From contig NZ_JAANOP010000008.1 in assembly GCF_011250515.1 (NCBI RefSeq), positions 1-64,000 on the forward strand: a stretch of DNA of 64,000 nt. The letters are read 5' to 3'. Each line of letters opens with the position of its first letter. Position 1 is the first letter of the stretch. Made by a program: the position numbers and the translations under genes. This stretch comes from Aquirufa ecclesiirivi (GTDB lineage: Bacteria > Bacteroidota > Bacteroidia > Cytophagales > Spirosomataceae). Below, one piece after another: positions 1 through 64,000 of this stretch. The notes below the pieces were generated by a model that saw only the letters and a program-made list of their open reading frames with translations, was not told where the DNA came from and ran no database searches.

Positions 1-64
1 TGTCACCTATTGCTTTTGAAAAAAAACTATTAAATTTAAATCAAGCTATATGCTAAACAAAAAA

Positions 65-85
65 TACTTGAATACTAATCAAGTA
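65..85. repeat. 7-bp inverted repeat upstream of the sugar operon
   Basis: TACTTGA and TCAAGTA are perfect 7-bp arms separated by 7 bases, about 150 bases before the PfkB kinase start. It could be an operator for the sugar operon or a short hairpin. Nothing here identifies a regulator. Confidence 0.35.
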
Positions 86-119
86 TAAATGACATAAAAC
101 GGTCAACTTCATTCAGGCA

Positions 120-165
120 TTCACAATCTATAATTTATCATTCATCATTTATAATTTACAACTCC
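120..165. repeat. AT-rich degenerate short repeats
   Basis: Units resembling ATAATTTA and ATCATT recur several times in this leader region. It is low-complexity intergenic sequence of a kind often seen in Bacteroidota. No gene was recognised in 1-232. Confidence 0.3.
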
Positions 166-232
166 CTTTTGACGATTTTTATTTAGCTTTACATCATTAT
201 AAACCTATTATTTCAATCTATACCTTTTACGC

Positions 233-1222
233 ATGTCCCCCGAACAATTACGGCAGATCCTAACCCGTATTCAATCCTTGAAAATTGCGGTCATTGGAGA
301 TTTTGCCATTGATTTCTACTTCCAAAAAAGCGAAGCTACTGGCGACTTTTCTGTCGAAACTAAAAAAGAAGTACACTGGGCTAAAGCTCCAAAAACAGGA
401 CTAGGTGGTGCTGGAAATGTGGCCAAAAACCTGGCTACTCTAGGCGTTCCCACTTCCGCATTCGGACTCATTGGTTCAGACATTTTTGGTCGCGACATGA
501 ATTTTCACTGCCAAAATTTAGGCATTCATTCTGAGAATCTTAAGGCTCTAAGTGGCATGGACACACCCACCTATTCGAAACCGATGCAAGGGGATGTGGA
601 GTTGAATCGGATCGACTTTGGTACGCAAGAAAAAGATATCGTTCAGGCTAGTCAAGACTTAGTGGATTCACTCTGTCAGCAAATAATTGACTACGACTGG
701 GTGATCATCAACGAGCAATTCCGCTACCCATTATTGAACCAAAATCTACTAGAAAAGCTACAAGAAGCCATGAATAAGGCGCATAAAATTGGCTTAGCCG
801 ACTTACGAAGCCTTGGAAATTTTGCTAATAATGTATTATTAAAAGTCAATGAATCTGAATTAGCCCATTTACTGAATATAGACCCTGCCCTATTGGAGGA
901 CAATAATCAAGTACCACAAATTGTGAAAGAATGGGTTAAAAGCCGTCAGCAAGGCGCACTAGTAACCCTTGGCGATCGCGGATTAATCTATGCTGACCAC
1001 GACCATTTTCACTGGCAAGCAGGCATCCCTGCCAAAGGCCCCATTGATACAGTTGGTGCCGGCGATATGATTGTTGCAGGGTTTTCTGCTGCTAAAGCTG
1101 CTGGTGCCAGTATACAAGAAGCCTGTGAATTTGCTACCTTGTGTGCGCATATTTCCATCCATAAATTAGGCGAAACTGGTGAAGCCTCCCCTCAAGAAAT
1201 TTTAGATCTAAACCAATTATAA
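233..1222 (+). CDS. PfkB-family carbohydrate kinase
   Basis: This 329-residue protein should phosphorylate a sugar or sugar phosphate with ATP in the cytoplasm. Seen: the N-terminal GGAGN motif (residues 58-62) and the C-terminal PfkB signature DTVGAGD, with the probable catalytic Asp near 278. The layout resembles the kinase half of heptose kinases (RfaE1/HldE) and a group of Bacteroidota sugar kinases encoded beside AGE epimerases, so the substrate is open. It starts the operon: its TAA is two bases before the ATG of the epimerase gene. A stand-alone rfaE2 lies at 36131, but linking the two is only inference. Confidence 0.88.
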   Translation: MSPEQLRQILTRIQSLKIAVIGDFAIDFYFQKSEATGDFSVETKKEVHWAKAPKTGLGGAGNVAKNLATLGVPTSAFGLIGSDIFGRDMNFHCQNLGIHSENLKALSGMDTPTYSKPMQGDVELNRIDFGTQEKDIVQASQDLVDSLCQQIIDYDWVIINEQFRYPLLNQNLLEKLQEAMNKAHKIGLADLRSLGNFANNVLLKVNESELAHLLNIDPALLEDNNQVPQIVKEWVKSRQQGALVTLGDRGLIYADHDHFHWQAGIPAKGPIDTVGAGDMIVAGFSAAKAAGASIQEACEFATLCAHISIHKLGETGEASPQEILDLNQL

Positions 1223-1224
1223 CG

Positions 1225-2508
1225 ATGAATGTTCAAGAAATTGAAGCCCTAAGAAAAGAAATTAAAGACTATACCGAAGCGCACTTATTGCCTTTCTGGT
1301 CCAAAAGAACCATTGACAAAGAATATGGTGGCTATTTGACCCATTTCGATGAGTTTGGAATTGATTCAGGTACCGATGAAAAATCTCTGATCGCCCAAAC
1401 CCGTTCTGTTTTCACTTATTCCCAAGCCTACCGACACGGCTTTGGTGGCCCGATCATGAAGGAAATGGCCGAGCATGGCGTTAAATACCTGATTGAGAAA
1501 ATGTGGGATGAGAAAAATGGTGGTTTCTATTGGATGATGGACCGCAAAGGTAATGCGACTAATAAACAGAAAATTGGCTACGGACATAGTTTTGTTATCT
1601 ATAGCTTGAGTGAATATACCTTAGCTACTGGTGACCCAATCGGTTTGGAATATGCCGAAAAGACCTTTGACCTATTACAAAAATATGCTGTAGATACCAA
1701 CCTGGGGGGCTATTGGGAGTTCTTCTCCGAAGAATGGGAACTGATGGGTGCTGGATCACCCGGTGGCGACCGCAAAACGTTGGACGTTCACATGCACTTG
1801 ATGGAAGCATTTACCACCTTGTACGAAGCTAGTGCTAAAGAAGTACATCGCAGAAAGTTGAAGGAATCCATCGATATTTTGATACAAAAAGTCATGCACC
1901 CCGTGTACGGAACAGGTGTTCCTCAATTCTGGGCCGACTGGTCTGTAGCCCCGCAAATTAAATTTGATATCGTTTGGGGTTGGGATCGTTTTGCGGAAGG
2001 TGGACAAAAAGCCTCAGCCGTTGATAATACTTCTTATGGCCACAACTCTGAATTTGGCTGGTTATTAATGCATGCACTGAACATTGGTAAATTCCCGGTA
2101 GCAGATTATATGGATAACCTGAATAAAGCTTTTTACCATTCGATGGAACATGGAATTGATTGGGAATTTGGTGGTGTATTTGTAGAAGGATCGCACGATG
2201 GACAGGTCTATGACAAAGAAAAAGAATTTTGGCAACAGGCTGAAATGCTGATTGGTATGGCTGACGCCTACCTCTTAACTAAAGATCAAGACTTTCTAAA
2301 AGCTTATCGACAAGTACATCGTTTTGTTTTCGATAAAATGATTAATTTTAACACCGGTGAGTGGTGGCCTTTGATGACCAGAGAAGGAGAACCTATCTGG
2401 AGACATATGTCGCACTCTTGGAAAATTAACTACCATAATGTAAGATCGATGATACTATCCTACGAAAGACTAGGAGAAGTAGCTAAGGTCTTAGCTAACT
2501 CTAACTAA
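1225..2508 (+). CDS. AGE-family epimerase (N-acylglucosamine 2-epimerase / cellobiose 2-epimerase type)
   Basis: The 427-residue protein has the usual length and composition of the (alpha/alpha)6-barrel AGE family, which interconverts sugars at C2 (N-acetylglucosamine/N-acetylmannosamine, or glucose/mannose ends of disaccharides). Seen: His-rich active-site motifs VHMHLMEAF (about 187-195), YGHNSEFGW (about 272-280) and a C-terminal HSWKINYHN (about 396-404). The abundance of Trp and Tyr fits a sugar-binding cavity. It is co-transcribed with the PfkB kinase upstream (2-base gap) and the plug-domain gene 12 bases downstream. The exact substrate cannot be read from sequence. Confidence 0.87.
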   Translation: MNVQEIEALRKEIKDYTEAHLLPFWSKRTIDKEYGGYLTHFDEFGIDSGTDEKSLIAQTRSVFTYSQAYRHGFGGPIMKEMAEHGVKYLIEKMWDEKNGGFYWMMDRKGNATNKQKIGYGHSFVIYSLSEYTLATGDPIGLEYAEKTFDLLQKYAVDTNLGGYWEFFSEEWELMGAGSPGGDRKTLDVHMHLMEAFTTLYEASAKEVHRRKLKESIDILIQKVMHPVYGTGVPQFWADWSVAPQIKFDIVWGWDRFAEGGQKASAVDNTSYGHNSEFGWLLMHALNIGKFPVADYMDNLNKAFYHSMEHGIDWEFGGVFVEGSHDGQVYDKEKEFWQQAEMLIGMADAYLLTKDQDFLKAYRQVHRFVFDKMINFNTGEWWPLMTREGEPIWRHMSHSWKINYHNVRSMILSYERLGEVAKVLANSN

Positions 2509-2520
2509 CCCCATCATGCC

Positions 2521-3381
2521 ATGAAATACGTATTATTTACCCTGTTTGTATTTGCGAGTATTACAGTGAGTGGACAATCTACCACCTCTCCTCAGGAAGT
2601 AAGTCAGATTTTAAGTACGTATTTCAGCAAGACGGCCTCTTCCAGTGCTTTAGCGAATAAAAGCCAAGCACTGGAAGCAAGTCGCACTTTCTCCATTCGT
2701 CGAGATAGTTTATTTATCTACCTCTACGACCCGATGGATGTCTTTACCAAAGGTCCATTTTATGACACGACGGTCATTCCTATCAATCAAATAGAGCAAA
2801 TAAAAATTCATAAGTCGAAAAATGCAACTGGACAAGCTGGTGTAGGAATTGAGTTTATCCAAAAGAATTTTGCCGGTATTTCTGTTAAAGAAAAAGCCAA
2901 AGACAATGGAGCTCCGGCTAAAATCACAGATAAAAATTTGGCCAATGTCAATGCTGCTAGTGTGAATCAAAAAATGATTGGACAGGTAGCTGGGGTGACG
3001 GTTGGTAACGATAATTCTCCTGGTGGTGCCACTATGGTGCGCGTTCGCGGCTATGGTTCCATCAATTCGAATAGCCCTTTGTATGTAGTCGATGATGTAC
3101 CTGTAACAGGAAATTTGAATACCATCAATCCCAATGATATCGAATCCGTTCAGGTTTTAAAAGATGCTTCCTTGACGGCTATTTATGGCGTTAGAGGGGC
3201 AAATGGCGTAGTCTTAATCAAAACGAAAAAAGGAGGTATCAGCTCTGGAATTCCAGCTGATTTACCAAGAGATTTAGTTTTATCTTACACCCTTTGGACA
3301 TGGGGTAAAGCTGCTACGGATTTCAATAAGTCCGATGATAAAATCAAATTGAAGAAATTCCTCGAGCAAGATTATAATTAA
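2521..3381 (+). CDS. Stand-alone TonB-dependent receptor plug domain protein (SusC-like plug, no barrel)
   Basis: This is a 286-residue exported protein: a signal peptide (about 1-19, ending VSGQ), an N-terminal region that looks like a small beta-rich domain, then a SusC-type plug at about 145-240. Recognisable plug motifs are VRVRGYGSINSNSPLYVVDD, NPNDIESVQVLKDAS, AIYGVRGANGVVLI and TKKG. Normal SusC proteins continue for about 700 residues of beta-barrel; here a short tail follows the plug and the frame stops, with no barrel in any frame downstream, where a convergent esterase gene begins. It is probably periplasmic. The function is unknown. Its operon partners are a sugar kinase and an epimerase. 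Confidence 0.82.
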   Translation: MKYVLFTLFVFASITVSGQSTTSPQEVSQILSTYFSKTASSSALANKSQALEASRTFSIRRDSLFIYLYDPMDVFTKGPFYDTTVIPINQIEQIKIHKSKNATGQAGVGIEFIQKNFAGISVKEKAKDNGAPAKITDKNLANVNAASVNQKMIGQVAGVTVGNDNSPGGATMVRVRGYGSINSNSPLYVVDDVPVTGNLNTINPNDIESVQVLKDASLTAIYGVRGANGVVLIKTKKGGISSGIPADLPRDLVLSYTLWTWGKAATDFNKSDDKIKLKKFLEQDYN

Positions 3382-5558
3382 TGGCTTACGATGATATTTT
3401 TCACGTATTCCATTTGATCATTTGTTCTTACCCATAATTTGTACAATCCCTGCGAAAGGTGTTGTACATTTAATTGGGCAGACCCATCTTGACTGATTTG
3501 TGAATCCATCACCAATCGGCCATCCAAGGTATATATTTTCACTAATGCTCCAGCTAATGAAGTTTTTGCTTGAATCGACAAGAAGCTAACTACTGGATTT
3601 GGGAATACCACCACTCCCATGTCATCTGGTAAACTATAGCTATAACTGGCCTTAGGAGATGCGCAAGTTGGTCCAGGAATATAGGTTTTAGTCAAATACA
3701 AGGAATAAGTCCCAGACTCATTCACACGTAAAAGCGTACTTTTTTCGGGCAATACCTTTTGATTGAACTCCCAAAACATATTTGTATCACTAGCTTTCAA
3801 TACAGATGTCTTAAGAAAATAAGGACTTTCCTGTGTAATTACAGGAGCCGCTGGAATGTCAAAAACTCGGGTACTAACGGCATTCGAATAAGCTGTAGTA
3901 CATTGATATTTATTGGTTCCTTTCACTTGATAAGCGCCTTTTTCCTTTACGGTTATCAATGAACTTTGCGCACCTGTATTCCATACATAGTTTAAATCTG
4001 AATTAGCTGCTACTTGTAACTCAACAGAACCGCCTTGGCAAAACAAGGTGTCTCCTTTGACTAAAATAACAGGAGTTGCTGGAGCTTGCAGCGGCTTAAA
4101 TTGAAACAAAGGAACGCTAAATTCATTTCCTACACCATCTTGCAAACGCATCGCATAATTGCCCGATTTGGCTTTTGTTAGGGTATTACTTGTGCTAAAT
4201 ACTTGCGAACTATCATTTAACCATTGAATGTTATCTGGGGTAGTTACACTTAAATTGGTCGCATTGCTATTATCACAAATGACCGAAAAACTAGGTAAAG
4301 CTTTGGGAGTAACCGCCTTGGCATTTTTACTGATCGCCTCAGATATTTTCACTAACCAAAGGTAGGCTAGTTCTTCATAAGCATCTGGAGAGAAATGGAC
4401 ACATTCAGAGAAGGCATCTGGTTTACGAGGAATCTCTACCACATCGGTATAAGGTCCTAAATATATTTCAGGTATACCACTAACTTCGGTCACCATATCT
4501 CCCTGCTTTCTTACCAATAAATCATCCGTATATGACATAGTACAAGCCCCATTTACCAATCCTGCTCCATAAGAAACCTGAGAAACTAACCAAGGCACAT
4601 CAATTCCCGTTTGTGTCCGAAGGTTTTTAATCATATCCTTGAAATTCTGTTGATAGGTATCCGTTTTCGCTTTTCGAAGCTCATAAGAATCTAAACGATA
4701 GCCAAAAGAATCCGTTTCCCCTTGATGCCAAAGTATGGCCCTAACCCCGTTTTTCTTCCCAAATAACTCTACTGCTCGCTTTAAATTCTTAAAAGGAAAT
4801 CCAGCATCATAGGAAATGTTGGGATCAAAAGGATTGGCAGATGGCTTGGCATTAGGTAATGATGATTCATACCAATTCCGCATAACAGTGGCTAACCAGG
4901 CAGTATTGATAAAACAAACAGGAACATTGTAAGTCTCTGCTAAGCGATCCCCCAATCGCGCCCAATAATAATTGGATAATCCCATGGGACCAATCGTGGC
5001 TTTGGCATCCAAATGTTGGAAATCGGTAAAAGGGAAATCAGTGTTCAATCGCCCTAAATAGCGGTAAAATGGCGAATTATTGTAGTCTTTGAAGTAATTG
5101 TACACATTAGCCACATTAACTCGATCATCCTTGGAAAAACTTTCCTCGGCCCGTCGGTTATTTCCTCCTTGGGCATTGGATTGACCAGAAATTATAAAAT
5201 TCTCCCCTACTCCAACGCGATCTAATTGAGTAGAATCTTTTAATTGTGAGCCCTGATAGGTACGAATTTTCAAAGTATACCAACCTCCTTTGGCCGTAAT
5301 GATTTCTTGATAAAAACCAGCCACTGGCTTGGTATTCATACTAGTCCAATCGATTAAGGTCCCTTGACCTGCTTTCACAGGTTCCAATTTATATTGTACC
5401 AAACTTACATCTTGAGAACAATTTCCTAGGATGGATAATCGAGCTTCATTTTGGGCATCCCGCTGAAATACTTGTCGATTATGTGGAAAAACAATGGATA
5501 CTTGACCATTTACTTGCATTGAAAACAATACGGTAAAACATAAAAGCAAGTATTTCAT
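3378..5558 (-). CDS. Secreted SGNH/sialate O-acetylesterase-like protein with T9SS type A sorting domain
   Basis: The preferred start (5558) gives MKYLLLCFTV plus a hydrophobic core ending MQVNGQ, a clear signal peptide; an upstream Met at 5588 would add 10 residues and weaken it. The mature protein has an N-terminal beta domain, then an SGNH hydrolase domain with nucleophile motif GQSNAQGG (Ser about 127), a WHQGETD block and a late His in CVHFSPDAYEE. It resembles carbohydrate O-acetylesterases. Ig-like segments follow, and the C-terminal 80 residues (VVVFPNPV, LDGRLV, LSQGLYKLWV, KNIIV) form a T9SS type A signal. It should be exported and attached to or released from the surface. The stop codon overlaps that of the plug gene. 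A smaller paralogue is at 10101-11198. Confidence 0.85.
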   Translation of the reverse strand: MKYLLLCFTVLFSMQVNGQVSIVFPHNRQVFQRDAQNEARLSILGNCSQDVSLVQYKLEPVKAGQGTLIDWTSMNTKPVAGFYQEIITAKGGWYTLKIRTYQGSQLKDSTQLDRVGVGENFIISGQSNAQGGNNRRAEESFSKDDRVNVANVYNYFKDYNNSPFYRYLGRLNTDFPFTDFQHLDAKATIGPMGLSNYYWARLGDRLAETYNVPVCFINTAWLATVMRNWYESSLPNAKPSANPFDPNISYDAGFPFKNLKRAVELFGKKNGVRAILWHQGETDSFGYRLDSYELRKAKTDTYQQNFKDMIKNLRTQTGIDVPWLVSQVSYGAGLVNGACTMSYTDDLLVRKQGDMVTEVSGIPEIYLGPYTDVVEIPRKPDAFSECVHFSPDAYEELAYLWLVKISEAISKNAKAVTPKALPSFSVICDNSNATNLSVTTPDNIQWLNDSSQVFSTSNTLTKAKSGNYAMRLQDGVGNEFSVPLFQFKPLQAPATPVILVKGDTLFCQGGSVELQVAANSDLNYVWNTGAQSSLITVKEKGAYQVKGTNKYQCTTAYSNAVSTRVFDIPAAPVITQESPYFLKTSVLKASDTNMFWEFNQKVLPEKSTLLRVNESGTYSLYLTKTYIPGPTCASPKASYSYSLPDDMGVVVFPNPVVSFLSIQAKTSLAGALVKIYTLDGRLVMDSQISQDGSAQLNVQHLSQGLYKLWVRTNDQMEYVKNIIVSH

Positions 5559-5670
5559 AGTTTGGCGTTTATCAGTTAGGGTTGGCAAATTTTGGGTACT
5601 AAAATAGTAAAAAGCATCGGCAAAGGGAAATCAATTGATTAAAGACTCGACGATTCAACAAGCAAAGCGC

Positions 5671-6834
5671 TTAATAAATCCAATTGAATGGAGAAATCCG
5701 TTCCAAATGCATGATCAAGGTATAAGTTGGCGTGAAAAAATTTGCCAAAAACAAGAGAAAAATCAAGACTCTTGCACTTTCGTGTTCTTTCACATGATGG
5801 ATGATTTGAAAGAATACCAATATAATAGGAAAACAAAAAGTAAGACTTCGCGTGACATCATCTACTGCAGTGGCAGCAATAAATGAAGCTAAATAAATCC
5901 CAAAATATAACCAAGCCGAGGTCCATATATGTTGCTTAATAAAATAAGCAAAAACAAAAATAGGTAAAAAAATCGCCCATTTTAAAGCAGAAAATAAAGC
6001 ATATGGTAATTTAAATCCATGCAAAAAGGCAAAGCCCAATTGTACCCCAGCCTGTTTTCCAATAGGTGTCTCTAAATGAAAATTGGCGTATAAATAAAAT
6101 CGAATCAAGGCATACAATGAATAACTAATCAATAGATAATGTGTCGCTCTGTTTTTCAAAAGAAAATCACGAATCACGTTGGTCCATTTACCTTGAGGTA
6201 TCCCTGTTTGAAATAAAAATAATAATGGCAAATTTAAGGCAGGAAATAGACTACGCTCATCCACAAAAAAGGCTAAAATCAAAGCTAAAATAGACCAAAC
6301 GCGATCATAATAAAAACAAGCTAGTAACAGAAATACAAAGGCGTATGAATCATAAAAAAGCGTATCATAAACAAATGAATGTCCTACATAAGTAAACAAC
6401 ATACATGCTGTTGCCCAAAATGCCATGGGAGCATCTCCTCCAGCTAACTTTCGAACTAGATTAAATAAGAGAAAAAGAAAAAAGGGCAGTAATAGTACCT
6501 GCAAATAAAACAGTCGAATGGCATTTAAATGAAATACCTTTCCTATCACATAAGGAGTAATACGCAATTCTCTTTTGGCAAAATGCTCTTTCGAATCTTT
6601 GCCCACCATCGCCACCAAAGGATGTTCAATCTTACTATTGACAAATTCAATCAAATACTTATCATTGCTCGTCCAGGAATTGTACATCCGCTTCTCAATA
6701 ACCTTTGGAAAATAGAGTAAAGAAAACCCAGCAAATAGACCTAGGCAAATAATCAAAACGCCTAATTGATGTTGTGCCCATTGGCTAATCAATTCATTCC
6801 ATCGACGAAAAATAGTAGGAATATGGGGAATCAT
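5671..6834 (-). CDS. Polytopic membrane protein of unknown function
   Basis: I do not recognise this 387-residue protein. It has about eight to ten hydrophobic segments, beginning with one at about residues 24-42. A soluble stretch of about 60 residues after the first membrane segment resembles the first extracytoplasmic loop of GT-C-type glycosyltransferases, but no diagnostic Asp motif was found, so this is only a possibility. Aromatic content is high in the membrane part. The start is an ATG at 6834. It stands alone, between the esterase and the TPR lipoprotein. A plus-strand frame at 5635-5886 overlaps its 3' end and looks like a shadow. Confidence 0.7.
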   Translation of the reverse strand: MIPHIPTIFRRWNELISQWAQHQLGVLIICLGLFAGFSLLYFPKVIEKRMYNSWTSNDKYLIEFVNSKIEHPLVAMVGKDSKEHFAKRELRITPYVIGKVFHLNAIRLFYLQVLLLPFFLFLLFNLVRKLAGGDAPMAFWATACMLFTYVGHSFVYDTLFYDSYAFVFLLLACFYYDRVWSILALILAFFVDERSLFPALNLPLLFLFQTGIPQGKWTNVIRDFLLKNRATHYLLISYSLYALIRFYLYANFHLETPIGKQAGVQLGFAFLHGFKLPYALFSALKWAIFLPIFVFAYFIKQHIWTSAWLYFGIYLASFIAATAVDDVTRSLTFCFPIILVFFQIIHHVKEHESARVLIFLLFLANFFTPTYTLIMHLERISPFNWIY

Positions 6835-6984
6835 AAGTAATTAGAGAATATAGCAGATGTAGATACCTGAGAGCTTATTTCTAGCTTTTCTTGTATCGCA
6901 ATTTAACTTTAATTATACTTTTTTGCTAAATTATCATATTTCTTCTGTCTTGGCAAATATCCGCTTTAAGTTAAGAAAAGAGGA

Positions 6985-7482
6985 TTAGGGCTTCAAAGAA
7001 CAATATTTAGCTTGCAAAGTGATAGCTGAAGTATCTCCAGCCGAAATTGCCTCTTGAAGATCGAGACATGCTTCAGTCAAATCACCTAATGCAATAAATG
7101 AATCAGCTCGCTGACGGTACACTTCTACATACCATGGTGCTTTAGTGAGGCAAATAGAATAATCCTTGATAGCGCTTTTGTGATAGGCCAATTGAGATTT
7201 GAAATACCCTCGAAAAAAATAATAATCTGGACGCGAATCATTTAAGCTAATTGCTTTATTCATATCGGCAATGGCTAAAGAATGGTAGCCCGCTAAACTC
7301 CGACTGGCCGCCCGAGCAAAATAGATTTCATCGTTTCGCTTGTCCTTCAAAAGAGCCTCACTAAATTCTACATTTGCCCCCAAATAATCTTGATTGGAAA
7401 ACTTACTGATACCTGTTTGATACTGTACTTGACCTGTACAAGATATTAGTAAAAACAAACAAAGGATTATCAGGTATCTCAA
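6985..7482 (-). CDS. TPR-repeat lipoprotein
   Basis: A TTG start at 7482 gives MRYLIILCLFLLISC, a compact lipoprotein signal with lipid-anchored Cys15, followed by about four tetratricopeptide-type helices (motifs such as YFARAASRSLAGYHSLAIAD and YYFFRGYFKSQLAYHKSAI). The frame stays open to another TTG at 7566, which would add 28 residues and run into the terminator of the upstream tRNA copy; I prefer the inner start. The protein is probably anchored at the periplasmic face of a membrane and binds a partner protein. The partner is unknown. It lies just outside the duplicated tRNA-Gln region. Confidence 0.7.
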   Translation of the reverse strand: MRYLIILCLFLLISCTGQVQYQTGISKFSNQDYLGANVEFSEALLKDKRNDEIYFARAASRSLAGYHSLAIADMNKAISLNDSRPDYYFFRGYFKSQLAYHKSAIKDYSICLTKAPWYVEVYRQRADSFIALGDLTEACLDLQEAISAGDTSAITLQAKYCSLKP

Positions 7483-7572
7483 ACGAATGAATCTTTTTTT
7501 GATTTTTGCTAAAAATAAGAGCAGCCCTTCAAAAATCCTATTTTCTCGATTTATTTCAAAAAACAAAAAAAA

Positions 7573-7600
7573 TCCCCCGCCGAAAAATCAGCGAGGGTAA
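7573..7600 (-). terminator. Terminator downstream of the degenerate tRNA-Gln copy
   Basis: On the minus strand, CCCTCGCTGA pairs with TCGGCGGGGG around a T loop and is followed by a T-rich tract. It is the diverged sibling of the hairpin at 8880-8905, with one changed stem base. Confidence 0.6.
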
Positions 7601-7606
7601 GGGTGC

Positions 7607-7676
7607 TTGACCTAAAGGATTCGAACCTAGAACGACTGAACCAAAATCAGATGTTTTACCTTTACACCATAGGTCA
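7607..7676 (-). pseudogene. Degenerate tRNA-Gln (UUG) copy
   Basis: This 70-base copy keeps the acceptor stem (TGACCTA/TAGGTCA) and the full anticodon arm with anticodon TTG. It has lost one base in the 3' strand of the T stem (four bases, CCTT, opposite CTAGG; the sound copy has CCTAG). It also carries a mismatch in the D stem (GTGT against AAAC; the sound copy has ACAC). Two faults in separate stems make a working tRNA unlikely, although transcription and partial function cannot be excluded. Confidence 0.75.
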
Positions 7677-7705
7677 ATTTCAAATCGAATGCAAAAAACA
7701 GACTC

Positions 7706-7793
7706 AATAAGTCAAGTTATAATTTTACATTTTATTTGAAATAGTCAACTTATATATTTACTTTTATTAAAAATAGTCAATATATATATTTAC
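7706..7793. repeat. Three tandem direct repeats (iteron-like) before the HTH gene
   Basis: Copies at 7706-7728, 7740-7761 and 7772-7793 follow the pattern AATAGTCAACTTATATATTT plus AC; the first is the most diverged. The copies are spaced by 34 and 32 bp, about three helix turns, and the spacers are also alike (TTTTATT). The last copy ends three bases before the HTH gene ATG at 7797. The natural reading is an operator array for the HTH protein; a mobilisation or replication iteron is the alternative. Confidence 0.75.
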
Positions 7794-7796
7794 ATT

Positions 7797-8255
7797 ATGA
7801 ACAAGAAATCATTACAACGTCAACAACTGAATGACAAAATGTTGATACTGGCTTCTATTAATCAGGTGATTAGCCCACCTATTGGATGGGTAAAAGCAAT
7901 TCGAACCTCTCTGGGGATGTCCATGTTGCAATTAGGGAATAAACTCTCCAAATCAAAACAAGGAATAGCCGATATAGAAAAAAGGGAAATAGAAGGAGGC
8001 ATTACAATAAAGGCATTAAGGGAGGTTGGAGAAGCTTTGGATATGAAATTAGTATATGGTTTTGTCCCAATTGATGGTTCCCTAGAGGCACTTATAGAAA
8101 AAAAAGCGTTGAAGCTAGCCACTAAAATTGTGATGAGAACATCCAATACCATGAGACTGGAAGATCAGGAGAACTCAAATGAGCGAATTGAGAAAGCCAT
8201 AAAAGAGAGAACTCATTCGTTAAAACAAGAAATGCCAAAAATTCTATGGGATTAA
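7797..8255 (+). CDS. HTH protein of the 'mobile mystery protein A' type (antitoxin-like)
   Basis: The 152-residue protein has an XRE-type helix-turn-helix at about 38-85 (RTSLGMSMLQLGNKLSKSKQ, then IADIEKREIEGG). The order of features and the partner gene match the TIGRFAM pair 'mobile mystery protein A/B', described as a mobile, addiction-module-like couple. It probably represses its own operon, plausibly through the three repeats just upstream. Its end overlaps the Fic gene start by 10 bases, so translation is coupled. The genes lie between two tRNA-Gln copies. An antitoxin role is inferred from context and not shown by a motif. Confidence 0.82.
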   Translation: MNKKSLQRQQLNDKMLILASINQVISPPIGWVKAIRTSLGMSMLQLGNKLSKSKQGIADIEKREIEGGITIKALREVGEALDMKLVYGFVPIDGSLEALIEKKALKLATKIVMRTSNTMRLEDQENSNERIEKAIKERTHSLKQEMPKILWD

Positions 8256-8842
8256 GAATAGCATATAATGAAGGGCAAACTCCATTGGATGATGAAGAAA
8301 AAGAGGGGCTTCTTATTCCCAGTATAGCCACTAGGGGAGAATTAGATGAATTCGAACAACAAAATATAGAAGAGGCTATTCAATGGGCTTTAATGAGAAC
8401 GATTAAGGCCGAAGAACTACTAACAGAGGAGTTCATATGTAAAGTACATGAAAGAATGTATGCTAACGTATGGAAATGGGCTGGAAAATTCAGAAAAACG
8501 AATAAAAACTTAGGGGTTGACAAATGGCAGATTCCATCAGAATTAAGAATTCTACTAGATGATACTCGATTTTGGTATGAAAATAACATTTATCTACCCG
8601 ACGAAATGGCCATTCGATTTAAACATAGAATCGTAAGTATTCATTGTTTTCCCAATGGAAATGGTAGACACAGTCGCTTAATGGCAGATATAATAATTGA
8701 TAAAATTTACCAACAGTCAGAATTTACATGGGGAGCCTACTCTAGCAAAAATGTACCTGAAATTAGAAAAAACTACTTAAATGCAATAAAAGCAGCCGAT
8801 CTCGGTGATTTTAAATCTCTTCTTGCTTTTGCTAGATCTTAA
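8246..8842 (+). CDS. Fic-domain protein of the 'mobile mystery protein B' type
   Basis: This 198-residue protein carries a complete Fic active-site motif, HCFPNGNGRHSR (residues 133-144), with catalytic His133 and the Arg that contacts phosphate, so it should be able to transfer AMP or a related group to a target protein. The N-terminal part contains the family-typical TRGELDEFEQ stretch (29-38). I saw no clear (S/T)xxxE(G/N) inhibitory helix in it, so inhibition may depend on the upstream HTH partner. The start ATG lies inside the partner gene (10-base overlap). The likely role is the toxin half of an addiction-type pair; the target is unknown. Confidence 0.85.
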   Translation: MGLRIAYNEGQTPLDDEEKEGLLIPSIATRGELDEFEQQNIEEAIQWALMRTIKAEELLTEEFICKVHERMYANVWKWAGKFRKTNKNLGVDKWQIPSELRILLDDTRFWYENNIYLPDEMAIRFKHRIVSIHCFPNGNGRHSRLMADIIIDKIYQQSEFTWGAYSSKNVPEIRKNYLNAIKAADLGDFKSLLAFARS

Positions 8843-8873
8843 ATTAAAATATAACTTTTAAGACAATTAGAAA

Positions 8874-8905
8874 CAAAAATCCCCCGCTGAAAAATCAGCG
8901 AGGGA
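8874..8905 (-). terminator. Terminator of tRNA-Gln
   Basis: On the minus strand CCCTCGCTGA and TCAGCGGGGG form a stem around a TTTT loop, followed by ATTTTTGTTT. It lies about 10 bases past the tRNA 3' end. Confidence 0.75.
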
Positions 8906-8913
8906 AAGGGTGG

Positions 8914-8984
8914 TTGACCTACTAGGATTCGAACCTAGAACGACTGAACCAAAATCAGATGTGTTACCTTTACACCATAGGTCA
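8914..8984 (-). tRNA. tRNA-Gln (UUG)
   Basis: The 71-base cloverleaf reads: acceptor stem TGACCTA/TAGGTCA with discriminator A, D stem GTGT/ACAC, anticodon stem CTGA/TCAG with loop TTTTGGT (anticodon TTG), and T stem CTAGG/CCTAG around TTCGAAT. All stems pair. The CCA end is not encoded. It lies downstream of fabD on the same strand. Confidence 0.93.
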
Positions 8985-9118
8985 ATTCCAAATCGAATGC
9001 AAAAATAAGACCTCCTAAGCGAATTATCAAATGTGCTTCAAAAAAAATTGAATTATTTCATCCAAAATCGGCTTGGAGGCTCTAAATCAAGCAATTAATT
9101 TGCACTTGACAAAGCTGC

Positions 9119-10000
9119 TTATGCCAACTCCATCGATGCAACTTGGACATCAGCACTAATTTTCTTTACCAAACCTTGCAAAACCTTACCCGGACCACAC
9201 TCAATAAAGTCCGTTGCACCTGCTGCAACCATTGCCTCCACCGACTGCGTCCAACGTACTGCACCTGTCAATTGAGCAATTAAATTCTGCTTGATTTCTG
9301 CTGGATCCTGTGAAGGCTTTGCCGTTACATTTTGGAATATCGGACAAATAGGTCGTTCGATCGTCGTGGCTTCGATAGCTGCCGCCAATTCCACACGCGC
9401 TGGCTCCATAAAGGGTGAGTGAAATGCTCCACCAACTGGTAATGTCAATACTCGCTTAGCACCTGCCGCCTTCAATAGCTCAGCTGCTTTTTCTATTCCA
9501 GACACACTTCCTGAAATCACCACCTGGCCTGGGCAATTGTAATTAGCTGCCACCACTTCCCCGTTCAATTCTCCACAAATACGTTCAATTTCGGCATCTG
9601 CTAAGCCTAAAACTGCTGCCATGGTACTTGGAACTACCTCACAAGCCTTTTGCATCGCTAAGGCTCTTTGATAAACCAAACGTAATCCATCTTGCCAAGA
9701 TAATCCTCCTGCCGCAACCAATGCTGAAAACTCGCCCAAGGAATGTCCCGCCACCATGTCTGGAGCAAAATCTTTCCCTAATTTAGCCACGAGCACCGAG
9801 TGCAAATAAATGGCTGGTTGAGTCACCTTCGTTTGTTTCAAATCTTCATCAGTCCCCTCAAACATGACTTTCGACAACGAAAAACCCAAAATTTGATCCG
9901 CCTCATCCACGATTTCTTTCGCTAAAGCAAAGTTCTCATATAAATCTTTGGCCATACCTGGAAACTGAGATCCTTGACCGGGAAATACGAATGCCTTCAT
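9119..10000 (-). CDS. fabD: Malonyl-CoA:ACP transacylase FabD
   Basis: FabD moves malonyl groups from CoA to acyl carrier protein for fatty acid elongation in the cytoplasm. Seen: N-terminal FPGQGSQFPGM, active-site GHSLGEFSA with Ser87, and catalytic His in GGAFHSPFM (about 194). The length of 293 residues is typical. The partner genes acpP and fabF lie about 10 kb away at 20257-21864. The gene is read away from the lipoprotein esterase, and its promoter box TATCTTTG on the minus strand (10049-10056) overlaps the divergent one. Confidence 0.96.
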   Translation of the reverse strand: MKAFVFPGQGSQFPGMAKDLYENFALAKEIVDEADQILGFSLSKVMFEGTDEDLKQTKVTQPAIYLHSVLVAKLGKDFAPDMVAGHSLGEFSALVAAGGLSWQDGLRLVYQRALAMQKACEVVPSTMAAVLGLADAEIERICGELNGEVVAANYNCPGQVVISGSVSGIEKAAELLKAAGAKRVLTLPVGGAFHSPFMEPARVELAAAIEATTIERPICPIFQNVTAKPSQDPAEIKQNLIAQLTGAVRWTQSVEAMVAAGATDFIECGPGKVLQGLVKKISADVQVASMELA

Positions 10001-10040
10001 TTTTATTATGTTTTGTTATATTTTTGATTTAAGATTGACA

Positions 10041-10056
10041 ATCTTTGACAAAGATA
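10041..10056. promoter_or_regulatory. Overlapping divergent -7 boxes (fabD and esterase)
   Basis: ATCTTTG, one A, then CAAAGAT is a perfect 15-bp palindrome (10041-10055). On the minus strand it contains TATCTTTG (10049-10056), a full match to the Bacteroidota TAnnTTTG box, placed for fabD. On the plus strand it reads AATCTTTG, one mismatch, placed for the esterase. Polymerase could not occupy both at once. Confidence 0.55.
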
Positions 10057-10100
10057 AATTAATCTTCTGGCTATCTGAAACGCTCTTAAATTTCAATTGC

Positions 10101-11198
10101 ATGTTCCATCGATTTTTAACCTTCCTAGCAATCCCTCTCTGCCTAAGCCTATTCATTTCTTGCCAAAAGGAAGAGAATAACCCATCTACCAATCAGCAAG
10201 GAAATATCCAAATTGATGCATCGAATAGTCGGACTTTTATTCAACGAGATCTCAACAATCAAGGTACCATTGTCCTAGTAGGACAAAGTTCCCTATCATT
10301 TACTTCTGCCCAAGTCAAATTCAAAAACATTCTTGGTGGAAAAGAAAGTGATTGGCTCAATCTAAGTAAAGAAGGTGCTCAATTTAAAGGTGAATTCGCT
10401 TTACAAGCTGGTGGATATTATCCAGAAATCAAGTTAATGCAGGATTCCAAAACAGTCAGTGATACTCTCCTAACCCAATCTCCCTTTAAAGTTGGAGAAG
10501 TTTTTGCAGTCATAGGTCACTCCTTAGCAGAAGGCCAACCTCCTTATGAATTGACCGATTACGACAACAAATGGTGTGAAATCATTAAATATTCCGACAA
10601 TAACGTAGTTGCCTTTTGGGGGAGACTCGCCGATAAACTAAAAAACAGATATCAAGTTCCCATTCGCATCTATAGTACGGGAATCGGTGGATCTACCTCG
10701 GAACAATGGGGAAAATCGGCTTTAGGATTGGAATTCAGCAGCACATTGTTCGACTGGAAAAAAAGATACCCATATTCCTTTTTTGAAAATAAACTCTTAT
10801 CTGAAGTACCAAAAAGTGGATTGAGAGCCGTATTGGTCATTCATGGAGAAAATGACGCCACTACTTCCATGGATAACATCATCAAATACACCGGTATTTA
10901 TATGGATTATACCCGTAACATACTTCAAAGTAAAAATCTGAATTTTATGCTGGCACGAAGTAACCGTGGTCTCAATAAAACAGAGGATTTACATGTGCAG
11001 GAAGCTCAAAATGTCATCTTGAAAACCTTCCCCAATGTCATCGAAGGAGCAAATTTACAATCTGTGGTAGGCGCTGGTTTTCGCTGGGATGGAACTCACT
11101 TTAACTTTGCTGGATTAGAAGAGGCGGCTAGAAAATGGGATATCGTTTTTGATCCTAAACTATTCAACCAAATGACACCCATTTTACGGAGTCGCTAA
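10101..11198 (+). CDS. SGNH-type esterase lipoprotein
   Basis: The chosen ATG gives MFHRFLTFLAIPLCLSLFISC, a lipoprotein signal with Cys21; an earlier in-frame ATG at 10008 would place 31 non-signal residues in front. The mature 345 residues contain a beta domain (about 40-125) and an SGNH hydrolase domain with IGHSLAEG (Ser141), HGENDA and a terminal Asp-His pair in DGTHF (Asp330, His333). The N-terminal domain (RTFIQRDLNNQGTIVLVG) matches that of the larger esterase at 3378-5558 (RQVFQRDAQNEARLSILG), so the two are paralogues. It probably removes acyl groups from glycans at the cell surface. Confidence 0.78.
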   Translation: MFHRFLTFLAIPLCLSLFISCQKEENNPSTNQQGNIQIDASNSRTFIQRDLNNQGTIVLVGQSSLSFTSAQVKFKNILGGKESDWLNLSKEGAQFKGEFALQAGGYYPEIKLMQDSKTVSDTLLTQSPFKVGEVFAVIGHSLAEGQPPYELTDYDNKWCEIIKYSDNNVVAFWGRLADKLKNRYQVPIRIYSTGIGGSTSEQWGKSALGLEFSSTLFDWKKRYPYSFFENKLLSEVPKSGLRAVLVIHGENDATTSMDNIIKYTGIYMDYTRNILQSKNLNFMLARSNRGLNKTEDLHVQEAQNVILKTFPNVIEGANLQSVVGAGFRWDGTHFNFAGLEEAARKWDIVFDPKLFNQMTPILRSR

Positions 11199-11554
11199 AG
11201 CTCACAAGCATCCACCGATTTCCCCCAAATCAATCGATTTTTGGCAATAAAATCATAGCCTTTATCCAATACACGGCTAGGTAAAAAAAAGAATATCTGA
11301 AAAATTTGGTAATACCATGGGGCCAAAGACAAAACATACTCAACGGCCTTGGACTTGATCAAAACCTGATTTCCCCGTACCATTTTAATGCTATCCACTT
11401 CCCAATTTGGATGGGGATATTTTAAAACATAGCTTTGGTACACATCAGAACCCTGAAATTCAATCTGAATCTTTTCGCCACACATGTAACGCAAAACTTT
11501 GGCACAAAAGCGACAAAAGCGACAATTCCCGTCGATAAATATGGGGGTTTTCAT
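11195..11554 (-). CDS. DCC-family (DUF393) thiol-disulfide oxidoreductase-like protein
   Basis: The 119-residue protein starts with a strand and a Cys cluster, IFIDGNCRFCRFC (Cys11, Cys14, Cys17), the hallmark of the DUF393 family, which is predicted to have a thioredoxin-like fold. A conserved tail, YDFIAKNRLIWG, is also visible. The start at 11554 is set by a TAATG overlap with the stop of the upstream T9SS gene; an in-frame Met at 11575 lies inside that gene. The biochemical role is not established for the family. Confidence 0.78.
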   Translation of the reverse strand: MKTPIFIDGNCRFCRFCAKVLRYMCGEKIQIEFQGSDVYQSYVLKYPHPNWEVDSIKMVRGNQVLIKSKAVEYVLSLAPWYYQIFQIFFFLPSRVLDKGYDFIAKNRLIWGKSVDACEL

Positions 11555-14394
11555 TAGCGAACTAGTTCGACCCAACCTTTCAAACTTTTGGTTTTCAAAC
11601 TTGGATCATTGACATCAAAGCTAACATCCACCGTGTAAAAATAAGTTCCCACTGCCATATCTTTTCCTGAACTATCTTTCCCGTTCCACCCAAAATCAGA
11701 TCCCGTGCCGTTGTAATCATAGATCAATTGACCATAACGGTCTACAATTTTACATACGACCGTTTTTACAAATCGAGGACAACGCATAGGTAACCAAAGA
11801 TCATTTTTCGAGTCGCCATTCGGACTAAATAAATTAGGTAGTTCAAAAGAAGGGCAATTGTCTTGGTTCAATGTTTCACTTTTCGGACTTTCCTTGCCTA
11901 ATTGACTAATGGCCGTTACATAATAACTTCCAATGAAGGAGTCTTTCTTTTGATGTAAATAGCGTAAATCGCTAACCTCTGCAATCCGAGTAAATGGCCC
12001 TGCGGCACTAGGCGCATAGTAAATACGGTACGAGGCTATATTTTGATCACAGGTTCCCGTCAAAGTCGGTTGCCATGTCAATTGATTCGTAAAACTGGTA
12101 AAGTTACAATTCAAAGAACCATCCAAGGCCGCACAATCAGGAGCAGATAAACTCAATTTAGGAGCACATGGATTTACATCCGACTGTGGTTTTAAACAAA
12201 CAATTTTAGAGGCATTAATTAAGGTCATGGCAGGGAATCCTTCACCATAAGAGCCTAAGGTTTCGACATAATAACAATAGGTAGAATCTGGAGAAAGTGT
12301 AACATCAAACTTTCCATCTTTGGTATAAAAATCTGTTCCTTGATCTGTATACGTATAGGTACTAGGACCAGCCACTGAGACTTCCGTGATTTGATTGAAT
12401 TTTCCTGAACCACGTGGAGTCTCTCGATAAACCCGGTGAACTTGGAAATCATTTAACCAAGGAACATCGGCAGACCAAGCCAACTTATTAGACCTTACGG
12501 CTGACTGAGCTACTAATTGTACCTGAGCGGCTGGACTAGGTGAATCCAATAATTTGAATTGACCATTTAATGTGTAATAAAAATCTGCACGATATCGATA
12601 AACCTTCGCTTCTGTAGACAATCCTTTATCGATAAACGAAGTATCATTTTTCGCTTGTAAAATCGAAGCTGAAATAGGATTTCCAATGGCCACGAAATTA
12701 GTGGACCCATTTCCTTCAGCGCGCATTACCTGATACTGGTATGGACCTTTATACAAACTAGTATCTAGATTCAAAGGTCTTGACCAGCGAACCAATATTT
12801 CCCCATTGCTTGCATCCGTTTTTTGAATAGAAACGTTTGTCATCAAGGGCGCAGATGAAGGAATAAAAGCACAGCTGGAATTGGACATAGGGCTGTAATC
12901 GGTCTGACCACTTGAATTGGTAAACACCACCACCAAAACATATACATAATTGGCATTCTTCATCAATCCCGCCCCCTTATTGGTATCCTCAAACTGTACG
13001 TCACCAGCGTTCAAACGAGCTATCTCCGTAAATCCGGTTAATTGCATCCCCGTTTCACAAGATTTATTCACCACCGATGTACATGCAGCCTGCTTACGGA
13101 ATACAATGATTTTTGCCCCTGGCAATGAACAGGTATAAGGGGTCCAAGTCAATAAAGCGGAACCTTTAGTTGGCTGAATTCTAGCCACCAAATTCTTGAT
13201 AGAAGGCGCAATGATTTTAATTTTCCAAATTTTACTATCTACCAACTTCACGCCTCCGCCAATAGCAGTAGGAGGATTATCTTCGGCTTTAAAGAAAATA
13301 TCGTAGGTTTCCTTTCGTATGTGCTGACAAGCAGTCTGCCAAGTAAACGTACCAGTAGCTGTCCCCGTTTGCCTTGGAGTAGATATAAACGTGGCAAATG
13401 GCTGCTTGATGGCATATGAAGTATCTATCGGATATACATTACCCGAGCTAATGATGGTCACAGGATCTAAACGGCCTGTTTTTGAAGCCACATCAGCGGC
13501 CGTTATGGTTTCTCGAATTAGAGCCCCAGCCTGAATACAAACATCAGGAGGTACTACGATTTTAGGACCTTTATTATCTAAATCCTTAACCTCAATCTGC
13601 ATATCACGTACCGTTTCGGAAATTTTTATTCCATTTCTCCATTCTTCTACAATGAAGGCACAATTGTATATACCTAATTCCTGAGGCGAATCCCAAATTA
13701 AATCCCCATTCAAGGAATTAATGGTAAAGGAGGAAGCAGTGGTTGAAACTTCATTAGGTTGTCTGAAATTGGGGGCCGTTATTCCACGGCTTGTTGGATT
13801 ACAAGTTTCATAATCACCGTAACGAGAAACGGTTAAACGATAAGCTAGACTATCCCCTTCTGCATCAACAGCATTAGGATTATGGATAAATGGTTGACCG
13901 ACAACTGCCGTTAAATCTACCGCAGGATTCAGCAATAAGGGAGTGGAATTTTGGCCTAAACCCGAGTTAATAGAGAATATTGTCTCGACATAAAAAGGAA
14001 CTTCCACGGATCGCGTGATATTGCGAACTCCATCATTACGATTGGGAATAGCAACTGATACTTTATAAAACAATGCAGGTGCGGGATAAGTATATTCAAT
14101 TTTATAGGTGTTTTTCAAAGTACCATTCCCCAAATTAACGATGGGCAAAAGTCTTTTGGATTTGAATATCCCTGAACCATCTCCAAAACAGAAATTTACA
14201 TCTGTCTGATCTTGATTAGCTCTATTATCCTCAGTATAAGTAGTTAAGGTAAATTCATAGGTCAGGCTGACGTTGGAAATCCGCTTTACGGTAATCTCCC
14301 CCCCTTTTAAGTGGGTTGCCTCAGCTTGGAAAATCATTCCCAAAAAACTAAGCAAAAAGGCAAGAATGTAGGCGGAATAATTTTTATAAGACAT
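11554..14394 (-). CDS. Large surface protein with T9SS type B (gliding motility-associated) C-terminal domain
   Basis: This 946-residue exported protein has a signal peptide (about 1-27, ending AEA). The N-terminal third (THLKGGEITVKRI, a PKD-like stretch with GDGSG) is followed by several fibronectin-type beta domains with repeated Cys residues. The C-terminal 85 residues (LFSPNGDSKNDLWLP, IVDRYGQLIYDYNG, WNGKDSSGKDMAVGTYFYTV, KGWVELVR) are a classic CHU_C/type B sorting domain, which directs export through the T9SS. It is probably an adhesin-like surface filament or matrix protein. The DUF393 gene is coupled to its stop codon. The start ATG is well placed and nothing in frame lies upstream. 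Confidence 0.85.
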   Translation of the reverse strand: MSYKNYSAYILAFLLSFLGMIFQAEATHLKGGEITVKRISNVSLTYEFTLTTYTEDNRANQDQTDVNFCFGDGSGIFKSKRLLPIVNLGNGTLKNTYKIEYTYPAPALFYKVSVAIPNRNDGVRNITRSVEVPFYVETIFSINSGLGQNSTPLLLNPAVDLTAVVGQPFIHNPNAVDAEGDSLAYRLTVSRYGDYETCNPTSRGITAPNFRQPNEVSTTASSFTINSLNGDLIWDSPQELGIYNCAFIVEEWRNGIKISETVRDMQIEVKDLDNKGPKIVVPPDVCIQAGALIRETITAADVASKTGRLDPVTIISSGNVYPIDTSYAIKQPFATFISTPRQTGTATGTFTWQTACQHIRKETYDIFFKAEDNPPTAIGGGVKLVDSKIWKIKIIAPSIKNLVARIQPTKGSALLTWTPYTCSLPGAKIIVFRKQAACTSVVNKSCETGMQLTGFTEIARLNAGDVQFEDTNKGAGLMKNANYVYVLVVVFTNSSGQTDYSPMSNSSCAFIPSSAPLMTNVSIQKTDASNGEILVRWSRPLNLDTSLYKGPYQYQVMRAEGNGSTNFVAIGNPISASILQAKNDTSFIDKGLSTEAKVYRYRADFYYTLNGQFKLLDSPSPAAQVQLVAQSAVRSNKLAWSADVPWLNDFQVHRVYRETPRGSGKFNQITEVSVAGPSTYTYTDQGTDFYTKDGKFDVTLSPDSTYCYYVETLGSYGEGFPAMTLINASKIVCLKPQSDVNPCAPKLSLSAPDCAALDGSLNCNFTSFTNQLTWQPTLTGTCDQNIASYRIYYAPSAAGPFTRIAEVSDLRYLHQKKDSFIGSYYVTAISQLGKESPKSETLNQDNCPSFELPNLFSPNGDSKNDLWLPMRCPRFVKTVVCKIVDRYGQLIYDYNGTGSDFGWNGKDSSGKDMAVGTYFYTVDVSFDVNDPSLKTKSLKGWVELVR

Positions 14395-14469
14395 AAAACA
14401 AATTTGTAATATGGAAAGTTAATTAAGCAATTCGAAAAAAATAAAAAAAACGGTTTTTTTAATCGAATA

Positions 14470-14501
14470 TTTGAAAGACCCACGAATCAATTGTAGTTTT
14501 A
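14470..14501 (+). promoter_or_regulatory. Probable promoter of sdhCAB
   Basis: TTTG (14470-14473), 20 bases, then TAGTTTTA (14494-14501), one mismatch from the TAnnTTTG box. A start about 7 bases downstream would leave a leader of about 60 bases before sdhC. Confidence 0.5.
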
Positions 14502-14567
14502 TGTCCTAAATTTTCTCTTGTGCTTAGCGTGGGCGAATATTTAACTCAATCAAAATAAATTTCATTT

Positions 14568-15236
14568 ATGGCTTGGTTATCAAAATCACTTAATTCATCT
14601 CTAGGGAAAAAGCTCTTAATGGCAATCACCGGCCTATTTTTAGTTAGTTTCCTCATTGTTCACTGCGGACTTAATGCCACGATCTTTTTAAACGATGGTG
14701 GGGTCACTTTTAATGAAGGTGCAGAGTTCATGGCAAAGAATCCCATCATTCGTACCATGGAAATCGTTTTATTTGGAGGTTTATTACTTCACATTTTAGA
14801 CGGTTTACGTTTATGGATGGACAACAAAAAGAAACGTCCTGTTGCCTATGCCGTTGTTGACGGTGCTGCTAACAGTAAATGGTACTCTCGTTCCATGGGA
14901 CTTTTAGGAACTTTGTTGTTATTATTCCTGATAATTCACCTAAAGCATTTCTGGTATTTCTCTCGTTTGACAGACAACTTAACTGAAGAGCATACTTTGT
15001 ATAACGAGATGCAAGCTGTATTTACTAGCCCAGTGGTAGTTATCATTTACGTGTTAGGATGTATTTCATTAGGTTACCACTTATTGCATGGATTTCAGAG
15101 TGCCTTCCAAAGTCTTGGTTGGAACCATCCAAAATACACTCCGACGATTAAATGCATTGGTGCAGCGTATGCCATCATCATTGCCGCTTTATTTGCCGCT
15201 ATGCCCATCGCACTCCATTTTAATTTGATTCATTAA
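14568..15236 (+). CDS. sdhC: Succinate dehydrogenase cytochrome b subunit
   Basis: This is the membrane anchor of complex II, passing electrons from the iron-sulfur subunit to quinone. The 222-residue protein has five hydrophobic segments, and conserved His residues in them (such as LIVHCGLN and [15 protein letters not shown]) are candidates for haem ligands. The single long anchor subunit is the Bacteroidota/Epsilon-type b558 family and replaces the separate SdhC and SdhD of E. coli. It is the first gene of sdhCAB, 22 bases before sdhA. Confidence 0.93.
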
Positions 15237-15258
15237 TTCCTCAGCCGATACGATTAAT

Positions 15259-17238
15259 ATGACAAAATTAGACGCAAAAATTCCAGAAGGTTCTTTAGCC
15301 GAAAAATGGACCAAATACCGTTCCAGTGTTTCCTTAGTAAATCCTGCCAACAAACGTAATTTGGAAGTGGTCATCGTAGGTTCAGGCTTAGCAGGAGCTT
15401 CTGCTGCCGCCTCCTTGGCTGAGTTAGGATATAAAGTAAAAGTATTCTGCTTTCAAGATTCACCTCGTCGTGCGCACTCAATTGCCGCTCAAGGAGGTAT
15501 CAATGCAGCTAAAAACTATCAAAATGATGGTGACTCTACTTTCCGCCTATTTTATGATACCATCAAAGGTGGAGACTACCGTGCACGGGAAGCTAATGTG
15601 CACCGTTTAGCGGAAGTATCAAGCAATATCATTGACCAATGTGTGGCTCAAGGCGTACCTTTTGCTCGTGAATATGGTGGTTTACTTTCTAACCGTTCAT
15701 TCGGTGGAACGCAAGTTCAACGTACCTTTTATGCAGCAGGGCAAACAGGTCAACAATTATTATTAGGTGCTTATTCGGCTTTACAACGCCAAGTAGGTAT
15801 GGGAAATGTTGAGTTATTTACTCGTCATGAAATGTTGGACGTGGTGGTAGTAGATGGTAAAGCTCGTGGAATTATCGCCCGAGATTTAGTATCTGGTGAG
15901 TTAGAGCGTCACTTTGGTCATGCCGTTTTATTGTGTACTGGAGGATACGGAAATGTATTCTACCTGTCGACCAACGCCATGGGATCCAACGTAACAGCAG
16001 CATGGAAAGCACATAAAAAAGGAGCTTACTTTGCTAACCCTTGCTACACTCAAATTCACCCAACTTGCATCCCTGTTTCTGGCGATCACCAATCGAAATT
16101 AACCTTGATGTCAGAGTCATTACGTAATGACGGCCGTATCTGGGTTCCAAAAAAGAAAGATGATCCACGTAAAGCCAATGAAATTCCAGAAGATGAGCGT
16201 GATTACTACTTAGAGCGTCGTTATCCTGCCTTCGGAAACTTAGTTCCTCGTGACATTGCTTCTCGCGCCGCGAAAGAGCGTTGTGATGCTGGTTATGGAG
16301 TAGGAACATCCAAAATGGCTGTTTATTTAGATTTTGCAGCTGCCATCATTCGTTATGGTAAAGCTGAAGCCAACAAAAGAAACATACATCACGCTAGTGA
16401 TGAAGAAATTCAATTGATGGGTAAGGAAGTCGTAAATGAAAAATACGGTAACCTATTCGATATGTACAAGCAAATCACAGGAGAAGATCCCTATGAATTG
16501 CCAATGCGTATATACCCAGCAGTTCACTACACCATGGGTGGACTTTGGGTAGATTATAACTTAATGACAACCGTTCCAGGTTTATATGCCTTAGGAGAAG
16601 CCAACTTCTCGGATCACGGGGCTAACCGTTTAGGAGCATCGGCCTTGATGCAAGGATTAGCTGATGGGTATTTCGTAATTCCTTACACGATTGGTGCTTA
16701 CTTGGCATCTGAAATCAGAACGCCTGCCTTATCAACTGATAGCGAAGTTTTTGTCAATGCAGAAAAAGCGGTGAAAGAACAGATTGATAAATTAATGAAC
16801 ATTCGAGGAACCAAGTCAGTGGATTATTTCCACAAGAAACTTGGTCTAATCATGTGGGATCAATGTGGAATGGCAAGAAATGAAGCAGGTCTAAAAATGG
16901 CCATAGCAGACATTCAAGCTTTACGCAAAGAGTTCTGGAGTGATGTTCGTATTCCAGGTGAGGCGAACAACTTGAATCCTGAATTAGAGAAAGCTGGTCG
17001 TGTGGCCGACTTCCTAGAATTAGGAGAGCTGATGTGTAAAGATGCATTGGATAGACAAGAAAGTTGCGGAGGACACTTCCGTGAAGAATATCAAACTGAG
17101 GATGGAGAAGCCTTGCGTGACGACGAGAAATTCGCTTACGTGGCTGCTTGGGAGTTCAAAGGTGAATCTCAATTCGAACTTCACAAAGAAGAATTGAAAT
17201 TCGAAAACATTAAAATAGCTCAAAGATCTTATAAATAA
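15259..17238 (+). CDS. sdhA: Succinate dehydrogenase/fumarate reductase flavoprotein subunit
   Basis: The 659-residue subunit oxidises succinate to fumarate with covalent FAD. Seen: the Rossmann dinucleotide motif [20 protein letters not shown] (about 38-57), the FAD-linking region [18 protein letters not shown] with His near 74, the active-site stretch [11 protein letters not shown], and the Arg-rich C-terminal active site in the typical order. The length fits the Bacteroidota form. It lies between sdhC (22-base gap) and sdhB (9-base gap). Confidence 0.97.
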
Positions 17239-17247
17239 TTCGATAAC

Positions 17248-18006
17248 ATGGAAGGAAATTTAAACCTGACGCTTAAAATCTGGAGACAAAAAAATGCCCA
17301 AACTGCGGGTAAATTCGAGACATACCAAGTAAGTGGTATTTCGGAGGATATGTCCTTTTTGGAAATGATTGACGTGCTCAACAACCGTCTTATCGAAGAA
17401 GGTGATGATCCAGTAGCTTTTGATCACGATTGTCGTGAAGGTATCTGTGGAATGTGCTCGATGTACATCAACGGCCGTCCTCATGGACCTAACAAAGGAG
17501 TTACGACCTGCCAGTTACACATGCGTAGCTTTAGCGATGGTCAAACCATCACCATTGAACCTTGGAGAGCAGAAGCTTTTCCAGTGATTAAAGACTTAGT
17601 AGTTAATCGCTCGGCATTTGATCGCATCATTGCAGCCGGTGGATTTATTTCTGTCAATACAGGAAATGCACAAGATGCGAATAGCTTACCTATTCCAAAA
17701 GATGATGCCGATGAGGCATTTGCAGCGGCAGCTTGTATTGGTTGCGGAGCCTGCGTAGCAGCCTGTAAAAATGCTTCTGCCATGTTGTTTACTTCAGCGA
17801 AGATTTCTCAATTGGCTTTATTACCTCAAGGTCAAGCAGAGCGTTCGAAGCGTGCGGAAGCCATGGTAGCTCAGATGGACGAAGAAGGTTTCGGTGCATG
17901 TTCTAACACAGGTGCTTGTGAAGCTGAATGTCCAAAAGGTATTTCCATAGAGAACATTGCTCGCATGAACCGTGAGTATTTCTCATCGGTATTTACCTCC
18001 AAATAA
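17248..18006 (+). CDS. sdhB: Succinate dehydrogenase/fumarate reductase iron-sulfur subunit
   Basis: The 252-residue subunit carries the electron chain from FAD to the membrane anchor. Seen: the [2Fe-2S] motif [20 protein letters not shown] and a later Cys, then the ferredoxin-type clusters [13 protein letters not shown] and [15 protein letters not shown]. It is the last gene of the operon and is followed by a strong hairpin terminator at 18022-18048. Confidence 0.97.
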
Positions 18007-18021
18007 GATGTAACCTAAACT

Positions 18022-18048
18022 AAGCCCCTTGGAATCAAGGGGCTTTTT
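18022..18048 (+). terminator. Terminator of sdhCAB
   Basis: AGCCCCTT (18023-18030) and AAGGGGCT (18037-18044) form a perfect 8-bp stem around six bases, followed by a T run. The tdk start codon follows within seven bases. Confidence 0.85.
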
Positions 18049-18054
18049 CATGCC

Positions 18055-18639
18055 TTGTTTTTAGAGCCCAATCATGCCAAATCTTCTCAAAATACCAATC
18101 CCAGCGGTTGGGTGGAAGTGATATGTGGCTCCATGTTTTCTGGTAAAACAGAGGAATTAATTCGTCGACTGAAAAGAGCGAAAATCGCCCAATTACAAGT
18201 GGAGATCTTTAAGCCTGCCGCCGATACTCGTTATCACGATGAGGATATTGTTTCTCACAATCAAAATTCCATCCGTTCCACTCCTGTGCATAGTTCCAGT
18301 GAAATACTCCTTCTGGCTGGCAGCTGTGATGTCGTGGGCTTGGATGAAGCACAGTTCTTCGATGAAAACATCATTGAAGTTTGTAATACCTTGGCCAACC
18401 AAGGTAAACGCGTGATAATTGCTGGCTTAGACATGGATTTCAAAGGTCTACCCTTTGGCCCTATGCCCGGTCTTATGTCCATTGCCGAATACATTACCAA
18501 AGTACATGCCGTTTGTGTAAAATGTGGAGGAGTAGCTCAATACTCCCATCGAATCGTACAGCAACAGCAAACCGTCATGTTGGGTGAATCAGAAAGTTAT
18601 GAAGCACTATGCCGAACTTGCTTCACTCATCGTAAGTAA
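18055..18639 (+). CDS. tdk: Thymidine kinase
   Basis: It phosphorylates thymidine to dTMP with ATP in the salvage pathway. Seen: the P-loop [14 protein letters not shown] (about 25-38), the DEAQFFD box, and zinc Cys pairs CVKCGG and CRTC. The start is a TTG giving MFLEPN, matching the usual family N terminus; no in-frame ATG precedes the P-loop. The 194-residue length is normal. The next gene begins one base after its stop. Confidence 0.95.
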
Positions 18640-18640
18640 C

Positions 18641-19096
18641 ATGCCCAGAGATCCAAGTTTCACCAAAGTTTTTCAGTGCATTCGGGCCAAAAAACCGAAA
18701 GACCTAGACGCTCAATTTGAAAAAGCACATGAAGCGGTATTTGAAAACATGGATTGCCTAGATTGCGGGAATTGTTGTAAAACCACCAGCCCCATGTGGA
18801 ATGAAACCGACATTCAACGGGTAGCTAAGCTCTTAAAAATGAAAGTATCCGATTTTTTGGATACCTATTTAATCAAAGATGCCGATGGCGACTGGGTTTA
18901 TCCCTCCAGTCCATGCCCCTTTTTGTTAGACGATAATGCTTGCGATATTTACGAACACAGACCGAAGGCTTGTAGGGAATATCCTCATACTGATCGAAAA
19001 AACATGCTGGGTATTCTTAAGTTAACTCAAAAAAATGCCTTAATCTGTCCAGCCGTTTCCCAAATCATGGAAAAACTGGAAAGAATCTACAACTAA
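18641..19096 (+). CDS. YkgJ-family cysteine cluster protein
   Basis: The 151-residue protein contains the family's metal-binding signature CLDCGNCCKTT, a later CPFL and the CDIYEHRPKACREYP motif; together these Cys residues probably hold an iron-sulfur or zinc centre. The ATG at 18641 follows the tdk stop by one base; an in-frame Met at 18584 would need a long overlap with tdk. No reaction has been assigned to most members. It is probably co-transcribed with tdk. Confidence 0.83.
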   Translation: MPRDPSFTKVFQCIRAKKPKDLDAQFEKAHEAVFENMDCLDCGNCCKTTSPMWNETDIQRVAKLLKMKVSDFLDTYLIKDADGDWVYPSSPCPFLLDDNACDIYEHRPKACREYPHTDRKNMLGILKLTQKNALICPAVSQIMEKLERIYN

Positions 19097-19173
19097 ACCA
19101 AATTGCCCAATAGAATATTTGAATATGCGCGTAATTTTAAAGAAATTCGCAGCAAATTAAACCAAAAGAACGC

Positions 19174-20091
19174 ATGGAAGCAGCAGAATATCTAGGAATT
19201 GATGTAGGAGGAACAGGAGTTAAAATGGGCATTGTCCATCCTGAAACGGGCCATATAACTAATTTCCAAAGTTACGATACAGCCACCTGGAGAGAATCCA
19301 ATCACTTCTTAGAACGCTTAGCAGATGCGATTGCCTTACAATTATTCCAACACAAACATGTGCATAAAGTGGGAATTGGTTTACCGGGCATTTTAACAAA
19401 AAACCGTAAGACCTTAATTGAGATAACGGCCATTCCTGAAATTGATGGTGCTCATTTAATTTCCATGTTGGAAAAACGCTTTCCAGAACATGAATTTTTC
19501 ATGGAAAATGATGCCAATGCCGCAGCTTTAGGGGAATTTTATTTCTCGCCTGAAAAAGAAAGCATGCCAGAAGATTTCATCTTTTTAACCTTAGGCACGG
19601 GTATTGGTGGTGCCGCTATCATTGATCGTAAAATATTCTTAGGTGGCGATGGAAATGCCATGGAACCAGGACACGTTCCTTCTAGAAATGGCAAAGTATT
19701 GGAAAGAAATATCGGTAAAAAAGAATTGTTGCAAATGGCTACTGCCATGCGTGCCGCCTATAAAGGTAAAACTGTCTTAGAGGCAGACGGCTCAATTTCT
19801 ACCACAGCTTTAGTAGTAGCCGCCGAAGAAGGGGATGAATTAGCGTTAGCTATTTGGAACGAAGTAGGTGAAATGCTGGGAGACATGATTGTTTCATTAA
19901 TTCGTATTCTAGATATCAAAAATATCTTTATTGGAGGTGGACTTTCTGCTTCATTCGATTTCATATTACCCAGCATGGAGAAACAATTGAATTATTGGTT
20001 AACTCCTGCCTACTTGAAAAAACTGAGTATTAAAAAGGCACTTTTAGGAAATGATGCTGGACTTTTAGGAGCCGCTTCGCTTTGTTTTTAA
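19174..20091 (+). CDS. ROK-family sugar kinase (glucokinase-like)
   Basis: This is a cytoplasmic kinase for glucose or a related sugar. Seen: the ATP-binding DVGGTGVKMG (about 10-19), the sugar-contact ENDANAAALGEF and the GTGIGGAAI block, all standard in ROK enzymes. The usual CxCGxxGC zinc motif of many ROK repressors is absent, which fits the glucokinase/polyphosphate glucokinase branch. The length of 305 residues is normal. It is a lone gene, 77 bases after the YkgJ gene. Confidence 0.88.
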   Translation: MEAAEYLGIDVGGTGVKMGIVHPETGHITNFQSYDTATWRESNHFLERLADAIALQLFQHKHVHKVGIGLPGILTKNRKTLIEITAIPEIDGAHLISMLEKRFPEHEFFMENDANAAALGEFYFSPEKESMPEDFIFLTLGTGIGGAAIIDRKIFLGGDGNAMEPGHVPSRNGKVLERNIGKKELLQMATAMRAAYKGKTVLEADGSISTTALVVAAEEGDELALAIWNEVGEMLGDMIVSLIRILDIKNIFIGGGLSASFDFILPSMEKQLNYWLTPAYLKKLSIKKALLGNDAGLLGAASLCF

Positions 20092-20193
20092 GGCTTTAGT
20101 ATAAATCAATTGCAAGAATTTTAAACAATTCAAAAAAAAGAATTATTTTTATCTAATTATTTATTTTAATAATGCAATTAGGCTTAAAATTTG

Positions 20194-20225
20194 TTTGATA
20201 ATCTAAGTTTTAATTCTAATCTTTG
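20194..20225 (+). promoter_or_regulatory. Probable promoter of acpP
   Basis: TTTG (20194-20197), 20 bases, then AATCTTTG (20218-20225), one mismatch from TAnnTTTG. The acpP start codon lies 31 bases further on. Confidence 0.5.
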
Positions 20226-20256
20226 CATCGTTTTTGAACCCCAAAATATTTTAGAA

Positions 20257-20493
20257 ATGGCAGATATTGCAGAAAAAGTAAAAAGCATCATCGTTGAGAA
20301 ATTAGGAGTAGAAGCATCTGAGGTTACACCTGAGGCATCTTTCACAAACGATTTAGGAGCTGATTCCTTAGACACGGTTGAATTGATTATGGAATTTGAA
20401 AAAGAATTCAACGTATCTATTCCAGATGATCAAGCAGAGAATATCCAAACTGTAGGACAAGCCATCACCTACTTGGAAGAGAACGCAAAGTAA
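20257..20493 (+). CDS. acpP: Acyl carrier protein
   Basis: ACP carries growing acyl chains on phosphopantetheine. The acidic 78-residue protein has the attachment site [10 protein letters not shown] with Ser37. The ATG at 20257 is chosen because it gives the typical N terminus; an upstream in-frame start at 20191 falls in the promoter. It precedes fabF, separated by a hairpin structure. Confidence 0.97.
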
Positions 20494-20513
20494 TCGAAAC
20501 GAAATAATAATGA

Positions 20514-20586
20514 TGTCAATTGGTAATTGGTAATAACTCAGGAACCTAGTTCCTTAGAAAAATACCCTTACGAATTGACATTTTTT
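20514..20586 (+). terminator. Structured terminator/attenuator between acpP and fabF
   Basis: The outer arms TGTCAATT (20514-20521) and AATTGACA (20573-20580) are perfect complements, followed directly by TTTTTT. Inside, AGGAAC (20540-20545) pairs with GTTCCT (20549-20554). It could end part of the transcripts after acpP, which would favour ACP over FabF. The long outer loop makes it weaker than a usual terminator. Confidence 0.45.
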
Positions 20587-20616
20587 ATTTTTCAAACCTA
20601 AAATACCAGGATAATT

Positions 20617-21864
20617 ATGGAGTTAAAACGAGTTGTAGTAACGGGTTTAGGAGCCCTTACCCCTATTGGAAATACAGTAAGTGAATATTGGGAAGGTTTA
20701 TCTACCGGAAAAAGTGGATGCGGACCTATCACCAAATTCGACGCTGAAAAATTCAGAACTCGTTTTGCCTGTGAACTTAAGAATTTTAGTGTTGAAGAGT
20801 TCATTCCACGTCAAGAGGCCCGTAAAATGGACCCATTCACTCAGTATGCCATTGTCGCTTCCGATGAAGCCATCAAGGATGCTGGATTTGATATGGAAGC
20901 AATCAATAAAAACAAAGTCGGTGTCATCTGGGGATCGGGTATTGGTGGTTTAAAAACCTTTGAAGATGAAATGATTTATTTCGGCAAAGGAGATGGAACG
21001 CCAAAAATCAATCCTTTCTTCATTCCTAAAATGATTGCTGATTCTAGTTCAGGTCAAATTTCCATCAGAAATGGATTCCGTGGTCCAAACTACGTGACTG
21101 TTTCTGCTTGTTCATCAGCGAACAATGCCATCATTGATGCATTCAACTACATTCGTACAGGTCGTATTAATATCTGTGTGACAGGTGGTTCGGAAGCTCC
21201 AGTGACCATTGCATCCGTAGGTGGTTTTACTGCCATGCGTGCCATGTCGGAAAGAAATGATGATCCTGCTACTGCCTCTCGTCCTTACGACGTTAACCGT
21301 GATGGTTTCGTGGTAGGTGAAGGTGCAGGTGCATTGATCCTAGAAGAATACGAACATGCCAAAGCACGTGGAGCTAAAATCTATGCCGAGCTAATCGGAG
21401 GTGGATTCTCTTCCGACGCTTACCACATTACGGCCCCCCATCCAGAAGGATATGGTGCCCTACTTTCCATGATGGATGCATTAGAAGATGCTCAAATCAA
21501 ACCTGAAGAAGTGGATTACATCAATACGCACGGTACTTCTACCCCGATTGGTGACCCACAAGAATTAAAAGCCATCGTAGATTGTTTTGGTGACCATGCT
21601 TATAAAATGAGCATCTCTTCCACCAAATCCATGACCGGACACCTCTTAGGTGGTGCTGGTGCAGTAGAAGCTGTCGCTTCTATCCTAGCAATACAACACC
21701 AATTTGTTCCTCCAACCATCAATTGCAAGGATTTAGACCCTGCCATTGATCAAAACCTAGACTTGACACTTAATCAAGGTAAAGCTAGAAAAATAGACAT
21801 TGCATTAAGTAATGGATTTGGTTTTGGTGGACACAATGCTACCGTCATTTTCCGAAAAGTATAG
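20617..21864 (+). CDS. fabF: 3-oxoacyl-[ACP] synthase II (FabF)
   Basis: FabF condenses acyl-ACP with malonyl-ACP. The 415-residue protein has the catalytic triad motifs VSACSSANNAI (Cys165), NTHGTSTPIGD (His) and KSMTGHLLGGAGA (His), plus the N-terminal VVVTGLGALTPIG. The length is typical. It lies between acpP and rnc, the common Bacteroidota order; the rnc start follows its stop by four bases. Confidence 0.97.
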   Translation: MELKRVVVTGLGALTPIGNTVSEYWEGLSTGKSGCGPITKFDAEKFRTRFACELKNFSVEEFIPRQEARKMDPFTQYAIVASDEAIKDAGFDMEAINKNKVGVIWGSGIGGLKTFEDEMIYFGKGDGTPKINPFFIPKMIADSSSGQISIRNGFRGPNYVTVSACSSANNAIIDAFNYIRTGRINICVTGGSEAPVTIASVGGFTAMRAMSERNDDPATASRPYDVNRDGFVVGEGAGALILEEYEHAKARGAKIYAELIGGGFSSDAYHITAPHPEGYGALLSMMDALEDAQIKPEEVDYINTHGTSTPIGDPQELKAIVDCFGDHAYKMSISSTKSMTGHLLGGAGAVEAVASILAIQHQFVPPTINCKDLDPAIDQNLDLTLNQGKARKIDIALSNGFGFGGHNATVIFRKV

Positions 21865-21868
21865 GCTT

Positions 21869-22615
21869 ATGAAAATTCTCTCGGTGTTAAGCTGGTTGAA
21901 TCCTACCCAACTAAATGAAAGAGAGAAATTTCTAAAGAAATCTGTAACCCATTTGATTGGCGAAAGTCCATCCAACCTGTCGCTCTATCGCTTGGCCTTT
22001 TTACATGCTTCTGCCTCGAAGGATAGCATTGCCAAATCTTTCAAAGAATCCAATGAACGCCTAGAATTTTTAGGGGACTCTGTACTCGGTATGATTACAG
22101 CAACCTATTTATTCCAAAAATTCCCATTTAAAGACGAAGGTTTCTTAACTGAAATCAGATCTAGAATGGTCAGCCGGGAATCCCTAAATGTATTAGGTCG
22201 AAAATTAGGCTTAGACGAGGTGATTGAATATGAAAACCAAAAAAGAACCATTCTTTCTAGGTCTAGCATGTATGGAGATGCCTTAGAAGCATTCATTGGA
22301 GCCATTTACCTAGATAAAGGCTTTGCCTTTACTCAAAAATTCATCATCAAAAAGATATTAACACAGTATTTCGACTTAGAAACTGTGGTTCAAAATAATC
22401 CGAACTTTAAATCCATTTTAATTGAATGGGCTCAGAAAGAAGGGAAAAAAGTGGTATTTACCTTGGATGAAGAGGGCCAACACCACAATAAAGAATTTAC
22501 AGCCATCGTTCTGGTAGATAACTTGAAGGTAGCCGAAGGTAAAGGCTACTCCAAGAAAAAAGCAGAACAAACAGCTGCTATGAAAGCCTGCGAAGAACTG
22601 GAAATAAATAATTAA
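21869..22615 (+). CDS. rnc: Ribonuclease III
   Basis: It cleaves double-stranded RNA during rRNA maturation. Seen: the nuclease signature ERLEFLGDSVLG and the second metal-binding motif GDALEAFIGAIYLD, then a C-terminal double-stranded-RNA-binding domain (KEFTAIVLVDN, GKGYSKKKAEQTAAMKA). The ATG at 21869 is four bases past the fabF stop; the longer frame from 21812 would overlap fabF. Length 248 residues. Confidence 0.96.
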   Translation: MKILSVLSWLNPTQLNEREKFLKKSVTHLIGESPSNLSLYRLAFLHASASKDSIAKSFKESNERLEFLGDSVLGMITATYLFQKFPFKDEGFLTEIRSRMVSRESLNVLGRKLGLDEVIEYENQKRTILSRSSMYGDALEAFIGAIYLDKGFAFTQKFIIKKILTQYFDLETVVQNNPNFKSILIEWAQKEGKKVVFTLDEEGQHHNKEFTAIVLVDNLKVAEGKGYSKKKAEQTAAMKACEELEINN

Positions 22616-22617
22616 CG

Positions 22618-23556
22618 ATGCCGACGCCCAATATTTTGCTTCATTACTGGACCGAAGAAGGTCAATCAAGTACTTTTCAAGATATTTTACAGCAAGAAAT
22701 TCCCGCTTCCACCTTGGAAGTTCTTCAATCTGAACTACTGTCACAATTACAAAGTCAACGAGTTCAAGATCAATTACCTTGTTTTGATTGGCAAAGTCAT
22801 CGATTCCAAGAAAAATGGGATAATATTACTCGCTCACTCGTTTTACAAGTTAGCCTTCCTAATCACATATGGAATCATTGGATTCAAGAAATCAATAATT
22901 CCAGTGCACAGTCTGACTATTTATACAACGCATTGGGTGCTGAGACTCAAGAAATAAGTCCAGATACCTTGTTGACCGCCGAAGTTTATTTTGAAGCTCC
23001 AGAAGCCTTAGAAGATCTTCCTGAGGATGAGTCACCTGAACCTGAGATTGTTGTCCTGGAAACCAGCACGGCTACCGTGGAAATTATAGAAGAAATAGTT
23101 TCGGAGCCTATACCTGCCAAGCCAGTGGCGGAAATCATTATTGAAAACGTTCAAGTATCTCCAGCTCCTTCCACGTCCAATAGCTTTTTCCAAGAAGAAC
23201 CTAAAGAACAAGCTACTCCAGGCAGAAAAATCATGGAAGTAATCGCTGATTCCACTTCCGAAAAAGTCTTTGAAAAACTACAAGGAACAGATGGTTCGTT
23301 AAAATCTTTGGTGGAAACCAAAATGACTGAAACTTTGGCCAACAGCATCAGCCTAAACCAAAAAATCAAGTTCATTCAATCCATTTTTGATGGAGAAGGT
23401 CATCATTTGAACCAATTGATTGAATACATTGATAAAGAAGCCGAAAGCCATACTTGGCAAGAGGTCATCCAACATCGGTATGCTGAGTTCCAAAGAGCAG
23501 ACAATGAAGAGTCATGGAATGAATTACATGAAATGATTCGTAGAAAATTCAACTAA
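22618..23556 (+). CDS. Bacteroidota-type hypothetical protein with acidic linker
   Basis: I do not recognise a known enzyme in these 312 residues. The N-terminal 115 residues look like a globular alpha/beta domain (repeated WDNITRSLVLQV-type segments), followed by a Glu/Pro/Val-rich linker (about 120-205) and a C-terminal helical domain with SLNQKIKFIQSIFDG, which looks like a domain seen in many Bacteroidota proteins. No signal peptide or membrane segment is seen. It is coupled to rnc (two-base gap). Confidence 0.7.
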   Translation: MPTPNILLHYWTEEGQSSTFQDILQQEIPASTLEVLQSELLSQLQSQRVQDQLPCFDWQSHRFQEKWDNITRSLVLQVSLPNHIWNHWIQEINNSSAQSDYLYNALGAETQEISPDTLLTAEVYFEAPEALEDLPEDESPEPEIVVLETSTATVEIIEEIVSEPIPAKPVAEIIIENVQVSPAPSTSNSFFQEEPKEQATPGRKIMEVIADSTSEKVFEKLQGTDGSLKSLVETKMTETLANSISLNQKIKFIQSIFDGEGHHLNQLIEYIDKEAESHTWQEVIQHRYAEFQRADNEESWNELHEMIRRKFN

Positions 23557-23621
23557 TTGATTTTCTTCATCAAGTAATTGTTCAGAAGTGAACATTAAGC
23601 TAGCTATTTTCACTTAAAAAA

Positions 23622-25580
23622 TTGAAATACTTAGCCATTATCCTACTCAGCGCCTGCTCTCTCCAAGCTCAAGTCGATGATACCCAAACTTGGGATGAAT
23701 CTGAAATTAGACAAAATACGTTTCAGCATTATTTACAAAACCCCATAGAGATTAATCAAGCTCAAGCTTCGGATTGGTATTTATTAGGCTTACTCAATGC
23801 TACACAAATTGAATCTTTCCTAGAATTCAGAAATAAAACCGGCCAATTTCTCAGTATTTGGGAATTACAAGCTATCCCTAATTGGGACATCCCCACGCTA
23901 AAACGCATTCAAGATTTCATCATTTGCCGAAACCCAATTGAGCGTTGGAACATAGCTTCAAGTAAACACTTGTGGATTCATCGATTGGAATTTACGGTAG
24001 AAGAAAAAAAAGGATTTAGCCCTCCAGATAGCCGAAGCAAAGTTCGCTATTTTGATAGCCCCTATTCTGAACTTCACCGATATAAAGGCCAAATAAGTAA
24101 GCCATTAGGTATAGGTTTCTTACTCCAAAAAGATGCTGGAGAGAACTCCATGACTGATTTTAGTAGTTTTTATGTGCATTGGAATAAACCCAAAAGCACA
24201 TTTCATAAAATCATCATCGGAGATTTTAATAACCAATGGGGTCAAGGCCTTGTTCAAGCAGGGGGATTCAGCCTAGGAAAAAGCTATGAAAGCATCATTT
24301 CCACTCAAAAATTTCACCAAGGTGGGCTGCCTTACAGCTCCAGCATGGAATCAGGTTTTTATCGTGGAATACTTTTAGGATTTCAAAAGAAACAATGGAG
24401 CATGGAAAGCTTTGCTTCCAAAAGAAATTGGGATGCTAGTGTTCAAACCGATTCCGTAGGAACAGAATACTATACAAGCCTCATAACTAGTGGATTACAC
24501 CGTACGCCTACAGAAGTAGACAAATTAAACCGAGTACAAGAATGGAGTTGGGGAAATTCCATCAGTTGGCATGCAAAAACCAATCCCCTTACAATTCAGG
24601 CTAATACCGTATGGAGTCGATGGTCCATTCCAAAAAGAAATTCGGCAAAATCGTATCAAACAGCCGAATGGCAAGGTCAAACACTCCTTAACAGCTCCAT
24701 ATCCGCGAATTTCCCATGGAAAAAAGCGCAATGGATGGTAGAAATGGCCATAGCTAGTCCAAAATCTTGGGCTTTACTGCATGGTGCAGCTTGGACACAA
24801 TCTAAGGCTAGCGATTTCTCCTATGTATTCAGATATTTGTCTTCCAGCTATTTTAGTCCTCAAGGACAAGCTTTTGGCGAAAACTCAGAGGTCCGTAATG
24901 AACTCGGCATATTTCTAGGCAACCAATACCGCTGGTCTAAAAGAAGTCGAATATCTTCCTATGTGGATTTCTTTTTATTCCCATCTCCTAAATATTTGGT
25001 CAGTCAAACCCATACCTGGGGATGGGAAGCCTTAAGTCGATTTCAATTTGATCGAAGAAATCAATACAATTACTTCATCCAAATCAAGTGGACTTCCAAA
25101 CAAGAAGATGCTCCTAAGCCATTTTTTGATCTGATCAGAAAACATCAATGGCAATGGAGCGGCGATTATAAAAAAACGATCCGAAAGTCATGGGATTGGC
25201 ATAGTAGATTGATGGCCACCTACATCTACTCTCCTGCTCAAAAAGACTGGGGATGACTATGGCTTAATGATATCCATATATCGTGGCAGAAATGGCAAAT
25301 AAAGACCCGACTAGCACTTGTACAAAGTAGCGATTACGACAGTCGACTGTATGCTTATGAGCCCAGTCTCCCATATTCCTTTTCATTACCTGCTTATTCG
25401 GGTAAAGGAATAAGAACTTGCTTGGTGATTCAATATAAATGCATGTCCCATATGAACATTTCCGCCAAAATGGGGAGAATGGATTATTTTGATCGAAATG
25501 AAATTGGATCTGGTTTAGACTTAATTACAGGTTCACACAAAACGGATGTTAGTCTACAAATAGTTTGGAACAACTTATAA
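23622..25580 (+). pseudogene. Helix-hairpin-helix outer-membrane protein with an internal in-frame TGA
   Basis: The gene opens with a TTG start and a signal peptide (MKYLAIILLSACSLQAQ), then ComEA-like helix-hairpin-helix repeats (about 40-110: INQAQASDWYLLGLLNATQI, FLEFRNKTGQFLSIWEL), then a Trp/Tyr-rich part that looks like an outer-membrane beta-barrel. A TGA at 25254-25256 ends the first frame after residue 544. The same frame then continues without a gap for 107 more codons (LWLNDIHISWQKW to VSLQIVWNNL) to TAA at 25578-25580. The most economical explanation is one base change creating a nonsense codon, losing the last barrel strands. A sequencing error or read-through cannot be excluded. 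Confidence 0.75.
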
Positions 25581-26384
25581 AATGGCTTCTCTGATTTTCA
25601 CTAATTTTTCTAAAAGACCTTCCAATTGATCCAGAGGCAACATATTTGCCCCATCAGATTTAGCTATGGATGGATTAGGATGGGTTTCTATGAATAAACC
25701 ATCAGCTCCTACCGCAATCGCTGCTTTAGCAATTGTCTCAATGAGTGCTGGCTGCCCACCAGTAATTCCAGATCCCTGATTAGGTCTTTGTAGCGAATGT
25801 GTACAATCCATGATTACGGGAACCTGAAAAGCAGCCATTTCGGGTAAATTCCTAAAATCAACAACCAAGTCGCCATATCCAAATGAGTTCCCTCGATCTG
25901 TTAAATAAACCAAAGCCTCAGGATTTTCATACTTCACTTTTTCGACTGCAAATTTCATGGAGGCGCCCGACATAAACTGCCCTTTCTTAATATTAACGGC
26001 TTTCCCAGTTTGTGCGGCGGCGGCTAATAAATCCGTTTGGCGACAAAGAAAAGCTGGAATCTGCAATATATCCACATAGGGAGCGGCCATAGCGGCCTCT
26101 GCGCTTTCGTGTATATCGGTTACTGTGGGAACTTGATAATGTGCTCCTACTTCTTTTAGTATCTCCAAGGCCAGGATATCACCAATACCAGTAAAGGAAT
26201 CTATTTTAGTACGATTTGCCTTACGATACGAGCCTTTAAAAATAAAAGGGATACCCATGGAATCGGTGATATGCTTGATTCTTTCAGCAATTTCATAAGC
26301 CAAATCTTTGCTTTCAATAGCGCAACTGCCGGCCATCAAGAAAAAGGGTGCTTTATCTTGACTTGTTGTATAGGGTAATAACAT
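25575..26384 (-). CDS. kdsA: 3-deoxy-8-phosphooctulonate (Kdo-8-P) synthase
   Basis: It condenses phosphoenolpyruvate with arabinose 5-phosphate to give Kdo 8-phosphate, a precursor of lipopolysaccharide inner core. Seen: MAGSCAIES near residue 18-26, FKGSYRKANRTK, DIHE and MDCTHS. The Cys in AGSC marks the metal-dependent branch of the family (E. coli has Asn there). Length 269 residues. It is downstream of murB on the same strand; its stop codon abuts the stop of the convergent helix-hairpin-helix gene. Confidence 0.95.
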   Translation of the reverse strand: MLLPYTTSQDKAPFFLMAGSCAIESKDLAYEIAERIKHITDSMGIPFIFKGSYRKANRTKIDSFTGIGDILALEILKEVGAHYQVPTVTDIHESAEAAMAAPYVDILQIPAFLCRQTDLLAAAAQTGKAVNIKKGQFMSGASMKFAVEKVKYENPEALVYLTDRGNSFGYGDLVVDFRNLPEMAAFQVPVIMDCTHSLQRPNQGSGITGGQPALIETIAKAAIAVGADGLFIETHPNPSIAKSDGANMLPLDQLEGLLEKLVKIREAIL

Positions 26385-26385
26385 A

Positions 26386-27426
26386 TTACAAAATGTTTAC
26401 TTCGGTTTCTAGAACTACACCGAATTTAAGGAGAATAGATTGTTTAATTTTTTCTGACAAAGTCAATATTTGCTGACCTGTAGCTTGACCATAATTGACT
26501 AGAACCAAAGCTTGTTTGGCATGTACACCAGCGTCTCCCTCACGGAAACCCTTCCAACCAGCTTGTTCAATCAGCCAGCCCGCAGGAAATTTGATATCCG
26601 AACTACCTGCTACTGGGTAATGCGGTATCTGAGGATATTTCTCGATCAATTCGGTGGCATTCTGCTTATCTAAAGTTGGATTTTTAAAAAAACTACCTGA
26701 ATTTCCTATGTCTTTAGGATCGGGCAATTTGCTTTGTCGAATTTCAATAACAGCATTAGAAACATCTTGAATGCTGGGTTGAGTGATGGATTTAGCCAGT
26801 AACACCTCTTGGATAGCTCCATAAGAAGTCTGAGGTCTAGCCACTTTGTTCAATTTAAAACAAACATAAGCGATCACATATTTACCTTTCCCTGCATGTT
26901 TAAAATAACTCTCCCGATAACCAAATTGGCATGCTGCAGCATCAAATGTCTCTAAAGTTTGCGTTGCCAAATGGAAAGCTTGCAAATGATCAAATGTATC
27001 TTTGATTTCGACGCCATATGCCCCAATATTTTGCATGGGAGCAGCACCCACCGTACCAGGAATGAGGGATAAATTTTCAATACCTGCCCAATGATGGCTA
27101 ACAGTATATTGTACAAAATCATGCCAAACTACTCCAGCACCAGCTCGTACCCATACATGCTGATCGTTTTCTTTGATGACTTCAATACCCTCGATAGCCA
27201 CTTTCACCACCAAGGCATTTAAATCTTGAGTTAATAACACATTGCTTCCTCCACCCCAGAAAATATGAGGTACATGGGTATACTGACCAGAATTCAATAA
27301 TGCGTGGTATTGCTCTATGGAACGAATTTCTACAAAATACTTTGCCTTGACCTCAATTCCGAAGGTATTGAGTGATTGGAGGGAATAGTTTTCCAATACT
27401 CTTGGTATGGCAATGGAAGAAGGCAT
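26386..27426 (-). CDS. murB: UDP-N-acetylenolpyruvoylglucosamine reductase
   Basis: The enzyme reduces UDP-GlcNAc-enolpyruvate to UDP-MurNAc for peptidoglycan. Seen: the FAD-binding GGGSNVLL (about 60), IPGTVGAAPMQNIGAYG, the catalytic Ser in NSGSFFKNP and the Glu near the C terminus (LETEVNIL), in the E. coli-type (class I) arrangement. The ATG at 27426, one base after the mlaF stop, gives 346 residues; the in-frame Met at 27471 would overlap mlaF. Confidence 0.96.
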   Translation of the reverse strand: MPSSIAIPRVLENYSLQSLNTFGIEVKAKYFVEIRSIEQYHALLNSGQYTHVPHIFWGGGSNVLLTQDLNALVVKVAIEGIEVIKENDQHVWVRAGAGVVWHDFVQYTVSHHWAGIENLSLIPGTVGAAPMQNIGAYGVEIKDTFDHLQAFHLATQTLETFDAAACQFGYRESYFKHAGKGKYVIAYVCFKLNKVARPQTSYGAIQEVLLAKSITQPSIQDVSNAVIEIRQSKLPDPKDIGNSGSFFKNPTLDKQNATELIEKYPQIPHYPVAGSSDIKFPAGWLIEQAGWKGFREGDAGVHAKQALVLVNYGQATGQQILTLSEKIKQSILLKFGVVLETEVNIL

Positions 27427-27427
27427 A

Positions 27428-28156
27428 TTAATGCAATTTAGTAGATAAAAATTCTTGTAAAGCTGGTACATCAGTACTCATCAAAGTCTTATTACTACCC
27501 TCCCAAAGCTTTTTGCCTTCTTTCAAAAAGATCACATATTCTCCCATTCGAAGAACAGAATTCATGTCGTGAGAAATAACGACTGTCGTGATATTAAACT
27601 CTTTAGTGATCTCTTGAATCAGTAAATCAATTTTAACGGCTGTCAAGGGATCCAGTCCTGAATTAGGCTCATCACAAAATAAATATTTGGGATTCATCAC
27701 AATGGCCCTGGCTATACCTACCCTTTTCTTCATTCCACCTGAAATATCAGAGGGCATTTGACTAGCTGCCGCCTCCAAACCCACTCGTTGCAAACAAATT
27801 AATGCCCGCTCATTCTTCTCTTCTAAACTTTGCTGGGTCAAAATATCCAAGGGAAAGCGTACATTTTCTAAGACCGTTTTGGAATCAAATAATGCTCCTC
27901 CTTGAAAAAGAACTCCCATTTCTCTACGAATGGATTTGATAGTATCATTGGATGCTGTAACAAAATCCCGACCATCGTATAAAACTTTACCTTGCTCAGG
28001 TTTCAAAATACCAATCATACACTTCAACAATACACTTTTCCCCGTTCCACTTCCTCCAATCACCATATTGATTTTGCCCTTTTGGAAGCAGCCATCAACT
28101 CCATCCAAAACAACTTTTCCATCAAACTCTTTGTGTATGTTTTTGATTTCAATCAT
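27428..28156 (-). CDS. ABC transporter ATPase of the Mla/Mce type
   Basis: The 242-residue ATPase has a Walker A GGSGTGKS (about 34-41), the family-typical ISGGMKKRVGIARA signature loop, a CDEPNSGLDP Walker B region and an H-loop (VISHDMNSV). It belongs to the MlaF/Mkl group that powers phospholipid transport to or from the outer membrane. The MlaE-type permease normally encoded just upstream is absent here, because a divergent prohibitin gene lies there. The ATG at 28156 is preferred over a TTG at 28162. Confidence 0.88.
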   Translation of the reverse strand: MIEIKNIHKEFDGKVVLDGVDGCFQKGKINMVIGGSGTGKSVLLKCMIGILKPEQGKVLYDGRDFVTASNDTIKSIRREMGVLFQGGALFDSKTVLENVRFPLDILTQQSLEEKNERALICLQRVGLEAAASQMPSDISGGMKKRVGIARAIVMNPKYLFCDEPNSGLDPLTAVKIDLLIQEITKEFNITTVVISHDMNSVLRMGEYVIFLKEGKKLWEGSNKTLMSTDVPALQEFLSTKLH

Positions 28157-28343
28157 ACTCAAAATTAGCTATATTTTGCCAAAAATGAAGAATGTCTAAT
28201 TTTTTAGCCGAATTATTTTCAAAGCCAATATTTGCCTCTAAATCCTGAAAAAATTCTATTAACATAATTTGATTGCTTGATGATACTATTCTTTGTACTT
28301 TGAGCCATTGAATATTTCAAACCTAAACACTAAAAATACTTCT

Positions 28344-29249
28344 ATGTTTTTCATCGTCGTTGGAATTGTATTACTGGTTATTGGCAATATCATTGCGAAT
28401 CCCAATTTAGTATTTTCAAAATACAGCAAAGCCTTCAAAATTGGAGGAATAGCCATGGCAACTTTAGGCTTGTTCAGCTCAACAGTCAAACAGATTGAAG
28501 CAGGGGAAGTTGGGGTGCAAAGTTTATTTGGTAGTGTCAAACCGCAAGTATTAAACAGTGGTTTAAACTTTGTCAATCCATTATCAAACATTTTTATTTT
28601 CGATGCCAAAACACAAAACTACACCATGTCAGGTGTACATGATGAGGGCGACAAAGAAGGAGATGACGCCATCAGAGTTCTAACAGCTGATGGATTGGAA
28701 GTAATTGTTGATTTAACCGTATTGTATAAAATATCTTCTCAAGAAGCCCCCAATATATTTAAACAAATTGGATTAGATTACAAGGATAAAGTCGTTCGCC
28801 CGATTACTCGTACCAAAATTAGAGATAATGCTGTTTATTATGATGCCGTTGGTTTGTTTTCGAAAAAAAGGAATGAATTCCAAAACCGTATCTTCAAAGA
28901 CATTGACGCGAATTTTAAAAACCGCGGACTCATTTTAGAACAATTATTAATTCGAAATATCACGTTGCCCAATTCTGTCAAACAAAGTATAGAATCAAAA
29001 ATCAATGCCGAACAGGATGCTCAGAAAATGCAGTTTGTCTTACAAAAAGAAAAGCAAGAAGCAGAACGTAAACGAGTAGAAGCCCAAGGAATTGCTGATT
29101 ATCAACGTATCTTATCCACGGGATTAAGCGATCGTCAATTACAATATGAATCCATTTTGGCTCAAAAAGAATTAGCCAAATCACCCAATAGCAAAATCAT
29201 CATCATGGGTAATGGAAAAAGTAGTCCAATAATTTTGGGTGGGAATTAA
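28344..29249 (+). CDS. Prohibitin-like SPFH-domain protein
   Basis: The 301-residue protein has two N-terminal hydrophobic segments (about 1-18 and 34-48) and a prohibitin/SPFH domain (QIEAGEVGVQSLFGSVKPQVL to ITLPNSVKQSIESKI), followed by a charged coiled coil (about 225-260). It should form large membrane rings that influence protease activity or membrane domains. The ATG at 28344 is chosen because it begins the first membrane segment; the longer frame from 28293 adds 17 polar residues. It is divergent from mlaF. Confidence 0.86.
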   Translation: MFFIVVGIVLLVIGNIIANPNLVFSKYSKAFKIGGIAMATLGLFSSTVKQIEAGEVGVQSLFGSVKPQVLNSGLNFVNPLSNIFIFDAKTQNYTMSGVHDEGDKEGDDAIRVLTADGLEVIVDLTVLYKISSQEAPNIFKQIGLDYKDKVVRPITRTKIRDNAVYYDAVGLFSKKRNEFQNRIFKDIDANFKNRGLILEQLLIRNITLPNSVKQSIESKINAEQDAQKMQFVLQKEKQEAERKRVEAQGIADYQRILSTGLSDRQLQYESILAQKELAKSPNSKIIIMGNGKSSPIILGGN

Positions 29250-29257
29250 ATTTTAAC

Positions 29258-29668
29258 TTAAGACAAACTAATATTGCTCAATTCGTCTGCCAGCTTATGT
29301 AATCCCTGAGAAATTTGAATTATTTTCTTATCCGACAATGGGGCCAATTTTCTGGTATATTGCCTGAATAAGCTTGGATTAACACCTACATAGTGTTCAG
29401 CAAATGCAGATTTATTGATTACATGGAAATAGTCGAAAAACTGTTCTAAATCCAATACATAATTCAACGAATAATCTTGAATTCGTATGGAATTACCCAT
29501 TTCATATGCATGATCAACATGGTATTGTAACACTTCTAAAAAATTAGCTTTTAACTCTTTAATGCTATCTCCTACAGTAGCCATTCCATCTATTTCTTTC
29601 GCATAGGCAGAAAAACCCGTTCCTGTTTTTTCTACAATGACCGTCAACTTTATTTGCATATTCATCAT
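29258..29668 (-). CDS. hicB: HicB-type antitoxin
   Basis: The partner of the HicA toxin upstream. Seen: an N-terminal HicB/UPF0150-type fold (KLTVIVEKTGTGFSAYAKEI, GMATVGDSIKELKANF), then a C-terminal region predicted to be helical (LFRQYTRKLAPLSDKKIIQI) resembling an XRE-type DNA-binding segment. I use the ATG at 29668; a TTG at 29704 preceded by AGGAGG could extend it by 12 residues, and internal ATGs at 29665 and 29659 are also possible. It should neutralise HicA and repress the operon. Confidence 0.85.
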   Translation of the reverse strand: MMNMQIKLTVIVEKTGTGFSAYAKEIDGMATVGDSIKELKANFLEVLQYHVDHAYEMGNSIRIQDYSLNYVLDLEQFFDYFHVINKSAFAEHYVGVNPSLFRQYTRKLAPLSDKKIIQISQGLHKLADELSNISLS

Positions 29669-29710
29669 TCTTAAATTTAAGAGAGTCTTAGCTTCTTTAA
29701 TCAATATAAA

Positions 29711-29905
29711 TCACCTCCTATTCAAACCTGCTGCTTTTAAAATACTTGCCCATGTTCCATTGGCCATTTCTTTACTAGTATGTCGTGGAATCACCAATTG
29801 ACCCAATTTAATGGGATGCCTGTATAAATCATGATTAGCTCCATTTCTATATAAATACCAACCATCATTTTTCAATATTTTCAACAATTCATTAACGGAT
29901 GCCAT
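29711..29905 (-). CDS. hicA: HicA-type toxin (mRNA interferase)
   Basis: The 64-residue basic protein has the double-stranded-RNA-binding fold of HicA, with the catalytic His25 in NGANHDLYRHP and the second conserved motif VIPRHTSKEMANGTWASILK. HicA cleaves mRNA. The final codons AGG AGG TGA both end the protein and form an AGGAGG run in front of the hicB TTG. The toxin is upstream of the antitoxin, the common hicAB order. It is preceded by an inverted repeat overlapping the promoter. Confidence 0.9.
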   Translation of the reverse strand: MASVNELLKILKNDGWYLYRNGANHDLYRHPIKLGQLVIPRHTSKEMANGTWASILKAAGLNRR

Positions 29906-29951
29906 GGTTCAATTAAAAATCAAAACAAGATTATCTTTTAACTAAACCTTT

Positions 29952-29975
29952 CAAATATATAACAAATATGTTATA
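29952..29975 (-). promoter_or_regulatory. hicAB promoter box and overlapping operator-like inverted repeat
   Basis: On the minus strand TATATTTG (29952-29959) fully matches TAnnTTTG, with hicA beginning 47 bases downstream. TATAACA (29958-29964) and TGTTATA (29969-29975) are perfect arms with a four-base gap, and the repeat touches the box. A repressor bound there, most likely HicB, would block initiation. Confidence 0.6.
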
Positions 29976-30026
29976 ATAAATAGAACGATAGATTAAAATT
30001 GAGCCAAATAAATTAGATAAATAGAT

Positions 30027-30058
30027 AAAAAAAAAGCGCTCCCCAACGGGAGCGCTTT
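30027..30058 (-). terminator. Terminator of ribBA
   Basis: AAAGCGCTCCC (30033-30043) and GGGAGCGCTTT (30048-30058) are perfect 11-bp arms around four bases. An A run at 30027-30032 becomes the U tract on the minus strand. Confidence 0.85.
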
Positions 30059-30075
30059 CTATATCAATATGTTGA

Positions 30076-31296
30076 TTATTTCCTCAAAATGGAATGTCCC
30101 ATTTTATCTCGTTTCGTTTGTAAATAGTGCTGGTTGTGTGGATTGGGATTAATTTCAATAGGTATAGATTCCACAATTTCCAATCCATAACCTAATAAGC
30201 CTGCACGCTTTTTAGGGTTATTGGAAATTAACCTCAATTTTTTGACACCTAAATTTCTCAAAATTTGAGCCCCTACCCCATAATCCCGTTCATCCATCGC
30301 AAAACCTAATTCCAAATTAGCTTCCACCGTATCTCTCCCCATCTCTTGAAGTTTATAGGCTTTAAGTTTGTTCAATAAACCGATTCCTCTACCTTCTTGA
30401 AACATATACAAAACCACTCCTTTGCCTTCCTTTTCCACCATTTCCATGGCTTTGTGCAACTGAGGGCCACAGTCGCACCGACAAGAGCCAAATATATCTC
30501 CAGTAACACATGAACTGTGTACACGCACCATAATTGCTTCATCTTTCTCCCACGTTCCTTTCACCAAAGCCAAATGAGTATCACCCGTATTTTTTTGCTT
30601 AAATGCAATCAGGTCAAAATTTCCCCATTGCGTAGGCATATCGACTCCAATTTCTCGCTGAATTAAGGATTCCTTATCCAAACGATATTCAATCAAATCC
30701 TTAATGGTAACCAGTTTTAAATCAAATTTATCAGCAATCCGACGAAGATCCGCCAAACGAGCCATACTTCCATCTTCATTTAATACCTCAATCAACACGC
30801 CAGAAGGTTGAAAACCCGCCAGACGAGCGAAATCCATCGATGCTTCGGTATGTCCAGTCCGACGTAATACCCCTTCTGATTTACTCTTTAAGGGGAATAT
30901 ATGACCTGGTCTACCTAAATCATTGGGCTTAGTCAAAGGATCTACCAAAGCTTGAATCGTTTTAGCACGATCGGAAGCTGAAATACCCGTGGTGCATCCA
31001 TTTCCCAATAAATCTACCGATACCGTGAATGGAGTTTCATGTGAGGTCGTATTGTTATCGACCATCATTTCAAGCCCTAAAGCACCACAGCGGTCTTCCG
31101 TCAGAGAAACACACATTAAGCCACGTGCTTCACGAATCATAAAATTGACTAATTCAGGACTTATTGCTTCTGATGCGCAAATCATATCACCCTCATTCTC
31201 ACGGTCCTCATCATCGGCTACGATAATGATTTTACCTTGTCGAATATCTTCTATCGCATCTTCTATACGATCCAAACGAATGGAATCTTCCTGCAT
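30076..31296 (-). CDS. ribBA: Bifunctional 3,4-dihydroxy-2-butanone-4-phosphate synthase / GTP cyclohydrolase II
   Basis: The two first enzymes of riboflavin synthesis are fused in 406 residues. The N-terminal half (1-205) is Rib[25 protein letters not shown]. The C-terminal half is RibA: zinc-ligand Cys in [14 protein letters not shown] and the motif [18 protein letters not shown]. The ATG at 31296 is chosen over one at 31323, which falls in the promoter box. It is divergent from the GldA-like ATPase and is followed by a strong terminator. Confidence 0.96.
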
Positions 31297-31322
31297 GTTT
31301 TTAAGCTTTATGAACCAAAACA

Positions 31323-31361
31323 CAAAGGTAAGCAGATTTAGTTCCCATTTTACTACCTTTG
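31323..31361. promoter_or_regulatory. Mirror-image divergent -7 boxes (ribBA and GldA-like ATPase)
   Basis: CAAAGGTA (31323-31330) reads TACCTTTG on the minus strand, 27 bases before ribBA. TACCTTTG on the plus strand (31354-31361) precedes the ATPase gene by 25 bases. Both match TAnnTTTG exactly and are 23 bases apart. No good upstream TTTG partner was found for either. Confidence 0.5.
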
Positions 31362-31386
31362 TCAGATAATCTATCCCTTATCAGGT

Positions 31387-32094
31387 ATGTCGATTGAAGT
31401 TGCCAATCTTTCTAAAATATACGGTTCACAAATCGCCGTTAATTCGATTTCATTTCATGCCTCTGAAGGTCAAATCATCGGCTTTCTAGGGCCCAATGGT
31501 GCAGGGAAGTCAAGTACGATCAAAATGCTGGTTGGATTAATTCCACCAAGTCAAGGTGAAGCCAAAGTACTCGGACTGAATGTAGCGAACCATAGCTTAG
31601 CACTGAAAAGAAAAATAGGCTATCTAGCAGAAAACAACCCACTTTACCCAGACATGTACGTACAGGAATTTCTGGATTTTATTGGTAAAATTCATGGAAT
31701 TTCGGCTATCCAAAGAAAGCAGAGAATCGAAGAGGTTATTCAACTAGTGGGATTAGATAAAGAGAAAAAAAAGAAAATATCGGAATTGTCTAAGGGTTAT
31801 CAACAACGAGTAGGCCTTGCTCAAGCAATCTTTCATGATCCATCTGTATTGATTTTAGATGAACCTACCAGTGGTTTAGACCCCAATCAAATGGCTGAAA
31901 TCAGGTCATTGATACAATCATTAAGTAAGGGTAAAACTATTTTGTTTTCAAGCCACCTATTAACCGAGGTGGAATCCATTTGCGATCGAATTTTACTAAT
32001 TAGTCATGGAAACTTAGTAGCTGATTGTTCGCTACAAGAAGCTCAAAATTATTCTGGGGGCTTGGCTGCTTTCTTTAAGGATAAAACAGCTTAA
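31387..32094 (+). CDS. GldA-like ABC transporter ATPase
   Basis: The 235-residue ATPase contains GPNGAGKSS (about 35-43), an Asn/Pro-rich Q-loop region LAENNPLYPDMYVQEFL characteristic of GldA-type proteins, LSKGYQQRVGLAQAI, DEPTSGLDPNQ and an SSHLLTEVE switch. GldA acts with GldF and GldG in gliding motility and the T9SS. It is shorter than full GldA, and no permease gene is adjacent. Its 3' end overlaps the convergent nitrilase stop by four bases. It might be a general export ATPase and not GldA itself. Confidence 0.75.
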   Translation: MSIEVANLSKIYGSQIAVNSISFHASEGQIIGFLGPNGAGKSSTIKMLVGLIPPSQGEAKVLGLNVANHSLALKRKIGYLAENNPLYPDMYVQEFLDFIGKIHGISAIQRKQRIEEVIQLVGLDKEKKKKISELSKGYQQRVGLAQAIFHDPSVLILDEPTSGLDPNQMAEIRSLIQSLSKGKTILFSSHLLTEVESICDRILLISHGNLVADCSLQEAQNYSGGLAAFFKDKTA

Positions 32095-32876
32095 TTCAAT
32101 TCAAATGCATCGGCATCAAGATGTGCCGGGAATTTATCCCTAAACTCCCGCAAGGATTCCTTGGAGATGCTCGTGGTTTGTATTGCCTCTTCATCCAATA
32201 GATGGATTATTTCTTCTCCTTTAAAGGATACAACAACTGAATCCCCTTGATAAACTAAGTCATTCGCGTCTTTACCTACTCGATTAACCCCGACCACATA
32301 AGCTAAATTTTCAATAGCTCGGGCTTTCAAAAGCGTAGACCAAGCATGGGCACGTGCAGCTGGCCAATTTGCGACATAAATAGCTAGATCATAAGCCTTC
32401 TGCACATTTCTTGACCAAACAGGAAAACGTAAATCATAACACACAAATAATGCTATGTTCCACGATTTATAAGTTAAAATTCCTTGTTTTTCACCCGGAC
32501 TATAAAACTGATGCTCGTTGCCCATGCGAAATAAATGACGCTTATTATAAGCAACAATTTTCCCGTCTGGAAAAACGGCCAACAAGCGATTATAAAACTG
32601 ATTGTTTTCTTTGATTTTAAGGCTTCCTACCAATAATACATCGAGCCGATTGGCCATCATTTGCATCCATTGTACTTGAGCTCCTTTGGGAAACTCTGCT
32701 CCCTCTGAACTCATGCTGAAACCAGTTAGAAACATTTCTGGTAAAACGACGACATCCGTTTTACCCTGTAGAGTTTGTAATTTCTCCTCTAAAATAGCAC
32801 AATTGGCTGCAGGATTCTCCCATACAAGAGATGTCTGCACCATACTTACCCGTAACTGATTATTCGGGGAAACCAT
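32091..32876 (-). CDS. Nitrilase-family amidohydrolase (omega-amidase/YafV type)
   Basis: The 261-residue protein has the nitrilase catalytic triad: Glu47 in VVLPEMFLTGFS, Lys112 in AYNKRHLF and Cys146 in FVCYDLRFPVW. The FxYDLRFP motif and length fit the YafV/omega-amidase branch, which hydrolyses alpha-ketoglutaramate or similar amides. The ATG at 32876 is good. It is located 11 bases after the DUF4270 gene on the same strand. Confidence 0.9.
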   Translation of the reverse strand: MVSPNNQLRVSMVQTSLVWENPAANCAILEEKLQTLQGKTDVVVLPEMFLTGFSMSSEGAEFPKGAQVQWMQMMANRLDVLLVGSLKIKENNQFYNRLLAVFPDGKIVAYNKRHLFRMGNEHQFYSPGEKQGILTYKSWNIALFVCYDLRFPVWSRNVQKAYDLAIYVANWPAARAHAWSTLLKARAIENLAYVVGVNRVGKDANDLVYQGDSVVVSFKGEEIIHLLDEEAIQTTSISKESLREFRDKFPAHLDADAFELN

Positions 32877-32887
32877 GTCTGTGTGAA

Positions 32888-34258
32888 TTACTTCGCAATA
32901 TAGGTATAATACACCTTCAATTTAATTTTACTTGCATTCAAAGGTACATACCGAATATTGTCTCCAATAATACGACTAAAACCTGACGAGTTGCTCGTCA
33001 AAGGACTAGTCACCAAAATGGCAAAATCCTTACGGTTATTTGCAATGATGTTTTGAATGGCTGTCGTAATATTAAAGCTATAAGTCTTTGAGCCTGAATC
33101 AAAATTAGCCGTTTGAATACCGGTTCCACCTTCAGTCAACAAATACCGTAAACCATAAGAATTCTTAAGAGTTCTATTGCTAGCGTCCGTTTCAACCAAA
33201 GATAAAGAACCTAAGGTTTTAGCTAATTCGTAACTATCAGCAGCTGGAATTACTAACTCCGCTTTATTGATTGCGACATTTTTATTCCCTTTCAAATTCA
33301 ATAAATAAGGGATTTCTAATTTAGTCGCTAATCCTGTTCCTGATTGAACATAAGTCACCATGTTGGTCTGTGATGCAGGAATCCGATCTCCCGGTTTTTG
33401 TAAATTACCTAAGGCACCCGAACGAGAAATGTTCAATTGATTAAATCGACCGTGAATTTCAGCTACTAAAGCCGTAGATAAGCTAAAGTAATAATTCACC
33501 GCATATTTAACCGTATCATTCGGATTATGATAATGCAAAGTCATGACTGAGTAAGTAGGCGTAAAACCCATAATTGCTGCTTTGCCGGCTGAACTGGCTT
33601 TGATGTACATCCCTTTAAAATAATCTCTAAAGGCTGCACCACCTGCTGCAATGGACTTGTCTGTGTATTTACCGATTAGTTCTCTTCCAAATGAAGCATT
33701 CATTTTAAAGCTCAAGGTGTCGTATTTCAAGGAATCACCATTAGCCGTTTTGGCTTTGATTGGACGAGGATAAAAAGAATGAGATCCAATGGGTGTAGGA
33801 TCATAGGGCAAAGTGGAGGTATTAAAATAATCTACCGCACGGCTCACACTATCTTTTAGTCGATAAATCGAAATAGTTTGTTTTTGAGTGGTATCACCTA
33901 CAAAAGATTGATAAATCAAATTCATTTTTAATGAATCCAAAATAGAAGTCTCTTTACTTTTCAAGGTATCTACATTCGCAATCTGAGTAAATGCTGAAGC
34001 AGCAATAGTCCCCAAAATGGGATCTTGATGTGATCCTACTAAAAAAGTACCCGTTTGATTCGTGTATATCGAATCAATCAAGACAGTTGACGACTGAATG
34101 CTCAATGAATCTGTATAGTTCAAACCAACTTCTACACTAAACAAATCGGACCCAATTTCTTTGGGTAAATCACAAGAAGTAAGGAAAAGGGAAAGAATCC
34201 CTACCCATTTAATTGCCGGCCAATTCCAAATACAATTTTTCGAAGAAATCGAGATCAT
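32888..34258 (-). CDS. DUF4270-type outer-membrane lipoprotein
   Basis: A Bacteroidota-specific exported lipoprotein: signal VGILSLFLTSC ends at Cys29 (counting from the ATG at 34258), then DLPKEIGSDLF typical of DUF4270, and a mainly beta mature protein of about 430 residues. The chosen start overlaps the 3' end of the glycogen-synthase gene by 50 bases; starts further upstream would extend the overlap. The gene order, following a short glycogen synthase, is common in Bacteroidota. No function is known. Confidence 0.78.
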   Translation of the reverse strand: MISISSKNCIWNWPAIKWVGILSLFLTSCDLPKEIGSDLFSVEVGLNYTDSLSIQSSTVLIDSIYTNQTGTFLVGSHQDPILGTIAASAFTQIANVDTLKSKETSILDSLKMNLIYQSFVGDTTQKQTISIYRLKDSVSRAVDYFNTSTLPYDPTPIGSHSFYPRPIKAKTANGDSLKYDTLSFKMNASFGRELIGKYTDKSIAAGGAAFRDYFKGMYIKASSAGKAAIMGFTPTYSVMTLHYHNPNDTVKYAVNYYFSLSTALVAEIHGRFNQLNISRSGALGNLQKPGDRIPASQTNMVTYVQSGTGLATKLEIPYLLNLKGNKNVAINKAELVIPAADSYELAKTLGSLSLVETDASNRTLKNSYGLRYLLTEGGTGIQTANFDSGSKTYSFNITTAIQNIIANNRKDFAILVTSPLTSNSSGFSRIIGDNIRYVPLNASKIKLKVYYTYIAK

Positions 34259-35018
34259 TTTCGGCAATATTTTGATAGGTTTTTGATTTGAATTCATCAA
34301 TGATGGATTGGATACGGCTATTTTCCGCATTTTCTAATGATACTACTTTATCGGCATATTCTGCACCAATTTTAATGAAGGCAGAATAATCTGAATTTGC
34401 TAAACTAGTTAAATTTTCGTCTTCAATTTCGCCTAATTTCACTTTTTCTAACAAATCGTCGTTAGAGAACGTAAAATCAAATTCAGAATTGTGAGGAGAG
34501 AAAATAGTTTTTGAATCTTTAAAGATTGGATGGTTTTTGTAATGAGTAGAAATGTACAAGGGTACTAAGCTCGACATCCAATCATTGCAATGCACGACAT
34601 CTGGCGACCAGCCTAACTTAACCACTGTCTCCAATGCTCCTTTACAGAAGAATGCGGCACGCTCATGATTGTCCTCATAGAATGCTCCATCTTTGTCGTT
34701 TAAAACAAATTTACGTTGGAAATAATCTTCATTATCAATAAAATACACCTGCAATTTAGCTGCTGGAATACTGGCGACCTTAATCGTTAACGGTTTTTCT
34801 TCCTCACCCATTGGGATAGTGATTCCGGAAAGCCGAACTACTTCATGCAAACGGTTTTTGCGCTCGTTAATAGAACCAAATCTTGGAACCAAGATTCGGA
34901 TCTCCATTCCCCTCTCCTGCATAGCAGTTGGAAGGTTACGAACGAAGTCTGCAATTCTAGAGGTGTTAAGGAAAGGGTCAACCTCACTCGAAACGTAAAG
35001 AATACGTAATTTGGACAT
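34209..35018 (-). CDS. Short glycogen/starch synthase (GT5 catalytic domain only)
   Basis: This 269-residue protein matches the N-terminal ADP-glucose glycogen synthase domain (ILYVSSEVDPFLNTSRIADF, VVHCNDWMSSLVPLY, FSPHNSEFDFTF), but no C-terminal GT1 half follows in any frame. The usual KTGGL acceptor-site motif is replaced by NTSRIAD. Such short versions occur in Bacteroidota before a DUF4270 gene. Without the second lobe it may not polymerise glycogen, and its role is uncertain. A TATTTTTG box (35060-35067) on the minus strand lies about 40 bases upstream. Confidence 0.83.
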   Translation of the reverse strand: MSKLRILYVSSEVDPFLNTSRIADFVRNLPTAMQERGMEIRILVPRFGSINERKNRLHEVVRLSGITIPMGEEEKPLTIKVASIPAAKLQVYFIDNEDYFQRKFVLNDKDGAFYEDNHERAAFFCKGALETVVKLGWSPDVVHCNDWMSSLVPLYISTHYKNHPIFKDSKTIFSPHNSEFDFTFSNDDLLEKVKLGEIEDENLTSLANSDYSAFIKIGAEYADKVVSLENAENSRIQSIIDEFKSKTYQNIAENDLDFFEKLYLELAGN

Positions 35019-35059
35019 TCTAAATTGATTTAGGGGAAAATTATCCCAAAAAAACTTTG

Positions 35060-35067
35060 CAAAAATA
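35060..35067 (-). promoter_or_regulatory. -7 box of the glycogen synthase gene
   Basis: TATTTTTG on the minus strand, a perfect TAnnTTTG match, 41 bases upstream of the start codon. The region around is A/T-rich. No clear -33 element was found. Confidence 0.4.
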
Positions 35068-35151
35068 TAAAAAAATTATCGGATTCCAGCTATATAAATT
35101 AAGCAAAGGTCTTTATTTTGCCTTGTGATTCTCGAAATCCATCACTACCCT

Positions 35152-36147
35152 ATGATAAAATCCATTCTTAAGTACTTATTCTCGACTTTATTGGCTGCCT
35201 CGCTCTTGTATTGGGCTTTTTCCAAAAGTCAGCTAGAATGGGATGACATTTACCAAACGCTTTTACAAGCGAATTACCAGTGGGTAACCCTAGCCATCGT
35301 GATTTCTTTGATTTCACATTGGTTAAGAGCATTACGTTGGGAGCAATTACTCGATAGCCTACAGTATCAACCTGGTCAAGTCAGAACCTTTTCAGCGGTA
35401 CTCATCGGCTATTTTGCTAATTTCATTGTTCCTAGAATGGGCGAAGTTTCCCGATGTGGTTCCCTTCAAAAAACAGCCGACATCCCCTTTGAAAAGTCAT
35501 TTGGTACCGTCATTACCGAAAGAATTGTCGATTTACTAGGCCTAGTCGTCTTGGTTGGAATTACATTTTTAGTTGAATGGAAACCCATTCAGTCTTTCTT
35601 GTTTCCTCAAACAGACAGCCCCCCCTTGACCTTAATCATGGGTTTGATTATCCTCGGCCTCATAGGACTTATTACCTTATGGTTCACCAAAGATTTTATC
35701 CTAGCTAAATGGGAAGTCCTTTCAAAAAGTTCCAAAGTAGGGCAAATCCTTTCGGGTTGGATAGATGGCATTATTAGTATCAAAGACGTAAAAAGACCGG
35801 GTTTGTTTTTGATGTATACCCTAGCCATTTGGGTGGCTTACTTTATGAATGTTTATATCTTGCTATTAGCATTTCCAAGCAGTGAAAACCTAGGTTTTTC
35901 AGCTGCATTAAGCATATTAGTGATGGGTACATTTGGTATGGCTACCCCTACTCAAGGTGGAATTGGAGCTTATCACAGTTTAGTAGCATCTACTTTATTT
36001 TTCTACCAAATTCCCATGAAAGAGGCTACCGCCTTAGCTACTTTTTTCCACGGAACTCAAATGGCCACAATCTTGTTGTTTGGGGGTATCAGTTTTATTT
36101 TAACTCTTTTCTTACCTAAAAAAACAAGCAGTGTCAACTCTCAGTGA
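35152..36147 (+). CDS. YbhN/LPG-synthase-TM (UPF0104)-like membrane protein
   Basis: The 331-residue protein has about eight membrane segments and the family motifs RALRWEQLL, ANFIVPRMGEVSRC, ERIVDLLGLV and PTQGGIGAYH, which mark the flippase-like lysylphosphatidylglycerol synthase membrane domain. Some relatives move lipid across the membrane; others have unknown roles. The ATG at 35152 is chosen over a GTG at 35125 because it begins the first hydrophobic segment. The rfaE2 start lies 17 bases before its end. Confidence 0.82.
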   Translation: MIKSILKYLFSTLLAASLLYWAFSKSQLEWDDIYQTLLQANYQWVTLAIVISLISHWLRALRWEQLLDSLQYQPGQVRTFSAVLIGYFANFIVPRMGEVSRCGSLQKTADIPFEKSFGTVITERIVDLLGLVVLVGITFLVEWKPIQSFLFPQTDSPPLTLIMGLIILGLIGLITLWFTKDFILAKWEVLSKSSKVGQILSGWIDGIISIKDVKRPGLFLMYTLAIWVAYFMNVYILLLAFPSSENLGFSAALSILVMGTFGMATPTQGGIGAYHSLVASTLFFYQIPMKEATALATFFHGTQMATILLFGGISFILTLFLPKKTSSVNSQ

Positions 36148-36613
36148 ACAAAAGATTCATACACTTAGTGAAGCAATTGAACTTCGTAAAACCTGGAAAA
36201 AAGACCTTCAAAAAGTGGTTTTCACCAATGGTTGCTTTGACATTTTACATCTCGGCCACGTCGATTACTTAGAAAAGTCGAGTCAAGCAGGAGACAAAAT
36301 GATTGTAGCTGTTAATTCTGACCGATCCGTTCGTGAATTAAAAGGCCCCGAAAGACCCGTGAATACGGAATATGCACGAGCCCGATTAATTGCTGCCTTA
36401 GGATTCGTTTCCATGGTCATAATATTTGATGAAGAAACACCGTTAGAACTAATTAAAGCTCTTTTGCCCGATGTTCTTATCAAAGGAAATGATTATACCA
36501 TTGATACCATCGTGGGGTCAAAAGAAGTTTTAGAAGCAGGAGGAGAAGTAAGTACCATTGATTTAGTACCCAATTATTCAACAACAGGAATTATTAACAA
36601 ACTTAAAAAATAA
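36131..36613 (+). CDS. rfaE2: D-glycero-beta-D-manno-heptose 1-phosphate adenylyltransferase (RfaE2)
   Basis: The 160-residue nucleotidyltransferase has the HxGH motif in NGCFDILHLGHVDYLEKS (His-Leu-Gly-His at about 38-41) and a GPERPVN loop. It activates heptose 1-phosphate as ADP-heptose for LPS core synthesis. It is a separate protein, not fused to the kinase. A GTG start at 36131 overlaps the YbhN-like gene by 17 bases. The metalloprotease gene follows after five bases. Confidence 0.92.
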   Translation: MSTLSEQKIHTLSEAIELRKTWKKDLQKVVFTNGCFDILHLGHVDYLEKSSQAGDKMIVAVNSDRSVRELKGPERPVNTEYARARLIAALGFVSMVIIFDEETPLELIKALLPDVLIKGNDYTIDTIVGSKEVLEAGGEVSTIDLVPNYSTTGIINKLKK

Positions 36614-36617
36614 AAAA

Positions 36618-37310
36618 ATGACCGGAATCTATGTTTTAACCATCCTATTTGGAGTTATCGGAATGTTGATTTCTTGGAGATTAAAATCCAAATTCAAACA
36701 GTATGCAGAAGTACCATTGCAAAGTAATTTATCTGGCCAACAAATCGCTGAAAAGATGCTTGCTGACCATGGTATCTACGATGTTCGTGTTATTTCTGTC
36801 GATGGACAATTAACAGATCATTATAATCCTAGCAACAAAACCGTGAATTTAAGTGCGGATGTGTATCATGGTCGAAATGCGGCCTCGGCAGCTGTGGCAG
36901 CACATGAATGTGGACATGCGGTACAACATGCTCAAGCCTATTCCTTTTTACAATTTAGAAGTGCCATGGTTCCCTTGTTGAATATCGCCAATGGTTTCAT
37001 GCCCATCTTATTAATGATCGGAATGATGATTTTATATTCAACAGGAAGTGCTACTTTATTGAGTATTGGAGTGGCTTTATTTGCCCTCGCTACCATATTT
37101 AGTTTTGTAACTTTACCCGTTGAATTTGATGCTTCAAACCGTGCTTTGGCTTGGATAAAGAACAACCAAATCGTTAATTCGAGTGAATATGAAATGTCAA
37201 AAGATGCTCTTTGGTGGGCAGCAATGACCTACGTAGTAGCTGCACTAGCCATGTTGGCACAATTACTATACTATTTGAATTTATTAGGTGGGCGAAGAAG
37301 TAACGACTAA
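36618..37310 (+). CDS. YugP-type zinc metallopeptidase (membrane)
   Basis: The 230-residue membrane protein has a catalytic HECGH motif (His96, Glu97, His100) and three or four hydrophobic segments, matching the neutral zinc metallopeptidase family (DUF2268-like YugP, PF04298). The active site is in a loop near the membrane. The substrate is unknown. It follows rfaE2 by five bases. Confidence 0.9.
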   Translation: MTGIYVLTILFGVIGMLISWRLKSKFKQYAEVPLQSNLSGQQIAEKMLADHGIYDVRVISVDGQLTDHYNPSNKTVNLSADVYHGRNAASAAVAAHECGHAVQHAQAYSFLQFRSAMVPLLNIANGFMPILLMIGMMILYSTGSATLLSIGVALFALATIFSFVTLPVEFDASNRALAWIKNNQIVNSSEYEMSKDALWWAAMTYVVAALAMLAQLLYYLNLLGGRRSND

Positions 37311-37311
37311 C

Positions 37312-37346
37312 AAAAAAGAGGCTATCTCAAATTCATGGGATAGCAT
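37312..37346 (+). terminator. Possible terminator after the metallopeptidase gene
   Basis: GCTATCTC and a later GGGATAGC pair with a G.T step around AAATTCAT. It lacks a strong T run. A second AATCGC/GCGATT pairing follows downstream. Confidence 0.4.
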
Positions 37347-37396
37347 CAAGAATCGCTTTTTTGATCTTTGGTTTACATCAGCGATTTGAATAAATG

Positions 37397-37430
37397 AAAA
37401 GAGGCTGTTTCAAAAACAGCCTCTTTTTTT
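37397..37430. terminator. Terminator between the metallopeptidase and permease genes
   Basis: GAGGCTGTT (37401-37409) and AACAGCCTC (37415-37423) are perfect arms, with A runs before and T runs after, so it can work in both directions. The permease stop codon begins inside the T run. Confidence 0.8.
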
Positions 37431-39141
37431 ATACATGCAATTTACTCTTTCGATAACTGTAACTGAAATAAATTAAGAATCCAGCAATACACCAATATAA
37501 GAATCGCTCCCAATTGGTGGCTCCCATTTGAGTCATCAAATATAAATTCACCAATAAACCTAACACAGGAATCAATGATAGATTGATGGTAAAGCTAAAA
37601 TAGGCTAATACTAACCAAATAATAAAGAATCCCGATAGCAAAAAATGATCAACACGAGCATCGCCAATCCAATGCGCGTTCCAATAATTCGACCAAGAAG
37701 CGGCATCAGGTAAATAGAAATAGACGCCAATCACAAAACACAAACCTACCCAATATTTGGCATTGATATAAGGAATCTTAAACTTGGATTTCTTTTGATT
37801 TTCAGGATCTAAATCCAAAATTAATACACCGCCACAAACCAATACAAAGGCAAACAAGGTACCTATACTGCTCAAATTGATCACCTCTTCCAAATTGGCA
37901 AATAAAGCAGGAATACCCACTAAAACACCCGTCATAATAGTAGAAAATGAAGGCGTTCTGTATTTGGGATGTATATTAGAGAAAGCCTTCGGTAAAAGTC
38001 CATCGCGTGACATTGTCATCCAAATACGAGGCTGTCCCAACTGATACACCAATAAGGCACTGGTTAAGGCGATAACGGCACTGGCTGCTACGACACCAGC
38101 TACACCGTGTAAACCCACTTGTGTGAACATATATGCCAATGGATCTTCAATACCAGCTAATGATTCAGATGGTACAATACCCGTTAATACTAGCGTTACT
38201 AAGACGTATAATACGGTACAAATAAGTAAAGCCCACATCATGGCTTTCGGGATATCGCGCTGCGGATTGGTACATTCTTCCGCGGTAGTGGAAATGGAAT
38301 CAAAACCAATGTAGGCAAAACAAACGGCTGCCACACTTTTTAACACACCGCTGATGCCATTGGGGGCGAATGGAGACCAGTTGTCTACTTGCACATAAAA
38401 AGCACCCACACCTACCACAATGACAATCACCAAAAGTTTAAGAATCACCAAAATATTATTCATATTCTTGGTTTCTCTGATGCCGATATAGACTAAATAG
38501 GTAATCGCTGCAGTAATTAATAAAGCAGGAATATTGGCTACAAAATGCCATCCAAATAGCAATGGAGCAGTTGAATAAGCTGCATATCCTTCTCGGACAT
38601 TGACAGATAATGATTCCAATAATTGTCCTTGTGACATCGCTACTTGTGCTTCAGCATAAGCTCTTTTAGCTGATAAAAAATCCATAGTGAGGTAATCAGG
38701 AATATGAAAACCAAGACCTTCGACTAAATCAACAAAATATTTTGACCAGGAAATAGCCACAGCTACATTGGAAATGGCATATTCCAACAAGAGGTTCCAA
38801 CCTAAAATCCAAGCAACAATTTCACCAAGGCTGGTATAGGCATAGGTATAAGCACTTCCGCTAATCGGAACCGTAGCGGCAAAACGAGCATAACAGAAGG
38901 CCGTAAACATACAAGCTACAGCAGTAAATACAAATAATAGGGATACCGCAGGGCCACCATTGGCAGAGGCTTGACCTATGGCAGAAAAGATACTAGCCCC
39001 AATGATAGCAGCTACGCCTAAAAAGGTAAGGTCTCGAACTCCTAAATTCCGAACCATGAATCCACCTTCCAGCTTTTCCATTTCGATTTGATCAGAAACT
39101 ATTTTATCAATGGACTTTTTGCGAAAAAAGGATGAATTCAT
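37429..39141 (-). CDS. APC-superfamily amino acid permease
   Basis: The 570-residue transporter has about 12-13 hydrophobic segments with the APC hallmark IGASIFSAIGQAS (about 42-54), YTSLGEIVAWILGWNLLLEY and ECTNPQRDIPKA after TM6. It resembles the cationic-amino-acid-transporter-like branch and probably imports amino acids. The ATG at 39141 is fine. The divergent GT2 gene lies about 100 bases away. Confidence 0.9.
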   Translation of the reverse strand: MNSSFFRKKSIDKIVSDQIEMEKLEGGFMVRNLGVRDLTFLGVAAIIGASIFSAIGQASANGGPAVSLLFVFTAVACMFTAFCYARFAATVPISGSAYTYAYTSLGEIVAWILGWNLLLEYAISNVAVAISWSKYFVDLVEGLGFHIPDYLTMDFLSAKRAYAEAQVAMSQGQLLESLSVNVREGYAAYSTAPLLFGWHFVANIPALLITAAITYLVYIGIRETKNMNNILVILKLLVIVIVVGVGAFYVQVDNWSPFAPNGISGVLKSVAAVCFAYIGFDSISTTAEECTNPQRDIPKAMMWALLICTVLYVLVTLVLTGIVPSESLAGIEDPLAYMFTQVGLHGVAGVVAASAVIALTSALLVYQLGQPRIWMTMSRDGLLPKAFSNIHPKYRTPSFSTIMTGVLVGIPALFANLEEVINLSSIGTLFAFVLVCGGVLILDLDPENQKKSKFKIPYINAKYWVGLCFVIGVYFYLPDAASWSNYWNAHWIGDARVDHFLLSGFFIIWLVLAYFSFTINLSLIPVLGLLVNLYLMTQMGATNWERFLYWCIAGFLIYFSYSYRKSKLHV

Positions 39142-39175
39142 GCAATTGGATTAGTTGATGTGATGGTAAGATTAA

Positions 39176-39229
39176 CAAAAATACATCTTTCCCGAATAAA
39201 TTCTAATTTGAACGATTTACTTACCTTTG
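39176..39229. promoter_or_regulatory. Divergent -7 boxes between permease and GT2 genes
   Basis: TATTTTTG on the minus strand (39176-39183) precedes the permease gene by 34 bases, and TACCTTTG on the plus strand (39222-39229) precedes the GT2 gene by 15 bases. Both match TAnnTTTG exactly. The GT2 leader would be very short. Confidence 0.45.
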
Positions 39230-39244
39230 TAACAAAGGAACAAT

Positions 39245-40252
39245 ATGTCGGTAGCGGTAGTCATTTTAAATTTTAATGGAAAACATTTTTTAGAGAAATT
39301 TTTACCTTCAGTTGTAACAAGCTCTCCGAAGGATTCTGTGTATATCGCGGATAATGGATCCTCTGATGACTCCAATGAATACATTAAAAAACATTTTCCA
39401 GAAGTACATCTTTTGATTGGCGAAGGCAATTTGGGTTATGCCGGAGGATATAATTGGGCATTACGATCCATCAAAGCAGATTACTATGTATTAATGAATT
39501 CGGACATTGAACCCAGTGAAAATTGGTTGAATCCACTAGTGGAATACATGGATAGAAATCCACAAGTAGCAGCAGTCCAACCCTTCATACTGGATTATCA
39601 AAACCCAGACCAATTTGAATATGCAGGTGCTGCTGGAGGCTATTGGGATAATTTAGGCTTTCCATTTTGTCGAGGTAGGATCTTTGATTCAATTGAAAAA
39701 AATGAAGGACAATATGGTACGAGCATCGTACAATGGGCAACAGGAGCATGCTTATTGGTAAGATCTGATATATACTGGCTTGTGGGAGGATTAGATGAGT
39801 ATTTTTTTGCTCACATGGAAGAAATTGACCTTTGTTGGAGATTCCAGCGAGCTGGATATCAAGTAGCTGCTGTGGCAGAAAGCACGGTCAAGCATGTTGG
39901 AGGAGGTACTTTAGATAAAGGAAATCCATTTAAGACCTATTTGAATTTCAGAAACAATTTAATTCTATTATACAAAAACCTGTCGGGTAGAAAAAAATGG
40001 TTTACCCTATTATTACGAATGGAAGCTGATGGATTAGCGGGCATTCGATTTTTGTTAACTGGAGAATTTTCATTACTATGGGCTATCCTAAAAGCCCACT
40101 TTTCATTTTACAGCTATGTATTAGGCCATCACCCCAAGCAAAACTTAGCGCATTCTTTAGTTAAAAATACCAACACGATGAGGTATTCCAAATCCATCGT
40201 ATGGGCATATTTCGTACAAAAAAAGAAAAAATTTAGCGACTTACAATTTTAG
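39245..40252 (+). CDS. Family 2 glycosyltransferase
   Basis: The 335-residue GT-A enzyme begins with SVAVVILNFNGKHFLEKFLPSV, a nucleotide-binding Asp region (YIADNGSSDDS), a MNSDIEPSENWLNPL metal site (DxD-like) and a late acceptor motif FFAHMEEIDLCWR. It resembles rhamnosyl- or galactofuranosyl-type transferases. The target polysaccharide is unknown. It is a lone gene whose stop overlaps that of the convergent PspC gene. Confidence 0.9.
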   Translation: MSVAVVILNFNGKHFLEKFLPSVVTSSPKDSVYIADNGSSDDSNEYIKKHFPEVHLLIGEGNLGYAGGYNWALRSIKADYYVLMNSDIEPSENWLNPLVEYMDRNPQVAAVQPFILDYQNPDQFEYAGAAGGYWDNLGFPFCRGRIFDSIEKNEGQYGTSIVQWATGACLLVRSDIYWLVGGLDEYFFAHMEEIDLCWRFQRAGYQVAAVAESTVKHVGGGTLDKGNPFKTYLNFRNNLILLYKNLSGRKKWFTLLLRMEADGLAGIRFLLTGEFSLLWAILKAHFSFYSYVLGHHPKQNLAHSLVKNTNTMRYSKSIVWAYFVQKKKKFSDLQF

Positions 40253-40470
40253 AATTCCCAAACAGTTGGATTATTTCTTTGGCGTAAATACCGACGGATA
40301 TTCATCCAAAATGCTAAAATCAAATAAATGATGATGGGAGATCCCATCGTGATGAAAGTGGTATAAATAAAATACAATCGTATGCTGGAGGTAGAAATTT
40401 TAAACTTCTCTCCTAATCTAGTACAAACTCCAAAAGCTTGATTTTCAACGAAATACTTTACTTTTTCCAT
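40249..40470 (-). CDS. PspC-domain membrane protein
   Basis: The 73-residue protein has the PspC motif (QAFGVCTRLGEKFKISTSSIRLYFIYTTFI) and one strong hydrophobic segment (about 36-57). PspC proteins sense membrane stress; such short stand-alone forms are common in Bacteroidota and have no proven role. Its stop overlaps the GT2 stop by four bases. Confidence 0.82.
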   Translation of the reverse strand: MEKVKYFVENQAFGVCTRLGEKFKISTSSIRLYFIYTTFITMGSPIIIYLILAFWMNIRRYLRQRNNPTVWEF

Positions 40471-40611
40471 GTAGCTAAAATTATTGCCTACAAAAATATT
40501 AATTAATTACCCGATTCAAGATACAAAATGCGAATAATTCAAATTATTATACAAATATTACAATAATAAAATAAAATATTTGATATTTTGTAATATTTAA
40601 TTTGAATTTGC

Positions 40612-40641
40612 TTGCATGCAATTGAATTTTATATACATTTG
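40612..40641 (+). promoter_or_regulatory. Promoter of the cold-shock gene
   Basis: TTG (40612-40614), 19 bases, then TACATTTG (40634-40641), a full match to TAnnTTTG. A TTTG at 40607-40610 with 23 bases is an alternative partner. Confidence 0.6.
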
Positions 40642-40647
40642 GACACT

Positions 40648-40793
40648 TAAAAGTTTTAATTCAGCAAAATTATCGACTTCATCCCTCCTAGTATCTCCCC
40701 GGTTTACACTCCAATTGATTCTACAAGTTTGTCCCAGTCAAAATTCTTGCGTCTAAAATTCTTTAAGATTTAATTTTTTAACATTAATTTTTT
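40648..40793 (+). other. Long 5' leader of the cold-shock gene
   Basis: About 146 untranslated bases separate the promoter box from the ATG, in line with long structured leaders that regulate cold-shock mRNAs. I saw no strong hairpin by eye. Together with the promoter this explains most of the 323-base gap 40471-40793. Confidence 0.45.
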
Positions 40794-40988
40794 ATGCAAA
40801 CTGGTAAAGTAAAATTTTTCAACGAGACGAAAGGTTTCGGATTCATCGTTGACGATCAAACAGGTGAAGACATTTTTGTACACGTAACTGGCTTAGCTGG
40901 TGTTACGATTCGCGAAAATGACAGCGTTTCCTACGAAGTAACTGACGGAAAGCGTGGAGCTAACGCGATCAATGTAAAGAAAATCTAA
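40794..40988 (+). CDS. Cold-shock (CspA-type) protein
   Basis: The 64-residue OB-fold protein has both RNA-binding motifs: GKVKFFNETKGFGFI (RNP1-like, KGFGFI) and DIFVHVTG (RNP2-like). It binds single-stranded RNA and DNA and may act as an RNA chaperone. The gene is monocistronic with a long leader, ending at a bidirectional terminator shared with lysS. Confidence 0.95.
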   Translation: MQTGKVKFFNETKGFGFIVDDQTGEDIFVHVTGLAGVTIRENDSVSYEVTDGKRGANAINVKKI

Positions 40989-41086
40989 TTTTCTTACATG
41001 TCCTTGATTAGAGCAAATCAGTATTTTCCAATATATTAGGTTATCCTATTAAAATTGCAACATTGATCTCTAATAAAGAGAAAAGA

Positions 41087-41114
41087 AAAAGCCATCCCTC
41101 GGGATGGCTTTTTT
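41087..41114. terminator. Bidirectional terminator (cold-shock gene and lysS)
   Basis: GCCATCCC (41091-41098) and GGGATGGC (41101-41108) pair around two bases, with an A run before and TTTTTT after. Confidence 0.85.
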
Positions 41115-41134
41115 GATTTCAATCATATTATCGA

Positions 41135-42850
41135 TTAAGATTCTATCCATGCAATAACTTCATCTTTGCTCGGCATGGCAGCTTCTATCTTTAATTTTTT
41201 ACGCATCCCTCCTAAATCATTAAATACTTTATTGGGATTAGCGGCTTTCAAAGCCTCGAGTGTTAAGATTCCCATTTTTTGTAAAGCAGGAATCCAATGT
41301 TCGGCTACACCTGCCTGAACAAAATCAGCGTCAGAAGATACTTCCTTCAATACTTCTGGTCTCATTTGTGGAAAGAATAATACTTCTTGAATGGAGGCTT
41401 GGTTTGTCATCAACATCGTTAAACGGTCAATACCAATTCCGATACCAGAAGTTGGCGGCATGGCATATTCCAATGAACGAATGAAATCGTGATCCATAAC
41501 CATGGCCTCATCATCCCCTTTTTCGGCCAAACGCAACTGATCTTCAAATCTTTCTTTTTGATCAATCGGATCATTTAATTCCGAATAGGCATTGGCAATC
41601 TCCTTACCATTCACAAATAGCTCAAATCGCTCTACCAAACCTTCTTTTGATCTATGCTTTTTAGTCAGCGGTGACATCTCAACAGGATAATCGATAATAA
41701 AAGTTGGTTGGATTAAATTTGCTTCCACTTTCTCACCAAAAAGCTCGTCGATCAATTTGCCTTTGCCCATCTGCTCATCCACTTCCATACCAAATTCTAG
41801 ACATTTAGCCCGTAAAGCATCCTCAGATAAAGCATCCACATCAACACCTGAATATTTAAGTATGGCTTCTGAAATGGATAATTTAGGATATGGTCCAGCA
41901 AATTCAATGGCATTTTCTCCTATCATCACAAGGGTTTGATGATGTAAAGTTTGAGCTACCTTTTCAAAGATTTTCTCTGTCAAGTCCATCATCCAGTGAT
42001 AATCTTTATATGCTACATAAAACTCTAATGAGGTAAATTCAGGATTATGGGTTCGATCCATTCCTTCATTTCTAAACATTTTACCAAATTCATAAACGCC
42101 ATCAAATCCACCTACAATTAATCGTTTCAAATACAACTCATTCGCAATTCGCAAATAAAGTGGCATGTCCAAGGTATTATGATGCGTTTTAAAGGGTCTA
42201 GCCGAGGCACCACCATGAATAGCTTGTAATACAGGGGTTTCCACTTCCAACCAACCACGCTCATCAAACATGGATCTCATGGTAGAGATGATTTTAGCAC
42301 GCTTGATGAAAATATCTTTAACAGAAGGGTTTACGATTAAATCGACATATCGCTGGCGATAACGCATCTCTGGATCAGAGAATGCATCGTAAGTCTGCCC
42401 TTCAGCTTCCTTCACGACAGGCAGTGGTTTTAATGCTTTGGACAAAAGGGTGAATTCACGCACATGGACGGAAATTTCTCCCATTTGAGTCGTAAAAACA
42501 TATCCTTTTACCCCAATGATATCACCAATGTCTAAAAGCTTTTTGAATACAATATTATATAGTGTTTTGTTTTCTCCTGGACATAAATCATCCCTTCTGA
42601 AATACAATTGGATTCGACCACTGGCGTCTTGCAATTCTGCGAATGAGGCATTTCCCATGATGCGAAAACCCATCAAACGACCAGCCAAGGTTACATCCTG
42701 AAAATTGGCTTCCTCAGCGGAATAAGTAGACAAAATATCCTTGGCATATACAGAAACGGGATAGGCTTCTGCGGGATAGGGATCAATGCCTAAAGCCATT
42801 AAATCCAATCTTTTTTGTCTTCTTAGTTGTTCTTGCTCACTTAAAACCAT
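41135..42850 (-). CDS. lysS: Lysyl-tRNA synthetase (class II)
   Basis: Charges tRNA-Lys. Seen: the OB-fold anticodon-binding domain (VTLAGRLMGFRIMGNASFAEL), class II motif 2 (FRNEGMDRTHNPEFT) and motif 3 (GIGIGIDRLTMLM). After the synthetase core there is a C-terminal extension of about 70 residues (VPALQKMGILTLEALKAANP-like), which I associate with Bacteroidota LysS. The ATG at 42850 gives 571 residues; an in-frame Met at 42883 would lie in the promoter box. Confidence 0.96.
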   Translation of the reverse strand: MVLSEQEQLRRQKRLDLMALGIDPYPAEAYPVSVYAKDILSTYSAEEANFQDVTLAGRLMGFRIMGNASFAELQDASGRIQLYFRRDDLCPGENKTLYNIVFKKLLDIGDIIGVKGYVFTTQMGEISVHVREFTLLSKALKPLPVVKEAEGQTYDAFSDPEMRYRQRYVDLIVNPSVKDIFIKRAKIISTMRSMFDERGWLEVETPVLQAIHGGASARPFKTHHNTLDMPLYLRIANELYLKRLIVGGFDGVYEFGKMFRNEGMDRTHNPEFTSLEFYVAYKDYHWMMDLTEKIFEKVAQTLHHQTLVMIGENAIEFAGPYPKLSISEAILKYSGVDVDALSEDALRAKCLEFGMEVDEQMGKGKLIDELFGEKVEANLIQPTFIIDYPVEMSPLTKKHRSKEGLVERFELFVNGKEIANAYSELNDPIDQKERFEDQLRLAEKGDDEAMVMDHDFIRSLEYAMPPTSGIGIGIDRLTMLMTNQASIQEVLFFPQMRPEVLKEVSSDADFVQAGVAEHWIPALQKMGILTLEALKAANPNKVFNDLGGMRKKLKIEAAMPSKDEVIAWIES

Positions 42851-42880
42851 GGGGTATTTGCTAATTTCTAAAATGAATTG

Positions 42881-42888
42881 CAAAATTA
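42881..42888 (-). promoter_or_regulatory. -7 box of lysS
   Basis: TAATTTTG on the minus strand, an exact TAnnTTTG match, about 31 bases upstream of the lysS start. No matching -33 TTTG was found. Confidence 0.4.
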
Positions 42889-43126
42889 ACCAATTATAGG
42901 CCGATTAAAAAATGGACATCTATTTCATGTAAAATTTACTGCAGAATATTAATAAATTAAATCAGACAAATAGGTTCAATTCTATCGATTTTACTTGGAC
43001 ATTTTACATAAAATCGCATCAAATCTAGCTTTAACAATGGTTGATTTGTCAGTTTTTGGCACATGCTTCAAATTTGATAATCTGCCAATTCTTAAATCTT
43101 GTTAATAAAATAACGAGTTCAGAACA
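42889..43126. other. AT-rich intergenic stretch between lysS and htrA
   Basis: No open frame or RNA gene was recognised here. The only notable motif is a half sigma-54-like TTGGCAC at about 43056, without a -12 half. Together with the lysS box and the sigma-54 site it makes up the 333-base gap. Confidence 0.4.
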
Positions 43127-43143
43127 TTGGCACACATTTTGCG
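43127..43143 (+). promoter_or_regulatory. Sigma-54 (RpoN) promoter of htrA
   Basis: TTGGCAC, five bases (ACATT), TTGC. This matches the sigma-54 -24/-12 consensus TGGCAC-N5-TTGC exactly in its conserved blocks. A start about 12 bases past the GC would be near 43154 and leave a leader of about 30 bases before htrA. No other intergenic site in the window matched both halves by eye. Confidence 0.7.
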
Positions 43144-43183
43144 TTAATTTAGCAAAACTAAAATCTAACGCATTTTTAATATT

Positions 43184-44659
43184 ATGGAAATCAAAAACCA
43201 CCTTAAAACGTATGTGATTATCGCCTTACTTTCTAGCGGAATCACCCTTGGCGCCTATTCCTTATTAAATTTAGGTTCCTCGCACACCCTAGGTGATGCA
43301 CCTTCTGCATTTACAAGTTCTGTTTCCAACCAACAAAATGTCCCCGGAAATCCTGGAGAATTCACCTTTGCAGCTGAAAAAACTACACCAGCTGTGGTAC
43401 ACATTAAAACTAAAATGACAGCTAGACAGAGTCGTCAGTCATCCAGTCCATTTGATGATTTTTTTGGTTTTGGAGACCCTTTTGGCGGCCGACGTCAACA
43501 AGCTCCACAAACACAAGAAGCCTCGGGATCAGGGGTAATTATTAGCTCGGACGGATATATTGTCACAAACAATCACGTGGTTCAAGAAGCCGAAGAAGTG
43601 AGCGTTATCTTAAATGATAAGCGAGAATTTAAAGCTAAAGTAATATCAACGGATCCATCATCTGACTTAGCTGTAATTCAAATCAAAGCTGAAAATTTAC
43701 CATTCTTGAGTTTCGGTGATTCAGACGCACTTCGGGTGGGAGAATGGGTGTTGGCAGTTGGAAATCCATTTAATTTAGAATCAACGGTTACTGCGGGAAT
43801 AGTTTCAGCTAAGGGCCGTCAAAACATCATTGATCGTGATGGAGATACTAACCCTTTGGAATCCTTCATTCAAACCGATGCCGCTGTCAATCCAGGTAAT
43901 TCAGGTGGGGCCTTGGTTAATCTTAAAGGAGAGTTAATTGGTATCAATACGGCTATCTATTCTAGAACAGGTCAATTCGCTGGTTATTCTTTTGCCGTTC
44001 CGGTTAGTATTGTGAAGAAAGTATCATCTGATTTAATCAAATACGGAAATGTGCAACGCGGTTTCTTGGGGGTAAGTATCACGGAGGTAAATGCCAAATT
44101 GGCAGAAGAAAAAGACCTAAAATCCAAAGATGGGGTTTATGTGGGTGGCTTCTCTGAAAATTCGGCAGCCAAAGATGCAGGTATTAAAATAAATGACGTC
44201 ATCACTAAAATCGATGGAACTGATACCAAATCATCTTCTAAATTAATGGAGATTGTCGGTAGAAAGCGTCCAGGTGAAAGTATTTTGGTCACAGTGAACC
44301 GTGATGGTCAAACCAAAGAGTTTAAAGTGACATTAAAAAATAAAGATGGTAATACCTCCATTGTGAAGGGTGATGCAGGCGAATCGACTAAATCTGAATT
44401 TTTAGGCGCTAAATTTGGTAGCCTAAGCAGCGCTGATAAAGAAAAATTCAAAGTAAGTAATGGTGTAAAGGTTATAGAGGTATCAGCTGATGGCCGACTA
44501 GAGATGTATGGTTTATCGAAAGGATCGATTATTACTAAGATCAACGATAAAGCCGTTAGTGATCCTAAAGAAGCTGTTCAGTTATTGGAAGCACGTAAAG
44601 GACGGATTAAACTTGAAGGAGTGGATGTGGACGGTTCTCGTTTCATCTATGTATTATAA
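43184..44659 (+). CDS. htrA: Do/DegP-type periplasmic serine protease (HtrA)
   Basis: The 491-residue protease/chaperone handles misfolded envelope proteins. It has an N-terminal membrane or signal segment (about 8-28), a trypsin-like domain with His131 (NNHVV), Asp161 (SSDLAVI) and Ser240 (NPGNSGGAL), then two PDZ domains (about 275-375 and 400-491). The ATG is clear. It is a single gene with a sigma-54 promoter in front and a strong terminator behind, suggesting control by an RpoN activator sensing envelope stress (inference). Confidence 0.95.
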   Translation: MEIKNHLKTYVIIALLSSGITLGAYSLLNLGSSHTLGDAPSAFTSSVSNQQNVPGNPGEFTFAAEKTTPAVVHIKTKMTARQSRQSSSPFDDFFGFGDPFGGRRQQAPQTQEASGSGVIISSDGYIVTNNHVVQEAEEVSVILNDKREFKAKVISTDPSSDLAVIQIKAENLPFLSFGDSDALRVGEWVLAVGNPFNLESTVTAGIVSAKGRQNIIDRDGDTNPLESFIQTDAAVNPGNSGGALVNLKGELIGINTAIYSRTGQFAGYSFAVPVSIVKKVSSDLIKYGNVQRGFLGVSITEVNAKLAEEKDLKSKDGVYVGGFSENSAAKDAGIKINDVITKIDGTDTKSSSKLMEIVGRKRPGESILVTVNRDGQTKEFKVTLKNKDGNTSIVKGDAGESTKSEFLGAKFGSLSSADKEKFKVSNGVKVIEVSADGRLEMYGLSKGSIITKINDKAVSDPKEAVQLLEARKGRIKLEGVDVDGSRFIYVL

Positions 44660-44690
44660 ATAGATTGATATTTTGAGGTTTTGACATATT

Positions 44691-44721
44691 AAAAATCCCC
44701 CGAAAATCGGGGGATTTTTTT
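44691..44721 (+). terminator. Terminator of htrA
   Basis: CCCCCG (44697-44702) and CGGGGG (44708-44713) pair around AAAAT, extended by A/T pairs, and followed by a long T run. Confidence 0.88.
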
Positions 44722-44727
44722 GTTTTT

Positions 44728-44783
44728 GAACGCTAATTTCCTAACGCTGGCAAGGTTCCAAACCTTGACAGCGTTGAGCGTTC
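44728..44783. repeat. Nested intergenic palindrome built on a 15-mer
   Basis: Arm A, AACGCTGGCAAGGTT (44743-44757), is separated by three bases from arm B, AACCTTGACAGCGTT (44761-44775), its near-complement with one mismatch. An outer pair GAACGCT (44728-44734) and AGCGTTC (44777-44783) encloses them. The same arms appear in the opposite order at 50394-50426. Confidence 0.7.
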
Positions 44784-44852
44784 ATAACGTTTTTGGAAAT
44801 AAATATGTTGTCCAAGAAACTGATATTGTAAACAAAGTTGAACTCTGGATAC

Positions 44853-44886
44853 AAAAAAAAGAGCCAAACATCCGCTAGGCTCTTTT
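44853..44886 (-). terminator. Terminator of pdhB
   Basis: AAAAGAGCC (44857-44865) and GGCTCTTTT (44878-44886) pair, with an A run that is a U tract on the minus strand. Confidence 0.75.
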
Positions 44887-44905
44887 AACTTTTATATTAC
44901 TAGAA

Positions 44906-45889
44906 TTACTTTTTATAAGTAACTGTTTTTACTGCTTGAATTGTGCGCTCAATACTTGGCAAAATTTCTTCAATCAAAGTAGGAGCATAAGGTAAAGGCA
45001 AATCCTTCGAATTTACGCGCACTACTGGAGCATCGAGGTAATCAAATGCCCAACGTTGTAAATGATAGGTAATTTCAGACGAAATAGCCGATAATGGATT
45101 TGCTTCTTCAACCACAACACAACGGTTCGTTTTCTTAACGGATTCTACCACTGTAATATAATCAATAGGACGTACACTACGCAAGTCAATAACTTCCGCA
45201 TTAATCCCCATTTTAGTCAATTCTTCCACTGCTGGCATTACCACGCGAGAAAGCATTTTACCAAAGGTTACAATGGTTACATCCTTTCCTTCTTTCACAA
45301 TATTGGCTTTACCAATTGGAATTAAAAATTCTCCATCGGGCACCATGCCTTTATCTCCATACATTAGTTCTGATTCCATGAAAATAACAGGATCATTATC
45401 ACGTATAGATGCCTTTAATAATCCTTTGGCATCGGCGGGATTCGAAGGAACAACCACTTTCAAACCTGGAGTATTGGCATACCAGTTTTCAAAGTTAGAT
45501 GAGTGCTGAGATGATAATTGACCCGCATTTCCTGTAGGGCCGCGGAAAACAATTGGGCAAGAATATTGACCACCAGACATCGACATCATTTTAGAGGCCG
45601 AATTGATAATTTGATCAATGGCTACTAAGGAGAAGTTGAAAGTCATAAATTCGACAATCGGACGTAAACCATTAGCGGCAGCACCTACTCCAATACCTCC
45701 AAAACCTAACTCTGCAATTGGAGTATCAATTACCCGGTCTGGACCAAACTCATCCAACATCCCTTGGGAAACTTTGTATGCTCCATTGTATTCGGCAACT
45801 TCTTCACCCATTAAAAAAACGGATGCATCACGTCGCATCTCTTCTTGCATTGCCTCACGCAAGGCTTCTCTGAATTGAATCTCTCTCAT
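44906..45889 (-). CDS. pdhB: Pyruvate dehydrogenase E1 component, beta subunit
   Basis: The 327-residue subunit helps bind thiamine diphosphate in the pyruvate (or branched-chain) dehydrogenase complex. Seen: MREIQFREALREAMQEEM, GEEVAEYNGAYKVSQG, FGGIGVGAAANGLRPIVEFM and the C-terminal PLPYAPTLIEE, as in PdhB. The alpha subunit is not next to it. It is expressed from a near-perfect promoter 35 bases upstream and ends in a terminator, so it is a single-gene unit here. Confidence 0.93.
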   Translation of the reverse strand: MREIQFREALREAMQEEMRRDASVFLMGEEVAEYNGAYKVSQGMLDEFGPDRVIDTPIAELGFGGIGVGAAANGLRPIVEFMTFNFSLVAIDQIINSASKMMSMSGGQYSCPIVFRGPTGNAGQLSSQHSSNFENWYANTPGLKVVVPSNPADAKGLLKASIRDNDPVIFMESELMYGDKGMVPDGEFLIPIGKANIVKEGKDVTIVTFGKMLSRVVMPAVEELTKMGINAEVIDLRSVRPIDYITVVESVKKTNRCVVVEEANPLSAISSEITYHLQRWAFDYLDAPVVRVNSKDLPLPYAPTLIEEILPSIERTIQAVKTVTYKK

Positions 45890-45923
45890 AAAATGTTAAG
45901 GTGTATGAAAAAACATAACCGCG

Positions 45924-45954
45924 CAAAATTAGGTAAGAAAAAGCATACCACAAA
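45924..45954 (-). promoter_or_regulatory. Promoter of pdhB
   Basis: On the minus strand TTTG (45951-45954), 19 bases, then TAATTTTG (45924-45931). Both match the Bacteroidota consensus with ideal spacing, making it the best consensus promoter seen in the window. A second TAATTTTG (45957-45964) lies 33 bases upstream. Confidence 0.65.
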
Positions 45955-46031
45955 ACCAAAATTAGGTTCTCAAATTGCCCATTTTGAGAAATTCGTGGTA
46001 TTTTTAAACTTTAATACCAATTTTACATCTC

Positions 46032-47060
46032 ATGTCCATACAAATAGCTTCGATTTCCACTTCATTACCTGCATTTCTCGACTCTAAAAACTATTCTAGG
46101 GTTATTGTATTAGTGGATGAGCTAACGCAAAAACATTGTTTATCCAAGATTGAAAATATTCTTCCTAAAAATTACATTAAAGTTGTTATCAAATCGGGTG
46201 AAACAAATAAAAACCTGACGACCTGTGTGAAAATATGGGAAGTTATGACTAAATCAAATTTGGATAGACATGCCTTGATGATCAATTTGGGGGGTGGTGT
46301 CATCGGAGATATGGGAGGTTTCTGTGCTTCCACCTATAAAAGAGGTATTGATTTTATACAAATACCCACTACTCTTCTGGCCCAAGTAGATGCTAGTGTC
46401 GGGGGGAAATTAGGTATTGATTTTCAAGGTTTCAAAAACCATTTGGGCGTATTTCAATTACCCAAAACGGTGTTGATTGACCCAACTTTCTTAGAAACAT
46501 TGACAGAAAGAGAAAAAAGATCTGGTTTTGCTGAAATTATTAAACACTGTTTAATCCGTGATGCCGCTAAATGGTCTGAAATAAGTCAAATAGATTGGCA
46601 AGAAAACGATTTTGCTACTTTGGTCGCACATTCAGTTGCCATCAAAGAAGCCATTGTTACCGAAGATCCTAAAGAAGCTGGAATCCGTAAAATCCTGAAT
46701 CTAGGACATACCTTAGGACATGCTGTCGAGACTTTTTTATTAAACCAAGGTAAAAGAAAAATCTTACACGGTGAAGCGGTAGCTGTAGGAATCATCACAG
46801 AAGCCTACCTTTCTTATGAGCGAGGTTTAATCAGCATAGTTGAATTAGAAGAAATTGAGGCATATCTATTTGCCACCTATGGAAAAGTACCATTGCAAGA
46901 AAGTGAAATTCCTGAAATTATCCGTTTGACCATGCAGGACAAAAAGAACCTTGGAAATGAGGTTCGTTTCTCATTATTAACAGGAATTGGTGATTGTGGG
47001 TATGATATTCCTGTTGGGAAATCAGAAATGAAAAAAGCACTCCAATATTATATTGGCTAA
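46032..47060 (+). CDS. aroB: 3-dehydroquinate synthase
   Basis: It converts DAHP to 3-dehydroquinate in the shikimate pathway using NAD and a metal. Seen: the NAD-binding GGGVIGDMGGFCASTYKRGI, FIQIPTTLLAQVDASVGGK, HCLI, and the metal ligands in ILNLGHTLGHAVE. The length of 342 residues is normal. It ends at the convergent gatC. Confidence 0.95.
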   Translation: MSIQIASISTSLPAFLDSKNYSRVIVLVDELTQKHCLSKIENILPKNYIKVVIKSGETNKNLTTCVKIWEVMTKSNLDRHALMINLGGGVIGDMGGFCASTYKRGIDFIQIPTTLLAQVDASVGGKLGIDFQGFKNHLGVFQLPKTVLIDPTFLETLTEREKRSGFAEIIKHCLIRDAAKWSEISQIDWQENDFATLVAHSVAIKEAIVTEDPKEAGIRKILNLGHTLGHAVETFLLNQGKRKILHGEAVAVGIITEAYLSYERGLISIVELEEIEAYLFATYGKVPLQESEIPEIIRLTMQDKKNLGNEVRFSLLTGIGDCGYDIPVGKSEMKKALQYYIG

Positions 47061-47348
47061 TTACTCAATTACTTGTGGCACTTTAAAATAACTTTCATTG
47101 GTGTCTGGACCTAATTTCAACGCTTTTTGACGATCTAACATCGATTTGGCTTGATCTTCTCTAAAATGATTTAAAGCAGGAGTCATATGAACTAAGGGTT
47201 CAACTGATGATGTATCTACTGCATTCAATGCTTCCATCCAATCCAAGACTTTATTGATGGAATCCTGCATATCTTGAATTTTTTCCTCTTTTAGCTCCAG
47301 ACGTGCCAAATGAGCAATTTTAATCACATCGTCCTTATTTACCTTCAT
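47061..47348 (-). CDS. gatC: Asp/Glu-tRNA(Asn/Gln) amidotransferase subunit C
   Basis: GatC (95 residues) stabilises the GatAB complex that makes Gln-tRNA(Gln) or Asn-tRNA(Asn) by amidation. Seen: IAHLARLELKEEKIQDMQDSI near the start and a C-terminal PDTNESYFKVPQVIE. It is encoded downstream of gltX and the 63-residue protein, overlapping the latter by 14 bases. A GlnRS was not seen in this window. Confidence 0.93.
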   Translation of the reverse strand: MKVNKDDVIKIAHLARLELKEEKIQDMQDSINKVLDWMEALNAVDTSSVEPLVHMTPALNHFREDQAKSMLDRQKALKLGPDTNESYFKVPQVIE

Positions 47349-47526
47349 CGTTCTTAGGATTTAACTTTTTATCATCTGGCATCTCTTTGTCCAAAAATGC
47401 ATTTAATGCATCGCGATTCAAGGTCGACGTAATTTGTCCAAATGAATCAATATTCATCTCAAAGCCTGCCAAATCGGGATGTACCTTGGGAGCTTTCTCT
47501 TGGATTTTCTTAGATTTATCTTTCAT
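47335..47526 (-). CDS. Small hydrophilic protein of unknown function
   Basis: This 63-residue protein is Lys/Asp-rich, with no membrane segment (conserved-looking core HPDLAGFEMNIDSFGQITSTL). It is squeezed between gltX (two-base gap) and gatC (14-base overlap), so it is probably translated in that operon. I do not recognise it. Confidence 0.65.
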   Translation of the reverse strand: MKDKSKKIQEKAPKVHPDLAGFEMNIDSFGQITSTLNRDALNAFLDKEMPDDKKLNPKNDEGK

Positions 47527-47528
47527 AT

Positions 47529-49031
47529 TTAAATGGTGGGAAACTTTTCTAAGGCCTTATTTAATCTTGCTAAAACTTGATCCTTTCCCCAAAGTTCCAA
47601 AGATATCATTAAATCTGGTCCTGCACCTTTTCCACTCATAGCTACGCGAAATAATTGCATCACTTTACCCATTTTGATACCCGCTTGATCCAAACATTCT
47701 TGGATGGTTTGTTTGATCTGATCTGCATGCCAATCATGACAAAGAGGTAAGGAGGCTACAATAATTTCCAAAGCTTGTTTGGTTTCTGCATTCCATTTCG
47801 AAGCCAACACCGACTCATCATAATTTTCAGGAAATCCAGAAAATTCTTGAACCATTTGCTCGAGCTGTTGCGGAAATGTAATACGGTCCAAAAACAAATG
47901 AACATAGGCTTCCCCTTTTTCCATCTCAATAGATGGTAAATAAGTAGCAGCTAGCTCTTTTGCATCATGTTGTTTCAAATATTGCTCATTGAACCATTGA
48001 GCCTTTTTAACATCGAATTTTGCCCCAGCTTTATTGATTCTTTCCAAAGAAAAGGCTTCTATTAAGTCTTCCAAAGAAAATAACTCTTGTTCTGTTCCTG
48101 GATTCCAGCCTAAAAAGGCTAAAAAATTCAATGTCGCTTCTGGCAAATATCCTTCTTGCTTAAAGCCTTTGGAAATAGCTCCTGTTTGAGGATCTTTCCA
48201 TTCCAAAGGAAAGACAGGAAAACCACCTAAATCAGCATCTCGCTTAGAAAGTTTACCGTTTCCTTCTGGCTTAAGTAATAGAGGGAGGTGGGCAAAATGA
48301 GGGGGATTCCAGCCAAATGCTTGATATAATAAAATATGTAAAGGAGCAGATGGCAACCATTCTTCCCCACGAATCACATGGGTAATTTGCATAATATGAT
48401 CATCCACGACGTTAGCAAGGTGGTATGTTGGCATTCCGTCTGACTTCATCAATACTTTATCATCAATGCTGGAAGTATGCACATGTACCCAATCTCGAAT
48501 GATATCCTGAAATCGAATTTCACCTTTGGCAGGAACTTTCAATCTAATAACATAAGGTGTATCATTGGCCAACAATTGATCTACTTCTTCTTTAGAAAGC
48601 GCCAACGAATTTCTCAATTTAACTCTTGTAACCGCATTATATTGAAAGGCAGACCCTTGGCTTTCAAAAGTAGTCCGCATGGCATCCAGCTCCTCTGAAG
48701 TGTCAAAGGCATAATAAGCTTTACCTGATTGGATTAATTCATCGGCATAAGCTTTATACATCGTTTTTCTTTCACTTTGACGATAGGGCTCAAAAGGCCC
48801 ACCAACACCTATTCCTTCGTCTGGCGAAATACCTAACCAAGCTAAACTTTCCAATATATAGGCTTCGGCACCTGGAACAAAACGCGCTTGATCAGTATCT
48901 TCAATACGTAAAATGAAAGTACCTCCCAATTTACGAGCTAATAAAAAATTATATAAGGCTGTTCGAACTCCACCAATGTGTAATGGTCCTGTAGGACTTG
49001 GGGCAAAACGAACACGTACTGAATGAGGCAT
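47529..49031 (-). CDS. gltX: Glutamyl-tRNA synthetase
   Basis: Charges tRNA-Glu. The 500-residue class I enzyme has the HIGH-type PTGPLHIGGVRTALY and KMSKS-type KLSKRDADLGG, with the standard anticodon-binding C-terminal half. In organisms with GatCAB it may also misacylate tRNA-Gln. It is in an operon with the small protein and gatC, and lies six bases downstream of the RidA gene. Confidence 0.96.
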   Translation of the reverse strand: MPHSVRVRFAPSPTGPLHIGGVRTALYNFLLARKLGGTFILRIEDTDQARFVPGAEAYILESLAWLGISPDEGIGVGGPFEPYRQSERKTMYKAYADELIQSGKAYYAFDTSEELDAMRTTFESQGSAFQYNAVTRVKLRNSLALSKEEVDQLLANDTPYVIRLKVPAKGEIRFQDIIRDWVHVHTSSIDDKVLMKSDGMPTYHLANVVDDHIMQITHVIRGEEWLPSAPLHILLYQAFGWNPPHFAHLPLLLKPEGNGKLSKRDADLGGFPVFPLEWKDPQTGAISKGFKQEGYLPEATLNFLAFLGWNPGTEQELFSLEDLIEAFSLERINKAGAKFDVKKAQWFNEQYLKQHDAKELAATYLPSIEMEKGEAYVHLFLDRITFPQQLEQMVQEFSGFPENYDESVLASKWNAETKQALEIIVASLPLCHDWHADQIKQTIQECLDQAGIKMGKVMQLFRVAMSGKGAGPDLMISLELWGKDQVLARLNKALEKFPTI

Positions 49032-49037
49032 ATGAAT

Positions 49038-49409
49038 TTATTTATGGGCAATACAAGAAATTTCTACACGAACATCTTTAGGTAACCGAGCTACCTCAAC
49101 AGTCTCTCTTGCGGGTGGATTGACCGAAAAATACTGGGCATACACCTGATTAACCTGTGCAAAATGATTCATGTCTTTAACAAAAATGGTACACTTAACT
49201 ACATCTTCGTAATCATAACCCGCCTCTTTCAAAATGTAGCCAAGGTTTTTCAATACTTGATGCGTTTCTTCTTCAATATCTCCTCCAGCTTCCATTACCG
49301 AAATGGCAATTTGACCTGAAACATATAAGGTTCCATGAATAGCCACCGCTTGTGAATAGGGGCCAATCGCAGCAGGAGCTGATTCCGATAAAATTATTTT
49401 TTTTGTCAT
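49038..49409 (-). CDS. ridA: RidA-family deaminase
   Basis: The 123-residue protein should deaminate reactive enamine/imine intermediates. Seen: SESAPAAIGPYSQAV and the C-terminal VARLPKDVRVEISCIA with the conserved Arg. The ATG at 49409 gives the usual length; a longer frame to 49502 adds 31 residues that look like a chance extension over the promoter. Six bases separate it from gltX. Confidence 0.93.
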   Translation of the reverse strand: MTKKIILSESAPAAIGPYSQAVAIHGTLYVSGQIAISVMEAGGDIEEETHQVLKNLGYILKEAGYDYEDVVKCTIFVKDMNHFAQVNQVYAQYFSVNPPARETVEVARLPKDVRVEISCIAHK

Positions 49410-49484
49410 ACCTTTGAAAAAAGAAATGCAAGTTACCAAAAAAATAAGGATTAAAGAATCTGCGACGAGCTTTCTCCCTAAAAT

Positions 49485-50381
49485 ATGCTTTCCAAAATTC
49501 AACCATTCATCAGCAAAAACAAAGGAATTGGCTTCATGCTTTTATCTTCCTTGTGCTTTGCTATGATGTCGGCCATGGCCCAAAGGATGAGTAATTTTTT
49601 CCCTTCTGTTGAATTAGTTTTATTTCGGAATGCCGTTGGCCTACCCTTTTTAGTACTTAGCCTTTGGCAGAAACCAGCTGTACAGACGGGTGGAAAACTA
49701 GGGTTCCTAATATTCAGAGGCTTATTGGGTGCTTTTACTTTGTATTGTTTGTTTTACGCTTTGGAACATCTAGGATTGTCATTAACGAATACCTATGGAC
49801 AAGCCTTTCCGCTTTTCATTGCCATATTTACCTTTATCTGGATACCAACAGAAAGCTTAAAAAGCAAACAAGTTTTGTTTCTTTTGATGGGCTTCATGGG
49901 GATATTATTGATTTTTCAACCATCGGTGAACAGTCCTTGGCAAAAACATTCAGTAGGTTTATTGTATGCTATGGGAACAGCTTTAGGCTATATGGCGATT
50001 AAAGAAGCGCAAAAATACTACGATTCTCGATGGGTGATATTTTCCTTCATGGCCGCAGGCTTTACGGCTTCTTGCATTTCTTTAGCCATTGGAACGTGGG
50101 GTAATTTACCTAACAGTTTTTGGTCGGGCAAATGGGTGAACCCTCAAGGAATACAATACCTAGAAATTCTGATCATGGGACTTTTAGCATTAGGCGTACA
50201 AAGTTTTACCACACAAGCTTTGAGATTTGAAAAAACGAGTATCGTGGGCGCTGTTGGAAATAGTGCCGTCTTGTTTTCTATATTAATAGAAATAATCTTA
50301 GGACATGGACTCCCAGATATGATCGTAATGATTGGAATGGCATTCGTACTTGTTGGAAGCTATCAGATTTCAAAAAAATAA
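49485..50381 (+). CDS. EamA/DMT-family transporter
   Basis: The 298-residue protein has about ten membrane segments in two EamA repeats (RNAVGLPFLVLSL, FYALEHLGLSLTNTY, LMGFMGILLIF; second repeat YMAIKEAQKYY, ALRFEKTSIVGAVGN). The substrate is unknown. It is divergent from ridA; the ATG at 49485 lies inside the longer ridA frame, supporting the shorter ridA start. Confidence 0.85.
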   Translation: MLSKIQPFISKNKGIGFMLLSSLCFAMMSAMAQRMSNFFPSVELVLFRNAVGLPFLVLSLWQKPAVQTGGKLGFLIFRGLLGAFTLYCLFYALEHLGLSLTNTYGQAFPLFIAIFTFIWIPTESLKSKQVLFLLMGFMGILLIFQPSVNSPWQKHSVGLLYAMGTALGYMAIKEAQKYYDSRWVIFSFMAAGFTASCISLAIGTWGNLPNSFWSGKWVNPQGIQYLEILIMGLLALGVQSFTTQALRFEKTSIVGAVGNSAVLFSILIEIILGHGLPDMIVMIGMAFVLVGSYQISKK

Positions 50382-50393
50382 ACGAAAATGCTA

Positions 50394-50426
50394 AACCTCG
50401 CCAGCGTTTTAAACGCTGTCGAGGTT
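50394..50426. repeat. Intergenic palindrome with arms in the reverse order
   Basis: Arm B-type AACCTCGCCAGCGTT (50394-50408), three bases, then arm A-type AACGCTGTCGAGGTT (50412-50426). Both are one or two mismatches from those at 44743-44775 but in swapped order. Confidence 0.7.
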
Positions 50427-50432
50427 AACGAA

Positions 50433-50468
50433 AAAAGGCTAATAAATGATATCATTTACTAGCCTTTT
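50433..50468 (-). terminator. Terminator of the DAHP synthase gene
   Basis: AAGGCTAATAAATGAT and ATCATTTACTAGCCTT form a near-perfect loopless palindrome with flanking A/T runs, downstream of the stop at 50493. Confidence 0.7.
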
Positions 50469-50492
50469 AAGCTTTTATTATCAAGATATTGA

Positions 50493-51587
50493 TTAAGCAG
50501 TAGCTGAATTCATTACTTCCGTTTGTTTACGGATAGATTCTAAGTGAACCAATTTGAACAATTCTTCTACAAACTCAGGATATAAACCTAAACCTTTTGC
50601 TTGATTAGCACGGTCGCCATGTAATTGCTTCCAACGATCCAATTGCAATACAGCTACGTTGTTATCACGCTTGTATTCACCTAGCTTCTCAACAACCGCC
50701 ATACGAGCCGTTAATACTTCTAATAATTCACGATCGATATTGTCAATTTTCTCACGCAATGCAGCTAATTCATCGGAGAAATCAGCACCATAATTAGCTT
50801 TTCTAACTTCTAGTTCGCGCAACATCTCTCCTAGTTTCTCGGGAGTAACTTGTTGTGAAGCATCTGACCAAGCCGCATCTGGATCACGGTGAGTTTCGAT
50901 GATCATACCATCGTAATTCAAATCCAAAATGCGCTGAGATAATTCCATCAATAATGCACGCTTACCAGCCATGTGAGATGGATCGCCAATGATTGGCATT
51001 TGTGGAAATAAACGCTTCAATTCAACAGCCATAGCCCACATTGGTGAATTACGGTATTTTGTTTCTTGAGCATTTGAAAAACCACGGTGAATAGCACCTA
51101 ATTTCTTAATTCCTGAACCTTGTAAACGCTCAAATGCACCTACCCAAAGAGCTAAATCTGGGTTAACTGGATTTTTCACTAAAACTGGGATATCGACACC
51201 TTTCAAGGCATCAGCCAAATCTTGTACGTTAAACGGATTAACGGTAGTACGAGCACCAATCCACAAAACATCGACACCATACTTCAAAGCTAATTCGATA
51301 TGCTCTGGAGTGGCTACTTCAATAGCTAATGGCAAACCTGTTTCTTTCTTTGCTTCCACCAACCACTTTAATGCTGGCTCTCCCATGCCTTCAAAGCTTC
51401 CTGGACGAGTACGAGGTTTCCAAACACCAGCACGCATGATGTGCGCATAGCCTTCCGCTTTAATACGACGGGCTGTCTCTAATACTTGATCCTCTGTTTC
51501 AGCAGAGCAAGGTCCCGCAATGATTAGCGGCTTGCCATCTGTCTGAATCCATTCTTGCATCGGCACTACTTCTAAATTGGCATTCAT
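50493..51587 (-). CDS. Bifunctional 3-deoxy-7-phosphoheptulonate synthase / chorismate mutase
   Basis: The N-terminal part (about 10-260) is a KdsA-like type I-beta DAHP synthase (IIAGPCSAETEDQVL, MRAGVWKPRTRPGSFEG, GDPSHMAGKR), and the C-terminal 85 residues form an AroQ chorismate mutase (LREKIDNIDRELLEVLTARM, EKLGEYKRDNN). The fusion suggests feedback control of the shikimate pathway by the mutase domain. The start ATG at 51587 is chosen over 51620. aroB is 4 kb away. Confidence 0.93.
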   Translation of the reverse strand: MNANLEVVPMQEWIQTDGKPLIIAGPCSAETEDQVLETARRIKAEGYAHIMRAGVWKPRTRPGSFEGMGEPALKWLVEAKKETGLPLAIEVATPEHIELALKYGVDVLWIGARTTVNPFNVQDLADALKGVDIPVLVKNPVNPDLALWVGAFERLQGSGIKKLGAIHRGFSNAQETKYRNSPMWAMAVELKRLFPQMPIIGDPSHMAGKRALLMELSQRILDLNYDGMIIETHRDPDAAWSDASQQVTPEKLGEMLRELEVRKANYGADFSDELAALREKIDNIDRELLEVLTARMAVVEKLGEYKRDNNVAVLQLDRWKQLHGDRANQAKGLGLYPEFVEELFKLVHLESIRKQTEVMNSATA

Positions 51588-51674
51588 AAATTTGGATAGA
51601 TTAAAAGAGCCTAAGCTCAAACTGTTTTAATATTAATATTCTTGTGTTACAGATTCGGTTAAATTTTATTCACT

Positions 51675-51682
51675 TATATTTG
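51675..51682 (+). promoter_or_regulatory. -7 box of the proline dehydrogenase operon
   Basis: TATATTTG, an exact TAnnTTTG match, 43 bases upstream of the start codon. No convincing -33 TTTG is present at the right spacing. Confidence 0.45.
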
Positions 51683-51725
51683 CAGGCAATTTAAAAAAAA
51701 TGACCCACCAAACATCTTCGAAAAG

Positions 51726-52898
51726 TTGAAAAAGCTATCTTTTGAGGACACCCAAATCGCCTTTGCTTCTAAAAGCGATTTTCAACTTCGCAAGTCCTAT
51801 TGGATATTTGCGATAATGAACCAAAATTGGCTTGTAAAGTTAGGGACTTTTTTCATCAAATTATTCCTTTTCTTGCATTTACCTGTTAAAAAAATAATAA
51901 AAACTACTCTTTTTGGCCAATTTTGCGGAGGAGAATCGATACAGGAATGCCAAACGACCATCCAAGAATTGGATAAAGCTCACATCGGTACAATCCTTGA
52001 TTATTCGGTAGAAGGGGAAGAAAACGATAAATCTTTCCAATTAACTAAAAATGAAATCCTTAAAACCATCGTTCAGTCGCATGAAAGTAGCGCAATCCCC
52101 TATGCGGTTTTCAAAATGACTGGGATTTTCAATAGTGAGCTATTAGAAAAATATCAAACGGAAAAAGGTTTGACGGAAGAGGAAGAAATTGACTTCCTGA
52201 AAAGCAAGGATTATTTAATTGAAATTTGTCAAGAGGCCTACAATCAAGGGGTTAGACTATTTATTGATGCCGAGGAAAGCTGGATTCAAAATTCCATCGA
52301 TGAATTGAGTTATGAAATGATGCAACGTTACAATCAAAAGACAGCCATTATTTTTAACACGTTCCAAATGTATCGCGTCGATATGTTGGAGAACTTGCAT
52401 CATGCCATTCAAGTAGCTGTTGATCAATCCTATTTCTTAGGAGTAAAATTGGTTCGGGGTGCTTATTTGGAAAAAGAGCGTTTGAGAGCACATGAGGATG
52501 AATATTCAGAGCCCTTGCACAAAGAAAAAGATGCGACTGACCGTGATTTTAACTTAGGAATTCAAGCCTGTTTAGATCATTTGGAGCAAGTTCATTTCTG
52601 CGTAGGAACCCACAATGAGCAAAGTTGTCAATTACTTTGTCAATGGATGGAAGAAAAAGGTATACCCCAAAATCATACTCATATCTACTTTGCTCAATTA
52701 TTGGGTATGTCAGATAATATATCTTATAATTTAGCGTCTTCAGGATATAACGTAGCCAAATATGTGCCTTATGGGCCTGTTTCTGCTGTTATGCCCTATT
52801 TATTCCGTCGAGCTGAGGAAAACAGCTCTATTGCAGGTCAAACTTCGAGAGAGTTTGCCCTTTTACAAAAAGAAGTGAGCCGAAGAAAAAAACTATGA
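51726..52898 (+). CDS. Proline dehydrogenase
   Basis: The 390-residue flavoenzyme oxidises proline. Seen: FGQFCGGESIQEC, YFLGVKLVRGAYLEKER, ACLDHLEQVHFCVGTHNEQ, and the terminal proline-binding YVPYGPVSAVMPYLFRRAEENSS (Arg-rich helix). The start TTG at 51726 gives the N terminus typical of Bacteroidota ProDH; the first in-frame ATG (51816) would truncate it. lspA overlaps its stop by four bases. Confidence 0.92.
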   Translation: MKKLSFEDTQIAFASKSDFQLRKSYWIFAIMNQNWLVKLGTFFIKLFLFLHLPVKKIIKTTLFGQFCGGESIQECQTTIQELDKAHIGTILDYSVEGEENDKSFQLTKNEILKTIVQSHESSAIPYAVFKMTGIFNSELLEKYQTEKGLTEEEEIDFLKSKDYLIEICQEAYNQGVRLFIDAEESWIQNSIDELSYEMMQRYNQKTAIIFNTFQMYRVDMLENLHHAIQVAVDQSYFLGVKLVRGAYLEKERLRAHEDEYSEPLHKEKDATDRDFNLGIQACLDHLEQVHFCVGTHNEQSCQLLCQWMEEKGIPQNHTHIYFAQLLGMSDNISYNLASSGYNVAKYVPYGPVSAVMPYLFRRAEENSSIAGQTSREFALLQKEVSRRKKL

Positions 52899-53554
52899 AG
52901 TTGAAATATTACCGCTACTTTTTAGTCAGCATTGCCATTATATTGATTGATCAAGCCATTAAAATATCGGTTCATTATTTCATGGAACCTGGCTATTTTG
53001 GTCAAATTGAAATTTTAGGAAGCTATTTCAAATTGCATTATACCCTAAACCCGGGTATGGCATTTGGGATTCAGCTTGGCACGGTTTATGGCAAACTCAT
53101 GCTAACAAGCTTTCGCATTGTTGCCATGTTTGGCATAGGGTATTATCTCTACAGTTTCACCAAGAAAAAAATGCATGCTGGTTTATTGGTCTGCATGGGA
53201 TTGATATTAGGTGGGGCCATTGGCAATTTAATTGATTCCGTTTTCTATGGTGTTTGGTTTAATAATGCCCCTCTTAATGCTCCAATGACATGGTTTCACG
53301 GACAAGTTATCGACATGTTTTTCTTTGATATTTGGGAAGGAATTTTACCCAATTGGGTACCCATTTGGGGAGGTAGCTATTATTCTACACCCATCTTCAA
53401 CTTTGCCGACGCATCTATTTTTTGTGGAGTGGTACTTTTTTTAGTATTTCAAAACAAGTTTTTGGAAAAACATGAAGCAGAAAAGGTTGATACAACTTCA
53501 AACCCTGAGTCATTGAATGCGCCAGAAGAAGAGGAAAATACATTACATATATAG
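52895..53554 (+). CDS. lspA: Lipoprotein signal peptidase
   Basis: The 219-residue inner-membrane aspartic protease cleaves signal peptides of lipoproteins. Seen: the first TM segment with IDQAIK, HYTLNPGMAFGI, GGAIGNLIDSVFYGVW with the first catalytic Asp and NFADASIFCGV with the second. There is an inserted loop of about 30 residues (FFFDIWEGILPNWVPIWGG) between the catalytic motifs, usual for Bacteroidota. The ATG overlaps the proline dehydrogenase TGA. Confidence 0.95.
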   Translation: MKLKYYRYFLVSIAIILIDQAIKISVHYFMEPGYFGQIEILGSYFKLHYTLNPGMAFGIQLGTVYGKLMLTSFRIVAMFGIGYYLYSFTKKKMHAGLLVCMGLILGGAIGNLIDSVFYGVWFNNAPLNAPMTWFHGQVIDMFFFDIWEGILPNWVPIWGGSYYSTPIFNFADASIFCGVVLFLVFQNKFLEKHEAEKVDTTSNPESLNAPEEEENTLHI

Positions 53555-53576
53555 CAGGTATTTGTTATATTGAAGG

Positions 53577-54305
53577 ATGGAAACCTACACCCTTTTCTTT
53601 TTTCTAGCGTTATTAGCCGAAGTTATCGGAACTGTGAGTGGCTTTGGTTCATCCATTTTATTCGTGCCACTAGCTTCTTTGATTTTAGATTTCAAAATTG
53701 TGTTGGGCGTTACGGCAGTTTTTCATGTTTTTAGTAATACCTCTAAAATACTATTGTTCAGAAAAGGGATTGATAAAAACATCGTCCTAAAATTGGGTAT
53801 CCCAGCGGTTCTATTTGTTGTTTTGGGTGCTTTATTAACCAATTACATCCCACAAAAAAAGATTGAACTAAGCATGAATATCATCATCTTGGCTTTATCC
53901 ATTTATTTGATGACTGGCGCCCACAATCGAATTCAAAAGAACAATCAAAATTTGTATACAGGAGGGGCTATTTCTGGATTTTTAGCAGGCTTAATAGGCA
54001 CAGGAGGAGCAATTCGTGGTATCACCTTAGCCGCCTTTCAACTAGAAAAAGATGTATTTATCGCAACCTCGGCAGTGATCGATTTTGGAGTTGATTTAAG
54101 TAGAGCAGTTGTGTATCTATCTCAAGGATATTTTCATCAAGAACATCTTATTTTAATTCCGTTTTTAATCATCATCAGCATAGTGGGTACATATTTAGGT
54201 AAAATTATTTTAACCAAAATTTCAGAAAAAGTATTTCATTACCTTGTTTTGTCTGTCATCATCATAACAACCGTCATTCAAACCATCCATTATTTTCAAG
54301 ATTAA
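53577..54305 (+). CDS. TauE/SafE-family membrane transporter
   Basis: The 242-residue protein has seven or eight membrane segments and the family motifs AEVIGTVSGFGSSILFVPL and GFLAGLIGTGGAIRGI. Members are proposed to export sulfite or other organosulfur anions. It lies 22 bases after lspA and may be co-transcribed. The substrate is not evident. Confidence 0.86.
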   Translation: METYTLFFFLALLAEVIGTVSGFGSSILFVPLASLILDFKIVLGVTAVFHVFSNTSKILLFRKGIDKNIVLKLGIPAVLFVVLGALLTNYIPQKKIELSMNIIILALSIYLMTGAHNRIQKNNQNLYTGGAISGFLAGLIGTGGAIRGITLAAFQLEKDVFIATSAVIDFGVDLSRAVVYLSQGYFHQEHLILIPFLIIISIVGTYLGKIILTKISEKVFHYLVLSVIIITTVIQTIHYFQD

Positions 54306-54468
54306 ACGGGCTATTTCTCTGGCCTATTCGACATTTTTTTTGCGAAAAATGTGTTTCTAGCTGAATAATGACGAAATTGCATAAAATTAGGCAAGCTCTA
54401 TTCCATCGATTGAACCAATTATCGGGTCTTTCCGTTTGAACTATCAGCGTAACATCATTTTCATCCAC

Positions 54469-54945
54469 ATGGCTAACACGAACCTCATTGGACTAGACAG
54501 TCAAAAATCAGAACAATTAGCTGCTAAATTGAACATTCTTTTAGCTGATTATCAAATACTTTATATCAATGCAAGGGGTTTTCACTGGAATATTTCAGGT
54601 GAAAAATTCTTTGAGCTACATTTAAAATTTGAAGAAATTTACAATGATGCTTTATTGAAAATAGATGAGATAGCTGAACGAATTTTGACTTTGGGCCATA
54701 CCCCATTACATTCTTTCACCGACTATGTAGCTCATGCAAGTATCAAGGAAGTGAAACATATTTCCAATGGAAAAGAAGCTTTATCTCATATTTTAGAAGG
54801 TTTTCAAGCACTTATTGTTTTGGAAAGAGAATTATTGAATTTGGCTTCTGAGGCCCAAGATGAAGGCACTAATGCCCTGATGAGCGATTACATTCGTGAG
54901 CAAGAGAAATCAATTTGGATGTTTGCTGCATTTCTTAAAAAATAA
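54469..54945 (+). CDS. dps: Dps-family ferritin-like protein
   Basis: The 158-residue protein forms dodecamers that store iron and protect DNA. The ferroxidase site lies at subunit interfaces: ARGFHWNISGEKFFELHLKF with His and Glu, then EEIYNDALLKIDEIAERI. The ATG at 54469 is preferred over one at 54436, because the shorter protein starts as family members do. Confidence 0.94.
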   Translation: MANTNLIGLDSQKSEQLAAKLNILLADYQILYINARGFHWNISGEKFFELHLKFEEIYNDALLKIDEIAERILTLGHTPLHSFTDYVAHASIKEVKHISNGKEALSHILEGFQALIVLERELLNLASEAQDEGTNALMSDYIREQEKSIWMFAAFLKK

Positions 54946-54976
54946 ACCGTCTACCTTTTTAGACAACGAGTTCCTT

Positions 54977-55018
54977 TTCGTCCGACCGGTGATCAAGAAA
55001 TCAAAACAATCCGGTCGA
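54977..55018 (+). repeat. Inverted repeat in the leader of the RNA helicase gene
   Basis: CGACCGG and CCGGTCG form a 7-bp GC-rich stem around about 20 bases, just before the helicase start. It could be an RNA hairpin in the leader that the helicase itself opens, a form of autoregulation. This is inference. Confidence 0.4.
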
Positions 55019-55034
55019 TAAACAAAAAGGCACT

Positions 55035-56369
55035 ATGTCATTTGAAAATTTAAAGTTAATTGAGCCTATTCTGAAGGCTTTACAATCAGAAGGTTATACT
55101 ACTCCCACTCCTATCCAAGCCAAAGCGATACCATTAGTTTTGGATAAAAAAGATTTACTAGGTTGTGCCCAGACTGGCACTGGTAAAACTGCTGCATTTG
55201 CCATTCCGATTATTCAATTATTGACAGAAGATAAGCATTTACCAGCGGGTAAAAGACTAATTAGAAGTCTTATTTTAACGCCTACTCGAGAATTGGCCAT
55301 ACAAATTGGTGAAAGTTTCGAGAGCTATGGTAGAAACACTAGTTTGCGCTATAAAGTGATATTTGGAGGAGTAAGTCAACACAGTCAGGTGGAATCATTA
55401 CGTGCTGGGATAGATATTTTAGTAGCTACACCTGGTCGTTTATTGGATTTGATGAATCAAAAAATTATCAGTCTACAGCATATTCAGTTTTTTGTATTGG
55501 ATGAAGCTGACCGTATGTTGGACATGGGCTTTGTGCATGATGTCAAGAAAGTTATTGCACGTTTACCTCAGAGAAGGCAATCCTTGTTCTTTTCTGCGAC
55601 CATGCCTCCTGCTATTGTAGAATTGGCAAATACGATTTTGCATAATCCTTCCAAAGTAGAAGTTACTCCGGTATCATCTACCGCTAATACCATCAATCAA
55701 GTGGTATATTTTGTAGATAAGGACAATAAGCGCAAATTACTGATTGATATTTTAAAAGATAAGAATATAGAAAGAGCTTTAGTTTTTACTAGAACAAAAC
55801 ATGGAGCGGATCGAGTGGCTAAAGATTTAACCAAGGCAGGAGTGAATTCCCAAGCCATTCATGGGAATAAGTCGCAGAATGCAAGACAAACGGCCTTGAA
55901 TAATTTCAAATCAAAATTGACCCGCGTGTTAGTAGCAACTGATATTGCTGCACGTGGCATTGATATTGATGAATTAACACACGTCATTAACTACGAGTTA
56001 CCCAATATTCCTGAATCCTATGTTCACCGAATTGGTCGTACAGGAAGAGCTGGGGCAAGTGGCATAGCCATTGGTTTCTGTGAGGCAGAGGAAAAGGAAT
56101 ACTTAAGGGATATTCAAAAATTAATTGGGAAGCAAATCCCTGTGATTGAAGACCATCCTTATCCATTAATGAACCACACCATTACTAAGAAAGCAGCTAA
56201 GCCTCAGCGCCCACCTAGAGCAGCTGGAGCTTCCTCATCCCATAGGAATAGCGGTACTCCACGAACAGGGGCACCTGCAGGGGCTAATTCTTCTGTAGCT
56301 ACAGGACCTAAACAGAATACTCCTTATACAGGTTGGAAGAAGAATAAATACCAAGGAGGTAAATCATAA
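55035..56369 (+). CDS. DEAD-box RNA helicase (RhlE-like)
   Basis: The 444-residue helicase has all core motifs: Q motif (TPTPIQAKAIP), I (AQTGTGKT), Ia (PTRELAIQ), II (DEAD), III (SAT), V (ATDIAARGIDI) and VI (HRIGRTGRAG), in two RecA domains. The C-terminal 55 residues are a basic, Gly/Ser/Pro-rich tail typical of RNA-binding extensions. It probably unwinds RNA in ribosome assembly or mRNA decay. It has a leader hairpin and downstream palindromic sequence. Confidence 0.95.
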   Translation: MSFENLKLIEPILKALQSEGYTTPTPIQAKAIPLVLDKKDLLGCAQTGTGKTAAFAIPIIQLLTEDKHLPAGKRLIRSLILTPTRELAIQIGESFESYGRNTSLRYKVIFGGVSQHSQVESLRAGIDILVATPGRLLDLMNQKIISLQHIQFFVLDEADRMLDMGFVHDVKKVIARLPQRRQSLFFSATMPPAIVELANTILHNPSKVEVTPVSSTANTINQVVYFVDKDNKRKLLIDILKDKNIERALVFTRTKHGADRVAKDLTKAGVNSQAIHGNKSQNARQTALNNFKSKLTRVLVATDIAARGIDIDELTHVINYELPNIPESYVHRIGRTGRAGASGIAIGFCEAEEKEYLRDIQKLIGKQIPVIEDHPYPLMNHTITKKAAKPQRPPRAAGASSSHRNSGTPRTGAPAGANSSVATGPKQNTPYTGWKKNKYQGGKS

Positions 56370-56394
56370 TTCTTGCTTGGAAATTGGGGATTAA

Positions 56395-56478
56395 AGATTT
56401 GTCAACTTTTAAAAAGTTGACAAATCTAAGTTGACAATTCATTGTTGATAAATCAAATTGAATTACCTAAGTTGACAA
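56395..56478. repeat. Perfect 16-bp palindrome plus tandem AAGTTGACAA units
   Basis: AGATTTGTCAACTTTT (56395-56410) pairs perfectly with AAAAGTTGACAAATCT (56412-56427). AAGTTGACAA recurs at 56414, 56428 and 56469. Further degenerate copies follow (about 56484). The first palindrome may also serve as the RhlE terminator. Confidence 0.7.
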
Positions 56479-56573
56479 AGCCAAGTTGAAGTAATGAAGA
56501 TAACTAATTAAAACATAAGCTTATTGATAAAAACAGCCTTGATCAGCGAAAATCAATTTCTTTATTAGAAATA

Positions 56574-56608
56574 AAAAAAGGGTGCAAGTTTGACTTGCAC
56601 CCTTTTTT
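56574..56608. terminator. Terminator of the OmpH gene
   Basis: GGGTGCAAGT (56580-56589) and ACTTGCACCC (56593-56602) pair around TTG, with A before and TTTTTT after, so it works on either strand. Confidence 0.88.
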
Positions 56609-56623
56609 ATCTTACAAATTTTC

Positions 56624-57226
56624 TTATTTCTTCGTAGCTGGAGTTGCTGTTTTGGTTGCTGGTGCAGTCGTTGCAGCAGCTGGAGTAGCAGTAACAGGCT
56701 TAGGAGTAATTCCCATTTTCTTCAACACTAAATCAGAGATGCTTGCTTCTGCTGGATAATGTAATAAAATAGGTGCCGTTCCCATACCTGCATCATAGTT
56801 GAATACATAGGTATAAGCATTTTCATTAGCAACAGCATGCATATTTTCTTCAATTTTCTTCAATAAAGGTTGTAGCAATTGAGCTTGCTTCTTTTGTAAT
56901 GAAGACTGAGAATTTTGTTGAAACTCCTGAATAGATGTCTGTAAATTCTGTAATTCCTTCTCTCTATCTTGCTTGATGATATCAGCAGTGCTAGCAGGCA
57001 ATTTCTCAAATACCGCTAATTTATCTTGAAAGTCTTTTACCTTTCCTTGGTACAAAGTTTCATATTGCTTTTGCGTATTTTTCAAATCTTCTTCCACTTG
57101 TTTAGCTTCAGGCATTTGACTTAATATGTAATCTGCATTGATAAATCCGATCTTAATCTGCGCCTTAAGAGGCATAACAGCCATTCCGAACACTAGGCCC
57201 ATGGCCAACAAAAATTTGGTTTTCAT
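56624..57226 (-). CDS. OmpH/Skp-family periplasmic chaperone (second copy)
   Basis: The 200-residue exported protein (signal peptide about 1-22, ending KAQ) has the OmpH/Skp helical hairpin (KIGFINADYILSQMPEAKQVEEDLKNTQ) that holds outer-membrane proteins before BamA. It ends in an Ala/Thr/Pro-rich low-complexity tail (about 170-200), unusual for the family. It is last in the bamA operon, and a strong terminator follows. Confidence 0.88.
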   Translation of the reverse strand: MKTKFLLAMGLVFGMAVMPLKAQIKIGFINADYILSQMPEAKQVEEDLKNTQKQYETLYQGKVKDFQDKLAVFEKLPASTADIIKQDREKELQNLQTSIQEFQQNSQSSLQKKQAQLLQPLLKKIEENMHAVANENAYTYVFNYDAGMGTAPILLHYPAEASISDLVLKKMGITPKPVTATPAAATTAPATKTATPATKK

Positions 57227-57256
57227 ACGTGAGTTTAATTGATTATTAATTTTCTT

Positions 57257-57820
57257 TTACTTGTTTAATTTATCTGTTGATTTATCGACCAAATTAGGAT
57301 CTAACTCCAATCCCAATTCTTCCAATACATAATCAGAGTAGTCGTGAACTGGATTGGTATATATTAAAGCCAACCCATCATTTGCTTTATCGAATACAAA
57401 ATCTAATCGTTTTTGGCGAACGACTTTTTCTACAGCTTTGGAGATTTCATCCAAAATTGGTTTCAAAGCAGCTTGTTTGTATTTAAATAATTCCCCATCT
57501 GTCCCGAATATCTTATTTTGAAAAGACCTTGCTTCATTGTCTTTTTGACGAATGACACTTAACCTTTGTTGACGTAAATCTTCAGTCAATAATAGTTCTT
57601 CTAATTTAAAGTCTCTTTCTAATTTAGCAACTTCCTCATTTTTAGTTGAAATTTCTTGAATCCATTGTTTGGTCATTTGATCAATTTTGCCTTGAACTTG
57701 TTTATACTCAGGCATTTTAGATGTAATGAATTCAGTATCAATGTATCCGAATTTCTGGGCAAAAGACCTTTGTCCTAGCACCGTAAGCATCAAAATTAAG
57801 AAAAAAATCGACTTTTTCAT
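57257..57820 (-). CDS. OmpH/Skp-family periplasmic chaperone (first copy)
   Basis: The 187-residue protein has a signal peptide (about 1-21, ending SFAQ) and the OmpH coiled-coil region (KFGYIDTEFITSKMPEYKQVQ). It is encoded directly after bamA (17-base gap), so it probably delivers barrels to BamA. The second copy follows. Confidence 0.88.
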   Translation of the reverse strand: MKKSIFFLILMLTVLGQRSFAQKFGYIDTEFITSKMPEYKQVQGKIDQMTKQWIQEISTKNEEVAKLERDFKLEELLLTEDLRQQRLSVIRQKDNEARSFQNKIFGTDGELFKYKQAALKPILDEISKAVEKVVRQKRLDFVFDKANDGLALIYTNPVHDYSDYVLEELGLELDPNLVDKSTDKLNK

Positions 57821-57837
57821 TGTATGCTGCTAAATCA

Positions 57838-60507
57838 CTATCGAATCTGCTGACCAATAGAGAAAGTGAAGGCCTGACGTCCAAAATCAGAATCTCCTGG
57901 TCTAGGCTTATCAAATCCAAAACCATAATCTATACCGATCATACCAAAGGCTGGCATGAAAATACGTGCTCCAAATCCTGCTGATTTATATAAATTAAAT
58001 GGATTATAATCAGATAAAGTAGAGAAGTTGTTTCCACCTTCAGCAAAACCTAATACGAAAATGGTTGCTGATGGATTCAAGGAAACTGGATAACGTACCT
58101 CCATAACAAATTTATTATAAGCTACCCCTCCATTACCATAAGATCCAGATGGTCCAATAACACGATCCTTGTAACCTCTTAAACCAACAATATCACGGTT
58201 GAAAGAGAAACCTTGTACCATTCCAGATCCACCTAGGTCAAATCGCTCAAATCGAGTGGTTTCTTTTCCTCCATATGAACCCAAAAATCCTAAGTGTGCA
58301 CGTGTGTGTAAGACAAATTTTCCGGCCAAAGGACTAAACCAGCTAGCATCCAACATCCATTTATGGTACTCGATGAGTTGGCCCGTTTTATTCCCTCCTA
58401 ACAACGAGTAGGGAGGTGTTAATGATGCCGTCATGGAGAAACTAGAACCCGAACGAGCAAACGTAGGGTTGTCAATACTATTTCGTGAGAAATTGGTCAT
58501 GAAAGTTACCGAAGTGGATATACCTTGTGGATATGCCCATGTATAGTAACGATCTACATCATATTGAGAAAAAGATAAAGAATGACTCAAAGAAAAATAA
58601 TCATCTGGCCATTTCAAACGCTTTCCTAAACTGAAAGTAATGCTATTCACATTAAAGTGAGCCGACAACAAGGAATCAGGCACCGAATAACTTTGATAGC
58701 CTCCATACGCCCCTCCATATCCACCATAACCACCATAGCCGCCGTATCCACCATAACCTCCTCCAATGCCACCTAAGCCGCTACCATAGCCTCCGCCTCC
58801 GTAACCTGTTGTTCTAAACTGGTATGGATATGAAATACTACGGTTCAATGCAATAGAGAATGAATTGGGCTTCTTCCCTCCTAACCAAGGTTCTGTAAAA
58901 GTCAAACTGTAATTTTGAAAAGCTGCACCATTCGCTTGAAAACGAACAGCTAATTTCTGTCCATCTCCCGCAGGTAATGGGCGCCAAGCGGCCCAATTGG
59001 TTAAATTTTTGGCAGAAAAGTTATTAAATACCACACCCAAAGTACCTACAAAACCCACATAACCTCCCCAACCTCCGGATAATTCAATCTGATCAGAAGG
59101 TTTTTCTTCTACATTGTACTCAATATCTACTGTACCATCGGCTCTTGGCTGTGGGTTAGGACTAATCTTTTCAGGGTTAAAATACCCAATTTGAGATAGT
59201 TCTCGAACGGTACGAATAATCGCGGACTTGTTGAATTTTTGTCCTGGCAAAGTACGAATCTCACGCATAACCACATGGTCAGAGGTTTTCGTATTTCCAT
59301 TCAAAATAACCTTATTGATCGTCGCTTGCTTACCTTCCGAGATTCGAATGGTTAAATCGATTGAATCTCCTACAATGGCTGTTTCTACTGGTTCGGCATT
59401 GTAATATAAATAGCCGTTATCCATGTACACAGAACTCAAATCCTCACCTGGATTACCACCCATTTTTTTATCGAGTTCTTCCGTATTGTATACATCCCCT
59501 TTCTTAACGCCTAATACATCTTTCAATACAGAATCTGGGTAGATGTAATTACCATCAAAAAAGATATTACGGTAATAATATTTACGTCCTTGAACTAATT
59601 TGACTTTTAGATTTACCGATGAATTATCTTGACGATACACCGAATCTGAAATCAGTTGAAAATCACGAAAACCCAATTTATTCATGGCTGCCAAAAGCTT
59701 CTCCTTATCTTCATCCCATTTCTTTGGTACAAATTTGGATGGCTTAAAAATACGTCCAAAACGAACTTGCTTGGTATTCTTAATTTTCCTCAAAATAAGG
59801 GAACGCTGAGCTGGCTCTATTCCGTCAAGAATGATTTTATTAACCTTTACTTTATCACCTTTATTGACCGTAACAATCAAGGTAGCATTATTTCCTTTTG
59901 TAGTATCCGTTTTTACAAGCGATTTCGTGGTAATATTCAAACGACCTTTCTCTTGGTAGTATTTACGAATAACTAATTCCAGGTTTTTACGAAGTGTTTC
60001 CGTAATAATTTTCCCTTTGTAGGCCTTTACTTTTTCATTTAAAGTCTCTCTTTCACCTTTTCTAATGCCATCATATGTAATGGCAAATAAACGAGGTCTT
60101 TCTTTCAATTGGATGCGCAACCAAATTTTATCTCCTTCTACTTTCTCCGCAAAAATCTCGACATCTTCCAAAATTCCTTGATCCATAATTTTCTTAATGG
60201 CGGAAGCAATGGCATCTCCTGGAACTTTGATTTTATCTCCAACTTGCAAACCCGAAATATTCACCATGGAATTACCATCGTAAAACTGAGATCCCGAAAT
60301 AGAAATACCTCCAATGGTGTACTCCTGAGGTACAGAATAAGAAAAACTAGGTTCAGAGCTCGTAGGTGTGGTGGAGAATAAGCGTCCACCTAAGCCTTGA
60401 GCTGATAAGCCCTGACTCATAAAAACCATCAAACTAAAAAACAAGCCCAATGATTTCCATTGTAATTGGCACGCGTTAACTCGATTCATTAAATATCTAT
60501 TTTTCAT
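57838..60507 (-). CDS. bamA: Outer-membrane protein assembly factor BamA
   Basis: BamA folds and inserts outer-membrane barrels. The 889-residue protein has a signal peptide (about 1-37, ending SAQ), POTRA domains (motifs GDKIKVPGDAIASAIKKIMD, INKVILNGN, PGQKFNKSAIIRTVRELSQIGYFNPE) and a C-terminal 16-stranded barrel with the VRGF-like RGYKDRV and a final Phe-rich strand. In the barrel at about 567-605 there is a Gly/Tyr-rich stretch with GYGGYGGYGG repeats. An inner Met at residue 7 is a possible start. It sits between uppS and the two ompH genes, the usual order. Confidence 0.95.
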   Translation of the reverse strand: MKNRYLMNRVNACQLQWKSLGLFFSLMVFMSQGLSAQGLGGRLFSTTPTSSEPSFSYSVPQEYTIGGISISGSQFYDGNSMVNISGLQVGDKIKVPGDAIASAIKKIMDQGILEDVEIFAEKVEGDKIWLRIQLKERPRLFAITYDGIRKGERETLNEKVKAYKGKIITETLRKNLELVIRKYYQEKGRLNITTKSLVKTDTTKGNNATLIVTVNKGDKVKVNKIILDGIEPAQRSLILRKIKNTKQVRFGRIFKPSKFVPKKWDEDKEKLLAAMNKLGFRDFQLISDSVYRQDNSSVNLKVKLVQGRKYYYRNIFFDGNYIYPDSVLKDVLGVKKGDVYNTEELDKKMGGNPGEDLSSVYMDNGYLYYNAEPVETAIVGDSIDLTIRISEGKQATINKVILNGNTKTSDHVVMREIRTLPGQKFNKSAIIRTVRELSQIGYFNPEKISPNPQPRADGTVDIEYNVEEKPSDQIELSGGWGGYVGFVGTLGVVFNNFSAKNLTNWAAWRPLPAGDGQKLAVRFQANGAAFQNYSLTFTEPWLGGKKPNSFSIALNRSISYPYQFRTTGYGGGGYGSGLGGIGGGYGGYGGYGGYGGYGGAYGGYQSYSVPDSLLSAHFNVNSITFSLGKRLKWPDDYFSLSHSLSFSQYDVDRYYTWAYPQGISTSVTFMTNFSRNSIDNPTFARSGSSFSMTASLTPPYSLLGGNKTGQLIEYHKWMLDASWFSPLAGKFVLHTRAHLGFLGSYGGKETTRFERFDLGGSGMVQGFSFNRDIVGLRGYKDRVIGPSGSYGNGGVAYNKFVMEVRYPVSLNPSATIFVLGFAEGGNNFSTLSDYNPFNLYKSAGFGARIFMPAFGMIGIDYGFGFDKPRPGDSDFGRQAFTFSIGQQIR
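58690..58810. repeat. Short tandem repeats encoding a Gly/Tyr-rich BamA loop
   Basis: On the plus strand, imperfect nine-base units of the CCATAACCA kind recur (for example ccaccataaccaccatagcc), coding for GGY triplets on the minus strand. Such repeats can change in number by slippage. Confidence 0.65.
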
Positions 60508-60515
60508 ACGAAGCC

Positions 60516-61265
60516 TTAGCCTTCACTTTTAACTTGTTCACTCGTTTTTCCAAAGCGTCTTTCACGCATTTGGAAATCAACTATTGCCTGATGCAAATGT
60601 ACTTTTCTAAAATCAGGCCAAAATAAATCTTCAAAAATATACAATTCAGCATAAGCCAATTGCCACAACATAAAATTACTAATACGATGATCTCCGCCTG
60701 TTCGAATCATTAAATCAGGATCTGGCATTCCAGCGGTAGATAATTGACTATCCATCATGGAATCATCTATTTCGCTAGCTGTTAATTCTCCTTTTTCAAC
60801 TTTCTCCGCCAACTTTTGGGCCGCTTGAACCAAATCCCACTTCCCAGAATAAGATAGCGCTAACACCAACGTTAAACCGCTATTATCTGCCGTTTTATCC
60901 ATCGCAGCCTTTAATTCTTTCTGCGATTTTAAAGGCAAAGAATCAATATTTCCAATGGCCTTTAAACGAACTTGATTCTTCATCATGGTGGGTAATTCCT
61001 CATTGATGGTACTAACCAACAAGCTCATTAATGCCATGACTTCCGCTTTTGGTCTATTCCAGTTTTCCGTGGAAAAAGCATACAAAGTCAAGTATTTAAC
61101 CCCTAACTCTCCACATCCTTCTATCGTTTCCCTAACTGCTTGAATGGCATTTCTGTGACCAAAAATTCGATCTGTGAAACCCTTCTGTTTCGCCCAACGA
61201 CCATTACCGTCCATGATAACGGAAATATGGGCAGGAAGATTGTTAAGGTCAATAGATTCTTTCAC
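60516..61265 (-). CDS. uppS: Isoprenyl transferase (undecaprenyl diphosphate synthase)
   Basis: It makes the lipid carrier for cell-wall and LPS precursors. Seen: the catalytic [12 protein letters not shown] (about 18-29), FSTENWNRP, and the [28 protein letters not shown]-type region. The start is a GTG at 61265; no in-frame ATG precedes the catalytic motif. Only nine bases separate it from bamA. The promoter at 61302-61332 fits. Confidence 0.95.
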   Translation of the reverse strand: [249 protein letters not shown]

Positions 61266-61301
61266 AAATAGGGCAATAATTATTCGAATAAAACAAAGTG
61301 G

Positions 61302-61332
61302 TAAAGATAGCTAATTTGAACACCTATTCAAA
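61302..61332 (-). promoter_or_regulatory. Promoter of the uppS-bamA-ompH operon
   Basis: On the minus strand TTTG (61329-61332), 19 bases, then TATCTTTA (61302-61309), one mismatch from TAnnTTTG. The uppS GTG is 36 bases downstream. Confidence 0.5.
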
Positions 61333-61345
61333 ATACTAGGATTAA

Positions 61346-62098
61346 TCAATAGACTTTGGGACAAAAGATGGATTGAATAGTATATGTGACAGAAAAACCC
61401 AGATGTAAATATTGGTCACCACCTTCTAAAGTGAAGCTATCCATATTGCCATCATAAGTAGCTACTTGGTCTAATTTATCAGAAAAGACTTTTCTGCTTC
61501 CAAATTCACCACGAACTCCCCAATTTTTATTGATTTGAAATTTCACTCCAATCCCATAAGGAATTGCGGGCGTCAAAAAAGCATCAATTTTATCAGGACT
61601 GGCAAATACAGCGGATAAGCCCCCGTAGAAATAAGGTGTCCAATTGAAATGTCTAGGGTTTACTTCATAGTCCAGAAAATTATAGTCGACAATTCCTGAA
61701 AATTCAGTGATGGAGGTGGCAAAAATAGAAGCATCCGCTACTTTTCCGTTCGGTGTAATCACAGTAGGTGATGTTCCTATTGGAAATAAAGTACTTGGTC
61801 GATTGGCAATATTACCTTGAATTCGGCTCACCAACATTTGAAAACGATACGTAAAGGCATGTCGCTCTTGATATGAAACAAATAGGTGTATGGCGGGTAA
61901 AGTTTCTTTCAATTCCGGCACACTTGGTCGATATCCCCAATCTGCCAATTCTCCTTTATAGGCTGTCGCACCAAATCCAGCTCCCCAGGTCCATCTTTGC
62001 GCTTGTAAGTCCCAAGGTGCGACAAACAAGAAAACAAGAAGACACAGTAAACCTGCCTTATGTCGTTTTAGGGGTATTATCGTGGTAGCGGAGGACAA
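61346..62098 (-). CDS. DUF6089-type outer-membrane beta-barrel protein (first)
   Basis: The 250-residue exported protein (signal about 1-33, ending LQAQ) looks like an eight-stranded outer-membrane barrel: alternating pattern, GAGFGATAYKGELAD start and repeated Tyr/Trp/Phe strands. DUF6089 genes beside uppS-bamA are a Bacteroidota hallmark. The start is TTG at 62098, overlapping the paralogue's 3' end by 22 bases; no ATG is available before the signal peptide. Function unknown. Confidence 0.72.
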   Translation of the reverse strand: MSSATTIIPLKRHKAGLLCLLVFLFVAPWDLQAQRWTWGAGFGATAYKGELADWGYRPSVPELKETLPAIHLFVSYQERHAFTYRFQMLVSRIQGNIANRPSTLFPIGTSPTVITPNGKVADASIFATSITEFSGIVDYNFLDYEVNPRHFNWTPYFYGGLSAVFASPDKIDAFLTPAIPYGIGVKFQINKNWGVRGEFGSRKVFSDKLDQVATYDGNMDSFTLEGGDQYLHLGFSVTYTIQSIFCPKVY

Positions 62099-63024
62099 TC
62101 AATCTTATTTTTTAAATGATAAATCAAGCGAATTTGAGTTGTAAAATACTGATCGGAACCTTTAGCAATCAAGGGTGGATTACCTGACCCCGTAAGTAAA
62201 TTGGGTCTACGATCTGCCAAAGTATTAGCCGCGAACCACTCTGTTGAACGGTCGGTAATTAATGAAGTTACCGCAGGAACATTCACTCGGTTATCTGAAA
62301 CATCATCCAAATAATCTGAAAAAGCAATACGATATCCAAAATCAAAGCCTATATCAAAGGATTGATTGAGTTTGTAACGAATTCCAAATCCGAAAGGTAC
62401 AGCACCTGTAATTTTAGAATAATCTACTCCTTCGGTTTGTAAGGATTGTAAATCTGTATTCCAATCCTGTTGAACAGGAGGAACAGTCGTTGAAAAATCG
62501 GTCTCATGCAATGCGGGTCTCCTTGTGGTTGGATTAAAATACACCCCAGAAAGTCCTAGATATACATATGGCGACAAAGTTCTACGTTTAGGTAAGTTCT
62601 CCTCGTTTCCTAAGATTTCATAAATACCAATCAAAGACAACTCTTGCATATCCGTTCTAAAATGCAAGTTTCGTGTATAGCTTGGTTCAAAGCGTCCAGC
62701 TGGATCAAAATAATTATCATCCGCAGCTAAACGTATGTACGTGAAGGACCCTTGGATACTAAAATGCTTTTTAAAATGACGCGTATATTGCACTCCTGCA
62801 TTCCAACGTAACGTCTTTCCTCCCACATCCATTAAGGTCATGGCTGGAGCAATATCACCTAGATATGTCGATGAACCTGCCCCAAAACTAAAGGATGAAT
62901 GCGCCTTAAAGGGATTTTTCGGAGCTGCTTTCTTGTCATTTTGACCCAAAAACCAAAATTGAGCCTGAGTAGATGCCGAAGCAAAAAATACAATCAAAAT
63001 ACATAAGCTGAAGAGTCTGAACAT
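62077..63024 (-). CDS. DUF6089-type outer-membrane beta-barrel protein (second)
   Basis: The 315-residue paralogue has a signal peptide (about 1-21, ending TQAQ) and a similar barrel plan (FSFGAGSSTYLGDIAPA, HFRTDMQELSLIGIYE, PFGFGIRYKLNQSFDIGFD). Both end with a Cys-Pro pair. It is probably co-transcribed with the first gene. A TAAATTTG box (63099-63106) precedes it. Confidence 0.75.
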   Translation of the reverse strand: MFRLFSLCILIVFFASASTQAQFWFLGQNDKKAAPKNPFKAHSSFSFGAGSSTYLGDIAPAMTLMDVGGKTLRWNAGVQYTRHFKKHFSIQGSFTYIRLAADDNYFDPAGRFEPSYTRNLHFRTDMQELSLIGIYEILGNEENLPKRRTLSPYVYLGLSGVYFNPTTRRPALHETDFSTTVPPVQQDWNTDLQSLQTEGVDYSKITGAVPFGFGIRYKLNQSFDIGFDFGYRIAFSDYLDDVSDNRVNVPAVTSLITDRSTEWFAANTLADRRPNLLTGSGNPPLIAKGSDQYFTTQIRLIYHLKNKIDCPPLPR

Positions 63025-63098
63025 AGATGTTTCTACTGGTTAGATCATAAAACGCTAATACTCCCTCAAATGTTGTAATAAAAGGCGATACGAATATA

Positions 63099-63106
63099 CA
63101 AATTTA
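63099..63106 (-). promoter_or_regulatory. -7 box of the DUF6089 gene pair
   Basis: TAAATTTG on the minus strand, an exact TAnnTTTG match, about 75 bases upstream of the gene. No -33 partner was found. Confidence 0.35.
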
Positions 63107-63130
63107 TGGCTTGTATTAAAAGTTAGCCCC

Positions 63131-64000
63131 TTATTGGACGATCATCCTTTTGTGCGTAGAAAGCCCAGAAGAACTGGACATATGCACTAAATATATCCCA
63201 GGTGTTAAGCCTAATGCATTCAAAGTCAACTGATAAGTGCCTTGAACCCTGGTACCCCGAAATAATGTCAATATCTCTTGTCCTTGTAAATCATACAAGG
63301 TAATTTTTATATCCAACACGGGTTTGTAAATGGCATATTGAATGACCGTATAATCAAATACGGGGTTGGGCATGGGCGAATTAACTTCCATTCCCAAAGT
63401 ATCAGGCAAGGCATCGGGTGAATTCTTAAAAATAGGAACCCGTTCAAATGTCTGCTTAAATAATTCCTGTGTTTTAACAGCATCCAAACCCAAATGATCT
63501 CTCAAAACAGTGCTATAAATTTGCCGATAATCAAAATTATACCGCAAATCTCCGTTACTATCTAAATTGGTCAAACTAGGATTTGAGCCAATCAAGCCTC
63601 CTCTAACCGTATTTCCTATAAATAACATAGGAGCCGCCGTACCATGGTCAGTGCCTTGAGTTCCATTTTGATTCACCCTTCGACCAAATTCAGAAAAGGT
63701 CATTACTGTAACGGCATCCGCTAAACCTTGATTGCTTATATCATTCTGAAAAGCAGAAACAGCTTCCGAAATGGTCTTCCACAAATTGGCATGTTGTGTT
63801 TTTTGGTTGGCATGTGTATCAAATCCTCCAATATTGGCCAAATAAACTGGGGTTTCTAAGCCACCCGCTACTAAGCGCGCAATGATGCTCAATTGCTTAG
63901 CTAAATTAGTATTTGGATAGGTATAAGCATTTTTAGCTTTGTTTGCTGCATCACGAATAACCGTCGAATATTGTATGGATGAACTAGCGATTTGCTTTAA
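63131..64000 (-). CDS. DUF1501-family protein with T9SS type A sorting domain (5' end beyond window)
   Basis: The frame is open through 64000, so the true start lies outside; the Met-like codon at 63892 is only a Leu (TTG) inside the gene. Seen: the DUF1501 region NIGGFDTHANQ and TFSEFGRRVNQNGTQGTDHG, then a C-terminal 80 residues (SPMPNPVFDYTVIQY, LYDLQGQEILTLF, LTPGIYLVHM, KRMIVQ) of T9SS type A. DUF1501 proteins are usually encoded with a DUF1800 partner, which would be outside the window. Confidence 0.85.
   Translation of the reverse strand, partial: LKQIASSSIQYSTVIRDAANKAKNAYTYPNTNLAKQLSIIARLVAGGLETPVYLANIGGFDTHANQKTQHANLWKTISEAVSAFQNDISNQGLADAVTVMTFSEFGRRVNQNGTQGTDHGTAAPMLFIGNTVRGGLIGSNPSLTNLDSNGDLRYNFDYRQIYSTVLRDHLGLDAVKTQELFKQTFERVPIFKNSPDALPDTLGMEVNSPMPNPVFDYTVIQYAIYKPVLDIKITLYDLQGQEILTLFRGTRVQGTYQLTLNALGLTPGIYLVHMSSSSGLSTHKRMIVQ

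Follow-up and report, generated by a model that had tools for sequence, protein, structure and literature searches.

In E. coli, degP (htrA) encodes a stress-induced periplasmic protease under the control of sigma-E and CpxR. Envelope stress in E. coli is also served by PspF, a sigma-54 activator with an AAA+ core and a Fis-type helix-turn-helix, but no receiver domain. Our reading of htrA in Aquirufa would likewise imply stress-induced expression of a periplasmic HtrA protease, but would place it under another sigma family with a different activation logic, as sigma-54 needs an ATP-driven activator.

In Flavobacterium psychrophilum, which belongs to the same phylum as Aquirufa, sigma-54 transcript starts (the SM4 regulon) have been mapped for groES-groEL, lon, dnaK, grpE-dnaJ, htpG, skp and clpB (PMC9723704). 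The main text and printed selection of that study do not name htrA, and describe no activator palindrome. Sigma-54 control of GroES/GroEL, GrpE, DnaK, DnaJ, HSP90 and ATP-dependent proteases has been predicted in Bacteroidota including Cytophagia (PMC12316311). This chaperone cluster is a COG-based prediction, and HtrA/DegQ (COG0265) is absent from the main text. Our literature search found no sigma-54 control of htrA in Bacteroidota, and no palindrome described at such promoters. In Bradyrhizobium, htrA appears only among the genes with altered expression when rpoN is doubly mutated (PMC13207237).

We analysed a window of 64,000 nucleotides of Aquirufa ecclesiirivi, in which a sigma-54 consensus precedes htrA, and compared it with the rest of the genome and with relatives. 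The sigma-54-type sites found before dnaK, groES, lon and htpG agree with the regulon mapped in F. psychrophilum (PMC9723704) and with the predicted one (PMC12316311). As in F. psychrophilum, a sigma-54 activator gene adjoins lptE; three activators are described in that species, whereas Aquirufa has one (PMC9723704). We consider it likely that a working sigma-54 promoter puts htrA under the only activator of the genome, together with dnaK, groES-groEL, lon and htpG.

The −24/−12 site before htrA

The htrA gene (43184–44659, + strand) encodes a periplasmic serine protease of 491 amino acids. It has a trypsin-like domain and PDZ domains, and hence the name HtrA/DegP stands. The intergenic region is bounded by a divergent upstream gene (41135–42850, − strand; start codon approximate), which from its sequence we take to be lysyl-tRNA synthetase-like. 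According to a comparison of HtrA proteins, the nearest relatives are Aquirufa species.

The candidate promoter upstream of htrA, TTGGCACACATTTTGC, lies at 43127–43142 on the + strand. It contains TGGCAC-N5-TTGC (43128–43142) with zero mismatches, including GG at −24 and GC at −12. Both the −24 element (TGGCAC, 43128–43133, + strand; preceded by T at 43127) and the −12 element (TTGC, 43139–43142, + strand) are exact. Given the usual distance of 12 bases from the −12 element, the transcript is predicted to start at 43153–43154 (+ strand), with an expected leader of about 30 bases. The first-pass annotation had placed this site at 43127–43143, at the right distance before HtrA, and had noticed no other intergenic site of equal quality in the window. 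The site itself was confirmed, although its end is at 43142, one base earlier than claimed. Its distance also holds, as the site lies 41 bases before the ATG at 43184. Likewise, the window has no other exact match to TGGCAC-N5-TTGC, and no other noncoding match to either TGG[CT]A[CT]N5TT[GT]C or TGGCAYN5TTG.

We calculated from the base composition how often the consensus would occur by chance. For both strands of 64 kb the expectation is about 0.05 exact matches; for the stretches of 100 bases that precede the genes, assumed to number 2,700, it is about 0.1 in total. When two mismatches are allowed, the window contains 43 matches against 46 expected. A scan of the genome for further exact sites, as suggested in the first-pass annotation, did yield three others besides the htrA site, but all three lie within genes. 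The exact consensus is a poor marker here, as the other sites that look genuine deviate from it (dnaK, lon and groES, see below). Across the genus, the exact consensus was not clearly more common than the reversed pattern, without genome-wide enrichment. Taken alone, the exact match is therefore suggestive rather than decisive. The htrA site stands out above chance because it is conserved and because it has sister promoters in a shared regulon.

Conservation, origin and rival promoters

The ten consensus bases are invariant in six species of a single clade of freshwater Aquirufa (the window genome, A. beregesia, A. aurantiipilula, A. nivalisilvae, A. rosea and a pond genome), while three of the five spacer bases vary. 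The site is thus kept in the nearest relatives. All other Aquirufa htrA genes that we examined lack the site, and so do those of eight other members of the family, which had no sigma-54 site before htrA. In a tree of HtrA proteins, presence and absence of the site are explained by a single change. As the site is confined to this clade and the remaining Aquirufa that we examined do not have it, it was probably gained once, at the base of these six species. In other genera and families of the order, TGGCAYN5TTG occurs within 250 bases upstream of htrA in 8 of the 79 loci, where 0.15 matches are expected and the antisense strand has none. Hence, htrA appears to have been recruited to sigma-54 control more than once. 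Judging from its distribution in Aquirufa and the other family members examined, htrA does not belong to the core of the sigma-54 regulon.

The comparison with other Aquirufa also points to a possible housekeeping-type promoter. In several of these genomes, TTG-N19-TAAATTCG or TAATTTCG is found right before htrA, at the same spot, and the site-bearing clade has kept the −7-like box as TAATTTAG or TAAATTCG. In the window this box is TAATTTAG (43145–43152, + strand), which matches the TAnnTTTG of the housekeeping sigma factor with one mismatch and may be a relic or an alternative −7 box; TTG-N20-CAAATTTG is also present upstream. Housekeeping sigma might therefore read htrA from TTG-N19/20-TAnnTTTG as in other Aquirufa, with the −24/−12 site being incidental or minor. 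We regard this as unlikely. No TTG lies 17–21 bases before the −7-like box in the six-species clade, the upstream TTG-N20 candidate is not at a conserved position, and the −24/−12 bases do not vary, in contrast to much of the sequence just upstream.

It is less likely still that both promoters are used, in which case a sigma-54 stress promoter would be superimposed on a housekeeping promoter that is weak, constitutive and starts at almost the same place. Only a few bases indeed separate the relic −7 box from the start predicted for sigma-54, and sigma-54 (SM4) and SM5 promoters occur together at the remFG-sprCDBF operon of F. psychrophilum (PMC9723704), but the clade has no −33 element in register. 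SM5 itself provides another reading, in which htrA is transcribed from the TAnnTTGY box of flavobacteria, with an unknown sigma factor, and the −24 match is fortuitous. Although CATTTTGC fits TAnnTTGY at all specified positions but one (PMC9723704), all six species lack the T of the conserved TA, while none of the six −24 bases varies among them, which makes this reading very improbable.

Sigma-54, its activator and the sister promoters

The genome contains rpoN (G000:C33:57196; E = 1.5e-51), encoding a protein of 479 amino acids with a C-terminal motif resembling the RpoN box, VKRRTVAKYREQLGIP. It was found in 23 of the 29 genomes, and in 17 of the 18 good assemblies. Only one full sigma-54 activator (PF00158) was detected in the genome, next to four weaker and only partial domain matches, and likewise one activator per Aquirufa genome where an activator was found. 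The protein has 436 amino acids, with an AAA+ core from residue 15, a GSFTGA loop and a terminal Fis-type helix-turn-helix (HTH_8); a receiver domain is missing. It thus shares the layout of PspF. The gene order of the region (L297:664–5499) is miaB, activator, lptE, a gene for a 180-amino acid protein, a secG-like gene, groES and groEL, where miaB and the secG-like gene are presumed identities based on their sequences. Many relatives seem to have a similar spacing between the activator gene and groEL.

Sites of the TGGCA[CT]N5TTG[CTA] type were found before dnaK in all 30 loci and before groES in all 28; the loci come from Aquirufa and from further families of the order. Variants occur: one dnaK site reads TGGTAC, and groES frequently carries ATGC, ATGT or ATGA as its −12 box. 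In this genome, the dnaK site is TGGCATATTCCTTGT at −45, while the groES site, TGGCACACATCATGC at −82, is nearly identical to that of htrA. The core motifs are TGGCAT-N5-TTGT at dnaK and lon, and TGGCAC-N5-ATGC at groES. At htpG we found a weak TGGACT-N5-TTGT, with a perfect palindrome upstream at the standard distance.

We also searched the genome for TGGCAYN5TTG, which gave 96 matches against 35 for the reversed control. Nearly all 96 matches were inspected; about 80 lie within genes, so that the excess over the control mainly reflects coding sequence. Noncoding matches with a gene start close behind are those of lon, dnaK, htrA, a prfC-like gene and one doubtful case. The match before the prfC-like gene was set aside, because it consists of a palindrome, TTTGGCACCCAAATTGGGTGCCA, followed by T, and resembles a terminator. 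Three further noncoding matches were dropped because no convincing gene start follows them.

A palindrome, TGNCA-N3-TGNCA, with at most one mismatch, was present upstream of the −24 element at 29 of the 29 dnaK loci and 23 of the 28 groES loci, while shuffled sequences gave about one each. An example from dnaK is TGACAATATGTCA. In most dnaK genes its centre lies 29 bases ahead of the −24 element, and in most groES genes of Aquirufa 17–18 bases; the distance is 19 bases for htpG, 8 for lon, and 39–40 for two htrA genes of another family. The palindrome centres thus step by about one helical turn. The palindrome is probably the binding site of the activator. PspF, which is restrained by PspA, has its binding sites further upstream, whereas the putative sites in Aquirufa lie only 8–40 bases before the −24 element. 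They sit much closer to the promoter than usual.

A full palindrome is found at dnaK, htpG and others, while htrA of Aquirufa has an invariant half-site and scattered half-sites. The invariant half-site, TGCCA (43083–43087, + strand), would form one half of a putative activator palindrome; the left half beside it is imperfect (TGATA, 43075–43079; TGATA-ATC-TGCCA in the window). Two further half-sites, TGTCA-N5-TGGCA (43047–43061, + strand), have a non-standard spacing and are not conserved. Upstream of htrA, each of the six Aquirufa species with the site has three or more TGNCA half-sites, whereas each of the 13 upstream regions without a sigma-54 site has none or one. The half-sites at htrA are the weakest link of the case for sigma-54.

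In the clade with the htrA site, the −24/−12 element of htpG (htpG and four sister loci) has decayed to TGGACT-N5-TTGT or weaker, and the palindrome has stayed perfect at these loci.

Proposed control of htrA and flanking sequences

The sequence itself shows the site and its conservation, as well as the sister promoters, rpoN and the single activator, and these suggest the following model. RNA polymerase with sigma-54 would read the −24/−12 site before htrA, which was probably acquired in a single event at the base of the six-species clade. This acquisition would have placed htrA under the 436-amino acid activator, whose gene lies between miaB and lptE, with groES-groEL a few genes further downstream. 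The activator may bind TGNCA-type sites immediately ahead of the −24 element, and would open the htrA promoter when protein folding or damage to the envelope requires it, at the same time as those of dnaK, groES-groEL, lon and htpG.

A wider reading is that Cytophagales have a dedicated sigma-54 switch for proteostasis, to which envelope genes such as htrA were recruited repeatedly, in the Aquirufa clade by conversion of a housekeeping promoter. This switch would comprise one activator without a receiver domain, encoded between miaB and lptE near groES-groEL, and TGNCA-N3-TGNCA sites centred about 8, 18, 29 or 39 bases before the −24 element. We lean towards this wider reading by a small degree only.

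The first-pass annotation had proposed sigma-54 control of htrA, and had seen in it a link between envelope quality control and an RpoN activator. Sigma-54 control is supported by the presence of rpoN, the single activator, the conservation of the site and the sister promoters. The link would not be one between the envelope alone and a special activator, since htrA would join a general regulon of chaperones and proteases already described in Bacteroidota (PMC9723704). The novelty is therefore smaller than was supposed, as sigma-54 control of protein quality control was known in this phylum, and htrA would be a modest but real addition to the known stress regulon. With htrA, the sigma-54 chaperone regulon of Bacteroidota would also include a periplasmic protease. 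As it has a single activator, Aquirufa offers a small test system for what the activator senses, and for how a gene switches from housekeeping sigma to sigma-54.

Several other sequence features were observed around htrA. At 43089–43108 of the window, TTCTTAAATCTTGTTAATAA belongs to the longest block without variation upstream of the gene; almost all Aquirufa examined have a form of it, CTTAAAACTTGTTAAT, whether or not they have the sigma-54 site. Downstream of htrA, at 44690–44800 of the window, a terminator-like hairpin, CCCCCGAAAATCGGGGG, is followed by T. An inverted repeat around GCAAGGTTCCAAACCTTGACAGCGTT comes after the hairpin, and is also found behind htrA in the closest relatives.
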